Below the pieces are notes generated by a model. It made no database searches. It was not told where the DNA came from and saw only the letters and a program-made list of their open reading frames with translations. The translations under genes were made by a program, and so were the position numbers. This document shows positions 1-50,792 of a stretch of 50,792 nucleotides of DNA, piece after piece. Source of the DNA: Deltaproteobacteria bacterium (GTDB lineage Bacteria > Desulfobacterota > Binatia > UBA9968 > JAJDTQ01); the NCBI GenBank assembly GCA_026712905.1, contig JAPOPM010000047.1:1-50792 (forward strand), written 5' to 3'. Position 1 is the first letter of the stretch; the number at the start of each line of letters is the position of its first letter.

Positions 1-778
1 AGCGGAACCTGTCGGCGACCCGGGGCAGGACCGTGAACTGATGCAGCGTGTACTCCATCTCATAGTCGGAATGGGCGTAGACCCCGTCGAGGGGCACCAC
101 CACCGTGTAGCCGTAGGCGCGCGCGGCCGTGGTGGCGGTGTAGAGCAATGCGAAGTTCGCCGCGCCGCCCAGGAACACCAGCGTGTCCGTCCCCCAACCT
201 TCCAGCAACTCCCGCAGGCCGCCGCCGAGGAACTTGTCGTAGCCGTTGGGATACAGGACCGGTTCGTTGTCCCGGCGCGCCAGGGCTCCGGCCACCGCGC
301 CGGCCGGCGTGTCCTTCTCCCACACCACCACGGTAAAGACCACCGGCACCGATGCCGCCCGGGCCTTGTCGAGGAAGACGCCGGCCGGCCGTATCAGCGG
401 TTGAGCCGGCTGGGACGCCTCCTCGGCCTTGGTGTTGAGGTCGAGCACCACCACCGCGGCGCTCCCCGCATCCAGGACCAGCGGTTCCCCCGTCACCCGG
501 TTCGGCGCGGCGCGCTGCGCCGGCCGTTCCTCGTCCACGATCACCGTCGCATCCAGCGACAGGCCGCAGCCCGGGCAATAGCGTTCATCGAGCACGGCGC
601 GGCCTTCCATGATCTCGTGGAACGGCCCCATGCGGCCGGGCGGCAGCAGCCGCTTCACGCAAGCCTCGCGCCAGTCCTCGGCGGCACTGCACAGCCGGTG
701 GCCGCAGGCGGCGCACCGGACCCATTCGCCGCCCTGCTCCTCCACCACCTCGAGGTTTTCCCGCAGCGGCCGGCTCAC
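1..778 (-). CDS. Acetone carboxylase gamma-like zinc ribbon fused to Cys-less isochorismatase-like domain (partial, C-terminus off window)
   Basis: The visible protein has two parts. Residues about 15-80 hold two cysteine pairs (CAACG and, some 45 residues on, CPGCG followed by LSLDATV), the layout of acetone carboxylase gamma subunits. From about residue 100 it resembles isochorismatase/N-carbamoylsarcosine amidase folds: the catalytic Asp is present in VVVLDLN and the Lys in YDKFLGG, but the nucleophile position reads GGAANFALLYTATTAA, with Ala where active members have Cys. It starts at GTG 778, whose GTGA overlaps the stop of hyuB, so the two are translationally coupled. Its place after hyuA-hyuB suggests a third, structural subunit of a hydantoinase/acetone-carboxylase-like complex rather than an active hydrolase. 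The gene continues past the left edge. The fusion is visible in one frame; its function is inference. Confidence 0.8.
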   Translation of the reverse strand, partial: MSRPLRENLEVVEEQGGEWVRCAACGHRLCSAAEDWREACVKRLLPPGRMGPFHEIMEGRAVLDERYCPGCGLSLDATVIVDEERPAQRAAPNRVTGEPLVLDAGSAAVVVLDLNTKAEEASQPAQPLIRPAGVFLDKARAASVPVVFTVVVWEKDTPAGAVAGALARRDNEPVLYPNGYDKFLGGGLRELLEGWGTDTLVFLGGAANFALLYTATTAARAYGYTVVVPLDGVYAHSDYEMEYTLHQFTVLPRVADRFR

Positions 779-2613
779 GCCCCCCCTCCCCGGTTCTCCA
801 GCAGACGCCGCCGCCGGAGGTCGCTGGTGGCCTGAACGTCCACGGTGAGGGAATCCGCATCGACGACCACGCCGTAGACGCCGCGGGCGGTCTCCGCCGA
901 CACCAGCTCGTCCTCCACGTCCTTCAACACCGCCGCCGGATCCCGGTCCAGCGGACAGCCGTAGCCCCCGCCCATGCCGAGGGTGTAGTAGAGGACGTCG
1001 TCCCGCCTGAGCTCGAAGCTCGCGTAGGGCAGCACCCGCGGCGTACCGCCGAGCTCGTCGAGGGCCTGCGGCACCCGGTCCGCGCCCAGCATCTCACCCA
1101 GCGTGGTCCCTCCCAGGTGCACCAGAATGCTCGGCGCCCCCGGGTAGCCCCCGAAAATGCCGCGGCCGCCGTTGACGAGGCCGGCCACGCCGAAGGCCAC
1201 GCCCTCGATCTTGCCGTTGGGCGCCTTGTGCACCGAGAACGCCATTTCCGCCCCGGTGCCGCCGCGGAACCGGCCGGCCCCCTGCTGGTCCCTGGCGTGG
1301 CGCCGGAACAGGAACAGCATCGGGCAGTTGGCCTCCAGCCACTCCACGTTGGGACAGGTCATGAAGTCAAGCTTGGTGGTGTCGACCCCGTCCATGGTGG
1401 CGCGGGCGCCGCTGCCGCTCAGCGGCGACATGGCCAGGCTCGTCGAATAGAACATGCCGTGCTGGTTGACCCCCGAGGTCCGCACCCGGCGCCCGCCCCA
1501 GATGCGCACCATGATCTCGTCGCGCCACGCCTGGCTGCCCGCCAGCATGCCGTTCAGCACCGATACCACCAGGTACTTGGCGGTGGCGCCCCCCGAGGTG
1601 GTGTTGAGGGAAACCGGAGCCGGATGGGTGACGTTGACCAGGGTCCCCGGCGGCGCGATGGTCTCGATGGGCCGGAACAGCCCATGGTTGCGGGGAACAT
1701 CGTAGGCCACGGTCTCCACGAGGCCTTCGAAGCAGGTGCCGAAGGTGGCGTGGTAGGGCAGATTGACGCCGACGGGCGCCTGGGGGTCGGTGCCGGTGAA
1801 GTCGAAGACCATGCGGCTGCCCTGTTTCCTAAGGGTCAGCCTCACGGTCCAGGAGCCCTCCCTGGACTCGATGGCGGCGCTGTCGCTCCACTCGCCGTCC
1901 GGGATGTCCTCCAGCCGTTTGCGCAGGGCCCGCTCGGAGTAGTCGATCATCTGGGCGGCCACGGCGTCCATGAGGTCGACGCCGTGGAGGGTGTAGAACT
2001 GTCGCATGCGCGACTTGGCCACGCTGTGGCCGGCCAGTTGGCAGTTGATGTCCAGGGCCACCATGTCGGGCCGCCGGGTCATGTTGATCAGGGTGTCGAA
2101 CACGTCCTTGCGGAGGTTGCCCCGGTCCACCAGCTTGATGCCCGGAATGCGCAGGCCCTCGTGGCAGATCTCCTTGGCTTCGGGAGAATCGCCCCCCGGC
2201 GACATGGCGCCGATGTCCATCACGTGGACGAACGACGCGCTCCAGCCGATCAGGCGCCCCTCCACGTGGATGGGGGAAACGACGTAGACGTCCGATTGGT
2301 GCACCGCCGAGACGTAGGGATCGTTCAGCAGAAAGACGTCGTCCTCGTTCACCCCGTCATACTCGGCAAAGCGCTCGATGATCCACTTGACCGTGAACCC
2401 GGCGCAGGCCACGTGCCAGGGCATGGACTCGCCGGTGGCCAGGATCTCGCCGTCGGCGCGGTAGAGCGAGGCCATGTAGTCGTGCATCTGGGTGGTGTTG
2501 ACGGTTCCCCCGACGCGCTCGATGGTCGTGCCCATCTCCTTGGCGATGCGCTGGAGCCGGTGCGAGAGGATCTCGAAGGTCACCGGATCCACGGTCCGGC
2601 CGTTGTCAGCCAT
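775..2613 (-). CDS. hyuB: Hydantoinase B / oxoprolinase family protein (HyuB)
   Basis: This 612-residue protein matches the HyuB family, which pairs with HyuA in ATP-dependent hydantoinases/5-oxoprolinases and in acetone or acetophenone carboxylases. The N-terminus DPVTFEILSHRLQRIAKEMG is the family hallmark, and further conserved blocks are FLLNDPYVSAVHQSDV, GGDSPEAKEICHEGLRIPG and the glycine-rich GMGGGYGCPLDRDP near the C-terminus. Length is normal for the family. Its ATG overlaps the hyuA stop by 8 bases (ATGGCTGA), and its own stop overlaps the next gene, so the three are read as one coupled operon. The substrate (hydantoin, oxoproline, ketone) cannot be read from sequence. The downstream AcxC-like domain favours a carboxylase-type complex. 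Confidence 0.93.
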   Translation of the reverse strand: MADNGRTVDPVTFEILSHRLQRIAKEMGTTIERVGGTVNTTQMHDYMASLYRADGEILATGESMPWHVACAGFTVKWIIERFAEYDGVNEDDVFLLNDPYVSAVHQSDVYVVSPIHVEGRLIGWSASFVHVMDIGAMSPGGDSPEAKEICHEGLRIPGIKLVDRGNLRKDVFDTLINMTRRPDMVALDINCQLAGHSVAKSRMRQFYTLHGVDLMDAVAAQMIDYSERALRKRLEDIPDGEWSDSAAIESREGSWTVRLTLRKQGSRMVFDFTGTDPQAPVGVNLPYHATFGTCFEGLVETVAYDVPRNHGLFRPIETIAPPGTLVNVTHPAPVSLNTTSGGATAKYLVVSVLNGMLAGSQAWRDEIMVRIWGGRRVRTSGVNQHGMFYSTSLAMSPLSGSGARATMDGVDTTKLDFMTCPNVEWLEANCPMLFLFRRHARDQQGAGRFRGGTGAEMAFSVHKAPNGKIEGVAFGVAGLVNGGRGIFGGYPGAPSILVHLGGTTLGEMLGADRVPQALDELGGTPRVLPYASFELRRDDVLYYTLGMGGGYGCPLDRDPAAVLKDVEDELVSAETARGVYGVVVDADSLTVDVQATSDLRRRRLLENRGGGA

Positions 2614-4765
2614 CGTTCTCTCCCCTGGAAAGAGTCGCGGCTCCCCCGGAAAGGGTCGCTTGCGAGCCGACCGTGATCCGGATGTTGCCGATGCCGTCCA
2701 TCACCGCCCGGTCGCCCGGGTTGATCAGGATCGTCGTGATCGGCGTCTCGATGACGCCGGGCTCGGCGATGACCATGCCCGGCCGCATCCTGGCGATGTC
2801 GTACAACACGGTGGGCACGTAGTCGCCGAACTCCTCGAAGTAGACCGGCCGCTGGCCCTTTCGGGCCGCCGCGGCCGCGCCGCCTTCCTCCAGGGGCCGC
2901 AGGGCCGGCTTGGGCAGCGCCCCGGACCCGGTGACCCGCAGGGTGACGATCTCCTTGCCGGCCGCCCGGTAGGCCGAGCCCTTGCCGTAGGCCGCCTCGT
3001 AGAGCCGGTCGAACCGGGCGTAGACGCCCTCGAGATCCTCGTCGGTCAAGACCGCCTCACCCGGTGGAATCGGCACGTTGATCTCGTGGACCTGGTAGCG
3101 GTAGCGCATGTCCACGCTGCGCGCGAGGGTGATGTCCCGGGCGCCGAAACCCGCGTCCTCCAGGCTGCGGCGGACCTTGGACAGGATCGGCGAGAAGGAC
3201 GCGTTGACCCGGTCGGCGGGCACCGGCACCAGGGTGCGGTCGGAGACCCCTTCCTCGTACACCACGTCCGAGGACACCAGACCCACCGCGCCGTGCACTG
3301 ACGCGGTGACCGGGATCACCACCTGCTCGATTCCGAGCTCGGCAGCGAACCGGCCGGCGTGCACCGGACAGGCGCCGCCGAAGGCGAACATGGTATCGCC
3401 TCGCGGGTCGTGGCCGCGCTGGATGGTGGCGTTTCGGATGAGGTCGCTCATCTGGGCGTTGACGATGCGGTGGATGGCGCCGGCCGCCTCGGTGACGCTC
3501 ATGCCCAAGGGCCCGGCCACCCTCTCCTCCACCGCCCGCCGGGCGGCTTCCACGTCCAGGGCAATCTGCCCGCCCAGGAAATACCCCGGGTTCAGGTACC
3601 CCAGGACCAGGCTCGCGTCGGTGACCGTGGGCTCGGTGCCGCCGCGGTTGTAGCACACCGGCCCGGGCGTGGCCCCGGCGCCCCGGGGGCCGACCTTCAA
3701 AAGACCGGTGCCTTCCTCGATCCAGGCGATGCTGCCGCCGCCGGCGCCGATGGATTCCACCCAGATCTTGGGCGACAGCAACCGGTAGCGAAGGAAGATC
3801 GGCTGGTAGTCCCGCTCGACGGCGGCATCGCGGATGATGCCGACCTTGAAGGTGGTGCCGCCCATGTCCGCGGCCACGATGTTGTCGATGCCGCTCAGGC
3901 TCCCCATGAAGCGGCAGGCGGCGACCCCGGCCGCCGGGCCGGACTCGATGGTTCCCACCGCCTTGCGCACCGAGTCGTCCACGCCCAGGACCCCGCCGTA
4001 GGCCTGCATGATCAACGGCTCGCGCCGCAGGCCCCGGTCCGCCAGGATCACGCGCAGGTCGTTGAGGTAGGAGCCGATTCGCGGGCCGATGTAGGCATTG
4101 AAGACCGTCGTGGCGGTACGTTCGTATTCCCCCTGGAAGGAAGCCGCCTCGCTGGAGAGGGTTACGAAAAGGTCCGGGTACCGCCGGCGCAGGAGCTCGC
4201 CGATCACTCGTTCGTGGCGGTCGTTGGCGATGGACCACAGGAGCGAGACCGCCACCGACTCGACGCCATTGTCCACGAGTTTTCGGATCGCCCGCTCGGC
4301 TTCCGCCTCGTCCAGGTCCGCCAGCACCTCCCCTTCGAAATCGACCCGCTCGTTGACCTCGGCGATGAAACGCTTGGGGACCAGGGGTTCGGGCTTGGTG
4401 AGCGCCGCCATGTGGTGGGCCTCGGCCTCGGGCAGTCCGGCCACCACGCCGCCGCGCATCATCAGGATGGTGTCGCCGAACCCGGCGGTGGCGATGAGGC
4501 CGGTGCGCGCGCCGCTCCGGGTGATCAGCGTGTTATCGCCGATGGTGCAGGCGTGGTAGAAGAGCCGGGTGGCGCTCAGCAGCCCGCGCTCGTCCGCCAT
4601 GCCGAGATGGTGCGCCGCGTCCCGCACCGCGTCGAGCACGCCCAGGGCGAAATTGTCCGGCGTCGAGGAAGCCTTGCCCAGGGTCATGGTCCCCTCGCCG
4701 CTGACCGCGACGCAATCGGTGAAGGTCCCGCCGATGTCGACGCCGACGATGTAGGAGTCGCTCAC
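2606..4765 (-). CDS. hyuA: Hydantoinase A / N-methylhydantoinase family protein (HyuA)
   Basis: A 719-residue protein of the HyuA family, the ATP-binding partner of HyuB. It begins with the phosphate-binding loop GVDIGGTFTDCV of the acetate kinase/hsp70-like fold and carries the second nucleotide-binding block ADMGGTTFKVG near residue 290, the GSIAWI stretch after GAGGG, and FAFGGACPVHAGRFA in the C-terminal third. Length is typical (about 690-720). It starts 10 bases after the stop of the binding protein gene and overlaps hyuB by 8 bases. By family knowledge the HyuA/HyuB pair uses ATP to activate a carbonyl or open a lactam ring in the cytoplasm. Which reaction occurs here is open. Confidence 0.93.
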   Translation of the reverse strand: MSDSYIVGVDIGGTFTDCVAVSGEGTMTLGKASSTPDNFALGVLDAVRDAAHHLGMADERGLLSATRLFYHACTIGDNTLITRSGARTGLIATAGFGDTILMMRGGVVAGLPEAEAHHMAALTKPEPLVPKRFIAEVNERVDFEGEVLADLDEAEAERAIRKLVDNGVESVAVSLLWSIANDRHERVIGELLRRRYPDLFVTLSSEAASFQGEYERTATTVFNAYIGPRIGSYLNDLRVILADRGLRREPLIMQAYGGVLGVDDSVRKAVGTIESGPAAGVAACRFMGSLSGIDNIVAADMGGTTFKVGIIRDAAVERDYQPIFLRYRLLSPKIWVESIGAGGGSIAWIEEGTGLLKVGPRGAGATPGPVCYNRGGTEPTVTDASLVLGYLNPGYFLGGQIALDVEAARRAVEERVAGPLGMSVTEAAGAIHRIVNAQMSDLIRNATIQRGHDPRGDTMFAFGGACPVHAGRFAAELGIEQVVIPVTASVHGAVGLVSSDVVYEEGVSDRTLVPVPADRVNASFSPILSKVRRSLEDAGFGARDITLARSVDMRYRYQVHEINVPIPPGEAVLTDEDLEGVYARFDRLYEAAYGKGSAYRAAGKEIVTLRVTGSGALPKPALRPLEEGGAAAAARKGQRPVYFEEFGDYVPTVLYDIARMRPGMVIAEPGVIETPITTILINPGDRAVMDGIGNIRITVGSQATLSGGAATLSRGENDG

Positions 4766-4775
4766 GCTCAGGACA

Positions 4776-5888
4776 CTAGTTCCCGCGCAGTTTCTTGGCG
4801 AGCTTCCGGGAAACCTTCCGGTAGAAGTACGCGTTCTTCACCACGTTCTGGTCGGTGCCGAAGTAGATCTTGGCGCCGGCGGCGCGCTTGCTCTCCACCA
4901 GCTTGTTGAGCTGAGAACCGTCGCGGAACGGTGAATCGCGCCCGATGACCTTCCAGATGGTGTCTTGGCCCTGCTTGGTCAGCATGTAGACGGACAGCAG
5001 CTTGGCGAGATTGGGATGCGCGCTCGTCTTGGGCACGCTGGCCTCGCTCGCGGTGCCCGACATGAAGTCGTCCATGGTGGTGTAGTCTACCGGGGCCCCC
5101 TTGGCCTTGAGTCGCGAATAGGCCACCGGCTTGGTGTCGAAGGCGAAGATCGGAAACTCGCCCGTGGCCACGCGGTTCTGGACTCCCGTTCGGGTCGTGC
5201 CGATGATGGTGCCGTTGGCGACCATGGCGTCGACGATGCGCGTGGCTTCTTCCTCACCCAGATGGATCGCCGCCTCGACCCAGCCCACGGCAAAGACCGT
5301 GGTGCCGATCTTGCCCTTGTACCTGGGGTTGGTGAAGTCCTTGTAGGACTTCGGCAAGTCCTTGGCCTTCACGAGGTTCGTGTTGTAGCCGATGATGTGG
5401 ATGGAGGCGCCGATGACCACGGCGGCGCCGTTGATGCCCACCTCCTCGTCCTTGAGGCCCGGCATGAGCTTTTTCCAGTCCACCCGCAGGAGCGCTCCGG
5501 CCTGATCCGACGGGATCTGCTGGCGCGACGGGGCAAAGAAGATGTCGGTGCTGGCGGCGCGTCCGGTCTTGACCTCGTCGATCATCCGCGGCATCAGCTT
5601 CGACGCGCTCGGTCCGGGGGTCGCCTTGAGACGTACGTTGATGCCGTAGGTCTTGTTGAGCCCCTTCTGGAGGGCCGCCATGAGCCGCGGCGAGTGCCAG
5701 TCGCCGGAACCGAAGACGTTCAGCTCGCCTTCCTTTTGCGCCGCGGCGACGAGTTGCTTGAGCGCGTCGCCGCCCGTCTGCGCGGCCGCCCCGGTGATGA
5801 AGGCGAGCAACATCCCGACCGCCATGGCCATGACGGCGGCGCGCCGCCGAAGAAGACCCTTCTCGGATCGCCCGGAAAGAACTTTCAT
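4776..5888 (-). CDS. Periplasmic solute-binding protein, iron(III)-type ABC family
   Basis: The 370-residue product has a Sec signal peptide (positively charged start with GLLRRR, hydrophobic VMAMAVGMLLAFITG, likely cleavage after GAAA) and then a periplasmic binding fold of the Fe3+/2-aminoethylphosphonate class (AAQKEGELNVFGSG, DIFFAPSRQQIPSDQAGAL, KSYKDFTNPRYKGKIG). The ATG at 5888 is chosen because GGAGG lies 8 bases upstream and a near-consensus promoter sits about 50 bases before it; the longer frame to 6323 would run through that promoter. It is the first gene of the hyu operon. No permease or ATPase lies next to it, so it either serves a transporter elsewhere or delivers the substrate for which the hyu enzymes act. 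The ligand is unknown; the family also binds organic anions. Confidence 0.88.
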   Translation of the reverse strand: MKVLSGRSEKGLLRRRAAVMAMAVGMLLAFITGAAAQTGGDALKQLVAAAQKEGELNVFGSGDWHSPRLMAALQKGLNKTYGINVRLKATPGPSASKLMPRMIDEVKTGRAASTDIFFAPSRQQIPSDQAGALLRVDWKKLMPGLKDEEVGINGAAVVIGASIHIIGYNTNLVKAKDLPKSYKDFTNPRYKGKIGTTVFAVGWVEAAIHLGEEEATRIVDAMVANGTIIGTTRTGVQNRVATGEFPIFAFDTKPVAYSRLKAKGAPVDYTTMDDFMSGTASEASVPKTSAHPNLAKLLSVYMLTKQGQDTIWKVIGRDSPFRDGSQLNKLVESKRAAGAKIYFGTDQNVVKNAYFYRKVSRKLAKKLRGN

Positions 5889-5944
5889 TGTCGTTGCCTC
5901 CAAAGAATCACTGCAGCCTTTCGCCACTTCGAGGAACTGGGCTA

Positions 5945-5974
5945 TGCATATTTTGAGCCGGGGCGCGTTGTCAA
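5945..5974 (-). promoter_or_regulatory. Sigma70-type promoter of the binding protein-hyuAB operon
   Basis: On the minus strand TTGACA (5974-5969) is followed after 18 bases by TATGCA (5950-5945). The predicted start is near 5938, giving a leader of about 50 bases with the GGAGG site. The -35 box is perfect, the -10 box weaker. Confidence 0.6.
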
Positions 5975-5994
5975 CCGTGACGCGAAGCATCGCA

Positions 5995-7164
5995 TCAGAG
6001 GTCGAACTCGTACAGCCTCTCCCAAGGTACGAGACTGCCGTCCGAACGCTCCTGCGTTTGGTTGCCCCCGTAGGCCACCAGCACGGAGCAGGGCCGGCCC
6101 AATCCCGCGAGATGGCTCCGGACCCTGCGGGTGCCCCCAAAGAGAGCGGACGACGGCGTCTCGGCCGACTTGGCTTCCACCAGGGTGACGCCGGACGGGT
6201 CCTCGATGACGAGATCGACTTCGGCCCCGTTGCGATCCCGGTAGAACGAAAGGCCCCTCGTCTCGCCCCGGTTCGCGCGGCTTTTGGCGATCTCGGAAAC
6301 CACCCAGGTCTCGAAAATCGCACCGCGAAGAGGATGTGCGCGAAGTTGCTCGGGGGTACGGATGCCGAGTATCCAGCAAAGAAGCCCCGTGTCGTAGAAG
6401 TGCAGCTTGGGCATCTTCACCAGGCGCTTGCGCAGATTCGCGTGAAACCCCGGCAGACGAAACACCACGAAACTGGTCTCCAATATGCTGAGCCAAGCCT
6501 TGGCGGTCGGTTGGGACACGCCGCAGTCATCAGCCAGCGAGGAGTAGTTGAGCAACTGCGAGGTACGGCCGGCGCAAAGTTCGAGAAAGCGCTGGAATGC
6601 AGTGAGATCGCCCACGTTGGCGATGGTGCGGACGTCGCGTTCGATATAAGTCGCCACGTAGGATCGCAGCCAATCCGCGGGGTCAAGTTGCTGATCGAAA
6701 ATGCGTGGGTATCCGCCGGTCAGGAGCGCCGCGTCAAGGCTCTGGGGATGATACGGAAAGCGCACGACCTCGCCCCGGTGCAATGGCAACAGATTGTAGA
6801 CCGCCGTCCTGCCGGCCAGGGACTGGCTCACCGATTCCAGGAGCGAGAGATTTTGTGAACCGGTAAGAATCCAGTGCCCGGGTGCCGGGTCTTCATCGAT
6901 GAAGACCTGGAGGTAGGAAAGCAACTCCGGGACGCGCTGGACCTCGTCGATGACGGCCCCTTCGGGGAACTGTGCCAGGAAGCCGCGAGGATCCTCGTTG
7001 GCGAAGGCGCGCACGTCGGGAGCCTCCAGGCTCGCGTAGGGGTGTTGCGGGAACACCGCACGGCACAAGGTCGTCTTGCCACTCTGCCGCGGACCGGTGA
7101 GGGTAATGGCCGGCGAGGTTCGCCCTGCGTTCCTGAGCTTGGAGGCGAGGTCTCGGTCAATCAT
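5995..7164 (-). CDS. AAA-type ATPase with DUF4143 domain
   Basis: The 389-residue product has an N-terminal P-loop TGPRQSGKTTLCRAVFP, a Walker B-like GAVIDEVQRVPELL, and sensor region ILTGSQNLSLLESVSQSL, then the DUF4143 domain. The C-terminus has the restriction-endonuclease-like pattern GAEVDLVIED...LVEAKSAE. It belongs to the large, mostly uncharacterised family of standalone ATPases found throughout bacteria and archaea, often in variable regions. The ATG at 7164 (MIDRDLASKLRN) fits homologue starts and lies only about 5 bases after the predicted transcription start, with no Shine-Dalgarno, so it may be read as a leaderless message; a longer frame to 7185 would begin before the promoter. 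The flank at 7180-7215 is AT-rich against its surroundings, which hints at acquisition. Biological role unknown. Confidence 0.88.
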   Translation of the reverse strand: MIDRDLASKLRNAGRTSPAITLTGPRQSGKTTLCRAVFPQHPYASLEAPDVRAFANEDPRGFLAQFPEGAVIDEVQRVPELLSYLQVFIDEDPAPGHWILTGSQNLSLLESVSQSLAGRTAVYNLLPLHRGEVVRFPYHPQSLDAALLTGGYPRIFDQQLDPADWLRSYVATYIERDVRTIANVGDLTAFQRFLELCAGRTSQLLNYSSLADDCGVSQPTAKAWLSILETSFVVFRLPGFHANLRKRLVKMPKLHFYDTGLLCWILGIRTPEQLRAHPLRGAIFETWVVSEIAKSRANRGETRGLSFYRDRNGAEVDLVIEDPSGVTLVEAKSAETPSSALFGGTRRVRSHLAGLGRPCSVLVAYGGNQTQERSDGSLVPWERLYEFDL

Positions 7165-7175
7165 GACAAAGACCG

Positions 7176-7203
7176 AGCATACCACAAATTTAGGCTATTT
7201 CAA
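7176..7203 (-). promoter_or_regulatory. Promoter of the DUF4143 ATPase gene
   Basis: Minus strand TTGAAA (7203-7198), 16-base spacer, TATGCT (7181-7176), in a locally AT-rich stretch. The start point would fall near 7169, five bases from the ATG, implying a nearly leaderless transcript. Confidence 0.5.
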
Positions 7204-7231
7204 AATCTGATTTTTAATTGGCCTAGTTTGT

Positions 7232-7684
7232 TCAGGTGCGATACCGCTTCGGCGGCTGAGGGCTATTGACGGGATTGGTGTCGTGCTTCGCCAGCGCGAT
7301 CACCACCGCGCCACCCACCAGGGGTTCTAGCTCCGCCTCCAGGGCATCGGCCTTGGCCTTGGCATAGACCTCGTCGCCGTCCACGTGGAGCGTAAACGAC
7401 CTGAGGTACTTCGCCTTCTTGGCGGCGTCCTCGATGGTGGCCTTGGTCCAGGCGTAGAGCGGGTACTTGTCCACGCCCTGCCGTTCCGCTTCGGCGCAGT
7501 AGCCGGCGAAGGCGTCGTACTGGCATTGCAGCGCCGCGTTGTGGCGGGCCAGTATATTTCGCAGGGGACGCAGACCTGGATGGTCGTTTCCTGCCCGAGC
7601 GGGCTCGGCGACGTCATCGGCCAGATTGACGCGCAACTGATACAGCCACTCGCCGCTCCCTGTTCCGGAAATCTCCTCTGGCAC
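7232..7684 (-). CDS. Hypothetical protein, 150 residues, unrecognised
   Basis: I do not recognise this family. The GTG at 7684 is preceded by GGAGG at about 9 bases, which makes it the likely start of a 150-residue soluble protein; the frame is also open further upstream into the MFS region, but only this part has protein-like composition. It has no signal peptide or membrane segment. Visible features are GEWLYQLRVNLADDVAE near the N-terminus, an alanine/lysine-rich helix-like middle (WTKATIEDAAKKAKYL), TLHVDGDEVYAKAKADALE and a charged tail ending in KRYRT. It lies 71 bases downstream of the MFS gene on the same strand. No catalytic motif is visible. Confidence 0.6.
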   Translation of the reverse strand: MPEEISGTGSGEWLYQLRVNLADDVAEPARAGNDHPGLRPLRNILARHNAALQCQYDAFAGYCAEAERQGVDKYPLYAWTKATIEDAAKKAKYLRSFTLHVDGDEVYAKAKADALEAELEPLVGGAVVIALAKHDTNPVNSPQPPKRYRT

Positions 7685-7755
7685 TGCTGGTTTCCTCCGG
7701 TTCCAAGTCTCCCATGAAGCGGGCCGCCGACTCAATCCGCCCAAGGCCCCTGCCC

Positions 7756-8931
7756 TCACTCCCGCCCCAGCGTCTCCCTTGCCACGAACGCCAGCCCGGC
7801 GGCGGCGCCCAGGAGGATGGGGGCATAGAAGAGGAACGCCCTGCCCGCGCTGAAGGCGTCGGCGAGCCAGCCGCCCACCAGCGGACCCATGACGGCGCCG
7901 GACTCGCCCACGGTGCGGCGCAGGCCCTGGAGCCTGCCCCGGGCGCTCTCGGGAATGACGTCGTAGGTGGACACCGACAGCGCCCCCAGGGACATGCCCT
8001 GGGCGAGGCCGATGAGCACCATGATGGCCACCAGTTGTGGCAGGGTCGCGGCGAAGGGCAAGGCCAGGAACGCGATACCCGGGAGCGCGGTGCTGGGGAC
8101 GCTGGCGTACTTGCGGCCCACGCGGTCGGTGATGAACCCGGCGGGCAGGATCATGAGCAGAACGAACAGGCCAGAGACGCCGAAGAGGCTCCCGACTTGC
8201 GCGGCGGAGAAGCCCAGCTCCACGCCGGCGAAGAGCGGCAGCATGCCTTGCAGGGTGGTGCGGTACATCTGCATGCTGAAAGTGGCGATCACCAGCACGA
8301 CGAAGGTGGCGCGCAGATGCGGCAGCACGTCCGACACCTTTCCCCACCAGGCGATCTTGCCGACCCTGCCGCGAACCGTGTCGCGGCGCGCCAGGAGCGC
8401 GGTCACGAGCACGAGCGCGGCGGCGCCCGCGTACGACAGGAAGACCGCGCGGAAACCCACCCACTGGGCGACGATGCCGCCCAGCACCGGGCCGATGGCG
8501 GTGCCCGCGGACTTGACCCCCATGAAGCCGCTCAGGAGCCGTCCGCGCTGGCGCTGCTCCACCATCTCGACGCCGGACACCTCCCGCGCCATGCTCCACA
8601 CGCTGTCGCCCACGCCGGCGAGGAACTGCCCGAGGAAGAGCAGCACGAACCAGGGCGTGACCGCGGTGGTGAAGGCGCCGCACAGCACCAGGGCGCTTCC
8701 CGCCAGCATGGCGGCCTTGGCGCCGTAGCGGTCGATGAGCAGGCCCGCGGGAATGAGCACGACGGTGCGTCCCAGGGCGTGGGCGGTGACCACTTGCACG
8801 GCCAGGCCGGCCGACACGCCGAAGGAGGCCGCCAGCAGCGGAATGGTCGGGAACACCATGCCGTGCCCCAGGCTCATGAGCAGGACCGTACTGTACAGGA
8901 GAGCCAGACTGCCGGGCCGTGCGCCCGTCAT
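7756..8931 (-). CDS. MFS transporter
   Basis: A 391-residue, very hydrophobic protein with about twelve membrane segments in two six-helix halves. Recognisable MFS features are the start SLALLYSTVLLMSLGHGMVF, the loop 2-3 motif region PAGLLIDRYGAKAAMLAG, and the repeat-like PAGFITDRVGRKYASV at the start of the second half, both versions of the G-x-x-x-D-R-x-G-R motif. It acts in the inner membrane as a secondary transporter, probably an exporter given the drug/H+ antiporter-like signature, but the substrate is unknown. It starts 28 bases after the stop of the methyltransferase gene and is probably cotranscribed with it. Confidence 0.9.
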   Translation of the reverse strand: MTGARPGSLALLYSTVLLMSLGHGMVFPTIPLLAASFGVSAGLAVQVVTAHALGRTVVLIPAGLLIDRYGAKAAMLAGSALVLCGAFTTAVTPWFVLLFLGQFLAGVGDSVWSMAREVSGVEMVEQRQRGRLLSGFMGVKSAGTAIGPVLGGIVAQWVGFRAVFLSYAGAAALVLVTALLARRDTVRGRVGKIAWWGKVSDVLPHLRATFVVLVIATFSMQMYRTTLQGMLPLFAGVELGFSAAQVGSLFGVSGLFVLLMILPAGFITDRVGRKYASVPSTALPGIAFLALPFAATLPQLVAIMVLIGLAQGMSLGALSVSTYDVIPESARGRLQGLRRTVGESGAVMGPLVGGWLADAFSAGRAFLFYAPILLGAAAGLAFVARETLGRE

Positions 8932-8959
8932 CGGAAGAGAACCTCGGGGCCGGCGAGGA

Positions 8960-9556
8960 TCAGGGTTTGGCCCCCCCGTAAAGGGAGAGGCCGGAGCTTT
9001 TCTGGTGACACGTCACGTCCTGGAAGCCGGCGCTCCGGAACCACGCGACCTGGTCCTCCATCGTGGCCGAGCCGCGATCGAGGTTGAAGAAGCGCCCGCC
9101 CGAGCGCAGGCGCCCGAAGATCTCCTCGTAGATGTCCTTGATGACGTCCCCCACGCGGACGTTGTGGATGGCGTTGCACGACACCACCAGGTCGAACTCG
9201 CCCTCGGCCACGCGGCTCCAGTCCTTCTTGCTGAAGTCGGAGACGACGTACTCGAACCGCCCTTCGAGCTCCTTCATGCGCTGGCCGCCCAGGTCCGCCA
9301 TGGCCGCGGAGCCGTCATGGCACACCGCCGTAGCGCCGGGGAAAGTCTCCAGGAGATACTTGCTGAGGGCGCCGTAGCCGCACCCCACGTCCATGAACCG
9401 AAACGCCGCGTCGCCGTCGAACGGCACCAGCTCGGCCATGAGCGCGAACTGCCGCGCCCGCAGAGTCTCGTTGCGCCGCTGGCGCTGAGCCCAATCCTCG
9501 ACGTATTCTGGAGAGTTCCAATCGTGTTGCCGCAACGGATCGGTGATCTGTGCCAT
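8960..9556 (-). CDS. Class I SAM-dependent methyltransferase
   Basis: The 198-residue product shows the Rossmann-type SAM-binding motif I FMDVGCGYGALSKYL at about residue 56, an acidic post-motif AVCHDGSAAM, motif II-like FDLVVSCNAIHNV and a late GGRFFNLDRGSA strand. This is a complete small methyltransferase without extra domains. It probably methylates a small molecule; the substrate cannot be deduced. It is followed by the MFS gene after 28 bases, a pairing that fits modification and export of a compound, though this is inference. Divergent from it, starting at 9824, lies the ubiD operon; the 267 bases between hold the strong ubiD promoter and nothing else I can identify. Confidence 0.88.
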   Translation of the reverse strand: MAQITDPLRQHDWNSPEYVEDWAQRQRRNETLRARQFALMAELVPFDGDAAFRFMDVGCGYGALSKYLLETFPGATAVCHDGSAAMADLGGQRMKELEGRFEYVVSDFSKKDWSRVAEGEFDLVVSCNAIHNVRVGDVIKDIYEEIFGRLRSGGRFFNLDRGSATMEDQVAWFRSAGFQDVTCHQKSSGLSLYGGAKP

Positions 9557-9727
9557 GACTTCTTTCGACCTCCTCTGGGATGGCTCGCCGGCTGAACCGT
9601 GTCAGGTGGCGGGGTGGATCGTGAACAGGCGCGGACAGGCTCGATGACCTGTGCCTCGTGCTGGACACGCGCTGGGGTGGAACCCGGCCCTGTATGGACT
9701 TAGACGATAAGTGCGTGGATGTCCAGG

Positions 9728-9757
9728 TTGACAGCCGAAGTGGGCGGTGCCTATAGA
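9728..9757 (+). promoter_or_regulatory. Near-consensus sigma70 promoter of the ubiD operon
   Basis: TTGACA (9728-9733), 18-base spacer, TATAGA (9752-9757). The start is expected near 9764, leaving a 60-base leader before the ubiD ATG. It argues against the longer open frame that begins at 9719. Confidence 0.7.
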
Positions 9758-9823
9758 TTCCACGGAACCCGCGCCATTTCGACGCGACGGCACCGGCCCC
9801 TCAGCCGGCCCGGAGACCGATGC

Positions 9824-11272
9824 ATGACAAGCGCACCCAGGGACGTCGAGGCCGCCCTCAACCTCAGGACCTTCATCGACCGTCTCAAGCAGGCGGGAAA
9901 GCTCAAGGAGGTGCGGGAGGCGCACTGGAACCTGGAGATCGGCGCGCTCACCGAGATCAGCGCGGAAGCGGAAGAGCGCTCCGCGCTCCTGTTCGACTCC
10001 ATTCCGGATTTTCCCCAGGGCTACCGCGTCCTGAGCAACGTCCTGCGCTCGCCCGAGTCCGACGCCCTGGCCCTGGGCATGCCGCCGGACGTGCGCGGCA
10101 TGGAACTGGTGCGGTCCATGAAGGGACGGCTGCAGAACCTCGAGCCCATCCCGCCCGCGGAGATCGGCGAGTCCCCGCTGCTCGAAAACGTCGCCTTCGA
10201 CGGCGACGTCGACGTGCTCAAGTTCCCGACCCCCAAGTGGCACGCGGACGACGGCGGACGCTACATCGGCACGTTCACCGCCACCGTGTGCCGCGATCCC
10301 GATACCGGCTACGTCAACGTCGGCACGTACCGCGTGCAGGTCCACGACGAGAACACGATGGGCGTGTGGATGATTCCCGGAAAGCACGGCGATCTCATCG
10401 CCCGCAAGTACTGGGCGCGGGGCGAGAGTTGCCCGGTGGCCGTCGTATGCGGGCTGCCGCCCGGCATGATGACCGCGAGCGCCGTGGGCATTCCCTGGAA
10501 CATGAGCGAGTACGACTTTCTCGGCGGCCTGCTGGAGACCCCGGTGCCGGTCATCAAGGGGAGCCGGACGGGCCTCCCGGTGCCGGCCTTCGCGGACATC
10601 GTGTTCGAAGGCCACATTCCGCCGCCCGAGCAGGAGACCCACGAGGAGGGACCGTTCGGCGAGTGGCCGGGATACTACGCCTCGGGGTCGCGGCAAGCCC
10701 CGGTGGTGAAGGTGGAGGCCGTCTATCACCGCGACGACCCCATCATCACCGGCGATCCCCCACTGCGGACCTTCCTCAACAGCGAAACCCACAAGTACAT
10801 CCGCTCGGCCAACATCTGGTCGTCCCTGGAACGCGCCGGCATCCCCGAGGTGCAGGGCGTGTGGTTCCCGCGCCAGGGACGGTTCATGGTGACCGTGGCC
10901 ATCAAGCAACGCTACTCGGGCCACGCCAAGCAGGCGGGGTACGGCGTCCTCGCCACGCGCGACGGCGGGCGCGACGTGCGCATGGTCATCGTGGTGGACG
11001 AGGACGTGGACATCACCAACATGGGCGAGGTGCTGTGGGCCATGTCCACGCGTTGGGACCCCCGGAGCGACTCCGAGATCCTCGACGTGGCCGCGAGCAT
11101 CCTGAACCCGAGGCTTTCGCCGGAAGACAAGCAGCGCCGGGAGCTGACCAGCTCCTGCATGGTCGTGGACGCATGCCGGCCCTACAGTTGGAAGGACGCC
11201 TTCCCCAAGATCTCGGCCGTGAGCGCCGAGTACAAGGCCGAGGTCCGGGCAAAATGGGCGGACCGGCTGTGA
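9824..11272 (+). CDS. ubiD: UbiD-family prenyl-FMN-dependent (de)carboxylase
   Basis: The 482-residue protein belongs to the UbiD family, which (de)carboxylates unsaturated or aromatic acids using prenylated FMN made by UbiX. It shows the N-terminal FIDRLKQAGKLKEV, the central VNVGTYRVQVHDENTMGVWM with its conserved Arg, and the hallmark HEEGPFGEWPGYYASG carrying the catalytic acidic residues. Length is normal. The ATG at 9824 is preceded by GGAG at 8 bases and lies downstream of the promoter at 9728; an in-frame extension to 9719 would start upstream of that promoter. It leads an operon with two HDO-type oxidases and two bicupins, so its product is probably an aromatic or unsaturated intermediate oxidised and ring-opened by them. 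The ubiX copy in this window is at 43917-44510. Confidence 0.93.
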   Translation: MTSAPRDVEAALNLRTFIDRLKQAGKLKEVREAHWNLEIGALTEISAEAEERSALLFDSIPDFPQGYRVLSNVLRSPESDALALGMPPDVRGMELVRSMKGRLQNLEPIPPAEIGESPLLENVAFDGDVDVLKFPTPKWHADDGGRYIGTFTATVCRDPDTGYVNVGTYRVQVHDENTMGVWMIPGKHGDLIARKYWARGESCPVAVVCGLPPGMMTASAVGIPWNMSEYDFLGGLLETPVPVIKGSRTGLPVPAFADIVFEGHIPPPEQETHEEGPFGEWPGYYASGSRQAPVVKVEAVYHRDDPIITGDPPLRTFLNSETHKYIRSANIWSSLERAGIPEVQGVWFPRQGRFMVTVAIKQRYSGHAKQAGYGVLATRDGGRDVRMVIVVDEDVDITNMGEVLWAMSTRWDPRSDSEILDVAASILNPRLSPEDKQRRELTSSCMVVDACRPYSWKDAFPKISAVSAEYKAEVRAKWADRL

Positions 11273-11349
11273 CGCAAGGTCACGGTCAACCCCGGTTTCG
11301 CTGGCACCCTCACGCCCGACACGCGCGTCGGAAGGCTTGAGGAGACCGT

Positions 11350-12078
11350 ATGGAAACGCAGACCGCGGCAGGCAACGGCGTGGAGGGTGTCTGGCACGAG
11401 TTGGTGGAGCTGGTGAACGGGCAGTTCGAGACCCCGCCCTTCCGCCGGCTGCTGGGCGTCCGCTTCACCCAGGCCCGCGCCCAGGCCCTGTCCATCCAGA
11501 TGAAGCACTACGTGGCCAACCGGCGGGACTGCTGGGGGTTCGTGGCGGGCGCATCGCCGCTTAGCGTGAAACGGCTGGTCTGGGAGCACGAGGGCGAGGA
11601 GCTCATGGGCGACAAGACCGCGGGCAAGGTCGACCACATCACCCTTGCGGTGCGGGAGGGCAAGATCTTCGGGCTCGACCCGGAGGACTTCGAGCGCGTG
11701 CGCCCGCTGGACGCGGCCACGGCATGCTTCTACGCGTGGATCCATCTGGCCAAGGACCGCCCCTGGCGCGAGGCGGTGGCGGCGTCGGCGGTGCTGGAAA
11801 TGCGCAATTCCGACGAACTGGTGCGCGGCGGATCGCTGTCCTACCGCGTCGGCAAGAACCTGGAACGGGACCTGGGTATTCCGCTGAAGCACCAGATCAA
11901 CAACGCCGAGCACGTGACCGCCGACATCGAGCACGGCCAGCTCCTGCTAGCCGTGGCGCGGGAGCACTGCCATACCCAGGAAGATCAGCAGGCGCTGCTG
12001 CGCGGGGCGCGGGAAAGCCTCGTCATCGACCGCGCCTACCGGGAACAGCTCGTCAACATGATGGAGGCGCTGGACTAG
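11350..12078 (+). CDS. Heme-oxygenase-like di-metal oxidase (TenA/PqqC/CADD fold), copy 1
   Basis: This 242-residue all-helical protein resembles the TenA/PqqC/CADD superfamily, now called heme-oxygenase-like diiron oxidases. The ligand set looks complete: Glu in VWEHEGEEL (about E79-E84), His96 in KVDHITL, Glu150 in SAVLEMR, and the helix-7 signature HVTADIEH (H188-x3-D192-x2-H195), the same H-x3-D-x2-H spacing known from CADD. Members catalyse O2-dependent C-C or C-N cleavage, N-oxygenation or desaturation. GAGGAG lies just before the ATG. It follows ubiD by 77 bases and is itself followed by a clear paralogue. The substrate is unknown; thiaminase TenA is unlikely because TenA's active-site Cys pattern is not evident. 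Confidence 0.82.
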   Translation: METQTAAGNGVEGVWHELVELVNGQFETPPFRRLLGVRFTQARAQALSIQMKHYVANRRDCWGFVAGASPLSVKRLVWEHEGEELMGDKTAGKVDHITLAVREGKIFGLDPEDFERVRPLDAATACFYAWIHLAKDRPWREAVAASAVLEMRNSDELVRGGSLSYRVGKNLERDLGIPLKHQINNAEHVTADIEHGQLLLAVAREHCHTQEDQQALLRGARESLVIDRAYREQLVNMMEALD

Positions 12079-12174
12079 AAGCTCGTTCATTCGGAACGCC
12101 GGGCGGCCTCGCCGGATCGCGTCAAGCAGAGCCTTGACCAGGCTCTCGGGGGCCGCGCCACAGGAGACGGAGAC

Positions 12175-12882
12175 ATGCCCGATATCGCCAAGCTCAAGAG
12201 CACGCTGAACGAGATGTGCAACCGCCAGTACGGGACCGACGAGTTCCAGGACCTGCTGACGCTGCCCTGGACCATGGAGCGGGGACGCTACTACGTCGTG
12301 CAGAACGCCATCTACACGAAGAACCGGCGGGACTGCTGGGCCTACGTCCAGGCCGCGGCGCCGCTCGACGTGAAGTCCCTCGTTTGGCAGCACGAAAGCG
12401 ACGAGCTGATCAACGACCCGCGCTGCGACATGGACCATTACACGCTAACGGTCAAGCAGGGTGAGGTCATCGGCCTGACGCAGGAAGACTTCGACAACGC
12501 GGAGCTCCCGCCCATGGCCCAGGCGGCCTTCATGGCGTGGCACCTCATCGCCATCAAGGGGCCGTGGCTGGCCTCGTTCACCTCCTCCCAGATGCTGGAG
12601 CGGCGCAACAACCCCGAGATCATCACCGACGGCGGCATGTCCTACCGCATCGGCAAGAAGTTCGAGAACGAACTGGGCATCAGCCTCAAACGGATGATCT
12701 CGCTGAACGTCCACTCCACCGCCGACACCGAACACTCGGACATGATGGACGGGGTCTACGACCGGCACGTGCGCACTCAGGAGGACTACGACACGGTGCT
12801 GCGCGCCGCCAAGCAGTGCATGGCCATCGACCGCGCCTACCGCGGCGGCCTGGCCTACGTCATGCAGCGCATCGAGGGTTGA
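12175..12882 (+). CDS. Heme-oxygenase-like di-metal oxidase, copy 2
   Basis: A 235-residue paralogue of the preceding gene: both share NRRDCW, the VW(E/Q)HE segment and a YR(V/I)GK block, and both keep all six putative metal ligands (here E74, H88 in DMDHYTL, E142 in QMLERR, and HSTADTEH giving H180-x3-D184-x2-H187). The sequences are otherwise well diverged, which argues for two distinct roles or an obligate heterodimer rather than a recent duplication. A GGAGACGGAGAC stretch before ATG 12175 supplies the ribosome site. It lies 96 bases downstream of copy 1 and 22 bases before the first bicupin. Reaction type is inferred from fold only. Confidence 0.82.
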   Translation: MPDIAKLKSTLNEMCNRQYGTDEFQDLLTLPWTMERGRYYVVQNAIYTKNRRDCWAYVQAAAPLDVKSLVWQHESDELINDPRCDMDHYTLTVKQGEVIGLTQEDFDNAELPPMAQAAFMAWHLIAIKGPWLASFTSSQMLERRNNPEIITDGGMSYRIGKKFENELGISLKRMISLNVHSTADTEHSDMMDGVYDRHVRTQEDYDTVLRAAKQCMAIDRAYRGGLAYVMQRIEG

Positions 12883-12904
12883 CCGGTTCGCCAAGGAGAC
12901 GACC

Positions 12905-13924
12905 ATGAGCCTCGAAGACCTGAACAAGGATCTGGCCACCAAGCGTTTGGCGGGTTTCTGGGCTTCCAACATCACGGACAACGACGGCGAGGTCCTGGAG
13001 CCGCGCACCACCGTGGTCCCCTACCTGTGGAAGTGGGGCGACATCTACGACGGGCTGCTGCAGGCCGGCGAACTGGTAAGCCTGGAACAGTCGGAGCGGC
13101 GCACCATCCGGCTCCTGAATCCGGGCGTGCCCGGCACCACCGGCGCCACCAACACGGTGCACACCTCCATCCAGCTCGTGAAGCCCGGAGAGATCGCCAA
13201 GGCCCACCGCCATACCCTGACGGCACTGCGCTTCGTCCTCAAAGGCGGCGGCGCCTTCACCACGGTGGAGGGCGAGCGCTTCACCATGCACCCCGGCGAC
13301 CTGATCCTGACGCCGCAGTGGACCTGGCACGACCACTACAACGGCACCGGCGAAAACATCGTGTGGCTCGACGGCCACGACGGCCCGCTGCTCAAGGCCC
13401 TGGAGGTGATGGCGGTGGAGCCCTTCAGCCAGAAACAGCAGCCGGTGGAGGCTATGCCCAACTTCAGCCTGCACCAGTTCGGCTGGGCGCGGCCGCCCGA
13501 GCAGCTTTCGGAGTTCCCCGACCCTCCCTTCCGCTATCCGTGGGAGACGACTTACGAATCGCTGAAGGCGCTGGCGTCGAGCCCGGGCGACGAGTGCGAC
13601 GGTGTGCTGCTGCGCTACGTCAACCCACGCAACGGCGGCTTCACGCTGCGCACCATCGGCTGCGAGATCCAGATGATCCGGCCCGGCGAGGAGACGCGCT
13701 CGCACCGCCACACCAGCACGACCATCTACCACGTGTTCCGCGGCAGCGGCGCCACCATCGTCAACGACCAGCGCATGGAATGGAGCGAGGGCGACTTCTT
13801 CACCGTGCCGCTGTGGTCGTGGCACGCGCACGAGAACGGCAACAAGGACGAAGCCATCCTGTTCTCGGTCAACGACCGTCCGGTGAAGGAGGCCTTCGGG
13901 CTCTACCGGGAAGAGCGCGCGTAG
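12905..13924 (+). CDS. Bicupin dioxygenase, gentisate 1,2-dioxygenase-like
   Basis: The 339-residue protein has two cupin barrels. The first carries AKAHRHTLTALRFVLKGGG with H101 and H103 and the closing QWTWHDHYN (H142/H144), which is very close to the ring-cleaving gentisate/1-hydroxy-2-naphthoate dioxygenase pattern. The second carries RSHRHTSTTIYHVFRG (H267, H269) and LWSWHAHEN (H307/H309). Both metal sites therefore look intact, whereas in many gentisate dioxygenases only one is used. AAGGAG precedes the ATG. By family knowledge it would use Fe(II) and O2 to open a hydroxylated aromatic ring in the cytosol, fitting a ubiD-led aromatic pathway. The exact substrate is not readable. Confidence 0.88.
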   Translation: MSLEDLNKDLATKRLAGFWASNITDNDGEVLEPRTTVVPYLWKWGDIYDGLLQAGELVSLEQSERRTIRLLNPGVPGTTGATNTVHTSIQLVKPGEIAKAHRHTLTALRFVLKGGGAFTTVEGERFTMHPGDLILTPQWTWHDHYNGTGENIVWLDGHDGPLLKALEVMAVEPFSQKQQPVEAMPNFSLHQFGWARPPEQLSEFPDPPFRYPWETTYESLKALASSPGDECDGVLLRYVNPRNGGFTLRTIGCEIQMIRPGEETRSHRHTSTTIYHVFRGSGATIVNDQRMEWSEGDFFTVPLWSWHAHENGNKDEAILFSVNDRPVKEAFGLYREERA

Positions 13925-13959
13925 AGGCAAGTACCGGAACCCAAGGAAGGAGCATTCCC

Positions 13960-15075
13960 ATGAGCAAGGCCGCCACCATCGACACGGCAAACGGGTCGGA
14001 ACGGAACCTCAACGAAGCCTCCGGCTTCGCCCCCATCAGCCCCTACGAGATCTACCAGCAGTGGGAAGGGGTCCCGGTATACAAGGGGTTCATCATCGAC
14101 GACCTGCTGGAGCTGGAGTTGGGCGAGTGGGCACGTACCGGCGGCAAGGGCGCGTTCGTCAATCTCGACGGCGCCGGCGGCACCTGCGACACGGTGATCC
14201 AGGAGATCGCGCCGGGCAAGGAGCTGCGGCCGCAGCGCCACTTGTTCGAGGAAGCGGTGTTCATCCTGTCCGGCCAAGGGGCCACCACGCTGTGGAACGA
14301 GGGCGGCCGCAAGCACACCCTGGAGTGGCAGAAGGGCAGCCTCTTCTCCGTCCCGCTCAACACGTGGTTCCAGCACTTCAACGCCCAGGGAAAGGAACCG
14401 GTGCGGATGATCTCGCTCACCGACGCCACCATGGTCATCAACCGCTACCGGAACCTGGACTACATCTTCAACAACCCGTTCACCTTCGGCGACCGCTACC
14501 AGGGCGACGCCAACGAGTGGGGCCAACCCGGGCGCTACCTCGAAGGCGTCAAGAAGGGCCGGGTGTGGGAGTCCAACTTCATCGCCGACCTGTGGCAGTT
14601 CCAGCCCAAGGACTACAAGGAGCGCGGCGGCGGCAACCGCACCACCCTGTTCGAGTTCGTCGACAACACCATGAGCGCACACCTCTCGGAATTCCCCGTG
14701 GGCAAGTACAAGAAGGCCCACCGGCACGGCGCCGGCGCGCACATCATCATGCTGACCGGCTCCGGCTACTCCTTCCTGTGGGAGGAAGGCGCCCCGCGGA
14801 AACGCGTGGAATGGGGCCGCATGAGCATGTTCGTGCCGCCCATCCAGTGGTGGCACCAGCACTTCAACAACGGCGCCGAGCCCGCGCGCTACCTGGCGCT
14901 CAAGCCCTGGGGCTTCAAGTACAAGGTGGAGGAACTGAAGGACACCGGCGAGGACGTCAAGAAGGGCGGCGCCCAGATCGAGTACGAGGACCAGGACCCG
15001 GCCATCCACCAGGTCTTCATCGAAGAATGCCGCAAAAGCGGCGCCCAGGTGGACATGGCGCAGTTCGGCTTCTGA
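13960..15075 (+). CDS. Bicupin protein with one degenerate metal site
   Basis: A 371-residue two-cupin protein, distantly related to the preceding one. In the first barrel the H-x-H motif reads RPQRHLFEE, so the first His is Gln (Q92) while H94 and the later H139 remain. The second barrel keeps KKAHRHGAGAHIIML (H254, H256) and QWWHQHFNN. The pattern suggests a single catalytic metal site in the C-terminal half. The start at ATG 13960 follows AAGGAAGGAG, 35 bases after the previous stop; the frame is open far upstream but only as the shadow of the first bicupin. It ends the ubiD operon. It may be a dioxygenase, isomerase or binding protein; I cannot tell which. Confidence 0.85.
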   Translation: MSKAATIDTANGSERNLNEASGFAPISPYEIYQQWEGVPVYKGFIIDDLLELELGEWARTGGKGAFVNLDGAGGTCDTVIQEIAPGKELRPQRHLFEEAVFILSGQGATTLWNEGGRKHTLEWQKGSLFSVPLNTWFQHFNAQGKEPVRMISLTDATMVINRYRNLDYIFNNPFTFGDRYQGDANEWGQPGRYLEGVKKGRVWESNFIADLWQFQPKDYKERGGGNRTTLFEFVDNTMSAHLSEFPVGKYKKAHRHGAGAHIIMLTGSGYSFLWEEGAPRKRVEWGRMSMFVPPIQWWHQHFNNGAEPARYLALKPWGFKYKVEELKDTGEDVKKGGAQIEYEDQDPAIHQVFIEECRKSGAQVDMAQFGF

Positions 15076-15110
15076 CGCAGGGTTGACTCAGGCAAAAGCC
15101 ATAGAAACAC

Positions 15111-15214
15111 GTCATTCCCGCGCGACCGACGTGCCAGGGCTCCACTTGGACGGGAAATGGCACCGACGCCCCGTACCGTCATTCCCGCGGACGCGGGAAT
15201 CCAGGGGTGGCGGG
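15111..15214. repeat. Two copies of the GTCATTCCCGC palindrome repeat
   Basis: A partial copy begins at 15111 and a fuller one covers 15178-15214, with CCCGCGGACGCGGGAAT then CCAGGGGTGGCGGGG. The copies sit between convergent genes (15075 and 15232), where their hairpins could end transcription from both sides. Confidence 0.75.
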
Positions 15215-15231
15215 GTTCCGAGGCCGTCTCA

Positions 15232-16407
15232 CTACGCCGGCGTCAGCTCCGGCTCCATGGGATAGGTAGAAAGGATCTCGGCGCCGTCCGCCGTGACTCG
15301 CAGCAGGTGCTCCAGCTTCACCGGGTGGTGGTTGATCTCGAAGGCGATGATCATGTTCTCTTCCAGGGACAGGTTGTACTCCGGCGGATCGAACCCGCGC
15401 AGCCAGGGCGCCTCGTAGATGCACATGCCCACACCGTGAAAGCCGTCCAGGCCGGGGAGCCGCGAAGTGGAGTCCCGGCCGAAGCGCGCGAACAGCTCCG
15501 TGCACGGACCGGGCCGAACGTAAGCCAGTGCCTCCTGGAGCGTCGCGTACGCTTCCGCGTAGCGGTCCTTGTCCGCCTGGGACGGAGTGCCGTGGCAGAA
15601 GGTCCGGGCGAAGTCGCTGTAGTAGCCGCCGGGTCCGGACACGGTGGCGTCGCAGATGACCAGATCGCCCTCGGTCATCACCAGGTCCATGCCCATGGGC
15701 TCGCGATGCGGCCGGATGGCCATTTGTGAGGAATCGAAGATCGAGATGAACTCGCTGCCCGCCTCGAAGCCCTGCTCCAGCAGGTATTCGAGCATCATGC
15801 GGCTGAGCCGCTCTTCCACCACCGGGGGCTTGCGCACGGCCTCCCGCACCAGGTCGTAGCCGCCCTCTTTCGCGCGGCTGGTCCAGCGAATCAGCTCCAC
15901 CTCGTCCGGCGTCTTGACCACGCGCGCCTCGCCCAGGGCCGGCAGGCCGTCCACCACCGTGAAGCCGCTCTCCCGCAAGAGGTCCACCGCGCCGAGACAC
16001 AAGGCGTCGACACCCACCCGTTCTCCGGAAACGCCCATCTGCTTCAACCCGTCCACCGCCAGGTTCACGAAGTCCTGTGTGGCCACCGGCGGCCGCATGC
16101 CGAACATGTAGGCGCCGAAGCCCTGGATCGAGCCTCCCTTCTTGAGGCCGGCGGCACGCTCGCTGCCGAAGAGTCGTTCGTATGTCACGGGCTCGCCGTC
16201 GGCGGGCACGAGCACGAAGCGCTGCACGCCGGTGGCGCGCAGGTTGAGCCACAGCACGGTGTTGGTGGCGTAGCGGATATTGAGCGGGTCGGTGAGCAGC
16301 ATCGCGCTCAGGTCGCGCGCGCGCATGATGCCCTGGAGACGGGTCAGGCGGTCGGTGCGCAGGCGATCGACGTCGACGCCGAAGGGTGAGAGGTCCACGT
16401 GAAACAC
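15232..16407 (-). CDS. M24 family Xaa-Pro peptidase / creatinase-like hydrolase
   Basis: The 391-residue protein has the creatinase/prolidase two-domain layout: an N-terminal creatinase domain (LQGIMRARDLSAMLLTDPLNIRY is its opening) and a C-terminal pita-bread domain. The five metal ligands appear present: Asp in VICDATVSG, Asp in YYSDFARTF, His in DGFHGVGMC, Glu in IIAFEINHH and Glu in VKLEHLLRVT. Such proteins are di-metal Xaa-Pro peptidases, but the fold also serves creatinase and DMSP lyase (DddP). It starts 8 bases after the nitrile-hydratase-like alpha gene, so it is probably translated from the same message. That context favours cleavage of an amide-type small molecule over general peptide turnover; this is inference. 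Confidence 0.88.
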   Translation of the reverse strand: MFHVDLSPFGVDVDRLRTDRLTRLQGIMRARDLSAMLLTDPLNIRYATNTVLWLNLRATGVQRFVLVPADGEPVTYERLFGSERAAGLKKGGSIQGFGAYMFGMRPPVATQDFVNLAVDGLKQMGVSGERVGVDALCLGAVDLLRESGFTVVDGLPALGEARVVKTPDEVELIRWTSRAKEGGYDLVREAVRKPPVVEERLSRMMLEYLLEQGFEAGSEFISIFDSSQMAIRPHREPMGMDLVMTEGDLVICDATVSGPGGYYSDFARTFCHGTPSQADKDRYAEAYATLQEALAYVRPGPCTELFARFGRDSTSRLPGLDGFHGVGMCIYEAPWLRGFDPPEYNLSLEENMIIAFEINHHPVKLEHLLRVTADGAEILSTYPMEPELTPA

Positions 16408-16415
16408 GACGCCCC

Positions 16416-17048
16416 CTATCCCGGAACGGCCGCCAACGCGTCCATCACACCGATCATGCTGTCTCGCGTCACGAGCTTCTCAAGCTCCTCGACGCTCAGG
16501 TTCTCGGTGTCCGCCGGGCGCGCCGGGATCACCAGATAACGCATGTCCGCGGTGCTGTCGTGCACCCGGACCTCGACGTCGTCGGACACTTCCAGGCCGA
16601 ACTCACGCATGACCCCTCTCGGGTCGTTCACCGCGCGCTTGCGGTAGTTGAAGCTCTTGTACCAGTCGGGCGGCCGTCCCAGGATCGGACGCGGGTAGCA
16701 CGAACACAGCGTGCATACCACCATGTGGCGCACCGTGTCCGTGTTCTCCAGGACCACGAACTCGTTGAGCGTGCTCGCGTCGATGCCCATCTCGGCGCAC
16801 ACCTTCTTGGGATCCGCCACGAAGCGCGCCTTGAACTCGGGATCGGTCCAGGCGAGCGCCACCAGCCGGGCGCCGTTGGCCGGCGTCTTGGACTCGGTGA
16901 ACTCCGCATGCTGGCGGATGTCCTCCTCGGTGACGACACCCTTGTCGATAAGGATGTCGCGCATGGCGTAGGCGCGCTTGGCCCAGTGGCTCAGCTCATG
17001 CCGCGGCCCCGCCTCGTGCTCCTCTCCCGGTTCGTGTTCGTGTGCCAT
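16416..17048 (-). CDS. Nitrile hydratase alpha / thiocyanate hydrolase gamma-like metal subunit
   Basis: The 210-residue product contains the low-spin metal claw VCTLCSCYPRP with C112, C115 and C117; the CTLCSCY version (Thr after the first Cys) is typical of cobalt enzymes, and cysteines 115 and 117 are normally oxidised to sulfinate and sulfenate. Other family blocks are KGVVTEEDI near residue 37, VALAWTDPEFKARFVADP and a C-terminal VRVHDSTADMRYLVIPARP. The start at ATG 17048 (MAHEHEPGEEHE) is His/Glu-rich, a feature seen near metal-handling subunits. It follows the two split beta genes with a 19-base gap. Family members hydrate nitriles to amides or hydrolyse thiocyanate. No separate cobalt activator gene is visible nearby. 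Confidence 0.92.
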   Translation of the reverse strand: MAHEHEPGEEHEAGPRHELSHWAKRAYAMRDILIDKGVVTEEDIRQHAEFTESKTPANGARLVALAWTDPEFKARFVADPKKVCAEMGIDASTLNEFVVLENTDTVRHMVVCTLCSCYPRPILGRPPDWYKSFNYRKRAVNDPRGVMREFGLEVSDDVEVRVHDSTADMRYLVIPARPADTENLSVEELEKLVTRDSMIGVMDALAAVPG

Positions 17049-17067
17049 CCCTTTTCCCTCTCTCTGC

Positions 17068-17373
17068 TCAGGCGCCCGCCTCGGCGGCGGGCTCGAGCCA
17101 GTGCTCGAAGATATCCACGAAGATCTTGTCCTTGCTGCCCGCGTTGTAACCGTCCCACACGTCCTGTTGGTGAAAGCCCACCAGGTAGAGCCGCACCCGC
17201 GGCAACCCGTCACCGCTGTGGCCCAGGGACTCCGGGTTGCGGAACTCGCCGTAGCACCGTTCCACCCAGCCGGTCTTGCCCTTGATGTAGAACGGCGTGC
17301 GCACGTGGCCCGGCTGGAAGTGGGACTTCACCCGCACCGCCGCGCCGTCCCGGAAAACCGCTCCACCGCTCAT
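17068..17373 (-). CDS. Split nitrile hydratase beta subunit, C-terminal half
   Basis: This 101-residue protein corresponds only to the C-terminal SH3-like part of nitrile hydratase beta: AAVRVKSHFQPGHVRTPFYI followed by KGKTGWVERCYGEF and LYLVGFHQQDVWDGY are the family signature. Its ATG overlaps the preceding gene by ATGA (17370-17373), so production of the two halves is coupled. Separate genes for the two beta halves are the known arrangement in thiocyanate hydrolase and in three-subunit nitrile hydratases such as the toyocamycin enzyme. It contributes part of the active-site pocket beside the alpha metal centre. There is no sign of a frameshift; the split looks functional. Confidence 0.88.
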   Translation of the reverse strand: MSGGAVFRDGAAVRVKSHFQPGHVRTPFYIKGKTGWVERCYGEFRNPESLGHSGDGLPRVRLYLVGFHQQDVWDGYNAGSKDKIFVDIFEHWLEPAAEAGA

Positions 17374-17678
17374 GGCTCACCCCAGCGCTCTTCCAGCTCA
17401 GCCACCTTCCGGTCCACCTCTTCCCGGGTCACAAGACCCTTCTCCACCAGGATGGTCTCCAGGCTGGCGATCCAGCGCTCGTAGTAGCTCAGCGACAGAT
17501 ACGCTTCCGAATCCATATCCTCCCGCGCGCGCCGGGTTTCATCGGTGCACTTGATGCCCTTTACCCCGAGCACCTGGTTCAGCGCGTCGGCGAGAACCTC
17601 CCAGTCGTCCATCGCGTGTTCAGTGCGGTCGAGGGCCCCCGCGTCGGGGTCCCCGCCCATGTCATGGGTCCTCTTCAT
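17370..17678 (-). CDS. Split nitrile hydratase beta subunit, N-terminal half
   Basis: The 102-residue product begins MKRTHDMGGDPDAG, close to the HD(L/M)GG opening of nitrile hydratase beta chains, and contains the YYERWIASLETILVEKGLVT helix that in full-length beta subunits precedes the SH3-like half. The ATG at 17678 is set by GGAGG six bases upstream; the reading frame is open to 17702 without a better site. It is first of a three-gene enzyme operon (N-beta, C-beta, alpha) followed by an M24 hydrolase. Gene order matches that of thiocyanate hydrolase (beta, alpha, gamma). A beta half alone has no catalytic residues. Confidence 0.85.
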   Translation of the reverse strand: MKRTHDMGGDPDAGALDRTEHAMDDWEVLADALNQVLGVKGIKCTDETRRAREDMDSEAYLSLSYYERWIASLETILVEKGLVTREEVDRKVAELEERWGEP

Positions 17679-17750
17679 GGCGTCCTCCGTGGGATTCAGC
17701 AATACGGAAAAGCCTTGGAGGTGTCAAGAACGCTCCCTGGCTCCCCGGAT

Positions 17751-17850
17751 CGTCATTCCCCCGGAAGCGGGAATGACGATTTCGGGGTGGCGGTGCCTCT
17801 CTCAGATGGTGTTTCGACACAGCCTGGAAAGCAAGAATGACGATTCGGGG
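17751..17850. repeat. GTCATTCCC palindrome plus a right-end fragment of the MITE-like repeat
   Basis: 17751-17778 is an imperfect palindrome (CGTCATTCCCCCGG / AAGCGGGAATGACG). At 17811 GTTTCGACACAGCCTGG resembles the terminal repeat of the element at 20028-20220 and is followed by another AATGACG half. It lies between the divergent nitrile-hydratase-like and cobU operons. Confidence 0.6.
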
Positions 17851-17871
17851 CACGGCGGCGTGTTCGCGCGT

Positions 17872-17899
17872 TTGATTTTGGTGGCTCCCTGTATACGAT
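17872..17899 (+). promoter_or_regulatory. Candidate promoter of cobU-cobQ
   Basis: TTGATT (17872-17877), 16-base spacer, TACGAT (17894-17899), about 72 bases before the GTG of cobU. No cobalamin riboswitch core was found in the leader. Confidence 0.4.
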
Positions 17900-17977
17900 T
17901 ACAGTCCGTATGTCTGATGCCCATTCCATTCTGTTTCCGCGCGTCGCACGCTACCGATCTTCAACGCGGGCCTGCCC

Positions 17978-18517
17978 GTGAACGACCCCGCGGCAAGGCC
18001 CGACCTGACGCTGGTGCTGGGCGGGGCGCGCGCGGGCAAGAGCGCGTTCGCCGAGGGACTTGCGAGGGCGTGGGATCAACGCGTTTATGTCGCCACCGCG
18101 GTCGTCACCGACGATGAGATGGCGGAGCGCATCGCGCAGCATCGAGCCCGCCGAGGCCCGGACTGGCACACCGTCGAGGAACCGCTTGATCTGTCCGCCG
18201 TGATCCGGCGGGAAAGCGCACCGCGCACGGGCCTGTTGGTGGACTGCCTTACCGTCTGGCTCGGCAACCTCATGCACCACGAGCGTGACGTGGACGCCGC
18301 GTGCGAAGCGCTGCTCGCAGCGCTCGCCTCCGCGCCCGGACCGGTGGTGCTGGTGGCCAACGAGGTGGGGCTCGGCATCGTACCGGACAACGCCATGGCA
18401 CGCGCCTTTCGGGACCACGCGGGACAGCTCAACCAAGCTGTCGGCCGCGTTGCAAACCGCGTCTTCTTCATGGCCGCCGGCATCCCCATGACCCTCAAGG
18501 GTCCGGCGCCCGACTGA
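17978..18517 (+). CDS. cobU: Adenosylcobinamide kinase / guanylyltransferase CobU
   Basis: The 179-residue enzyme phosphorylates adenosylcobinamide and transfers GMP to give adenosylcobinamide-GDP, the substrate of CobS. Seen in sequence: P-loop [13 protein letters not shown], the guanylylation-region block [20 protein letters not shown] with its conserved His, [12 protein letters not shown], and [17 protein letters not shown]. Length is normal. GTG 17978 is the start in frame with good homology from the first residues. Its TGA shares one base with the ATG of cobQ (TGATG), so the pair is coupled. It probably belongs to a cobamide salvage and assembly set completed by cobS, cobT, cobC, cobD and cbiB on the other strand. 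Confidence 0.95.
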
Positions 18518-19986
18518 TGACTGCCCGGACGCTCATGTTCCAGGGGACGGCCTCGGACGCCGGCAAGTCGCTGGTCACCGCCGGCCTCTGCCGTATTCTG
18601 GCGCGCCGGGGCTACGCCGTGCGCCCGTTCAAGCCGCAGAACATGTCCAACAATGCCGCGGTGACGGCGGACGGCGGGGAGATCGGCCGCGCCCAGGCCC
18701 TTCAGGCCCGGGCCTGCGGCGTGGAGCCGTCGGTGGACATGACCCCGGTGCTGCTCAAGCCGCAGTCGGATGTCGGCGCCCAGGTGGTGGTGCAGGGCAA
18801 GGTGCGCGGCAACTACGGCGCCGCCGGGTTTCAGAGCGCGAAGCGCGAGTTGATGCCCGCGGTCCTGGAGAGCTTCGAGCGGCTCACGGCGGAAGCGGAC
18901 TTCGTGCTGGTGGAGGGCGCGGGCAGCCCGGCCGAAGTCAACCTGCGCGCCCACGACATCGCCAACATGGGCTTCGCCACCGCGGCCGGCGCGCCGGTGG
19001 TGCTGGTGGCCGACATCGACCGGGGCGGGGTCATCGCGAACCTCGTGGGCACGTGGGAGCTGCTGGCCGAAGACGAGCGCCGGTTGCTGCAAGGCTACCT
19101 GATCAACCGGTTCCGCGGCGACGTCCGCCTGTTCGCGGACGGCCTGGAAGCGATCACCGCGCGCACCGGCCTGCCCTCCTTCGGCATCATCCCCTATCTC
19201 GCCGCCGCCCTGCGCCTGCCGCAAGAAGACGCATTTTCGCTCGACAACAGGCCGCCGGCGCCCGGCGCCGGCGCCTTCCGCGTCGCCGTCCCGCGCCTGC
19301 CGCACATCGCCAACTTCGACGACCTCGATCCGCTAACGACCGAGCCCGCCGTGCGCTTGGAGGTGGTGCCGCCCGGACGCCCCTTGCCCGGCGACGCGCA
19401 CTTGGTAATCCTACCGGGCTCCAAGGCGACGGTCGCCGATCTGCGGGCACTCAAGCGCGAGGGATGGGACATCGACATCCTCGCGCACCACCGTCGGGGA
19501 GGCGCGGTCCTGGGCATCTGCGCCGGCTACCAGATGCTCGGACGAGAGGTGGCGGATCCGCACGGCATCGAAGGACCGCCGGGCGAGGAAGCCGGCCTGG
19601 GCCTTCTCGATCATGAGACGGTGCTCACCGACGGAAAGACGCTCACGCAGGTCACGGGGGTCGGCAAGAACGTGGACGCTCGCTTCACGGGATACGAAAT
19701 GCACGTCGGCGAAAGCACGTGCCGCGGCCCCGTCCGGCCGTTCCTCGTGCCCGATGGCCCGGCACACGACCCCGGCGGCGTATCCGCCGACGGGCGCGTC
19801 ATGGGCTGCTACGTCCACGGACTCTTCACCGCGGACGAATTCCGGCGCGTTTTCCTGCAGGCCCTCGGCGTGACCGGCCCGTTCGGCCCGGCCTACGAGG
19901 CCGCTGTCGACGAGGCCCTCGACGCCGTGGCCGAGGCATTTGAAGCCGCGATCGACATCGACCGGCTGATGGCGGCCGCACGGTAG
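18517..19986 (+). CDS. cobQ: Cobyric acid synthase CobQ/CbiP
   Basis: The 489-residue enzyme amidates adenosylcobyrinic a,c-diamide at four side chains using glutamine and ATP. The N-terminal BioD-like domain has the P-loop [13 protein letters not shown] and the family block [13 protein letters not shown]; the C-terminal class I-like amidotransferase domain has the nucleophile Cys in [12 protein letters not shown] and the His in GCYVHGLF. Length is normal (480-500). The start overlaps the cobU stop. Presence of CobQ means the cell can process cobyrinic acid diamide, so it either makes the ring elsewhere or imports early precursors; ring-synthesis genes are not in this window. Confidence 0.96.
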
Positions 19987-20027
19987 CGTCCGTCTCGACC
20001 CCTCCCCACCCCTGGATTCCCGCTTTC

Positions 20028-20220
20028 CAGGCTGTGTCAAAACACGTGCGGCAAGGACCCTACAGAACGTCATTCCCGCGGAAGCGGGAATCCAGGGGCG
20101 GTGGTGGGCACTACCGAGGCGCTTCCCCGCCTCGCCACCCCTGGATTCCCGCTTCCGCGGGAATGACGACTCGGAGGATTGGCGCCAATTCTTGTCCGGA
20201 CGACGTTTTGACACAACCTG
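20028..20220. repeat. 193-bp MITE-like element with 16-bp terminal inverted repeats
   Basis: The ends CAGGCTGTGTCAAAAC (20028-20043) and GTTTTGACACAACCTG (20205-20220) are inverted repeats with 15 of 16 matches. Inside, 20069-20098 and 20138-20167 are 30-base perfect inverted copies of the GTCATTCCCGC...CCAGGGG palindrome. A unit ATTGGCGCCAATT is next to the right end. No transposase is encoded. It lies between the convergent cobQ and cbiB genes. Direct target duplications are not obvious. Confidence 0.75.
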
Positions 20221-20275
20221 CTTCGCGGGGATGACGGTTAGGGGTGTCCGGATTCCTTGATGGCGAGCAACGGCG

Positions 20276-21253
20276 TCAGCGCTCCGCGCCCGCAACCCAA
20301 GGCACCCCGACCAACACGGCCAACAGCAGGCAGGCGCCGACATAGACCCGCAGACCCCGCCGGATGTCATTCTCCGTAGCCGCCGCAGTCCCCTCCCCCA
20401 GCCACGGGTCCGCGGTGACGACTCCCTTGTAACGGCGCGGTCCGGCCAACCGCAGGTCCAAGGCCCCGGCCATCGCGCCTTCCGGATAGCCGGCGTTGAC
20501 CGAACGGTGGGCGCCGCCGTCCCGCCGCATGATCCCCAGGGCATGCGCAACGCGCCGGACACCCCATTGTCCGCCGGATGCGGCCAGCAGGACTCCGGCC
20601 ACGCGCGCGGGCAACCAGTTGGCCACGTCGTCCAGACGGGCGGCCGCCCAGCCGAAGTCGCGGTAGCGCGAATCGAGATGACCAATCATGCTGTCCGCGG
20701 TGTTCAGGGCCTTGTAGGCCACGATGCCCGGGAAACCGAAGAGCAGGCCCCACAGCACCGGCGCCACCACGCCGTCGTTGAAGTTCTCGGCCAGCGATTC
20801 CACGGCGCTCCGGGCGACGCCGTGGAGGTCGAGGGACTCGGGATCACGGCCGACGACATGGGCCACGGCGTCGCGACCGGACTCGACCCCGCCCCGTTCC
20901 AGCGCCGTGGCGACGTCGGCCACATGGCGGTAGAGGCTGTTCTGGGCGATCAGCACCGATGCCAGAAACGCCTCCAGCCAGAAACCGCCCCAGCCGCGGC
21001 TCAGCGCGGCGCTGACGAGGACGCCCAGCGCGCCGAACGACAGCACCACGGCCAGCGTCGACACCGCGCCCGCGACACGACGCGTCATGCTGCCAGATTC
21101 CGCCCGGTTGAACAGACGGTCACAGAACGACAGCGCCCGGCCCATGACCACCGTGGGGTGCGGGATGATCCGGTAGAGCCAACGCGGATCGCCGATCACC
21201 GCGTCCAGCAGCATCGCCGCCAACAAGAGCGCGGCGGTGTCGGAAAGGCTCAT
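20276..21253 (-). CDS. cbiB: Adenosylcobinamide-phosphate synthase CbiB
   Basis: A 325-residue inner-membrane protein that attaches (R)-1-amino-2-propanol O-phosphate to adenosylcobyric acid. Family marks are LLDAVIGDPRWLYRIIPHPTV at the start, ESLAENFNDGVVAPVLWGL in the middle, FGWAAARLDDVANWLPAR and GYPEGAMAGAL in the C-terminal half. Several hydrophobic segments fit a polytopic protein. Its ATG overlaps the stop of cobD (ATGA at 21250-21253), coupling it to the enzyme that makes the aminopropanol phosphate. It is the last gene of the cobC-cobD-cbiB operon and is convergent with cobQ. The same enzyme is called CobD in the Pseudomonas nomenclature. Confidence 0.94.
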   Translation of the reverse strand: MSLSDTAALLLAAMLLDAVIGDPRWLYRIIPHPTVVMGRALSFCDRLFNRAESGSMTRRVAGAVSTLAVVLSFGALGVLVSAALSRGWGGFWLEAFLASVLIAQNSLYRHVADVATALERGGVESGRDAVAHVVGRDPESLDLHGVARSAVESLAENFNDGVVAPVLWGLLFGFPGIVAYKALNTADSMIGHLDSRYRDFGWAAARLDDVANWLPARVAGVLLAASGGQWGVRRVAHALGIMRRDGGAHRSVNAGYPEGAMAGALDLRLAGPRRYKGVVTADPWLGEGTAAATENDIRRGLRVYVGACLLLAVLVGVPWVAGAER

Positions 21254-22290
21254 CTCCGTTCTCGAACGTCAACGTCCGGCAACGGCAACGCCTTTTTCAA
21301 CTCGACCGAGAGCCGTTGGAGAGCTTCCCCGGAGGGCGGGAGACCCACCCGAAGCCAGCACGGATGGCGCTCGAAGGAACGAACGAGGACCCCGGCCCGG
21401 CCAACGCCGCGATGGAGAGCACAGGCGGCCGCGGTCTCCACGAGGCGGAACAGATCCGTGCCGCCGATCACGGTCAGACCGCGCTCCGCGAGAACGGCAT
21501 CGAGCTCCCGCCGCATGGCTTCCAACCGGCGGCGGGTCCCGGTGGCCCACTCGGTGTCGGCCAACGCGCGCCGGCCGATGTCCAGGGCGGGCCCCGAGAC
21601 CGCCCAGGGTCCGAGACGACGCCCGATGGGGTCCACCAACGCCGGCGGCCCGGTGATGAAGCCGAGGCGCAGACCGGGCAAGCCGAAGAACTTGCCGAAC
21701 GAGCGGATCACGAGCGTGTTGGCAAGGCCCGGCGTCGACGCCAGGCTCGCCTCCGGCGCCACGTCGGCGAAGGTCTCGTCGACGACAAGCCAGCCGCCGC
21801 GCGCCGCCAATCGTTCGGCGACGGCGCCGAGCGTGACTCGGTCGGTCACGCGGCCGTCGGGATTGTTCGGGTTCACCACGACCGCCACGTCGGCATCGCG
21901 GCAGTCCGCGAGGCTGGCAACCTCGTCGACGGCGTGCCCCAGCCCGCGCCATGCCACGGCGTGTTCTTCGTAGGTAGGCGCCAGAACCGCGACGCGGGAC
22001 CGGGGCCGCATTCCGGGTAGCGCCTGGATCAGCGCCTGGCTTCCGGGCGCGGCGACCAAGCGGCTGTCGGGAGGGATTCCGTAGGCACGGCGCGCCGCCA
22101 CCAGCAGTGCCTCCAGAGCGTCATCCTGTGGCAGGCGGGTCAGTGTTTCCGGGTCGATGTCGCCGCATGGATAGGGCCAGGGGTTGACGCCCGTGGACAG
22201 GTCGAGCCACCCGCCCGCGGGGGCGCCGAAGGCCCGCCGGGCAACCGAGAGGTCGCCGCCATGCCGTGCTGGGAACCGCGTCAATTCCAT
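21250..22290 (-). CDS. cobD: Threonine-phosphate decarboxylase CobD (PLP-dependent)
   Basis: The 346-residue class I/II aminotransferase-fold enzyme decarboxylates L-threonine-O-3-phosphate to the aminopropanol phosphate used by CbiB. Seen: the N-terminal ARHGGDLSVARRAFGAP, typical of cobalamin-locus members and unlike histidinol-phosphate aminotransferase; DLSTGVNPWPYP; the conserved NPNNPDGRVT; and the PLP lysine in IRSFGKFFGLPGLRLGF. It overlaps cobC by 10 bases and cbiB by 4, so all three are coupled. The sequence and operon position together separate it from HisC paralogues. Confidence 0.93.
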   Translation of the reverse strand: MELTRFPARHGGDLSVARRAFGAPAGGWLDLSTGVNPWPYPCGDIDPETLTRLPQDDALEALLVAARRAYGIPPDSRLVAAPGSQALIQALPGMRPRSRVAVLAPTYEEHAVAWRGLGHAVDEVASLADCRDADVAVVVNPNNPDGRVTDRVTLGAVAERLAARGGWLVVDETFADVAPEASLASTPGLANTLVIRSFGKFFGLPGLRLGFITGPPALVDPIGRRLGPWAVSGPALDIGRRALADTEWATGTRRRLEAMRRELDAVLAERGLTVIGGTDLFRLVETAAACALHRGVGRAGVLVRSFERHPCWLRVGLPPSGEALQRLSVELKKALPLPDVDVRERR

Positions 22291-22853
22291 GATCCCCGAT
22301 CACCTGAATTGAACCGGACCATGTCGAGGTCCACCAGAGTCTCCATCTCCACCATGGCGCCGAAATCCACCCGTTCCGTCCATGCGTCCGCATCGCCCAC
22401 GAACGCGCGCGCCACCTTGATGATGCCACCATGGGTCACGAGCGCATGCGCCACGCCGCTGCGCCCGATGTCCGCCAGCGCCGCGCCGACCCGTTCGACC
22501 ACCATCCGCACACTCTCGCCCCCATGGGGCCGGGCGTGAAAAAAATCCGCCGCCCAGGCATCCAGTTCGACCCGTTCGACGGCCTCCCACGACAGCCCTT
22601 CCCAGCGGCCGAAATCCATTTCCCGAAGCCTCTCGTCCACCGCCGGAACGAGACCGCGCGCGGCGCCGATCCGCTCCGCCAACCGCGTACAGCGCCGCAA
22701 CGGGCTGGTCACCAACCGTTCCACCGCCGGCAGGCTCGCCACCACGCGCGCCGCCTCCTGCTCGAACGTCGGCGCCACGTCCACGTCCGTGACGCCGTAA
22801 CACAGGTTGTCACCGACCGCGGGCCGGGTATGACGAATGAGAATCAGGCGCAT
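22281..22853 (-). CDS. cobC: Histidine phosphatase, alpha-ribazole phosphatase CobC-like
   Basis: The 190-residue protein is a phosphoglycerate-mutase-fold phosphatase. It opens with RLILIRHTRPAVG (catalytic His in RHT), has TSPLRRCTRLAERIG, the acid EMDFGRWEGLSWEAVE, and the second His in ALVTHGGIIKVA. In the cob operon it is expected to remove the 5-prime phosphate from alpha-ribazole phosphate or adenosylcobalamin phosphate. ATG 22853 is chosen since homology starts there; AGGAGG lies 13 bases upstream, somewhat far, and a TTG four codons earlier is too close to that site. It is the first cob gene after the repeat patch at 22879-23360. Confidence 0.88.
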   Translation of the reverse strand: MRLILIRHTRPAVGDNLCYGVTDVDVAPTFEQEAARVVASLPAVERLVTSPLRRCTRLAERIGAARGLVPAVDERLREMDFGRWEGLSWEAVERVELDAWAADFFHARPHGGESVRMVVERVGAALADIGRSGVAHALVTHGGIIKVARAFVGDADAWTERVDFGAMVEMETLVDLDMVRFNSGDRGSWN

Positions 22854-22878
22854 GGTTTCGGACAACCCTCCTGCTTTC

Positions 22879-23360
22879 CAGGCTGTGTCAAGACTCATGA
22901 GGCCACTACGTAACGGAACGTCACTCCCGCCAAGCACGCTGTGTCAAGATCCGTGAGGCGACTACGTAACGGAACGTCATTCCCGCGGAACAGCCGGTGT
23001 CGAAACTCATGAGGCAACTACGTAAACGGAACGTCATTCCCGCAGAAGCATGCTGTGTCAAAACCCGTGAGGCGACCACGTATCGGAACGTCATTCCCGC
23101 GGAAGCGGGAATCCAGGGGTGGGAGGCGGGGCAACGCCGCTGTAGTGCCCCTCCACCGCCCCTGGATTCCCGCTTCCGCGGGAATGACGACTTGGAGGGT
23201 TGGCGCCAATTGACGACTTGGGGGGTTGGCGCCAATTGACGGCTTGGGGAATTGGCGCCAATTCTTGCCCGGACGACGTTTTGGCACACCCTGGAATGCG
23301 GGAATGACACTTCCGGGTCGTGGGTGCCACATCTTCTCCAGCGGAGTCCGACACACCCTG
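22879..23360. repeat. Expanded MITE-like patch with tandemly amplified left and right ends
   Basis: This fills the 536-base gap between cobC and cobS; I see no gene in it. Four tandem left-end units start with GCTGTGTCA-like sequence at 22882, 22938, 22993 and 23052 (spacing 55-59), each running through CTACGTAACGGAACGTCA. The central perfect inverted pair is 23090-23119 and 23159-23188. Then come three 26-base right-end units ending TTGGCGCCAATT at 23186, 23212 and 23238, and the terminal repeat GTTTTGGCACACCCTG at 23278-23293, with a further truncated right end at 23346-23360. Confidence 0.75.
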
Positions 23361-23389
23361 GAATGCGGAGATGCCGGTCCTTTCGTACG

Positions 23390-24148
23390 CTACAGAACCG
23401 CCACGGCACCGAGATAGTACCCCACCTCGCTGGTCTGTTGCACGGCCCCGAGGCAATCCCCGGTATATCCGCCGAGTTTTCGTTCGTACAACCCGCGCAT
23501 GACAAGGTGACCGAGCACAAGCCCCGCGAGTGCGGCCAGCATCGCGACCGGCGACGCCAGATGCCACGACGGCGCCACAGCCGCGGCCCCGGTGGCCAGC
23601 GCCAGCGCCAGGCCCACGGAAGCCACGCCGTCCGCCACCGGCTTGGCCGCGCCGGCCTCCCTCGCGTACCGGCCCGTCGCAATGGCAATCACGGCCGAGG
23701 CGCCGCTCGCGGCGTGGGCCGCCACCAGGAGCCACGGGATCACCACCGCCGGCGCCGCCGCCAGGGCCAGTATCTTGATGGCCAGCAACAGGCCGAGGCC
23801 GGACGCGCCGTAGGTGCCGAGGCGGCTGTCACGCATGATCTCCAGCGCCTGCTCGCGCGTGGCGCCGCCGCCAAGCCCGTCGCAGGCGTCGGCGAATCCG
23901 TCCTCATGGAACGCGCCGGTGACCCACAGCGACGCTACGGTGGCAAGCACGACCGCCAGGGTGATCGGAAAGACGAGGTGCGCGAGCCAGAATACCGCGC
24001 CCGCGACCGCGCCCACCAAGACGCCCACCAGCGGATAGTATCGCACGGCGGCCGCAAGGCGCGCCTCCGTGAAGAGATCGGCCGACGACACCGGAACTCG
24101 CGTGAGAAACTGGACCGCCATAAGGAACACCGCCCATTGTTCACGCAC
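23390..24148 (-). CDS. cobS: Adenosylcobinamide-GDP ribazoletransferase (cobalamin synthase) CobS
   Basis: A 252-residue polytopic inner-membrane enzyme joining adenosylcobinamide-GDP and alpha-ribazole (phosphate) to form the cobamide. The family start FLMAVQFLTRVPV, the acidic catalytic stretch GAFHEDGFADACDGLGGG and IMRDSRLGTYGASGLGLLL are all present, with about six hydrophobic segments in the rest. Length is normal. It lies 75 bases after cobT on the same strand, and the repeat patch separates it from cobC downstream. Together with CobU, CobT and CobC this completes nucleotide-loop assembly. Confidence 0.95.
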   Translation of the reverse strand: MREQWAVFLMAVQFLTRVPVSSADLFTEARLAAAVRYYPLVGVLVGAVAGAVFWLAHLVFPITLAVVLATVASLWVTGAFHEDGFADACDGLGGGATREQALEIMRDSRLGTYGASGLGLLLAIKILALAAAPAVVIPWLLVAAHAASGASAVIAIATGRYAREAGAAKPVADGVASVGLALALATGAAAVAPSWHLASPVAMLAALAGLVLGHLVMRGLYERKLGGYTGDCLGAVQQTSEVGYYLGAVAVL

Positions 24149-24180
24149 CTCGCGCCATCCCCCAGGGAAACACGGACATC

Positions 24181-24219
24181 CGTTCGTCCTGAACGTAGCG
24201 AAGCGAAGTCGAAGGGCGG
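24181..24219. repeat. Short dispersed-type repeat with GAAGTCGAAGGGCGG end
   Basis: The 75-base gap between cobT and cobS contains CGTTCGTCCTGAACGTAG followed by CGAAGCGAAGTCGAAGGGCG. Sequences of this form occur as scattered intergenic repeats in many high-GC proteobacterial genomes. Only one copy is in this window. Confidence 0.35.
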
Positions 24220-24223
24220 CCCA

Positions 24224-25246
24224 TCACACCGGACCGCTCACGCCGGCGCTTTCGAAGCTCGCCATCTCCGAAAGCATGGCCGCCGCACACTTGAGCACCG
24301 GCCAGGCGAGCAGCGCGCCGGTGCCTTCACCGAGGCGCATGTCGAAGGCCAGCAATGGGCGCGCCTCCAAGGCCAGCAGCACCGCACCGTGGCCGTGCTC
24401 GGCGGAGCGGTGGGCGAAGACGAGGTAGTCCCGCAACGCGGGCGTCAACCGCACCGCGGCCAGCGCGACCGCGCCGGCGATAAAACCGTCCACCAACACC
24501 ACCGCCCCGGCACGGGCCGCCCCCAGCATGGCTCCGGCCATCATGGCCATCTCGAAGCCGCCGTATTCGCGCAAGGCGTCCTGGCCGTCGAGCCGCGCGG
24601 CGGTGCGCCGGGCCGCGCGTTCCAGGACCTCACGCTTTCGCTCCAGGCCGGCGTCGTCGAGGCCGGCTCCACGCCCCACGAGCGAGTCCAAACCCGCGCC
24701 CGTAAGCTTGTGGGCCACCAGCGTAGCCGAGGAGGTGTTGCCGATTCCCATCTCCCCGAAGGCCGCGGCGTCCGCCGCCACCGCGGCGCCGAGCTCCTCG
24801 CCCGCGCTCAGCGCTTCTTCGCATTGCTCCGGGGACATGGCCGGCTCCACCGCGCAGTTGCGCGTGCCCGCGGCGATGCGCCGGGACACGAGCCCCGGCG
24901 CCTCCATCGGGTCGCCGGCGACCCCGGCGTCCACGACCTGCAGGTCCACGCCGTTGGCGCGTGCGAACACGTTGGCGGCCGCGCCGCCGGCAAGGAAATT
25001 CGCCACCATCTGACGGGTCACGGCCTGCGGGTAGAGAGACACACCCTCCGCGGCGACTCCGTGGTCGCCGGCGAAGATGGTAAGGCGGCAGTGGCGCAGC
25101 CTCGGAGTCAGGGTGTTCTGAACGCGCGCGACCTGCGCGCCGACGGTCTCCAGGACTCCCAGGGCGCCCGGGGGCTTGGTCTTGCCGTCGATGGCGCGCT
25201 GGATCGCGTCGTCGAGCGCGTGGGAGACGGGCGGGACATGGAACAC
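24224..25246 (-). CDS. cobT: Nicotinate-nucleotide:dimethylbenzimidazole phosphoribosyltransferase CobT
   Basis: The 340-residue enzyme activates the lower-ligand base to alpha-ribazole phosphate. Seen: TKPPGALGVLE near residue 23, FAGDHGVAAEGVSLYPQAVT, a substrate-binding GEMGIGNTSSATLV and the catalytic Glu (about E307) in RLGEGTGALLAWP. Length is standard (340-350). No bluB or other lower-ligand synthesis gene is in the window, so the base could be made elsewhere or scavenged. It follows the metE-like gene by 40 bases and precedes cobS, all on one strand. Confidence 0.95.
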   Translation of the reverse strand: MFHVPPVSHALDDAIQRAIDGKTKPPGALGVLETVGAQVARVQNTLTPRLRHCRLTIFAGDHGVAAEGVSLYPQAVTRQMVANFLAGGAAANVFARANGVDLQVVDAGVAGDPMEAPGLVSRRIAAGTRNCAVEPAMSPEQCEEALSAGEELGAAVAADAAAFGEMGIGNTSSATLVAHKLTGAGLDSLVGRGAGLDDAGLERKREVLERAARRTAARLDGQDALREYGGFEMAMMAGAMLGAARAGAVVLVDGFIAGAVALAAVRLTPALRDYLVFAHRSAEHGHGAVLLALEARPLLAFDMRLGEGTGALLAWPVLKCAAAMLSEMASFESAGVSGPV

Positions 25247-25286
25247 GAGTCACCTTCCGGTAGGCGCGAGAACGGCGTGAGTCTCG

Positions 25287-26348
25287 TCATCCAAGCCGCT
25301 CTCCCGCCAGCTTCGCGCCCTCCACCCGCGCGCGAATCTTGGCGAAAGCGGTATCGCGCGCGGTGGAGACGTCATCGCCAAAGGGAGAAAAGCCGCAGTC
25401 GTCGGTGGCGCCGAGCGCGTCCGTCCCCAGGTGCTTCGCCGCCTCCAGGATGCGCTCGCAGACCTCTTCCGCGCTCTCGACGCCCGGATCGATGGGATCG
25501 GTGACGCCGACGAACACCATCTGGCCGGCGCGGCGTTCGCGGGCGATGATGTCGAGAACGCGCGGGCGGTCGGCTTCGCTGGCCATCTGCACGAAGAAAC
25601 GTCCGGCGTTGATGGCGAACAGGTCCGGCAGCAACTCGGCGTAGTCCACGTCCGCGGAATGCGTGGAGTCCTGGTCGCCGCCCGGACACGTATGCACGCC
25701 GATGCGGCCACGGTCAGCCTCGGAGAAGCGTTCCAGCACCGTGTTGTTGAGCGCCACGAAGTTCTTCAGCAACCCGCGCGACGGGTCCAGCTTGCAGCAC
25801 AGCCGTCCCTCGGTGAAGTCGATCTGGACGCTGTCCGCGCCAGCCTCGAACGCCGACCGGATGTCCTTCTCGCACTCGTTCACGAGGTCGGCGATGAAGG
25901 CGTCGCGCGAGTAGCCGTCGATGCCGTCCTGGGGGTAGATCAGGCTGATGGCGGAGGGCGCGATGACCGCCTGCTTGACCGGCCGGCTGGCATGCCGCTT
26001 CGCCGCGGTCACGTAGGCTCCGGAATAGGTCGTGTAGCGAAACGGACCCGCCGTGAGGCGCGGGAGCTGCCGCGTGTGTCCGTCCTCGAACGGGATCACG
26101 ACCCCGTCGGGTGCGAGCGCTCCGAGCCCCGCCAGCGGATAGGTGGCGAAGCTCGGCTTCGACTGCTCGCCGTCGGTGATGACCGGCGACCCCGTGGCCT
26201 CCATGGCCGCCACCGTCTCCGCCACCGCCTGGTCCATCGCCTGGGCCAGCCCCGCGTCGTCGAGCCGGCCGGCGCCGTGCGCGCCCATGGCGTCGATGAG
26301 ATAGCCCGGCCGGGGAATGCTGCCGATGGGTTCCGTGGGAATGATCAT
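25287..26348 (-). CDS. MetE C-terminal-domain-type methionine synthase (core MetE)
   Basis: This 353-residue protein consists only of the catalytic barrel of cobalamin-independent methionine synthase; the N-terminal half of E. coli-type MetE is absent. Zinc and homocysteine site residues are visible: H and C in GVHTCPGGDQD, Glu in VQMASEADRPR and the late Cys in GATDDCGFSPFGDD. DSVQIDFTEGRL is another family block. ATG 26348 has GGGAGGG upstream. Short MetE proteins are known to work without methyl-folate polyglutamate and some take the methyl group from corrinoid proteins. Its position directly before cobT-cobS fits that idea but does not prove it. Other reactions on thiols (for example as an epoxyalkane-CoM-transferase-like enzyme) remain possible. 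Confidence 0.82.
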   Translation of the reverse strand: MIIPTEPIGSIPRPGYLIDAMGAHGAGRLDDAGLAQAMDQAVAETVAAMEATGSPVITDGEQSKPSFATYPLAGLGALAPDGVVIPFEDGHTRQLPRLTAGPFRYTTYSGAYVTAAKRHASRPVKQAVIAPSAISLIYPQDGIDGYSRDAFIADLVNECEKDIRSAFEAGADSVQIDFTEGRLCCKLDPSRGLLKNFVALNNTVLERFSEADRGRIGVHTCPGGDQDSTHSADVDYAELLPDLFAINAGRFFVQMASEADRPRVLDIIARERRAGQMVFVGVTDPIDPGVESAEEVCERILEAAKHLGTDALGATDDCGFSPFGDDVSTARDTAFAKIRARVEGAKLAGERLG

Positions 26349-26383
26349 GTTCCTGTAGCCCTCCCGGGGAAAATAGTGCGGCG

Positions 26384-26412
26384 AGTCTAGCCCATGTTCG
26401 ATGACACGACAA
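26384..26412 (-). promoter_or_regulatory. Candidate promoter of metE-core-cobT-cobS
   Basis: Minus strand TTGTCG (26412-26407), 17-base spacer, TAGACT (26389-26384), start near 26377, leader about 29 bases with GGGAGGG. Moderate match; no riboswitch in the leader. Confidence 0.35.
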
Positions 26413-26503
26413 ACCACACCGTTGGATCGGCCGTGCGCTGCACGTGCTCCGGGCCGTCCCAGCATTTCCGGCTCATTCCGGCCGGTTCCGCCGGTTCCGG
26501 ACA

Positions 26504-26532
26504 TTGAGACGCCGCCACGTTTCCAATACAAA
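26504..26532 (+). promoter_or_regulatory. Candidate promoter of btuFCD
   Basis: TTGAGA (26504-26509), 17-base spacer, TACAAA (26527-26532), about 75 bases before the ATG at 26607. No cobalamin riboswitch consensus lies between it and the gene. Confidence 0.35.
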
Positions 26533-26606
26533 GGCCGGACAGGCATGGTTCCTCATGATGCGAACGGGGCAAACGCTTGCCGCCGAACCGTAAGGCCGAA
26601 CCACTC

Positions 26607-27476
26607 ATGTACGCGGATTTCAAGCAACAGCTACAGATGACGATATTGCCTGGCGCGTTGGTCGCATGCCTCTTTCTCGCCGCCTGCCAACCCCCACCCC
26701 CGGCCAAGTCGTCCGGCCGGCGCATCGTGAGCCTGGACTACTGCGCGGACCAGTTCGTGCTTGGACTCGCCGACCGCGCGGACATCCTGGCGGTCTCGCC
26801 CGACGCCGGGGCGGCCTTCTCATACATGCGCGCCGCCGCCGATGGGTTGCCCAGGGTTCGTCCACGGGCTGAAGACGTGCTGGCACTCAAGCCGGGCCTC
26901 GTGGTGCGCTCGTACGGCGGCGGCCCCAACGCGCGGACATTCTTCGAGCGGGCCGGCGTGCCGGTGTTGCAGATCCCGTTCGCGGACGACATCGCCGGCG
27001 CGCGGGCGGTGATCCGCCACGCCGCCCGGGGGCTCGGGTTGCCGGAACGAGGCGAAGCCTTGATCGCCGGGATGGACGCGCGGCTGCGCGCGGCGCGCAT
27101 GCCCGGCCCGGAAGCGCACGCGTTGTACATGACGCCCGCCGGCTATTCGGCAGGCCCCGGCACTCTCGTGCACGACGTTCTGACCGCCGCGGGTCTCGAT
27201 AACTTCCAATCACGGTCGGGCTGGCAGCCGATTCCACTGGAAGCCTTGGCCTACGACACCCCGGCACTCGTGGCCCGGGCCGACTTCGGCGAGGGCACCA
27301 ACCACGACGACGCCTGGACCTCGTTCCGTCATCCCGTGGTCCGGCGCACCCTACGCGCCGTTCCCCTCGCTGCCCTGGACGGCGCCACCACATCGTGCGG
27401 CGGCTGGTTCGTGGCCGACGCCGTCGCGGCATTGGCGACCCTCCGCCGCGGGGCGTCGACGCGGGCCGAGCCGTGA
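26607..27476 (+). CDS. btuF: Cobalamin/metal-chelate ABC transporter binding lipoprotein (BtuF-like)
   Basis: The 289-residue protein has a lipoprotein signal, ending in the lipobox LFLAAC after a hydrophobic run, and a class III (helical-backbone) binding fold: RRIVSLDYCADQFVLGLADR at the start and LALKPGLVVRSYGGGP. It would bind a corrinoid in the periplasm and hand it to BtuC. The start is uncertain: ATG 26607 gives a positively charged residue before the hydrophobic core, while ATG 26637 and TTG 26577 are alternatives in the same frame. Its TGA overlaps the GTG of btuC. The family also serves iron siderophores; the cobalamin assignment rests on context. Confidence 0.85.
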   Translation: MYADFKQQLQMTILPGALVACLFLAACQPPPPAKSSGRRIVSLDYCADQFVLGLADRADILAVSPDAGAAFSYMRAAADGLPRVRPRAEDVLALKPGLVVRSYGGGPNARTFFERAGVPVLQIPFADDIAGARAVIRHAARGLGLPERGEALIAGMDARLRAARMPGPEAHALYMTPAGYSAGPGTLVHDVLTAAGLDNFQSRSGWQPIPLEALAYDTPALVARADFGEGTNHDDAWTSFRHPVVRRTLRAVPLAALDGATTSCGGWFVADAVAALATLRRGASTRAEP

Positions 27477-28462
27477 CGGACCGGGGCGTGCTCCTGGTGC
27501 TGGCGGCAGCGGTCCTCACGGCTCTGGCCGCGGCGTGCCTGGTGGGTTCCACATCACTGGGAGTGGACCGCATTCTTGCCGCCCTGGCGGGAGGAGGATC
27601 GGTCGGGGACCGCGTCGTGGTGTGGGAGATCCGGCTGCCGCGAGCGGTGGCGGCGCTGGTGGTGGGCGCCGCGCTGGGTGCGTCGGGCGCGGCGCTGCAA
27701 GGGCTTCTGCGCAATCCCTTGGCCGAGCCGGGCGTCCTGGGCGTCTCCGCCGCCGCCGCCCTCGGCGCCACTTCGGTGATCTACTACGGGATCGCCAGCG
27801 CCGGCGCGCTCGCGTTGCCCATGGCCGCCGTCGCGGGCGCGTTGGCCGCCACCGCCGTTCTGACGGCGGCGGCCCGGAGAGTGGGTTCGGTGGTGACGCT
27901 CATCCTCGTGGGGGTCGGGCTGTCGAGCTTTGCCGGTTCGCTGACGGCGCTGCTGATGAATCTGGCGCCGCACCCGTTCTCCCTGTCGGACATGCTGAAC
28001 TGGATGCTCGGGACGGTCGCCAACCGGAGCTTCGACGACCTGCTGCCCGCGGCCCCGTTCCTGGTGGCGGGCCTGGCGATCCTCTTCGCCGGGCGGCGCG
28101 GACTCTCCGCCTTGACCCTGGGCGAGGAGGGCGCGGCGGGCGTGGGTGTCGACCTTCCTCGCACCCGCCGGCTGGTGGTGCTGGGCGCGGGTCTCGCCAC
28201 CGGTGCGGCGGTGGCCATCGCCGGCGCCATCGGCTTCGTCGGCATCGTGGCGCCGCACCTCGTGCGGCCCCTGGTGAACCACGACCCGGCCCGTACCCTG
28301 GCGCCGTCGGCCTTGCTGGCGGGCCTGATCCTGGTATTGGCCGACATCGGCGTTCGGGTGGCGCCGACGGACGCCGAGTTGAAGCTCGGGGTGGTGGCGG
28401 CGCTCCTGGGCGCACCGGTGTTCATCTGGATCGCCGCGAGAAGGCGGGTGACCCGTGGCTGA
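27473..28462 (+). CDS. btuC: ABC transporter permease, FecCD/BtuC family
   Basis: A 329-residue inner-membrane protein with about ten hydrophobic segments. Family marks are the early VVWEIRLPRAVAALVVGAAL, GAALQGLLRNPLAEPGVLGV, the ATPase-coupling LGEEGAAGVGVDLPRTR, and GAIGFVGIVAPHLVRPLV near the C-terminus. The GTG at 27473 overlaps the btuF stop by four bases (GTGA), which fixes the start; the longer frame from 27395 lies inside btuF. It forms the translocation path for the corrinoid and is coupled in turn to btuD by an 8-base overlap. Confidence 0.92.
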   Translation: MTDRGVLLVLAAAVLTALAAACLVGSTSLGVDRILAALAGGGSVGDRVVVWEIRLPRAVAALVVGAALGASGAALQGLLRNPLAEPGVLGVSAAAALGATSVIYYGIASAGALALPMAAVAGALAATAVLTAAARRVGSVVTLILVGVGLSSFAGSLTALLMNLAPHPFSLSDMLNWMLGTVANRSFDDLLPAAPFLVAGLAILFAGRRGLSALTLGEEGAAGVGVDLPRTRRLVVLGAGLATGAAVAIAGAIGFVGIVAPHLVRPLVNHDPARTLAPSALLAGLILVLADIGVRVAPTDAELKLGVVAALLGAPVFIWIAARRRVTRG

Positions 28463-29228
28463 GCTGTGCGCGCGCGACATCGAAGTGACCCTGGGACAGC
28501 ATGACGTCTTGCGCGGCGCGTCGCTGCGGGTGATGCCGGGGGAGCTCGTGGTGCTGCTTGGTCCCAACGGGGCCGGCAAGACCATGCTGCTGAGAGCCGT
28601 GCTCGGCCTCGTGAACCGCCGCCGGGGCAGCGTCCGGCTGGACGGCGACGACCCGGCCCTTCTCGCCCCCGCCGAGCGCGCCCGCCGCCTCTCCTATCTG
28701 CCGCAGTCCCGGTCGCTGGCCTGGCCCCTGCGGGTGCGCGACATGGTGGCCCTGGGGCGCTTCGCCCATGGCGCCTCGCCCGGACGGCTGGGGAACGAAG
28801 ACGCCGGCGCCGTGGAACGCGCGCTGGCCGCCTGTGACCTCCAACGGCTCGCCGACCGGCCGTGCGATACCCTTTCGGGCGGGGAGCTGTGCCGCGCCCA
28901 CATGGCCCGTGCCATGGCGGGGGAAGCGCCCATTCTCCTCGCCGACGAGCCCACCGAGGCCCTGGACCCGCTCCACCAGTACCAGGTCCTGAGCCTGATC
29001 CGCGCCTACACGGACGCCGGCAACGGCGCCCTGGTGGTGTTGCACGAGGCCGCCCTGGCCGCGCGCTTCGCCGACCGGCTGGCGTGGATGCGCGACGGTC
29101 GCATCGTCGCGGACGGCCCACCGGCACAGACCCTCACGGCCGAGCGCATGGCCGAGGTCTACGAGGTGCGCGCCACGGTCCGGCGCATCGCGGACGACTG
29201 GCTGGTGGCGGTGAGCGGGCCGGCATGA
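28455..29228 (+). CDS. btuD: ABC transporter ATPase, BtuD/FecE family
   Basis: The 257-residue ATPase has Walker A LLGPNGAGKTMLLRAV, Q-loop LPQSRSLAW, signature DTLSGGELCRAHMARAM (LSGGE in place of LSGGQ), Walker B ILLADEPTEALDP and the switch His in VVLHEAALA. It powers the BtuC permease at the cytoplasmic face. GTG 28455 overlaps the btuC stop by 8 bases. The set btuF-btuC-btuD is complete for inner-membrane uptake; specificity for corrinoids comes from the neighbouring btuB, riboswitches and cob genes. Confidence 0.93.
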   Translation: MAELCARDIEVTLGQHDVLRGASLRVMPGELVVLLGPNGAGKTMLLRAVLGLVNRRRGSVRLDGDDPALLAPAERARRLSYLPQSRSLAWPLRVRDMVALGRFAHGASPGRLGNEDAGAVERALAACDLQRLADRPCDTLSGGELCRAHMARAMAGEAPILLADEPTEALDPLHQYQVLSLIRAYTDAGNGALVVLHEAALAARFADRLAWMRDGRIVADGPPAQTLTAERMAEVYEVRATVRRIADDWLVAVSGPA

Positions 29229-29370
29229 CGGCCGCGGACGGTGCCCACGCCCAACGGACAACCACCCGCCCGCCCCTTCGGGTCCGCGGTCTTCCGGCAA
29301 CGCGCCTTGACAGCCCGGCGGGCTTGATGCACGTACTTGTGCAACAACACCTGACGAGAAGGGAGCCTGG

Positions 29371-30315
29371 ATGAGCACTCTGATTACCGGCATCGGCTTG
29401 GTGGGCACCGCCTTCGCGCAGCGCGCGCTGCAGCGGGGCGAGAAAATAGTCTTTTACGACATGGCGCCGAGGATGGACTTTCTCGAACGCAAGCTGGGCA
29501 AGGTCGACGTAACCGTATTGAAGCGCGACATCCGGGACCTGCCCGGGCTGATCGACGCCATGCAGACCCACAACGTGGACACGGTGCTGCACACCGCCGG
29601 CCTCATCGGCGGCGCGGTGGCCAATCCGGTCTACAGCGGTCTCCAGATCAACGTCATGGGCACGGTCAACGTGGCCGAGGCCGTGCGCCTCACCGGCGTC
29701 AAGCGGCTGATCCAGATCAGCACCATGGGCGTGTACAACCGCCGCATGGAGGGCGACGAGGCCATCGGCGAAGGGTTCAACCGGGGCGACGGCAACGCCT
29801 ACGGCAACTCCAAGGTGGCCAAGGAGCTCATGGTGGAGGCCTATCAGCAACTCTACGGCTTCGAGCTCATCGTGCTGCGGCTGGCCAACGTGTTCGGTTT
29901 CGGCCACTTCGCGGGCGGCTCGGCCGGAGGCGAGATGTTGCAGAACCTGGTGGAATCCGGCCTCACCGGCCGCGTCGCCCACATCCCGCAGGAATCCACG
30001 CGCGACTTCGAATACGTCTACTTCAAGGACGTGGGCCGGGCCCTCGAGCTGGCCGCCACCATCCCGGCCCCGGCGGAGACTACCTTCAACATCGGCACCG
30101 GCGTGGTGGTCACCTTCGACGACCTGGTTTCGCTGGTTCAGGGGCTCCTGCCCAAGCTGGACGTGGAGATCATTCCCGGCAAGCCGCCGCGCTCCTCCAA
30201 GCAGCCCATGGTCGTCACCCGCGCCAAGGAAGTGCTCGGCTGGGAGCCCGAGTACACCGTGGAGGAAGGGTTCAAGGCCTACATCGACGACATGAAGGCA
30301 GCCGGCGTGGGGTAG
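29371..30315 (+). CDS. NAD-dependent epimerase/dehydratase (extended SDR)
   Basis: The 314-residue enzyme begins with a Rossmann loop slightly different from the norm, LITGIGLVGTAFAQRAL (G-x-G-x-x-G), followed by the acidic end of strand 2 in IVFYDMAP. It has the catalytic YGNSKVAKELM in a Y-x-x-x-K arrangement, with Ser in IQISTMGVY. The C-terminus EEGFKAYIDDMKAAG fits the family. It is expected to oxidise, epimerise or dehydrate a sugar nucleotide or a beta-hydroxy acid. It begins 142 bases after btuD, preceded by AGAAGGGAG, and is not obviously linked to cobamide metabolism. A perfect TTGACA at 29307 lacks a matching -10 box. Confidence 0.88.
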   Translation: MSTLITGIGLVGTAFAQRALQRGEKIVFYDMAPRMDFLERKLGKVDVTVLKRDIRDLPGLIDAMQTHNVDTVLHTAGLIGGAVANPVYSGLQINVMGTVNVAEAVRLTGVKRLIQISTMGVYNRRMEGDEAIGEGFNRGDGNAYGNSKVAKELMVEAYQQLYGFELIVLRLANVFGFGHFAGGSAGGEMLQNLVESGLTGRVAHIPQESTRDFEYVYFKDVGRALELAATIPAPAETTFNIGTGVVVTFDDLVSLVQGLLPKLDVEIIPGKPPRSSKQPMVVTRAKEVLGWEPEYTVEEGFKAYIDDMKAAGVG

Positions 30316-30360
30316 GCTCCACCCGGTCCGGAGCCTCGCTCATCGGGGAGACTCTCCGTC

Positions 30361-30389
30361 TTGACAAGGTCTCCCCGCGCGACTACATA
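30361..30389 (+). promoter_or_regulatory. Promoter of the riboswitch-controlled tonB transcript
   Basis: TTGACA (30361-30366), 17-base spacer, TACATA (30384-30389). The start near 30396 falls inside the perfect inverted repeat that immediately follows. Confidence 0.6.
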
Positions 30390-30391
30390 CC

Positions 30392-30437
30392 CTAGTGTCC
30401 TGTCCGGTTCTTTCGAATGAACCGGACAGGACACTAG
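30392..30437. repeat. Perfect 19-bp inverted repeat, 8-base loop
   Basis: Left arm CTAGTGTCCTGTCCGGTTC (30392-30410), loop TTTCGAAT, right arm the exact complement (30419-30437). It begins two bases after the -10 box of the tonB promoter. It could be an operator, a 5-prime RNA hairpin, a terminator for the epimerase gene, or the joined ends of a lost mobile element (the ends are CTAG). Confidence 0.8.
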
Positions 30438-30464
30438 TTCAGGGGCGGCCCTTCCGGCCGCCCG

Positions 30465-30633
30465 GTCCTCAGGTCCCTTAGGGGATAACAGGGAAACCGG
30501 TTTAAAGCCGGTGCGGTCCCGCCACTGTAGATGGGAACCCTTGCCAGGGTGCCACTGTTCCCCACGTAGGAACGGGAAGGCGGCAAGGCGGTCCACGCGG
30601 CCAGCCCATGAGCCAGGAGACCTACCTGAGGAC
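30465..30633 (+). promoter_or_regulatory. Cobalamin riboswitch 1 (upstream of tonB)
   Basis: The closing stem pairs GTCCTCAGGT (30465-30474) exactly with ACCTGAGGAC (30624-30633). The conserved core is present: CAGGGAAACCGGT, GGTGCGGTCCCGCCACTGTA, a GCCACTG repeat, GGGAAGGCGGC, and the B12 box AGCCAGGAGACCTACC. A strong hairpin at 30717-30742 (GGG-CCGGTC/GACCGG-CCC) before the tonB GTG may be part of the expression platform. On binding adenosylcobalamin the family normally switches genes off. Confidence 0.95.
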
Positions 30634-30759
30634 ACGACGCAACCGTGCTCTCCGAGGAGAGAGGGGGTCTCGCCATCAGCACTCAACCCATAGCCGCGCT
30701 CGTTCCCGCTTCCGTCGGGCCCGGTCCTCTCTGACCGGCCCCGGATCGCCGAGGACGAC

Positions 30760-31623
30760 GTGCGCCGTCTTCTGTACTGCCTGTTGGGGTCCGCGGTGTT
30801 CCACGCCGCGCTGTTGTGGGTGCCCTTGCCCATGGGCGCCGGGGGTGCGGACGCGGACGACCTGCTGCTCGTGCGGGTGCGGTTCGTCGGGGCGCCCGCG
30901 AGCGATGCCGTTAAGCGGTCGCCACCGCGGAACGAACAGACCAAACGACACGGGAAGGCGCGCCAGGCACGGACCGACCCGCGGCGCGTCACATCGCAGC
31001 CGCCGCGCGCCGAGCCCCTGCCGCCGGCACGCGTGTCCAAAGCCACACCGGTTGCATCAAAGCCCGTGGTGGCGGCGACACGGCCCAAGCCAGCCACCGA
31101 ACCGAGTCGGACGAAACCGGTCGCGGCCACGCCCGCTCGCACCGAACCGGCGCCGAAACCGCGGCGAACGCGAGCCCTGGTACGGAGAGAGGAGCCCGCC
31201 CAGCCGGACACGGTGGAAGGCGCTGATGGTGCGGCGGCAGATCCATTGAACGCCGGCACCGTCCCTTCGGACCAGGAAGCCGAAGGCGCGCGCGACATGG
31301 CTCGCGGCACGCCCGCGGCGCAGGTCACGGCCGGTGGGGAGTTCAGCCCGGTCCGTTACGCGCGGACCGTCAAGCCGCGCTATCCGCGCAAGGCGCGCCG
31401 CGCCGGCTGGGAAGGCACAACGCTGCTCAAGGTGCTCGTCAACCCGGACGGCGCACCGGGCCGCGTCGCGGTGGAACGCACGTCGGGCTTCGACATTCTC
31501 GACGAAGCCGCCGTGAAGGCGGTGCGGCGCTGGCGGTTCCACGCGGCGCGGCGCGGGGTCGCGCCCTTGTCGAGCTGGGTACGGATCCCCGTAGCGTTCA
31601 GATTGGAGGAGGTTCGTCGATGA
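30760..31623 (+). CDS. tonB: TonB energy-transducing protein
   Basis: The 287-residue protein has one N-terminal membrane anchor (LLYCLLGSAVFHAALLWVPL), a long Pro/Lys/Arg/Ala-rich periplasmic linker, and a C-terminal TonB domain with KPRYPRKARRAGWEGTTLLK, VLVNPDGAPG and AVKAVRRWRFHAARRG. It transmits proton-motive energy from the inner membrane to outer-membrane receptors. The start is a GTG at 30760 with a GAGGAC site. It is placed under one cobalamin riboswitch and upstream of another that controls the receptor gene, so this TonB appears dedicated to corrinoid uptake. No exbB or exbD is in the window. The linker is low in complexity. Confidence 0.9.
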   Translation: MRRLLYCLLGSAVFHAALLWVPLPMGAGGADADDLLLVRVRFVGAPASDAVKRSPPRNEQTKRHGKARQARTDPRRVTSQPPRAEPLPPARVSKATPVASKPVVAATRPKPATEPSRTKPVAATPARTEPAPKPRRTRALVRREEPAQPDTVEGADGAAADPLNAGTVPSDQEAEGARDMARGTPAAQVTAGGEFSPVRYARTVKPRYPRKARRAGWEGTTLLKVLVNPDGAPGRVAVERTSGFDILDEAAVKAVRRWRFHAARRGVAPLSSWVRIPVAFRLEEVRR

Positions 31624-31667
31624 GACCGTAACGAAGAGATCCGTATCCGCCACAGACAAAAGCCTGA

Positions 31668-31838
31668 AAAACGGATGCCAGGGAAAGGGGTGTGAATCCC
31701 CTGCTGCCCCGCAACTGTAACGGCTACGAAAACCGCGGATCGAGCCACTGCCCGCATGACGGGTGGGAAGGCGCGGCGAGTAGGACGGCAGCCGCAGCGG
31801 CCTGCCAGGAAGCCCGAGCCAGGAAACCTGTCCGTTTT
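31668..31838 (+). promoter_or_regulatory. Cobalamin riboswitch 2 (upstream of btuB)
   Basis: The closing stem pairs AAAACGGA (31668-31675) with TCCGTTTT (31831-31838). The core GGTGTGAATCCCCTGCTG, CCCGCAACTGTAA, GCCACTG, GGTGGGAAGGCG and the B12 box GAGCCAGGAAACCTGTCC are all present. It starts 44 bases after tonB, so it may act within a tonB-btuB message; I saw no convincing promoter in the gap. Confidence 0.95.
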
Positions 31839-31876
31839 CCATCCACAATCCGCCTTCGCGGGAAAGGACGATTGCC

Positions 31877-33793
31877 ATGAAGTTGCTGACCACGGGTGTC
31901 CTCACCCTCTCTCTCATTCTGACTTTTCAACCGGGCGCGGCCCAGTCACCGCCGGGAGACGACCGACAAGATGTCGAGCAGCTTCCCGAGATCGTGGTCT
32001 CGGCGAGCCGGGTGCCGCTGGAAACCAAGGCGGTGGGCAGCGCGGTCACGGTCATCACCGCCGAGGAGATCGAGCGCAAGCAGGTACGCGTCCTGTCCGA
32101 CCTGCTGCGGGACGTGCCCGGTATCGCGGTGCACCGTTCGGGGACCATGGGCACCTTGACCGCGGTGCGCATCCGCGGGTCGGAGCACGGGCACACCCTG
32201 GTCCTCATCGACGGCGTGAAAGTCAACGACCCGAGCAGCAGCGGGGCCATCTACAACTTCGCGGACCTGCTGGCCGCGGACATCGAGCGCATCGAGATTC
32301 TCCGGGGTCCGCAGAGCGGCCTCTACGGCAGCGACGCCATCGGCGGCGTGATCCACATCACGACGAAGAAGGGACGCGGGCCGGTTACGGGGAACGTGAG
32401 CGTGGAGGGCGGTTCGTTCGGAACGGGCAGCGTGTCCGCCGGCATCCAAGGCGGAGGCCACGGCCATCATTTCTCCCTGGGCGCGGCGGACCTCCGCACC
32501 TCCGGCATATCCATCGCCGCGGGAGACGAGAAGGACGGGTACCGGAATCGGACCTATAGCGCCAGGCTCGGCCTGCAACCCGCCGACGACCTGCAGTTCG
32601 AGTTCACCGGCCGCTACGTCAAGGCGAGAGTGGAAACGGACAACGTGCCGACGGACAACGACGACCGCACCGACTCGGACCAAGCCATGGGCCGCGGGCG
32701 GTTGCAGTACAGCCTGCTCGAGGGGGATTGGCGGCATGCCTTGGGCGCGGCCGTGCACCGCAAGAGGAGGACCGTCGTCAGCCGCTGGGGAACGGATGAA
32801 TACGACGGCAGGAAGACACGGTTCGACTACGAAACGAACCTCTTCTTCGAGACAACCGCGGTGCCCGACGCGAGCCACGCAGTGACCTTCGTCGCGGAGC
32901 AGGAAAAGGACTCGCAGAAGTCCGGCGGCGGCGCCTCCGAAGTCACCAACCACGGTTATTCCGGCGAGTACCAACTCGGATTGTGGGAACAACTCTTTCT
33001 ATCCGGCAGCGCCCGATATGACGACAACGAACGCTTCAAGGATACGACGACGTTCCGGGTGACGGCGGCGTACGTGGTCGACGCAAGCGGCACGCGCTTC
33101 CACGGCGGCTACGGCACGGGCGTGAAGAACCCTACCCTGTCACACCTGTTCCAACAGTTCGGCCGCATCGGCCCGAACCCTGATGTGGAGCCCGAGGAGA
33201 GCAAGGGATGGGACCTCGGCGTGGAGCAGAACCTGCTGGAAGGCCGGCTCTCCCTGGACCTGACGTATTTCAACAACCGGCCGACGAATCTGATCTACTG
33301 GAATGACGCCGGCACCCCCTACGATTGGCAGAACCCCGAAACGGGCGATGACGATTACTACGACAACCTGGGAGGGACATCGAGGATTCGCGGCCTGGAG
33401 CTCATCGCGAGAGCAAAGCCCGCCGACGGCTTGAGCCTGTCCGCCCAGTACACGTACACCGACGCGAAGGACCCGGACCGTCAACCGCTCCCGCGCCGGC
33501 CCGAGCACGTAGCCAGCGTCAACCTCGGCTACGGTTTCCTGGACGGCAGGGCGGCCGTGGATCTCGGCATCGACTACAATGGGAAACAGCTCAACCGCAC
33601 GACCGATCCCGTGATGATCGACGACTTCGTCCTCGTCAACGTCGCCGCCAACTACAAGCTCGGCAGACAGATGGAGCTGTTCGGGCGGATCGACAACCTC
33701 TTCGACAAGGACTACGAGGAGATCCCCGGGTACCGGACCACCGGCATCGGCTTCCACGCCGGCGTGCGCGGTACGTTCGAACTGTTCGAGTGA
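31877..33793 (+). CDS. btuB: TonB-dependent outer-membrane receptor, BtuB-like
   Basis: The 638-residue protein has a Sec signal (LLTTGVLTLSLILTF, cleavage near GAAQ), a TonB box-like LPEIVVSASRV, a plug domain (VLSDLLRDVPGIAV, VRIRGSEHGHTLVLIDGVKV, IEILRGPQSGLYGSDAIGG) and a C-terminal beta-barrel rich in alternating aromatic strands. Length and plug motifs match BtuB. It imports cobamides or cobinamides through the outer membrane using the TonB encoded just upstream. Riboswitch 2 directly precedes it, which strongly supports the cobalamin assignment over a siderophore receptor. The C-terminus ends LFE rather than in a terminal Phe. Confidence 0.93.
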   Translation: MKLLTTGVLTLSLILTFQPGAAQSPPGDDRQDVEQLPEIVVSASRVPLETKAVGSAVTVITAEEIERKQVRVLSDLLRDVPGIAVHRSGTMGTLTAVRIRGSEHGHTLVLIDGVKVNDPSSSGAIYNFADLLAADIERIEILRGPQSGLYGSDAIGGVIHITTKKGRGPVTGNVSVEGGSFGTGSVSAGIQGGGHGHHFSLGAADLRTSGISIAAGDEKDGYRNRTYSARLGLQPADDLQFEFTGRYVKARVETDNVPTDNDDRTDSDQAMGRGRLQYSLLEGDWRHALGAAVHRKRRTVVSRWGTDEYDGRKTRFDYETNLFFETTAVPDASHAVTFVAEQEKDSQKSGGGASEVTNHGYSGEYQLGLWEQLFLSGSARYDDNERFKDTTTFRVTAAYVVDASGTRFHGGYGTGVKNPTLSHLFQQFGRIGPNPDVEPEESKGWDLGVEQNLLEGRLSLDLTYFNNRPTNLIYWNDAGTPYDWQNPETGDDDYYDNLGGTSRIRGLELIARAKPADGLSLSAQYTYTDAKDPDRQPLPRRPEHVASVNLGYGFLDGRAAVDLGIDYNGKQLNRTTDPVMIDDFVLVNVAANYKLGRQMELFGRIDNLFDKDYEEIPGYRTTGIGFHAGVRGTFELFE

Positions 33794-33866
33794 GACGGAG
33801 GACGACGGCGAACCACGCCGGAAGTCTCCGATGTACCTGGACGGGCTACGTTGAGGCTGGCCGACG

Positions 33867-35630
33867 TCACTCCGCCAACAGCGGCACGAGACACCGTTCC
33901 TTGGCGCGCACCAAGCCGCGGCCGGTGATGCGCAGTTCGGGGAGGGTCACGAAGGTGAGGAAGCACAGGGCGTAGAGGGGCTTGGGGAACGCGCTGCCGC
34001 GGTCCTTCAGGATCTGCTGGACAGCGGCGAGCCGCTCGCCCACCTCGCGCCAGGGTTCCAGGGAAAAGAGACCGCCGATGGGAAATGGGATCTGTTCGAG
34101 AACACGACCCTTGTCCACGGCGGCGATGCCGCCGCCGGATTCCAGCAGCACGTTGGCGCAGTAGGCCATGTCGTAGTCGCTGGAGCCGGCCACCAGCAGT
34201 GTGTACTCGTCGAGGTTGACGGTGGTGCCCACCGCGCCGATGTCGGCCCCCAGGCCGCGCAGGAAGCCGAAGGCGGGGCTGAAGCCTTCCCGGCGGTCGA
34301 AGACAGCGACCTTGAGGAGGTCGGCTTCCACGTCCGCGGAGAGGACCCCGCCGGCGCACGGAACCTCGACGACGCGTTCCCGTGTAATGGTCTGGTTGAT
34401 CAGGTCCATGACGCGGATGCGGGCGCGGGACGCCTCGCAACGGATGCGCATGTCCTCGGCGGTCACGGGCAGACGGAAGGCGGTCTTGAGGCCCATGCCG
34501 TCGGGAAAGCTCGGCGGAACGATGTCCACGTTCGACTCGCCGGCCTCGGCCACGGGCTCGCCACCGACGTAGGTGGCGCCGACGCGCACGGTGTCCAGGT
34601 CGTCCAGCAATACGAAGTCCGCGAACCGGCCCGGCGCGAGGCCGCCGATGTCCTGTTCCAGACCGGAGTAGGTGGCCGGGTGCAGCGTGGCGGCCTGGAT
34701 GGCGCGCACGGGGCTCAGGCCGCACGCCACGGCGCGGCGGATGACGTGGTCCATGTGGCCGTGCGTCGCGACGTCGTCGGGGGCCATGCCGTCGGTGACC
34801 AGGATCACCCGGCCGGTGTCCACGCCGGCGGCCAGGAGCGGCTTGAGGGTGGCTTCGAGGTCCTGCCGGAAGGAGCCCTCGCGCAGCATGGTCCAGTAGC
34901 CGAGGCGCAGGCGCGCCAGCGCGTCCTCGCCGTTGATGGGCTCGTGGCACGACGACACCGAGGCGGCGGCGATGGCGTTGAGGCGGCGGTCCCGCGCCCC
35001 GGCGGTATGGCCGTGGACGATCTTGCCCTGGTTGAGGGTCATGTCGATGCGCGCCGCCAGGTCCGGGTCACCCTGCACCAGGCGCAGCCACGAGACCACC
35101 TCGCCCAGGCCCAGTACCCTGGGGTCGCGGAGGACCTCCTCCACCTCCTCGTCCGACAGCGACTCGGTCTCGCACAGCAACGGGTCCTGCGGCGCGGCCA
35201 TGGAGATCAGGGTGTGAACCCGGAGCGGGTGGGACGCCACCTCGTCCAGGAAGAGCCGCATGCCGGCGAGGCCGAAGGCCACGGTGTGCTCGTCGCAAGA
35301 GGCCATGAGCGCGGTGGTGCCGTGGGGCAAGTACGCCTGCAGCAGCTCGAACGGGCGGCAGAAGTGGCCGATGTGGGTGTGCGCGTCGATGAAACCGGGC
35401 GCGACCCAGCGGCCGCGAGCATCCATGACCCGGGTTTCCTCGCCGCGGGTATGGTCCGCGCTGGGGCCGAGGTAACAGACGCGCCCCTCGCTCACGGCCA
35501 TCTCCACGCCCTCCAGCACCTCGCCGCTGTAGACGTTGATCAGCCGCCCTCCGGTCACGACGAGGTCGGCCTTCACCTCGCCCATGCTGGCGCGTATAAG
35601 GCGTTGTATCGTTTCCTTGGACTTGTGCAT
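33867..35630 (-). CDS. ade: Adenine deaminase
   Basis: A 587-residue amidohydrolase-fold enzyme of the Ade family, which converts adenine to hypoxanthine and ammonia. Seen: metal-binding HTHIGH after GFIDA, the characteristic KIVHGHTAG, the SSCHEP block, VTDGMAPDDV with the catalytic Asp, LAPGRFADFVLLDDL, and the long C-terminal domain that distinguishes Ade from other amidohydrolases (NLDEYTLLVAGSSDYDMA). Length is normal. It is divergent from the ABC ATPase gene with only about 40 bases between starts, so their promoters must overlap or lie inside coding sequence. A role in purine salvage is family knowledge. Confidence 0.93.
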   Translation of the reverse strand: MHKSKETIQRLIRASMGEVKADLVVTGGRLINVYSGEVLEGVEMAVSEGRVCYLGPSADHTRGEETRVMDARGRWVAPGFIDAHTHIGHFCRPFELLQAYLPHGTTALMASCDEHTVAFGLAGMRLFLDEVASHPLRVHTLISMAAPQDPLLCETESLSDEEVEEVLRDPRVLGLGEVVSWLRLVQGDPDLAARIDMTLNQGKIVHGHTAGARDRRLNAIAAASVSSCHEPINGEDALARLRLGYWTMLREGSFRQDLEATLKPLLAAGVDTGRVILVTDGMAPDDVATHGHMDHVIRRAVACGLSPVRAIQAATLHPATYSGLEQDIGGLAPGRFADFVLLDDLDTVRVGATYVGGEPVAEAGESNVDIVPPSFPDGMGLKTAFRLPVTAEDMRIRCEASRARIRVMDLINQTITRERVVEVPCAGGVLSADVEADLLKVAVFDRREGFSPAFGFLRGLGADIGAVGTTVNLDEYTLLVAGSSDYDMAYCANVLLESGGGIAAVDKGRVLEQIPFPIGGLFSLEPWREVGERLAAVQQILKDRGSAFPKPLYALCFLTFVTLPELRITGRGLVRAKERCLVPLLAE

Positions 35631-35671
35631 GGGTGATTGTCTTACCTCGGCCTTTGCCTTACCATGGCCGC

Positions 35672-36427
35672 GTGAAGAACCTCGTGCTGCGCAACATCAC
35701 CAAGCGCTTCCGATCGGTGACGGCCGTGGACGGCTTGGATCTCGAAGTGGACCAGGGCGAGTTCCTGGTCATCATCGGGGAGAGTGGTTGCGGCAAGACC
35801 ACCCTGCTGCGCATCATCGCCGGGCTGGAGACCCCGGACACGGGCGAGGTGCTCATCGGCGGCGTACCGGTGAACGACGTGCCCGCCGGGCGCCGGGACG
35901 TGCAGCTCATTTTCCAGAGCTACGCGCTGTGGCCCCACATGCGCGTCTTCGAGGACCGCAAATACGCCAACCTGACGCTGCCGTTGCGCATCCGCAAGTG
36001 GTCCGTCGAGGCCATTCGCGAACTGATCCGGCCACTGGCCAAGGCCCTCAACATCGAGGAACGGCTGTTCGATCGTAAGCCCCCGGAACTGTCCGCCGGA
36101 CAGCAACAGCGCGTGGCCCTGGCCCGGGCCATGACCACGTTCCCGCAGATCATGCTCATGGACGAGCCCCTCAGCAACCTGGACCCGCCCAACCGCCGGC
36201 GGGTGCGCGAGGAGATCCGTTCGTTCCACCGGGACCAGCGCCTCACCACCCTCTTCGTGACCCACAACCTGGAGGATGCGCTGGAACTGGCCGACCGCAT
36301 CGCGCTCATGCACGAGGGCCGCCTGGAGCAGGTGGGCACCGCCGAGCGCCTGATGCGCCACCCCGCCAACGAGTACGTCAGCGACTACTTCCGCGTGCGT
36401 CCGTCCTACGGCATGCCGTTCCAGTAG
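35672..36427 (+). CDS. ABC transporter ATP-binding protein (orphan)
   Basis: The ATPase has Walker A IIGESGCGKTTLLRI, Q-loop IFQSYALWPH, a signature altered to ELSAGQQQRVALARAM (LSAGQ), Walker B IMLMDEPLSNLDP and the switch His in FVTHNLEDAL. The order and spacing are of the sugar/polyamine/iron importer class, but the C-terminal regulatory domain of MalK-like subunits is missing (about 250 residues in total). The start is probably GTG 35672 (KNLVLRNITKRF); GTG 35633 in the same frame is an alternative that nearly abuts the ade start. No permease gene is adjacent. It is convergent with the next gene at 36471. Confidence 0.87.
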   Translation: MKNLVLRNITKRFRSVTAVDGLDLEVDQGEFLVIIGESGCGKTTLLRIIAGLETPDTGEVLIGGVPVNDVPAGRRDVQLIFQSYALWPHMRVFEDRKYANLTLPLRIRKWSVEAIRELIRPLAKALNIEERLFDRKPPELSAGQQQRVALARAMTTFPQIMLMDEPLSNLDPPNRRRVREEIRSFHRDQRLTTLFVTHNLEDALELADRIALMHEGRLEQVGTAERLMRHPANEYVSDYFRVRPSYGMPFQ

Positions 36428-36450
36428 GCGCACCGGGTGTGCCGGCGCGC
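36428..36450. terminator. Hairpin between convergent genes
   Basis: GCGCACCGG (36428-36436), loop GTGTG, CCGGCGCGC (36442-36450): one mismatch in nine pairs. No T-run follows, so intrinsic termination is possible but unproven. Confidence 0.35.
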
Positions 36451-36470
36451 AACCGTTCTCGTTCCGACCC

Positions 36471-37460
36471 TCAGATCTTGAACGCTTCCCGGGTGTTGGA
36501 CGCGTACAGACTTTCCAGGTCCACGGGATTCTTGATCACGCCCTGCTCCAGCAGGTAGGAGTGGAAGGTCTCCAGGGTCTTGCGGTTGCTCTCGAAGCCG
36601 TAGGGCCAGTAGTCCTCGCCCATGAGGTCCACCGTCTCCTCGTATTCGAACAGGTACCAGAGATGGTGCGTGCGCAGCACGTTGGTATCGTATATCTGCG
36701 ACGCGCACAGGTCCTTGGCCTGGCAGAAGGCCTTGTAGAGGTTCTGGGTCACCCACGGGTGCGCCTCGTGGATCTCCCGGCGCACCACGATGCAGTGCAT
36801 GATGGGGAACAGGCCGGTGCGGCGGAAGTAGTCCATCTCGGCGGCGCGGCAGTCCTTGAAGAGCCGGGTGATGCCGGGGGCGCGGCGCACGAAGCATGAC
36901 GGCATGCGCGCCGACACGAGCGCATCGATATCGCCCTTCTCCAGCATGTCGTCGAGGGTCCGCTCTTCCTCGGTGTCGATCTCGACGCCGGCCGGAGCGT
37001 CGAACGGCACGCGGTCCTTGCGCCCGGGCTGCTCCACCCCGCCCTGGATCCAGTGCACGTCTTTGGCTTCCACGCCGAAGTCGTGCTGCAACATGCCGCG
37101 CACCCAAACGGACGCGGTCATGGTGTACTCGGGCACGCCCACGCGCCGGCCTTTCAAGTCCTCGGGTTTCTCGATGCCCGACGCCGCGTTGACGAAGATG
37201 CAGCGGTGCCGGAACATGCGCGACGGGAACACCGGGATGGCGATGAACGGCTGGTGGCCGCGCGAGGCGTCCACGTGATAGGCGCCCATGGACATCTCGG
37301 CGGCGTCGAACTCGTGAAAGTGAAGCATGCGCCAGAAGATCTCCTCCACGGGCAGCGCCACGTAGTTGAGATCGATGCCGTCGGGCTTCACCAACCCATC
37401 CTTGAGGGCACGGGTGCGGTCGTAGTCCTCACACGCCAACGTCAGTTCAATGTTCGCCAT
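36471..37460 (-). CDS. 4,5-dihydroxyphthalate decarboxylase / NMT1-like PBP-fold protein
   Basis: The 329-residue protein has the periplasmic-binding-protein fold without a signal peptide, matching proteins annotated as 4,5-dihydroxyphthalate decarboxylase. Seen: ELTLACEDYDRTRALKDG, FDAAEMSMGAYHVDASRG, FPSRMFRHRCIFVNAASGI, LKGRRVGVPEYTMTASVWVRG. Lack of a signal favours a cytosolic enzyme. If it is the decarboxylase, it would act on an ortho-dicarboxylated catechol; many homologues however have unknown roles. ATG 37460 has GAGGGG close upstream. It follows the aminotransferase gene by 11 bases on the same strand. Confidence 0.78.
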   Translation of the reverse strand: MANIELTLACEDYDRTRALKDGLVKPDGIDLNYVALPVEEIFWRMLHFHEFDAAEMSMGAYHVDASRGHQPFIAIPVFPSRMFRHRCIFVNAASGIEKPEDLKGRRVGVPEYTMTASVWVRGMLQHDFGVEAKDVHWIQGGVEQPGRKDRVPFDAPAGVEIDTEEERTLDDMLEKGDIDALVSARMPSCFVRRAPGITRLFKDCRAAEMDYFRRTGLFPIMHCIVVRREIHEAHPWVTQNLYKAFCQAKDLCASQIYDTNVLRTHHLWYLFEYEETVDLMGEDYWPYGFESNRKTLETFHSYLLEQGVIKNPVDLESLYASNTREAFKI

Positions 37461-37471
37461 GGATCCCCTCG

Positions 37472-38650
37472 TTATAGTTTCGCCAGGCTCGTCTCCATGC
37501 GGTCCATGGCCTCCTCGATGTTCTCGTAGGAGTTGGCGTACGCGAGCCGGATGTGCCCCGTGCCGTACTTTCCGAACGCGCTGCCCGGCACCGTGGCGAT
37601 GTACGCGTCCTCCAGAAGGTGCTCGGCCACCACCTGGCACGAATGCCCCAGGCGCCGCACCGACGGGAAGGCGTAGAACGCACCCTCGGGCACGGGGCAA
37701 TCGATGCCCTCCATGGCCTGGAGCCGGCGCAGGATCAGCTCCCGGCGGCGGGTGAACTCCCGCCGCATGTCGTGCACGCAGTCCTGAGGCCCCTCGTAGG
37801 CCGCCACCGCGCCGTACTGGGCGAAGGACGTGGCGCACATCACCGTGTACTGGTGCACGCGAATCATGACGTCGATGAGGTCCCGCGGCGCGGCCACGTA
37901 GCCCAGGCGCCATCCGGTCATGGAGTAGCTCTTGGAGAAACCGTTCACCAGCAGGGTACGCTCGCGCATGCCCGGCAGGCCGCCGATGCTGTGGTGCACG
38001 GCGCCGTCGTACAGCATCTTCTCGTAGATCTCGTCGGCCAGCACCAGCAGGTCGCGCTCCCTGGCCAGGGCCGCCAGCGCCTCCAGGTGGCCCAAGTCGA
38101 GCACGGCGCCGGTGGGGTTGTGCGGGCTCATGACCACCATCATGCGCGTGCGCGGCGTCAGCAACCGGGCCACGTCTTCGGGGTCCATGCGGAACCCCTT
38201 TTCCGCCCGCAACGGCACACTCACCGGCACGCCGCCGGCCATGGTGATGCAGTAGAAGTAGTTGAGCCACGAGGGGTCCGGCACCAGCACTTCATCGCCC
38301 TCGTTGAGGAACGCCATCATGGCAAGAAAGACCGCCTCGTTGGCGCCGATGGTGACCGCGATCTCTCCGTTCTCGTCGAACTCCAGGCCATTCTCGGAAC
38401 GCAGCTTGCCGGCGATGGCGTGGCGGAGCTCCGACACGCCGTAGTTGGAGGTATAATGGACCTCGCCCTCCTCCAGCGCCCGCCGGGCGGCGGCCTTGAT
38501 GTGCGCCGGCGTGTCGAAGTCCGGCCGGCCGATCTCCAGATGGATCACCGGCTTGCCTTCCCGTCCCAGCTCTCCGGCCCGCATCATCATCTTGCGCAGG
38601 CCCGAGTAGGGCACACCCTTCATTCGCTGTGCTTGCCGGTTCGCCATCAC
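37472..38650 (-). CDS. Class I/II pyridoxal-phosphate aminotransferase
   Basis: The 392-residue enzyme has the fold-type I aspartate aminotransferase signature: VIHLEIGRPDFDTPAHIKAA, YTSNYGVSELRHAIAGKL, MSPHNPTGAVLD, LADEIYEKMLYDG and the PLP lysine in GFSKSYSMTGWRLGYV. The C-terminus has the substrate-carboxylate Arg in HIRLAYANS. It is a cytosolic amino-donor enzyme; specificity (Asp, aromatic or branched) is not readable. ATG 38650 or 38647 both fit. It lies 28 bases after the Ppx gene and 11 before the preceding entry, probably all one operon. Confidence 0.92.
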   Translation of the reverse strand: MMANRQAQRMKGVPYSGLRKMMMRAGELGREGKPVIHLEIGRPDFDTPAHIKAAARRALEEGEVHYTSNYGVSELRHAIAGKLRSENGLEFDENGEIAVTIGANEAVFLAMMAFLNEGDEVLVPDPSWLNYFYCITMAGGVPVSVPLRAEKGFRMDPEDVARLLTPRTRMMVVMSPHNPTGAVLDLGHLEALAALARERDLLVLADEIYEKMLYDGAVHHSIGGLPGMRERTLLVNGFSKSYSMTGWRLGYVAAPRDLIDVMIRVHQYTVMCATSFAQYGAVAAYEGPQDCVHDMRREFTRRRELILRRLQAMEGIDCPVPEGAFYAFPSVRRLGHSCQVVAEHLLEDAYIATVPGSAFGKYGTGHIRLAYANSYENIEEAMDRMETSLAKL

Positions 38651-38678
38651 ATGCCGGATTCACATCGCCGTGGGCGCT

Positions 38679-40262
38679 TCACGCCGCCCGGTCATCGTCC
38701 CGGCCGTTCACCAGCAGTTCGATGCTCCTGCCGAAGACTTCCTGGAAGAGGCGGGCCTTCTCATCCATCTGCCAGCGTTCCAGCAGGCACGGACCCATGG
38801 ACTGTAGGTCGATGGTCACGGAGCGCCGCTGTATGCGCACCTTGAGATCGTTTACCGTGGAGCGGTGCTCGTGGTCCAGGGCGTCGGCCACGCGCAGGAT
38901 GGCGGCGAGCTTGCCCACCCATTCCCGCTCGCTCTCGGACAGGGCACGGAACGGTTCGTGCTTCTGGGCGTTGGGGAAGGCCTTGCGGTGGTAGCGCGCG
39001 ACGTTGGCAATGAGTTCCAACTGCCGCCCCCCGAGCCCGACGATGTCCGAGTTGCGGATGAGGTAGAAGGAGTGCTTGTGGTGTCCGGAAAGGCTCACGA
39101 AGTCGCCGATGTCGTGCAGCGTCGCGGCCACCCGCAGCAGCATGCGCGCCTCCGCCGGCAGGCCGTGCAGCGGCTTCAGTTGGTCGAAGAGCAGCTCCGA
39201 CAGGTAGCGCACCTGGCGCGCGTGGCCGAGATGGAAGTGGTACTTCTGTCCCAGGGTCGCCGCCGCCTTGATGATCTCGGTTTCCTCCGAGGTGGTGTCC
39301 CAGGAGTGCTTGAAGCGGTCGATGATCTCCACCAGCACGCCGTCCTTGAGACCCACGTCCGGCGAGTAGATTCCGTGTGAGCCCAGCACCTTGCTCACCA
39401 CCTCGCTCAGCACGATGGTGGCGGGCAGCACCACGTCGGCGCGGTCCGGCTTCATGCCGTATTTGTCCTGGCGCTGCGCCACGCTGAGCCGGGACAGCTC
39501 CTTGAGCATGGTCTGCAGGCCGCGCAGCGGTATGAAGCGCACGTCTTCGGGAATCCCTTCGGCCTCCCGCTTGGAAGGTGTGCCGATGAGGGCCGCCAGG
39601 TCCTCCACGTTGCCGCCGGTACCCACGATGAGGTCGATCTCGTGCTCGTTGACCTCGTTCAGGGTGGCCTCCACCAACTGGTCCATGTAGGCGCGCAGGA
39701 GCAGCACCTGGAGATCGGAGACGCGCTCGCTGCGCAGGAAGGTCTCGTGCATCCGCACCGCCCCCAGGCGCAGGCTGCTGGAGTAGACGATGGAGCCGTG
39801 GTCGATGATGTCGAACTCGACGCTGCCGCCGCCGATGTCGATGACCAGCGCGGTCTTGTCGCGCACGTTGAGCTTGCGCGAGACCGCGAGCTGCACGAGG
39901 CGGGCTTCCTCCGCGCCGGTGATACGCTCCAGATGGATTCCCGTGCGGCTGTAAACCCGCTCCACCAGCACGTCGCCGTTGATGGCTTCGCGCGTCGCGC
40001 TGGTGGCGATGGCGCGGGTGGAGCGCACCTTCCACCTGTCGATGGCGTCGCGGAACTCGCCGAAAGCCTCCACCGCCTTCTGGATAAGCCCGTCGTTGAG
40101 GAAGCCGGTGAGAAACACCTCGTGGCCCAAACGCACCGGTGCCCGCTGCTGGCACAGGGTCGTGACGGCCCCGTCCGGCTCCAGCCCGACGATCTTCATG
40201 CGCATGGCGTTGGAACCGACGTCGATGGCGGCAAAGGTCGCCGGTTCCGTTCCGTTCTTCAT
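38679..40262 (-). CDS. ppx: Exopolyphosphatase / guanosine pentaphosphate phosphohydrolase (Ppx/GppA)
   Basis: A 527-residue two-part enzyme. The N-terminal half has the actin-like fold with AIDVGSNAMRMKIVGLEP, RAIATSATREAING and VIDIGGGSVEFDIID; the C-terminal half is an HD-type domain with LHDIGDFVSLSGHHKHS. It removes terminal phosphates from polyphosphate or from pppGpp, linking to phosphate storage and the stringent response. ATG 40262 starts directly at the conserved domain; the frame is open to 40433 through the repeat at 40300-40329, which argues against the longer form. Confidence 0.92.
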   Translation of the reverse strand: MKNGTEPATFAAIDVGSNAMRMKIVGLEPDGAVTTLCQQRAPVRLGHEVFLTGFLNDGLIQKAVEAFGEFRDAIDRWKVRSTRAIATSATREAINGDVLVERVYSRTGIHLERITGAEEARLVQLAVSRKLNVRDKTALVIDIGGGSVEFDIIDHGSIVYSSSLRLGAVRMHETFLRSERVSDLQVLLLRAYMDQLVEATLNEVNEHEIDLIVGTGGNVEDLAALIGTPSKREAEGIPEDVRFIPLRGLQTMLKELSRLSVAQRQDKYGMKPDRADVVLPATIVLSEVVSKVLGSHGIYSPDVGLKDGVLVEIIDRFKHSWDTTSEETEIIKAAATLGQKYHFHLGHARQVRYLSELLFDQLKPLHGLPAEARMLLRVAATLHDIGDFVSLSGHHKHSFYLIRNSDIVGLGGRQLELIANVARYHRKAFPNAQKHEPFRALSESEREWVGKLAAILRVADALDHEHRSTVNDLKVRIQRRSVTIDLQSMGPCLLERWQMDEKARLFQEVFGRSIELLVNGRDDDRAA

Positions 40263-40299
40263 TGATACCCTTTGTAACAATTTTGGCGCAGCCTCCCCA

Positions 40300-40329
40300 C
40301 CCCTGGATTCCCGCTTCCGCGGGAATGAC
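40300..40329. repeat. Single copy of the GTCATTCCCGC palindrome repeat
   Basis: An exact minus-oriented copy of the 30-base unit (CCCCTGGATTCCCGCTTCC then GCGGGAATGAC), the same as 20138-20167 and 23159-23188, here without the terminal repeats. It lies between the radical SAM stop and the Ppx start. Confidence 0.8.
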
Positions 40330-40344
40330 GATTCAGGGAGGTTG

Positions 40345-41631
40345 CTACCGGGGCATGCAGCAGCGCTTGTACTTGCGGCCGCTGCCGCAGGGACAGGGGT
40401 CGTTGCGGCCGGCGGCGGGGCGGGTGGCGGCATCTGCTTCGCGCACCTGGCGCATGACGTTCTCGATAGGCTCGCCGGCCTGCCACAGGCCGGCCATGGT
40501 GCTCAGGTGCCCGCGGCTGTGGATGAAGAACTTCTTGTAGCCGGCGCACAGGTAGTTGAGGCCGTCTTCCCCGTCGGGGGTCTTGATGAAGCGGTCCTTG
40601 GGGCAGCCGCCGTTGCACTGGGCGCGCACCTCGCACTCGCGGCAGTAGCGCGGCAGCGAAGTCCACTTGTCGCGCCCGAACTCCCGCTGGGCCTCGCTGT
40701 CGATCATTTGCGCTACCGAGGTGTCGCGGATGTTGCCGACCCGGTATTCGGGGTCCACGTAGTGGTCGCAGGAGTAGAAGTCGCCGTTGTGCTCCACCAC
40801 GGGCACGTCGCCGCAGGTTTCCCGGAAGATGCACAGGGCGTGCTCGATGCCCAGGCCGGTGCGCGCCGCCTCGTCGAAGATCTGGATGGTGACCCGGCCC
40901 ACGTCGTTGCGGATCCATTCGTCGAAAATGGCGCACAGGAACGTGCCGAAGGCCTCGGACGGCACGCTGCGGGGGCCTACCGAGGAATCCCCGGGCACCC
41001 GCTCCACCAGCGGGATGAACTGCTGGTGGTCGGCGCCGAGGCTCTTGAAGTAGCGGTACACCGTGGTGGGGTGGCCGACGTTGCCGGCGTGAACGACGCA
41101 GAGCACGTCGCAGGGTACCCGGTGGGCCCTGAGGCGCCTGTACGCCTGCACGACTTTCCGGTGCGTGGGCTGCTGGCCCTTGGTGACGCGGTATTCGTCG
41201 TGGAGCTTCTCGGGACCGTCGATGCTGAGACCGATGGAAAAGCCTTCCTCGGCGAAGAACCGGCACCAGGCGTCGTCCAGCAGGACGCCGTTGGTCTGCA
41301 TGCCGTTGCGCACCTGGCGGCCCGCCGGGCAGTGCTTGCGCTGGAGCGCGACGATCTCACGGAAGTAATCGAGACCCAGGATCGTGGGCTCCCCCCCGTG
41401 CCAGGCGAAGTCGACGACCGGATCCGGCGAGGCCTGGATGTGCTGGGCGATGTAATCCTCCAGCACGTCGGACTCCATGCGGAACGACTTTGCCTCGGGG
41501 TAGAGGTCTTCCTTCTGAAGGTAGTAGCAGTAGACGCAGTCCAGATTGCAGATCGCCCCGGTGGGCTTGGCCATGATCTGGAAGCCGCGGGAGGCGGGCG
41601 GCGGAACGGGCTTGATCAGTTCGATCGCCAT
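40345..41631 (-). CDS. Radical SAM-SPASM enzyme (anSME-like) with C-terminal SEC-C zinc motif
   Basis: The 428-residue protein has the radical SAM cluster motif CNLDCVYCYY (C28, C32, C35), the anSME-like blocks FAWHGGEPTILG and QTNGVLLDDAW, and a SPASM region rich in cysteines (CIFRETCGDVPV, FYSCDHYVDP, CRECEVRAQCNGGCPKDR), which normally holds two auxiliary 4Fe-4S clusters. It ends with a SEC-C motif RNDPCPCGSGRKYKRCC (C413, C415, C424, C425). Anaerobic sulfatase-maturating enzymes make formylglycine from Cys or Ser, but no sulfatase gene is in the window, and the SPASM class also modifies peptides. The SEC-C tail, as on SecA, suggests docking to another protein. Confidence 0.9.
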   Translation of the reverse strand: MAIELIKPVPPPASRGFQIMAKPTGAICNLDCVYCYYLQKEDLYPEAKSFRMESDVLEDYIAQHIQASPDPVVDFAWHGGEPTILGLDYFREIVALQRKHCPAGRQVRNGMQTNGVLLDDAWCRFFAEEGFSIGLSIDGPEKLHDEYRVTKGQQPTHRKVVQAYRRLRAHRVPCDVLCVVHAGNVGHPTTVYRYFKSLGADHQQFIPLVERVPGDSSVGPRSVPSEAFGTFLCAIFDEWIRNDVGRVTIQIFDEAARTGLGIEHALCIFRETCGDVPVVEHNGDFYSCDHYVDPEYRVGNIRDTSVAQMIDSEAQREFGRDKWTSLPRYCRECEVRAQCNGGCPKDRFIKTPDGEDGLNYLCAGYKKFFIHSRGHLSTMAGLWQAGEPIENVMRQVREADAATRPAAGRNDPCPCGSGRKYKRCCMPR

Positions 41632-41662
41632 TGCGGAGCCCCATCTCCTTCATGCGGGGGAT

Positions 41663-41690
41663 GCGGAGGCGGCCGGCCGGCCGCCTCCGC
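41663..41690. terminator. Perfect 28-bp GC palindrome between amidohydrolase and radical SAM genes
   Basis: The 14-base arms GCGGAGGCGGCCGG / CCGGCCGCCTCCGC meet with no spacer. It lies between the amidohydrolase stop (41706) and the radical SAM start (41631). No T-run follows on the minus strand, so it may be an attenuator or an mRNA-processing/stability hairpin. Confidence 0.45.
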
Positions 41691-41705
41691 GGTTCTCAAC
41701 GGAAA

Positions 41706-42566
41706 TCAGTTCATGCCGAAGAACTTCTTGGCGTTGTCCAGCATGATCTTCTGGCGCACTTCGGGTTTGATCTGGACCTTCTCGAAGTCGTCGAGCCAGC
41801 GCTCCACGCCGATGGCCGGCCAGTCGGAGCCGAACATGGCCTTGTCCTGCAGGATCGAGTTCACCTGCTGCACCAGCTCGGCGGCGAAGTACTTGGGCGA
41901 CCAGCCCGAGAGATCGATGTAGAAGTTGCTCTTGTGGCGCGCGATGGCGAGGCTCTCGGCCGTCCAGGGCCACGACGGATGGGCGCAGATGATCTTCAGC
42001 TCGGGAAAGTCCGCGGCCACGTCGTCTAGGTGGATGGGCTGCGTGAACTTGAGCTTGTTGCCCATGCCGCCGGGGGTGCCGGCGCCCGCGCCTGCCATGC
42101 CGCTGTGGAACAGGATCGGCAACTCGAGCTTCTGGCATTCCTCCCACAGGGGATAGAAGCGGGTGTCGTTGGGGAAGAACTGCTGCCGGGCCGGGTTGAT
42201 CTCGCCCACGCCGTGGAGCCCCATGTCCTTGATGCGCTGGATCTCCTGCAACGCCACCTTCTGCTGCCACGGGTCGATGACGCCGAAGCCCAGGAAAACG
42301 TCGGAGTTGCGCTGAACGCCGTCGGCCACGTGCTTGTTCGGGACCGGGGTGAGCCCCGTGATGGTCTCGTCGGTGGTGTTCTGTATCACCGCCATCATGT
42401 TGCGCGCGCGGTACTCGTCCGCCATCTCGTCGATGGACACGGGCTTGCGTTCCCGCTTGAAGTACTGGGCCATCTGCTTCGGGCGGTCGCCCTTGGAGCT
42501 GAGGGTCAGCTCGTCGCAAAGGTGCACGTGCACGTCGATGGCGATGGGGTCCGTGATCGGGTCCAT
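41706..42566 (-). CDS. Amidohydrolase-2 family metal-dependent hydrolase/decarboxylase
   Basis: The 286-residue TIM-barrel protein has the N-terminal metal motif IDVHVHLCDEL (H-x-H), a mid-barrel ILFHSGMAG, LKIICAHPSWPW with the second His pair region, and the catalytic Asp in MFGSDWPAIG. This is the ACMSD/gamma-resorcylate decarboxylase-like branch, which hydrolyses or decarboxylates aromatic-derived acids non-oxidatively. ATG 42566 has AAGGAGG eight bases upstream; the longer frame to 42626 lacks a site. It sits at the end of the UbiX cluster on the same strand. The substrate is unknown. Confidence 0.88.
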   Translation of the reverse strand: MDPITDPIAIDVHVHLCDELTLSSKGDRPKQMAQYFKRERKPVSIDEMADEYRARNMMAVIQNTTDETITGLTPVPNKHVADGVQRNSDVFLGFGVIDPWQQKVALQEIQRIKDMGLHGVGEINPARQQFFPNDTRFYPLWEECQKLELPILFHSGMAGAGAGTPGGMGNKLKFTQPIHLDDVAADFPELKIICAHPSWPWTAESLAIARHKSNFYIDLSGWSPKYFAAELVQQVNSILQDKAMFGSDWPAIGVERWLDDFEKVQIKPEVRQKIMLDNAKKFFGMN

Positions 42567-42719
42567 ACTGTCGGTCCTCCTTGGGGGTTTGGTCGAATGC
42601 CGGCGGCGGCGCACCGCCCGCGCCACTGGCGATCAGTTTTCTGTAGCTAACACGAACCGCGCTGACTGGCTAGGAGCCTGCGCCGTAGAAGACTGGTTGA
42701 ATTGTCACACATCCAGATC

Positions 42720-42769
42720 GTCATTCCCGCCCCCGATCGGGGTCGAGGGCAAGCTTTCGCGGGAATGAC
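42720..42769. repeat. Interrupted GTCATTCCCGC palindrome copy
   Basis: Arms GTCATTCCCGC (42720-42730) and GCGGGAATGAC (42759-42769) with a divergent 28-base interior (CCCCGATCGGGGTCGAGG), itself a small hairpin. The rest of the 271-base gap at 42567-42837 shows only the amidohydrolase leader. Confidence 0.65.
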
Positions 42770-42837
42770 GATCCGGGGCCTAGCACGCGGCCCGCGCGGA
42801 CGCAAGCGGCGGCCACGCGCCGCCGCATCCCTGCCCC

Positions 42838-43320
42838 TTACTCCCACGGCGCCGCCGACAAGGCCGCCAGCGCCTTGTCGAGTATCCGCCCCATGAACCC
42901 GGCGTTGCCGCCCTGATTCAATTCATAGCGAACGCCCGTGACGATGGTGACTCCCTGTTCCTGGTCTTCCAGGACGGTGTGAAGCTCCACCTGGAACAGC
43001 GCGAAGGGAGTGTCGTCCAATTGTTCCCGCGTGCGCGTGGCGTTGCCCTTGAGGTAGTAGTTCAGGCCGTGGTCCGTGACCACCAGAGTCAGCGCGCCGG
43101 TGCGCACGAGATTCCTCTCCGTGGTGCTGTTCTTGCCCACGGCCAGATGGATGCGCCCCGGGCTCTTGGCCACCAGCTCGTAGTAGGAGCCCATGGCCGG
43201 GTGGCACCAGCCGTTCTCGTCCACCGTGGCCATGATGAACACCTTGCCGGCTTCGACCGACTTGCCGCTCATCAGCGCGAACAGTTCGTCCGGCATCTCC
43301 TTGCCTACCAGTCGTGACAT
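42838..43320 (-). CDS. Pyridoxamine 5-phosphate oxidase-related flavin-binding protein, copy 1
   Basis: The 160-residue protein has a split-barrel flavin-binding fold: KVFIMATVDENGWCHPAMGS at the first strands, IHLAVGKNSTTERNLVRTGA and LTLVVTDHGLNYYLKGNA. Such proteins bind FMN, F420 or heme and act as small-molecule reductases or oxidases. ATG 43320 is used because the match starts there; the frame extends to 43365 without a better site. It lies 60 bases downstream of a second protein of the same fold and close to ubiX, which also uses FMN. Activity is unknown. Confidence 0.8.
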   Translation of the reverse strand: MSRLVGKEMPDELFALMSGKSVEAGKVFIMATVDENGWCHPAMGSYYELVAKSPGRIHLAVGKNSTTERNLVRTGALTLVVTDHGLNYYLKGNATRTREQLDDTPFALFQVELHTVLEDQEQGVTIVTGVRYELNQGGNAGFMGRILDKALAALSAAPWE

Positions 43321-43380
43321 GAAACCATCCTCTCCGGACGGACGCGGCGAAGGGTGCCGCGCCATCCCGGTTCAGCCGCG

Positions 43381-43866
43381 TCAGCTCGACGCCGCGCCCT
43401 CGCCCAGCGCCAGCTCCTGCCGCTTGCCGAACCCCTGCTGGTTGTCGATGTAGTACAGCCTCTCCGGAATCACCCGGTAGAACTTCACCTTGAGAAACGC
43501 CTTGTGGTAGATGCCGCTCGCCGGGTCCGTGAAGAGCTTGATGATACCCGGGTACTTGCGCGCGTACACCGCCAGAGCCTTGCCCTTGGCGATGACAGAG
43601 TCCACGAGCTCGACGGTGCCCTCGAGCTGGATTCCCTTGATCTCGCGCCAGTCCTGATAGTCCTCCTGGACGGTCACCGCCACCCGCGGGTTGTCGGCGA
43701 GGTTGGTGCAATGGCGCGAGTCCGGCGAGGAGAAGAAGTAGAGCTGAAGTCCGTCGCTGGCATAGAACACCGTGGCGTTCCACGGCATGCCGTCGCGGCA
43801 GGTGCCGAGGGTCATGGTGTTGTGTGTGCGGAGGTATTCCAGCACCTGTTCTTCGAGTTCGGCCAT
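43381..43866 (-). CDS. Pyridoxamine 5-phosphate oxidase family protein, copy 2
   Basis: This 161-residue protein has a cleaner match to the family: EYLRTHNTMTLGTCRDGMPW, TVFYASDGLQLYFFSSPDSR, HCTNLADNPRVAVTVQEDY and IKGIQLEGTVELV are the standard strand pattern of FMN-dependent general-stress or F420-like split-barrel proteins. It is distinct in sequence from the previous entry, so the two are not a recent duplication. It starts 50 bases after the ubiX stop on the same strand. It may use FMN supplied in the ubiX/DUF120 cluster; the reaction cannot be stated. Confidence 0.85.
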   Translation of the reverse strand: MAELEEQVLEYLRTHNTMTLGTCRDGMPWNATVFYASDGLQLYFFSSPDSRHCTNLADNPRVAVTVQEDYQDWREIKGIQLEGTVELVDSVIAKGKALAVYARKYPGIIKLFTDPASGIYHKAFLKVKFYRVIPERLYYIDNQQGFGKRQELALGEGAASS

Positions 43867-43916
43867 GCGGCTCTCGGCGCGAACGCGCGGCGCTCACCCG
43901 CGAACGCGGCTCCGGC

Positions 43917-44510
43917 TCATTCCTTGTCGCCGGGGAAACGGCTCAGGGACTCCTCGTCCCAGCGGTGGAACATGTCGGTCTCGACGTCGAACTGGTCGAG
44001 GATCCGCGCCACGGTCTGGTTGATGACGTCGTCCAGGGTCTTGGGCCGGTGATAGAAGGCGGGCACCGGCGGAAAGATCACCGCGCCCATGCGCGTGAGC
44101 TGCGCCATGCTCTCCAGGTGCCCCAGGTGCAGCGGGGTTTCCCGCACCACCAGCACGAGCTTCTTCCGCTCCTTCAGGATGACGTCCGAGGCGCGCACCA
44201 GCAGGTCGCCGCCGACGGACATCACGATGCCGCCCATGGACTTCATGGAGCACGGCGCGATGACCATCCCCTCGGTGCGGAACGAGCCGCTGGCGATGCT
44301 CGCGCCGATGTTGTTGATGTCGTGCACCATGTCGGCCATGGCTTCGACTTCCTTGACCGTGTGCGGCGTCTCCACCTGGAGGGTCATCTTGGCTGCCTTG
44401 CTCATGACCAGGTGGGTCTCGATGTCCGGTATCCTGTGCAGCACCTGGAGTATGCGGATTCCGTAGATGGATCCGGTGGCCCCTGACAGGCCTACGATGA
44501 CACGACGCAT
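43917..44510 (-). CDS. ubiX: Flavin prenyltransferase UbiX
   Basis: The 197-residue enzyme prenylates reduced FMN with dimethylallyl phosphate to make the prenyl-FMN cofactor of UbiD enzymes. Seen: the start RRVIVGLSGATGSIYGIRIL, GSFRTEGMVIAPCSMKSMGG, LLVRASDVILKERKKLVLV and RETPLHLGHLESMAQLTRMGA, with the late PAFYHRPKTLDDVINQTVARI. All are diagnostic. Length is normal. It lies 25 bases after the DUF120 gene. The window's only UbiD is at 9824-11272, over 30 kb away, so UbiX here either serves it in trans or another UbiD outside the window. Confidence 0.95.
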   Translation of the reverse strand: MRRVIVGLSGATGSIYGIRILQVLHRIPDIETHLVMSKAAKMTLQVETPHTVKEVEAMADMVHDINNIGASIASGSFRTEGMVIAPCSMKSMGGIVMSVGGDLLVRASDVILKERKKLVLVVRETPLHLGHLESMAQLTRMGAVIFPPVPAFYHRPKTLDDVINQTVARILDQFDVETDMFHRWDEESLSRFPGDKE

Positions 44511-44535
44511 GCGGCATTACCTCCTGTAAACGTGC

Positions 44536-44928
44536 CTACTCGCCGAAAACCACGGTCAGCTCGTCGCCGTCCCGCACCGAGCGGTTCTGCTTCAACGAGA
44601 CCGAGGCGATGATCTCCAGCTTGTCGGCGGGATAGTCCTTGACCTCGGGCACCACCACCGCGACCCTTTCGCGCGGCCCCGTCGCGGATGGCCGGCCTTC
44701 GAGAAAGCCCGTGTAGAGGAAGGCGCCGCAGAAACCCGGATCGGGTGACGACAGCACGCTCCTTGCCCCGTTCCGCCGGACCTCTTGCCAGCGCGACAGG
44801 TCGTCCCCGTGCGCCCGCAGGTTCAGGGTGCCGGGGTAAGGGTCGAATCCGACCTGCTCACGAATGGCCTCCCGCACCCACTCCACGGCCAGAAACGCGC
44901 CGGCGCGTCCCAGGTCCGAGAACACCAT
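44536..44928 (-). CDS. DUF120 / CTP-dependent riboflavin kinase-like protein
   Basis: The 130-residue protein resembles the archaeal CTP-dependent riboflavin kinase (RibK) fold: GRAGAFLAVEWVREAIREQ matches the glycine-rich loop region, and VGFDPYPGTLNLRAHG is the family hallmark (GF-x-PYPGTLN). It ends with a short beta strand region, DELTVVFG. Bacteria normally use a bifunctional ATP-dependent RibF instead, so a standalone member is unusual. The ATG at 44928 is the only conventional start near the domain edge, but its AGGA abuts the codon; translation may depend on the xdhC gene, whose stop lies 47 bases upstream. Placed next to ubiX it may supply or protect FMN for prenylation (inference). 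Confidence 0.8.
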   Translation of the reverse strand: MVFSDLGRAGAFLAVEWVREAIREQVGFDPYPGTLNLRAHGDDLSRWQEVRRNGARSVLSSPDPGFCGAFLYTGFLEGRPSATGPRERVAVVVPEVKDYPADKLEIIASVSLKQNRSVRDGDELTVVFGE

Positions 44929-44975
44929 TCCTTTTACCCGAATGTCGCGGGAACGCGTGGACAGGAGAGAACCCT

Positions 44976-45746
44976 CTACTTCCGGGACAGGGACCGGGCC
45001 TTGCCGCCGCGCCGGACCTTGATGATCTCGGCCAGGATGCCCAGGGCGATCTCCTCGGGAGTTTCCGTCGCGATGTCCAGGCCGATGGGGGCGTACACAC
45101 GGGAGATGAGCTCTTCGGAGACTTGCTCCTCCTCCTTGAAGCGCTCGAAGCACGCCTTGATGCGGCGCTTGCTGCCGATCATGCCGATGTACTTGGCCGG
45201 GCGGTCCAGCAGCTCGCGCAGGCACGGCTCGTCGTACTTGTGGCCGCGGGTGATGAGCACGACGTAGGTGGTGGGCGTGATGTCCAGGCTCTTCACGGTC
45301 TCGGCCATGTCCCCCACCACCACCTCGTCGGCCTCGGGAAACCGTTCCCGGTTGGCGAAGAGGATGCGGTCGTCGATGACCACCACGTGGTAGTCCATGA
45401 GCTTGGCGATCTTGACCAGCGGCACGGCGATGTGTCCGGCGCCGACGACGATGAGTTTGGGCGGCGACGGCATCACCTCGAAGAAGACGTCCGCCTGGCC
45501 GCCCGAGGCGGTCTCCAGCGACAGCAGTTGCGAGCGCTCCTCCGCCAACCGCTCGGCGGCTTCGCGCACGATCTTCTCCTCGAGTCCCGGATCACTCACC
45601 GATCCGAGCACGATGCGCCCGTCGCGCACGAGGCACTTGGCGCCGCTGTCCAGCCCGTCGACGCCGTCGGACTCCACCACGGTGATGAGCACGGCGCCCG
45701 CGCCCGCACTCTTGATCTTGATCAGCTCTTCAACCAGTGCGTCCAT
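44976..45746 (-). CDS. XdhC family molybdoenzyme-maturation protein
   Basis: The 256-residue protein has a short N-terminal XdhC/CoxI-like part (AKCLVRDGRIVLGSV) and a C-terminal Rossmann domain with LIVVGAGHIAVPLVKIAKLM and the acidic HVVVIDDR, followed by TYVVLITRGHKYDEPCLRELL and YIGMIGSKRRIKACFERF. XdhC proteins hold the molybdenum cofactor and aid its sulfuration and insertion into xanthine-dehydrogenase or CO-dehydrogenase type enzymes. It follows a separate XdhC N-domain gene by 54 bases. No molybdoenzyme structural subunits are encoded in the window. Confidence 0.88.
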   Translation of the reverse strand: MDALVEELIKIKSAGAGAVLITVVESDGVDGLDSGAKCLVRDGRIVLGSVSDPGLEEKIVREAAERLAEERSQLLSLETASGGQADVFFEVMPSPPKLIVVGAGHIAVPLVKIAKLMDYHVVVIDDRILFANRERFPEADEVVVGDMAETVKSLDITPTTYVVLITRGHKYDEPCLRELLDRPAKYIGMIGSKRRIKACFERFKEEEQVSEELISRVYAPIGLDIATETPEEIALGILAEIIKVRRGGKARSLSRK

Positions 45747-45800
45747 GCATCCTTCACCTTGTCACGCGCCGGTTCGGCTCCAGCACCCGCGACAGGCTCC

Positions 45801-46136
45801 TCACGCGCCCTTCTCGTCCCCGTCCTGCCACCAGGGGTCGATGAAGACGTTCATGATGCCGCCGCACACCGCCGGGCTGTCGGACGAGATCTCGTCCAGC
45901 AGGTCCACGCGCACGGTGCGGGGCTTGCGCGTGCGCACCACCTCGATGGCCTCGCGCCGCACGTCGGCCTCGCCGCAGCCGCCGCCGATGGTGCCGAGGA
46001 TCTCGCCCCAGGCGGTCACCACCATCTTGGCCCCCACTTCCCGCGGGGTCGAGCCCTTGGTGGACACGATGGTCGCCACCGCCACCGTCTCGCCCTTGTC
46101 GAGGAATTCCTTGACGTCGTCGTAGATGTTCTCCAT
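45801..46136 (-). CDS. XdhC/CoxI N-terminal-domain protein
   Basis: This 111-residue protein consists only of the XdhC_CoxI domain: GETVAVATIVSTKGSTPREV is its signature start, then AKMVVTAWGEILGTIGGGCGE with the conserved Gly-rich Cys motif (the Cys implicated in cofactor sulfuration) and a C-terminal CGGIMNVFIDP. GAGGAGG lies six bases before ATG 46136. The larger XdhC protein downstream keeps only a weak copy of this part, so the function looks split between two genes. Placed after coxE in a CO-dehydrogenase-accessory order. Confidence 0.88.
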   Translation of the reverse strand: MENIYDDVKEFLDKGETVAVATIVSTKGSTPREVGAKMVVTAWGEILGTIGGGCGEADVRREAIEVVRTRKPRTVRVDLLDEISSDSPAVCGGIMNVFIDPWWQDGDEKGA

Positions 46137-46204
46137 CGATGCCTCCTCGTGCCGGCCGGCCGTCGACAAACGGGGCGGCGACACCGGAACGTGATATTTC
46201 TTCG

Positions 46205-47425
46205 TTACGCCACCAGCCGGCGCATGGTGTGGCCCAGGTGGACCAGGCTGTTGGCGTTGTGCGCCGACAGGAACAGGTCCAGGTACGGCAGCGCCGCCTG
46301 CATGCCCTTGCACAAGGGCTCGTAGTTCTCGCTGGCCAGCAGCGGGTTGAGCCAGATCATCTTGCCGCAGCGCCGCTTGAGGGCCTGCATCTGCCGCTCC
46401 AGCACGCCCACGTCGCCCCGGTCCCAGCCGTCGCTGATGATCACCACCACGGTGCGGTGCGTGACCATGCTGACCGCGAAGTCGCGGTTGAAGATCTCCA
46501 GCGAGCGCCCGATGTTGGTGCCGCCGGACCAGCCCAGCACGCTCTTGGAAATCTTCTCCAGGGCGTTGCCGATGTTCTTGGTGCGGATCAGATGGGTGAT
46601 GCGGCTCAGGGTGGTGCTGAAGACGAAGGTCTCCACGCCCCACAGCTCGTTCTGCAGCCCGTACATGAACTGGATGAGGAAGCGGCTGTAGCAGTCCATG
46701 GAGCCGCTCACGTCGCACAGCAGCACCACGCGGGTCTTCTTGATGCGCCGCTTGCGCGCCACCAGCTCCACCAGCTCGCCGCCGTACTTGATGTTGCGCC
46801 GCATGGTGCCGCGCGGGTCGATCTCCGTGCCCCGGCGCGCGCGCTTCTTGCGCCGGCTCACCTGGGTGGCGATCTTGGAGGCGATGAGCATGATGGCCTG
46901 GGTCACGGCCCGGCTCTCCTCGATGCCCATCTCGCTGAAATCCTTTTCGTTCAACAGCTCGTTGGGGCTGTAGGTGGGCACCAGCATCGGGTCCGCGTCC
47001 GGATCGCCCTCGTCGGCAGCGCCCTGCTCTTCGGCGATGGTCTCCTCCGTCGTGCCGCTGCTGTCGTCCGAGGGGTCCAGCCCATCGTCGGGGCTCTGGG
47101 CCGGCACCTCCATGGTCTCCATGGCCGGCTCTATCTCCATGTCGGCCTGCCAGAAGGCCTCGAACACCTGGTCGAACAGCTCGATGTCCTCGTGTTCGTG
47201 GAGCAGGTTTGCCGCCAGCGTCCGGTGGAAGTCGGGCCGGCTGCGGATGTCGATGAGCGGCAGGCAGCGGTTGGCGTCGATGACCTGGCTCAGCCCGAGG
47301 CGGAAGCCCAGGTCCTTCAGCACCCGGCCGAACATGAGCATGTTGGCCATGGTGCCCTGGCCACGCAGGCGCTTGTAGCGCTCCACCGCGCGACTGATCT
47401 CTTCCTCGTTGACTTCTCTTGCCAT
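46205..47425 (-). CDS. coxE: CoxE-type VWA domain protein
   Basis: The 406-residue protein has a variable acidic middle and a C-terminal von Willebrand A domain with the metal-binding DVSGSMDCYSRFLIQFMYGL (D-x-S-x-S), the later GWSGGTNIGRSLEIF and VIISDGWDRGDVG. CoxE partners the MoxR-type ATPase CoxD in maturing the Mo-Cu centre of aerobic CO dehydrogenase and related molybdo-hydroxylases. It starts 24 bases after coxD. The name rests on domain architecture and gene order (CoxD-CoxE-XdhC). Related MoxR-VWA pairs serve other clients, so the client is uncertain. Confidence 0.85.
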   Translation of the reverse strand: MAREVNEEEISRAVERYKRLRGQGTMANMLMFGRVLKDLGFRLGLSQVIDANRCLPLIDIRSRPDFHRTLAANLLHEHEDIELFDQVFEAFWQADMEIEPAMETMEVPAQSPDDGLDPSDDSSGTTEETIAEEQGAADEGDPDADPMLVPTYSPNELLNEKDFSEMGIEESRAVTQAIMLIASKIATQVSRRKKRARRGTEIDPRGTMRRNIKYGGELVELVARKRRIKKTRVVLLCDVSGSMDCYSRFLIQFMYGLQNELWGVETFVFSTTLSRITHLIRTKNIGNALEKISKSVLGWSGGTNIGRSLEIFNRDFAVSMVTHRTVVVIISDGWDRGDVGVLERQMQALKRRCGKMIWLNPLLASENYEPLCKGMQAALPYLDLFLSAHNANSLVHLGHTMRRLVA

Positions 47426-47449
47426 GTCGAGTCCGGGCGGACGGCCGCG

Positions 47450-48382
<933 letters not shown>

Positions 48383-48472
48383 GCTTATCCCTTCTTTGCG
48401 GACGGCCGAGTGGTTTGTGAGTGCAATGAAGACGTGACGGCGGCCGCGACGACCGCGCGCGGTGGATGACGG

Positions 48473-48805
48473 TTACTTGTTCTCGGTGAGCTGCCGTTTC
48501 CATCCCAGGGTGCGCGCCTTGGCGGCGACGGCCTCGGCCTCCTCGATCATCCCCTTGCGCTGGTAGAAGATGGAAAGGCTCGTGTGCGCCAACTCATCGT
48601 CGGGGCACGCCTCCACCAGACGCTTGCCCATCTCGATGGCCTCGTCCACGCGCTCCGTGTTCGCGTAAACCATGGCCAGGGCGTGCAGCGCGTCACCGTA
48701 CTCGGGATCCTCGGTCAGCGCCTCCTGGTAGGACGCAATGGCCTCGTCCACCCGATCATCGGCGTACGCTTCCATGCCCTGGATGTAAAGGTCTTCTTTC
48801 GTCAT
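48473..48805 (-). CDS. Small TPR-repeat protein
   Basis: The 110-residue protein contains about three tetratricopeptide repeats: YIQGMEAYADDRVDEAIASY, YGDALHALAMVYANTERVDE and AHTSLSIFYQRKGMIEEAEA. It has no signal or membrane segment and should be a cytosolic protein-binding adapter. ATG 48805 is preferred; a GTG three codons earlier (48814) is an alternative. It heads the coxD-coxE-xdhC-ubiX run, so it may scaffold that maturation complex (inference). A promoter overlapping that of the divergent hydrolase precedes it. Confidence 0.82.
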   Translation of the reverse strand: MTKEDLYIQGMEAYADDRVDEAIASYQEALTEDPEYGDALHALAMVYANTERVDEAIEMGKRLVEACPDDELAHTSLSIFYQRKGMIEEAEAVAAKARTLGWKRQLTENK

Positions 48806-48823
48806 GAGCTTCACCCGACGGAA

Positions 48824-48856
48824 TTACTGTGTATTACGAAATCGTGATATTCTCAA
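48824..48856. promoter_or_regulatory. Overlapping divergent promoters for the cox/ubiX run and the hydrolase
   Basis: Plus strand: TTACTG (48824-48829), 18 bases, TATTCT (48848-48853). Minus strand: TTGAGA (48856-48851), 17 bases, TACACA (48833-48828). The boxes interleave within 33 bases, so only one can be occupied at a time. Confidence 0.4.
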
Positions 48857-48887
48857 CCGACCCCAGCAACACGGAGGACCCATCATC

Positions 48888-49985
48888 ATGGCCGCAGCCG
48901 CAACTCTGGACGAAATCAAGGACCGTATTCGCAAGCGCGTGGGCAACCGCAGTCCCTTTCACCTCATGGACCCGGCGGAAGCCGAAGGAGCCCTCTCGGA
49001 ACTGAACAGCATGGACGCGGACGCCTGGGCCGAAGCCTGGAGCAAGCCCGGCGCGCGCTGGGAAAAGACCGCGAAGGAAGCAGAGGAGAAAGGCAACGCC
49101 GAGGACGCCAAGTCGGCCTACTTCCAGGCCGCCGCCTGGTACGGCGCCGCCCGCCATCCTTTCCCCAGCTCGCCCGGCAAGCAGGAGGCGTACCGCAAGA
49201 CCATCGAGACCTACCTCGCCGCCTCGCGCTACTTCGACCCCCCGCTGGAGCGCATCGCCCTGCCCTTGGGCGACAAGGAGGTCGTCGGCTACCTGCGCCT
49301 GCCCGCCAAGCGGCCCGCGCCGGTCATCATGCACTGGGGCGGCATCGACAACTGGAAAGAAGAGCGCCACAGCTTCGTCGAGTCCATGCTCGCCGAGGGC
49401 TGGGGCTGCTTCATCATGGACAGCCCGGGCACCGGCGAGTCCCCGATGCTCGCCTCCGACACCGCCCACGAGGTCTACTCGACGGCCCTGGACCACCTCG
49501 CCACCCGGCCCGAAGTGGATTCCGACCGCATCGCCGCCCTCGGCGCCAGCTTCGGCGGCTACTGGTCCACCAAGCTGGCCCACGTGGAGCCCGAGCGCCT
49601 GCGCGCCGCCGTCAACTGGGGCGGCGGCATCCACGGCTTCTTCCAGCCCGAATGGCAACAGAGGTCGCGCAACGCCTCGTCCTACCTCTTCGACCTCATC
49701 GAGGCCCGCGCCAACCTCTTTGGCAAGCGCACGTTCGAGGAACTCTGCGAGATCATGCCCATCCTCTCCCTCAAGGACCAGGGCCTCCTCGACAAACCCT
49801 GCGCCCCCATGCTCCTGGTCAACGGCAAGGACGACCTCCAAGTCCCCATCGAGGACTTCTTCATGCTCCTCGAATGCGGCGACCCCAAGACCATGCGCCT
49901 CTTCCCCGGCGGGCATATGGGGGAGTCGCCGGACGTGTTTCCGACGATATTGCGGTGGCTGCACAGGGAGTTGGATGGGGAGTAA
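48888..49985 (+). CDS. Alpha/beta hydrolase (FrsA/DUF1100-like)
   Basis: The 365-residue protein has a helical N-terminal part and a C-terminal alpha/beta hydrolase domain with the nucleophile Ser in IAALGASFGGYWS (G-x-S-x-G), the acid in LLVNGKDDLQVP and His in FPGGHMGESP. The oxyanion region MHWGGIDNWKEE is present. No signal peptide, so cytosolic. ATG 48888 has GGAGG ten bases upstream; the frame is open to 48804 through the promoter region. It probably hydrolyses an ester, thioester or C-C bond, possibly of an aromatic breakdown product, but specificity is not visible. It is convergent with the next gene, 12 bases away. Confidence 0.85.
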   Translation: MAAAATLDEIKDRIRKRVGNRSPFHLMDPAEAEGALSELNSMDADAWAEAWSKPGARWEKTAKEAEEKGNAEDAKSAYFQAAAWYGAARHPFPSSPGKQEAYRKTIETYLAASRYFDPPLERIALPLGDKEVVGYLRLPAKRPAPVIMHWGGIDNWKEERHSFVESMLAEGWGCFIMDSPGTGESPMLASDTAHEVYSTALDHLATRPEVDSDRIAALGASFGGYWSTKLAHVEPERLRAAVNWGGGIHGFFQPEWQQRSRNASSYLFDLIEARANLFGKRTFEELCEIMPILSLKDQGLLDKPCAPMLLVNGKDDLQVPIEDFFMLLECGDPKTMRLFPGGHMGESPDVFPTILRWLHRELDGE

Positions 49986-49997
49986 GGAGAACCCGCC

Positions 49998-50792
49998 CTA
50001 CCCCACCCTCTCCCGCGCCTCCATGATCTTGTGAACCACGGCCTCGACGTCCGCTTCGTCCACGAACGGGGACAGGATATACGATTTCAGGGCGTAGATG
50101 GGCTCGCCGTAGGCGGTGCGGCGGTAGCAGTCGGTGGCGGAGATGACGACGCCGCGGCCGGCCATGGCTTCGGAGTGGACGTACTGGAAGACCTTGCGGT
50201 TGAAGTCGTTGTTTGCCAGAAGGCTGTCGCGGTACGCGGGGTCTTCGAACTCCTGGCGCTTGATGGCGAAGGTGTCCACGTCGGGCGGATAGGCGCGGAA
50301 GAGGTTCACGGTGCCGAAGTTGTCGCGGTTGAGGACGGTGCTGCCTTCGTGCCCTTCCAGATGTTCGCGCAGAAGCTGGGCCATCTCCACGATGTGCCCC
50401 AGCACCACCTGAAGGCCTTGGCGGCCAAACAGGCGGTAGTTGGCGATGGCGGCGAGGGGGCCGGTGCCGGCCCGGGACGTCTCCAGCGTGTACATGCCGG
50501 GACGGTGCTCGCCGAAGTGGTAGAGGTAGGGCATCTGCGCCGGGTCCCGGGCCAGGCGCTGCAGGTCGGCGCGGTCCTTGGCCAACACGAGGCTTGAGAT
50601 GTACGGCGCGAAACCCGTCTTGTGGAAGTCCACCCCCACGGAATCCGCCAGCGGCAGGTGGCGAATGCGGCGGCACGCCCCCGCCAGGGCGCGCAGGGTG
50701 CGCGGCCGGAAGCCCAGGGGATTGGCCTCGAAATCGTAGTCGTTGAACACCGACCATGCCCAGCCGATGACGGCGTCGGCGTGGATGTGCGG
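49998..50792 (-). CDS. PLP-dependent group II decarboxylase (partial, N-terminus off window)
   Basis: Only the C-terminal 264 residues are in the window; the gene runs past the right edge. Visible marks are HIHADAVIGWAW with the conserved Asp that binds the PLP ring nitrogen, and SVGVDFHKTGFAPY holding the PLP lysine (about residue 58 of the visible part). The rest is the small C-terminal domain. This is the aromatic-amino-acid/glutamate/diaminobutyrate decarboxylase group; the substrate is not readable from this part. It ends 12 bases from the convergent hydrolase. Confidence 0.88.
   Translation of the reverse strand, partial: PHIHADAVIGWAWSVFNDYDFEANPLGFRPRTLRALAGACRRIRHLPLADSVGVDFHKTGFAPYISSLVLAKDRADLQRLARDPAQMPYLYHFGEHRPGMYTLETSRAGTGPLAAIANYRLFGRQGLQVVLGHIVEMAQLLREHLEGHEGSTVLNRDNFGTVNLFRAYPPDVDTFAIKRQEFEDPAYRDSLLANNDFNRKVFQYVHSEAMAGRGVVISATDCYRRTAYGEPIYALKSYILSPFVDEADVEAVVHKIMEARERVG

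Follow-up and report, generated by a model that had tools for sequence, protein, structure and literature searches.

A conserved five-gene operon was found in an uncultured Binatia bacterium, and its conservation together with the recurrence of its parts through the order suggests an undescribed, O2-dependent breakdown of ring-shaped carboxylic acids. The genes encode a UbiD-family enzyme, two tandem heme-oxygenase-like di-metal oxidases (HDO1 and HDO2), and two bicupins (CUP1 and CUP2). The whole stretch analysed, hereafter the window, is contig JAPOPM010000047.1 (50,792 nt) of the assembly GCA_026712905.1, deposited as Deltaproteobacteria bacterium. I put at about an even chance the reading that the operon serves the aerobic catabolism of a carboxylic acid with an aromatic or heteroaromatic ring. 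The features are as follows.

9728..9757, + strand: promoter-like TTGACA-N18-TATAGA upstream of ubiD (read in the sequence)
9824..11272, + strand: UbiD-family prFMN-dependent (de)carboxylase, 482 aa (Pfam, NCBIfam, PDB chain match)
11283..11322, + strand: putative tctC remnant, about 40 bases, in the ubiD-HDO1 spacer (local alignment)
11350..12078, + strand: HDO1 (Pfam PF14518, AF2 model, fold matches, invariant residues)
12175..12882, + strand: HDO2, paralogue of HDO1, 235 aa (PF14518 at 41 bits, alignments)
12905..13924, + strand: CUP1, gentisate/salicylate/5-aminosalicylate 1,2-dioxygenase-like bicupin with two sites (Cupin_2 twice, NCBIfam, 3bu7_A)
13960..15075, + strand: CUP2, diverged bicupin with one conserved site (Cupin_2 at 48.5 bits, 3bu7_A)
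43917..44510, - strand: UbiX flavin prenyltransferase, far from the operon (TIGR00421, 236 bits at 43959-44504)

Operon layout and gene identities

The five ORFs are intact, all lie on the + strand, and have Pfam matches above the gathering cut-offs, as expected for the operon proposed in the initial annotation. The tight spacing and separate ribosome sites that it described were also found: the gaps from UbiD to CUP2 are 77, 96, 22, and 35 bases, and a GGAG/GAGG-type site precedes each gene. The dN/dS values (0.09-0.17 across all five genes) indicate purifying selection. The promoter called strong was borne out only in part. TTGACA(N18)TATAGA is present, but a consensus promoter scan reported no site, this one included, and while TTGACAG is kept upstream of ubiD in four relatives (L042, L045, L046, and L047), the -10 element is not. 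Nitrile hydratase, M24 peptidase, and HyuA/HyuB genes were excluded from the operon because they are encoded on the other strand and are not constant among congeners. The nitrile hydratase adjoins the operon both in the window and in L051. The genes identified around the operon include no carrier protein, NRPS, or PKS gene.

The assignment of the first gene to UbiD is well founded. The N, rift, and C domains all score above the Pfam cut-offs, NCBIfam TIGR00148 gives 277 bits (cut-off 244.9), and the nearest solved chain is 7pda_A (E 3.7e-130). An alignment with 7pda and 4ip2 shows that the protein retains R and E-G-P-F-G-E from the E-R-E network. It thus shares the three UbiD domains and the R + E-G-P-x-G-E residues with 7pda, with the pyrrole-2-carboxylate decarboxylase HudA (4ip2), and with phenylphosphate carboxylase beta, but it lies below the equivalog cut-offs of known UbiD decarboxylases. 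Neither the substrate of 7PDA nor a report on UbiD in Binatota was found in the literature searched. UbiX is present above cut-off as one copy in each of 8 genomes, including that of the window.

HDO1 and HDO2, 40% identical, match PF14518 (Haem_oxygenas_2) at 54 and 41 bits, respectively (gathering cut-off 28.9). Both paralogues keep the full E/H/E/H-x3-D-x2-H set that had been read from the sequence: E84, H96, E150, and H188-x3-D192-x2-H195 (3H/3C) in HDO1, and E77, H88, E142, H180, D184, and H187 in HDO2. When 15 divergent HDOs were aligned, these six ligand residues were the only invariants besides the start Met, and they are kept in 18 of 18 HDO1/HDO2 sequences. The AF2 model of HDO1 (pLDDT 87) has the seven-helix heme-oxygenase-like fold; with the ligand set conserved as well, the HDO reading withstands the structural refutation that the initial annotation had set. 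Its fold matches are CADD (Z 22.9, rmsd 2.4 over 209 residues), HrmI (21.2), BesC (20.6), and UndA (18.4). HDO1, judged by fold and ligand set, and HDO2, judged by ligand set and its 40% identity to HDO1, are therefore assigned to the HDO superfamily, with dimetal O2 activation predicted. They share the 3H/3C set and, in the HDO1 model, the fold (Z 18-23) with known HDOs but are only 12-17% identical to them and form a tandem pair with UbiD and ring-cleavage-type cupins, whereas known members use fatty or amino acids and are mostly biosynthetic.

A PDB sequence search for HDO gave weak matches only (4lqx), and a PfEMP1 match was taken as chance. HDO1, HDO2, and three other HDOs had no match among plasmids. 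A phylum-wide search of 297 genomes with HDO1 matched only its own genome because few members of the order were sampled; a class-wide search with CUP2 made good this thin sampling.

The cupins also agree with the initial annotation, which described a gentisate-dioxygenase-like bicupin with two intact sites and a second bicupin with one. In CUP1, which matches Cupin_2 twice (102 bits, above the gathering cut-off), both sites (H101, H103, H142 and H267, H269, H307) are conserved in 25 homologues. In CUP2 (48.5 bits, also above it), the C-terminal site alone (H254, H256, H299, H301) is kept without change across 50 homologues. The match to 3bu7_A has an E value of 2.7e-74 for CUP1 and 1.4e-6 for CUP2. 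CUP1 comes closest to the 5-aminosalicylate and gentisate 1,2-dioxygenases, with which (MabB; 3bu7 and 2d40) it shares the bicupin architecture and both HxH...H sites, but it falls below both curated cut-offs: 319 bits for MabB (NF049978, curated score 650) and 300 bits for gentisate 1,2-dioxygenase (TIGR02272, curated score 442). CUP2, with 32 and 21 bits, is a bicupin far more distantly related and has a single site. With its two Cupin_2 domains and HxH...H sites, CUP1 can be placed, from its sequence, in the broad gentisate/salicylate-type ring-cleaving bicupin family. The AF2 model of CUP2, made from nine close sequences, is of low confidence (pLDDT 42).

Gene order in relatives

Is the five-gene order shared with other genomes? 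It is conserved in congeners, which have UbiD-TctC-HDO1-HDO2-CUP1-CUP2, with a full-length tctC between ubiD and HDO1 in 6 relatives. In the window, the tctC receptor gene appears to have been lost, leaving the remnant of 40 bases. The local alignment of the remnant scores 26 against the L042 tctC and 22 against the L045 tctC, while the best of 200 shuffles against the latter scored 16. CUP1 was lost in one congener. The exact five-gene set is genus-level.

In a second family, HDO1-HDO2-CUP2 lies behind a EutA-like ATPase gene and two binding protein genes. This cluster also has a DapA/HpaI-like lyase, an amino-acid-oxidase-like FAD enzyme, and an SDR. The locus homologous to the operon lacks UbiD and CUP1 and has, instead of them, the EutA-like gene, the two binding protein genes, and a third HDO. 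UbiD and CUP1 are therefore not indispensable to the HDO pair, given also the absence of CUP1 in G402. HDO1 and HDO2 form separate clades in the HDO tree, their split predates the divergence of the two families, and they are adjacent in nearly all loci. A further tandem HDO pair was seen in C138. The older core is HDO1-HDO2-CUP2, and the five-gene unit of the initial annotation, whose order is conserved, is not the ancestral unit. Neighbour calls in L087, L101, L104, L105, L107, and L119-L121 were left out since their ORFs looked like wrong-frame ones; for L087, a tblastn reading replaced them.

In the second family, the gene that precedes HDO1 matches Pfam EutA with 380 bits. No EutA-like gene is present at the window's locus. 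EutA is known as the reactivase of ethanolamine ammonia-lyase, but the EutA-like genes here adjoin CUP2-type cupin genes (20 of 32), and no EutB was found in any of the 8 genomes. No literature on EutA together with cupin and gentisate was found.

Linkage across the order

Eight genomes of the order hold 142 HDO genes. Of these, 22 lie no more than 3 kb from a same-strand CUP1-like gene, against 0.92 expected, and 16 of 95 HDO genes in 5 genomes have a UbiD gene within 3 kb (2.2 expected); these counts are inflated by genome kinship, and the expected values assume uniform gene placement. Seven UbiD-HDO-CUP1 triads were found in 5 genomes (for example L028, L112, and L115), and further triads lie in L109, L110, and L116. 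The CUP1-linked HDOs are spread over several separate branches of the HDO tree. Each genome carries 5-31 HDOs and 8-28 CUP2-type cupins, and the five in which UbiDs were counted have 34-43 of them. Many HDO/cupin/UbiD loci occur in these genomes, the window operon being one. Since the linkage of HDO, gentisate-dioxygenase-like cupin, and UbiD recurs in the order, it fits the aromatic-acid route suggested earlier.

A wider proposal is tentative and, as a whole, somewhat doubtful: that in this order of Binatia the HDO superfamily has been widely drawn into ring-acid catabolism, with HDO, gentisate-type bicupin, and UbiD forming a standard module, and also that the EutA-like ATPases reactivate CUP2-type bicupins, or maintain their metal state, rather than serving ethanolamine ammonia-lyase. 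If one class of HDO is indeed tied to decarboxylases and ring-cleavage enzymes (the eight genomes have 142 HDO matches), the superfamily would gain a catabolic branch, which could be assayed directly by supplying ring acids with Fe(II) and O2. Given the high UbiD, HDO, and CUP2-type counts, such a class would help explain the lifestyle of uncultured Binatia. The EutA-bicupin pairing in genomes lacking EutB calls a widely used annotation into question.

Candidate reactions and other readings

In the intact form of the pathway, a TctC-type periplasmic receptor would bind the ring acid. UbiD, its prFMN supplied by the genome's own UbiX, would take off a carboxylate without oxidation, and the HDO1/HDO2 pair may then oxygenate the UbiD product with O2 at a dimetal centre, by hydroxylation or oxidative decarboxylation. 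The product might be a hydroxylated or aminated salicylate/gentisate-like ring, which CUP1 would cleave between the hydroxyl-bearing and carboxyl-bearing carbons, and CUP2, with its single metal site, may carry out a further dioxygenation or isomerisation of the ring-fission product. Several observations count against this ring-acid reading: CUP1 lies under both ring-cleavage equivalog cut-offs, the HDO pair occurs without UbiD and CUP1 at the second-family locus and without CUP1 in G402, CUP2 occurs without HDOs in three second-family genomes, and no HDO acting in ring-acid catabolism was found in the literature searched. Likewise, no literature was found linking HDO-like enzymes with UbiD and gentisate, or with cupins in aromatic degradation.

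About a dozen HDOs have been characterised, with mostly fatty and amino acids as substrates (PMC13108848). SznF is a natural HDO-cupin fusion whose HDO hydroxylates nitrogen and whose cupin rearranges the product (PMC13108848). By this precedent, the HDO pair could N-hydroxylate an amine or guanidine, a mononuclear-iron cupin could rearrange or cleave the product, and UbiD could trim a carboxylate. The N-oxygenase HrmI is among the closest folds, the top score of CUP1 is to 5-aminosalicylate dioxygenase, the second-family cluster has the amino-acid-oxidase-like gene, and the nitrile hydratase adjoins the operon in two loci. However, the fold does not discriminate because equally good matches come from CADD and BesC, neither of which is an N-oxygenase, and the nitrile hydratase is outside the conserved set. 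The operon shares with SznF the coupling of HDO chemistry to a mononuclear-iron cupin, but instead of an HDO followed by a single SznF-like cupin in one protein it has separate genes, two HDOs, a UbiD, and gentisate dioxygenase-family bicupins, CUP1 being a full ring-cleaving-type one. I regard this route as unlikely.

It is slightly less probable that the cupin acts first and the HDOs then decarboxylate oxidatively, or cleave a C-C bond in, the aliphatic ring-fission product. Known HDO substrates are mostly aliphatic carboxylates and amino acids (PMC13108848), and the second-family HDO pair is linked to CUP2, the EutA-like gene, and the DapA-like lyase with no UbiD; but the tightest repeated linkage is of HDO with ring-cleaving-type CUP1 and UbiD, and gene order gives no reaction order. 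That one of HDO1 and HDO2 is a partner subunit or a metal/substrate chaperone of the other, not itself an oxygenase, would suit tandem duplicates that split before the families did and stayed adjacent, and the second tandem pair in C138; it seems improbable, since both keep the six ligands in all 18 sequences, unlike a degenerated subunit. A biosynthetic operon for a small specialised metabolite is very improbable: nearly all characterised HDOs are biosynthetic and UbiD enzymes such as BagN/FevL occur in biosynthesis too, but receptor genes (TctC, NMT1-type) lie inside the operons, related loci have lyases, class II aldolases, and amidohydrolases, and families at tens of copies per genome fit broad catabolism better.

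The five genes and their locus in relatives

It was found that the five genes of the initial annotation (UbiD, two HDOs and two bicupins) are all intact ORFs on the + strand, and all five exceed the Pfam cut-offs for their families.

9824-11272, + strand: UbiD, a prFMN-dependent (de)carboxylase
11350-12078, + strand: HDO1, a heme-oxygenase-like di-metal oxidase
12175-12882, + strand: HDO2, its tandem paralogue
12905-13924, + strand: CUP1, a gentisate-dioxygenase-like bicupin
13960-15075, + strand: CUP2, a diverged bicupin

Compared with three congeners, all five have dN/dS of 0.09-0.17. The proposed strong promoter held up in part; TTGACA is conserved, but the -10 element is not and a consensus scan reports no site.

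The window's genome is G000 within a class sample of 148 genomes. Its nearest relatives carry the name Candidatus Binatia, and some isolate names (APA, RHO) suggest a sponge origin. An HDO1/HDO2 scan of 84,980 species genomes gave ten loci, all in MAGs that bear a Binatia or Deltaproteobacteria label. Congeners have the order UbiD-TctC-HDO1-HDO2-CUP1-CUP2, TctC being a periplasmic receptor (L043, L045, L046; L044 as far as its contig end; L042 and L051, two contigs of one MAG), while CUP1 is missing from L047. The window lacks tctC, of which about 40 bases remain in the ubiD-HDO1 spacer (alignment score 26; 200 shuffles reached at most 16). This remnant indicates that tctC was deleted recently, unless the assembly is at fault. 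Convergent HyuA/HyuB-type genes, closest to caprolactamase but below the cut-off, lie 3' of CUP2 in L045 (11981-16113), L046 and L047, not in the window.

In a second family of the same order, the gene order is DAO-HDO3-DapA-like-NMT1-binding protein-EutA-like-HDO1-HDO2-CUP2, followed by an SDR gene on the opposite strand (best seen in L090, L091, L085 and L088). L083 has a truncated HDO1, L086 has none, and three genomes (L084, L087, L089) keep CUP2 with one or two neighbours and no HDO. Thus, the complete set of five is a feature of the genus, and the older core consists of HDO1-HDO2-CUP2. The five-gene order does recur in congeners, with TctC between UbiD and HDO1; the second-family locus has neither UbiD nor CUP1.

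Metal ligands of the HDO pair and the bicupins

HDO1 and HDO2 share 40% identity, and E84, H96, E150 and H188-x3-D192-x2-H195 (HDO1 numbering) are present in both. Among 15 divergent HDOs of the order, these six residues and the start Met are the only invariant columns. They match the 3H/3C ligand set described for the HDO superfamily (PMC13108848). The AF2 model of HDO1 (pLDDT 87) matches the folds of CADD (Z 22.9), HrmI (21.2), BesC (20.6) and UndA (18.4). Both cupin sites of CUP1 are kept in 25 homologues, and the C-terminal site alone of CUP2 in 50. The initial annotation is thus confirmed, with full ligand sets in both HDOs, the HDO fold in HDO1, and a two-site and a one-site bicupin. Outside the genus, the nearest CUP1 (66%) is that of L094, where an HDO and a CUP2-type gene accompany it. 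In the HDO tree, HDO1 and HDO2 form two clades, each with both families (supports 100/100 and 99/98), which argues for an old duplication with all ligands retained in both copies.

Gene linkage and a putative ring-acid route

With expected counts that assume uniform gene placement and ignore relatedness, so that the ratios are indications rather than probabilities, a same-strand CUP1-like gene lies within 3 kb of 22 of 142 HDOs (0.92 expected) and a same-strand CUP2-like gene within 3 kb of 13 (1.66 expected) in eight genomes holding 75 CUP1-like and 138 CUP2-like genes, and a UbiD lies within 3 kb of 16 of 95 HDOs (2.16 expected) in five genomes holding 183 UbiDs. Seven UbiD-HDO-CUP1 triads lie within 6 kb in the five genomes; L028 (own genome), L109, L110, L112, L115 and L116 are examples. 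CUP1-linked HDOs are spread over many separate branches of the HDO tree, suggesting that the pairing arose or was reassembled repeatedly.

The best-supported mechanism is an aerobic catabolic operon for a ring acid. The chemistry of these enzyme families is established; I infer the assignment of steps. The receptor would capture the ring acid, UbiD would decarboxylate it with prFMN, the HDO pair would oxygenate the product, CUP1 would open the ring, and CUP2 would act later. The aromatic acid route initially proposed is thus partly supported; HDO-CUP1-UbiD linkage across the order favours it, but CUP1 falls below the equivalog cut-offs for gentisate dioxygenase and 5-aminosalicylate dioxygenase. 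Alternatively, the HDO pair may N-hydroxylate an amine or guanidine, which the cupin would rearrange or cleave. This is grounded in SznF, a fusion of an HDO with a cupin and the closest precedent for HDO-cupin cooperation. The enzyme kinds are known; the UbiD/HDO/cupin combination and its scale in the order were found described nowhere in the searchable literature; as this comprised open-licence papers only, their absence from it is weak evidence of novelty.

The UbiD and CUP2-type families are strongly expanded in G000 and its relatives: each of the five genomes counted for UbiD has 34-43 such genes, with one UbiX above the cut-off as their prFMN source, and CUP2-type bicupins number 8-28 per genome. 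Other own-genome HDOs (L029 5047-6987 and L030 165-1281, one a tandem pair) adjoin a VOC-family (glyoxalase/dioxygenase) gene in place of a cupin.

EutA-like genes and other features

In the eight genomes, 20 of 32 EutA-like genes have a CUP2-type gene within 5 kb (0.57 expected), and several are flanked on both sides (L117, L118). EutA-like ATPase genes beside a CUP2-type bicupin include:

L117 6529-8046
L118 6505-8016
L088 6209-7663

EutB was found in none of the eight genomes. A Phyllobacterium plasmid carries the CUP2-EutA pair twice (L040, L102). Genes for a ring-hydroxylating dioxygenase, a class II aldolase, NikR and a nickel/cobalt transporter lie in the vicinity of one copy; a TPP enzyme gene and TctABC genes lie close to the second. 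From this adjacency, the lack of EutB and the Phyllobacterium pairs, EutA-like proteins probably work with the bicupins. Because EutA has a role in ethanolamine use, my guess is that they may reactivate the bicupins or control their metal state.

At 16416-17702 on the - strand, the window also encodes a nitrile hydratase, the alpha subunit with a CTLCSC motif, presumably of the cobalt type, and the beta subunit split over two ORFs. An M24 peptidase distantly similar to DddP adjoins it. Among the congeners, nitrile hydratase is also adjacent in L051 alone. Two cobalamin riboswitches (30454-30643 and 31656-31849, + strand) both lie near genes resembling cobalamin biosynthesis.
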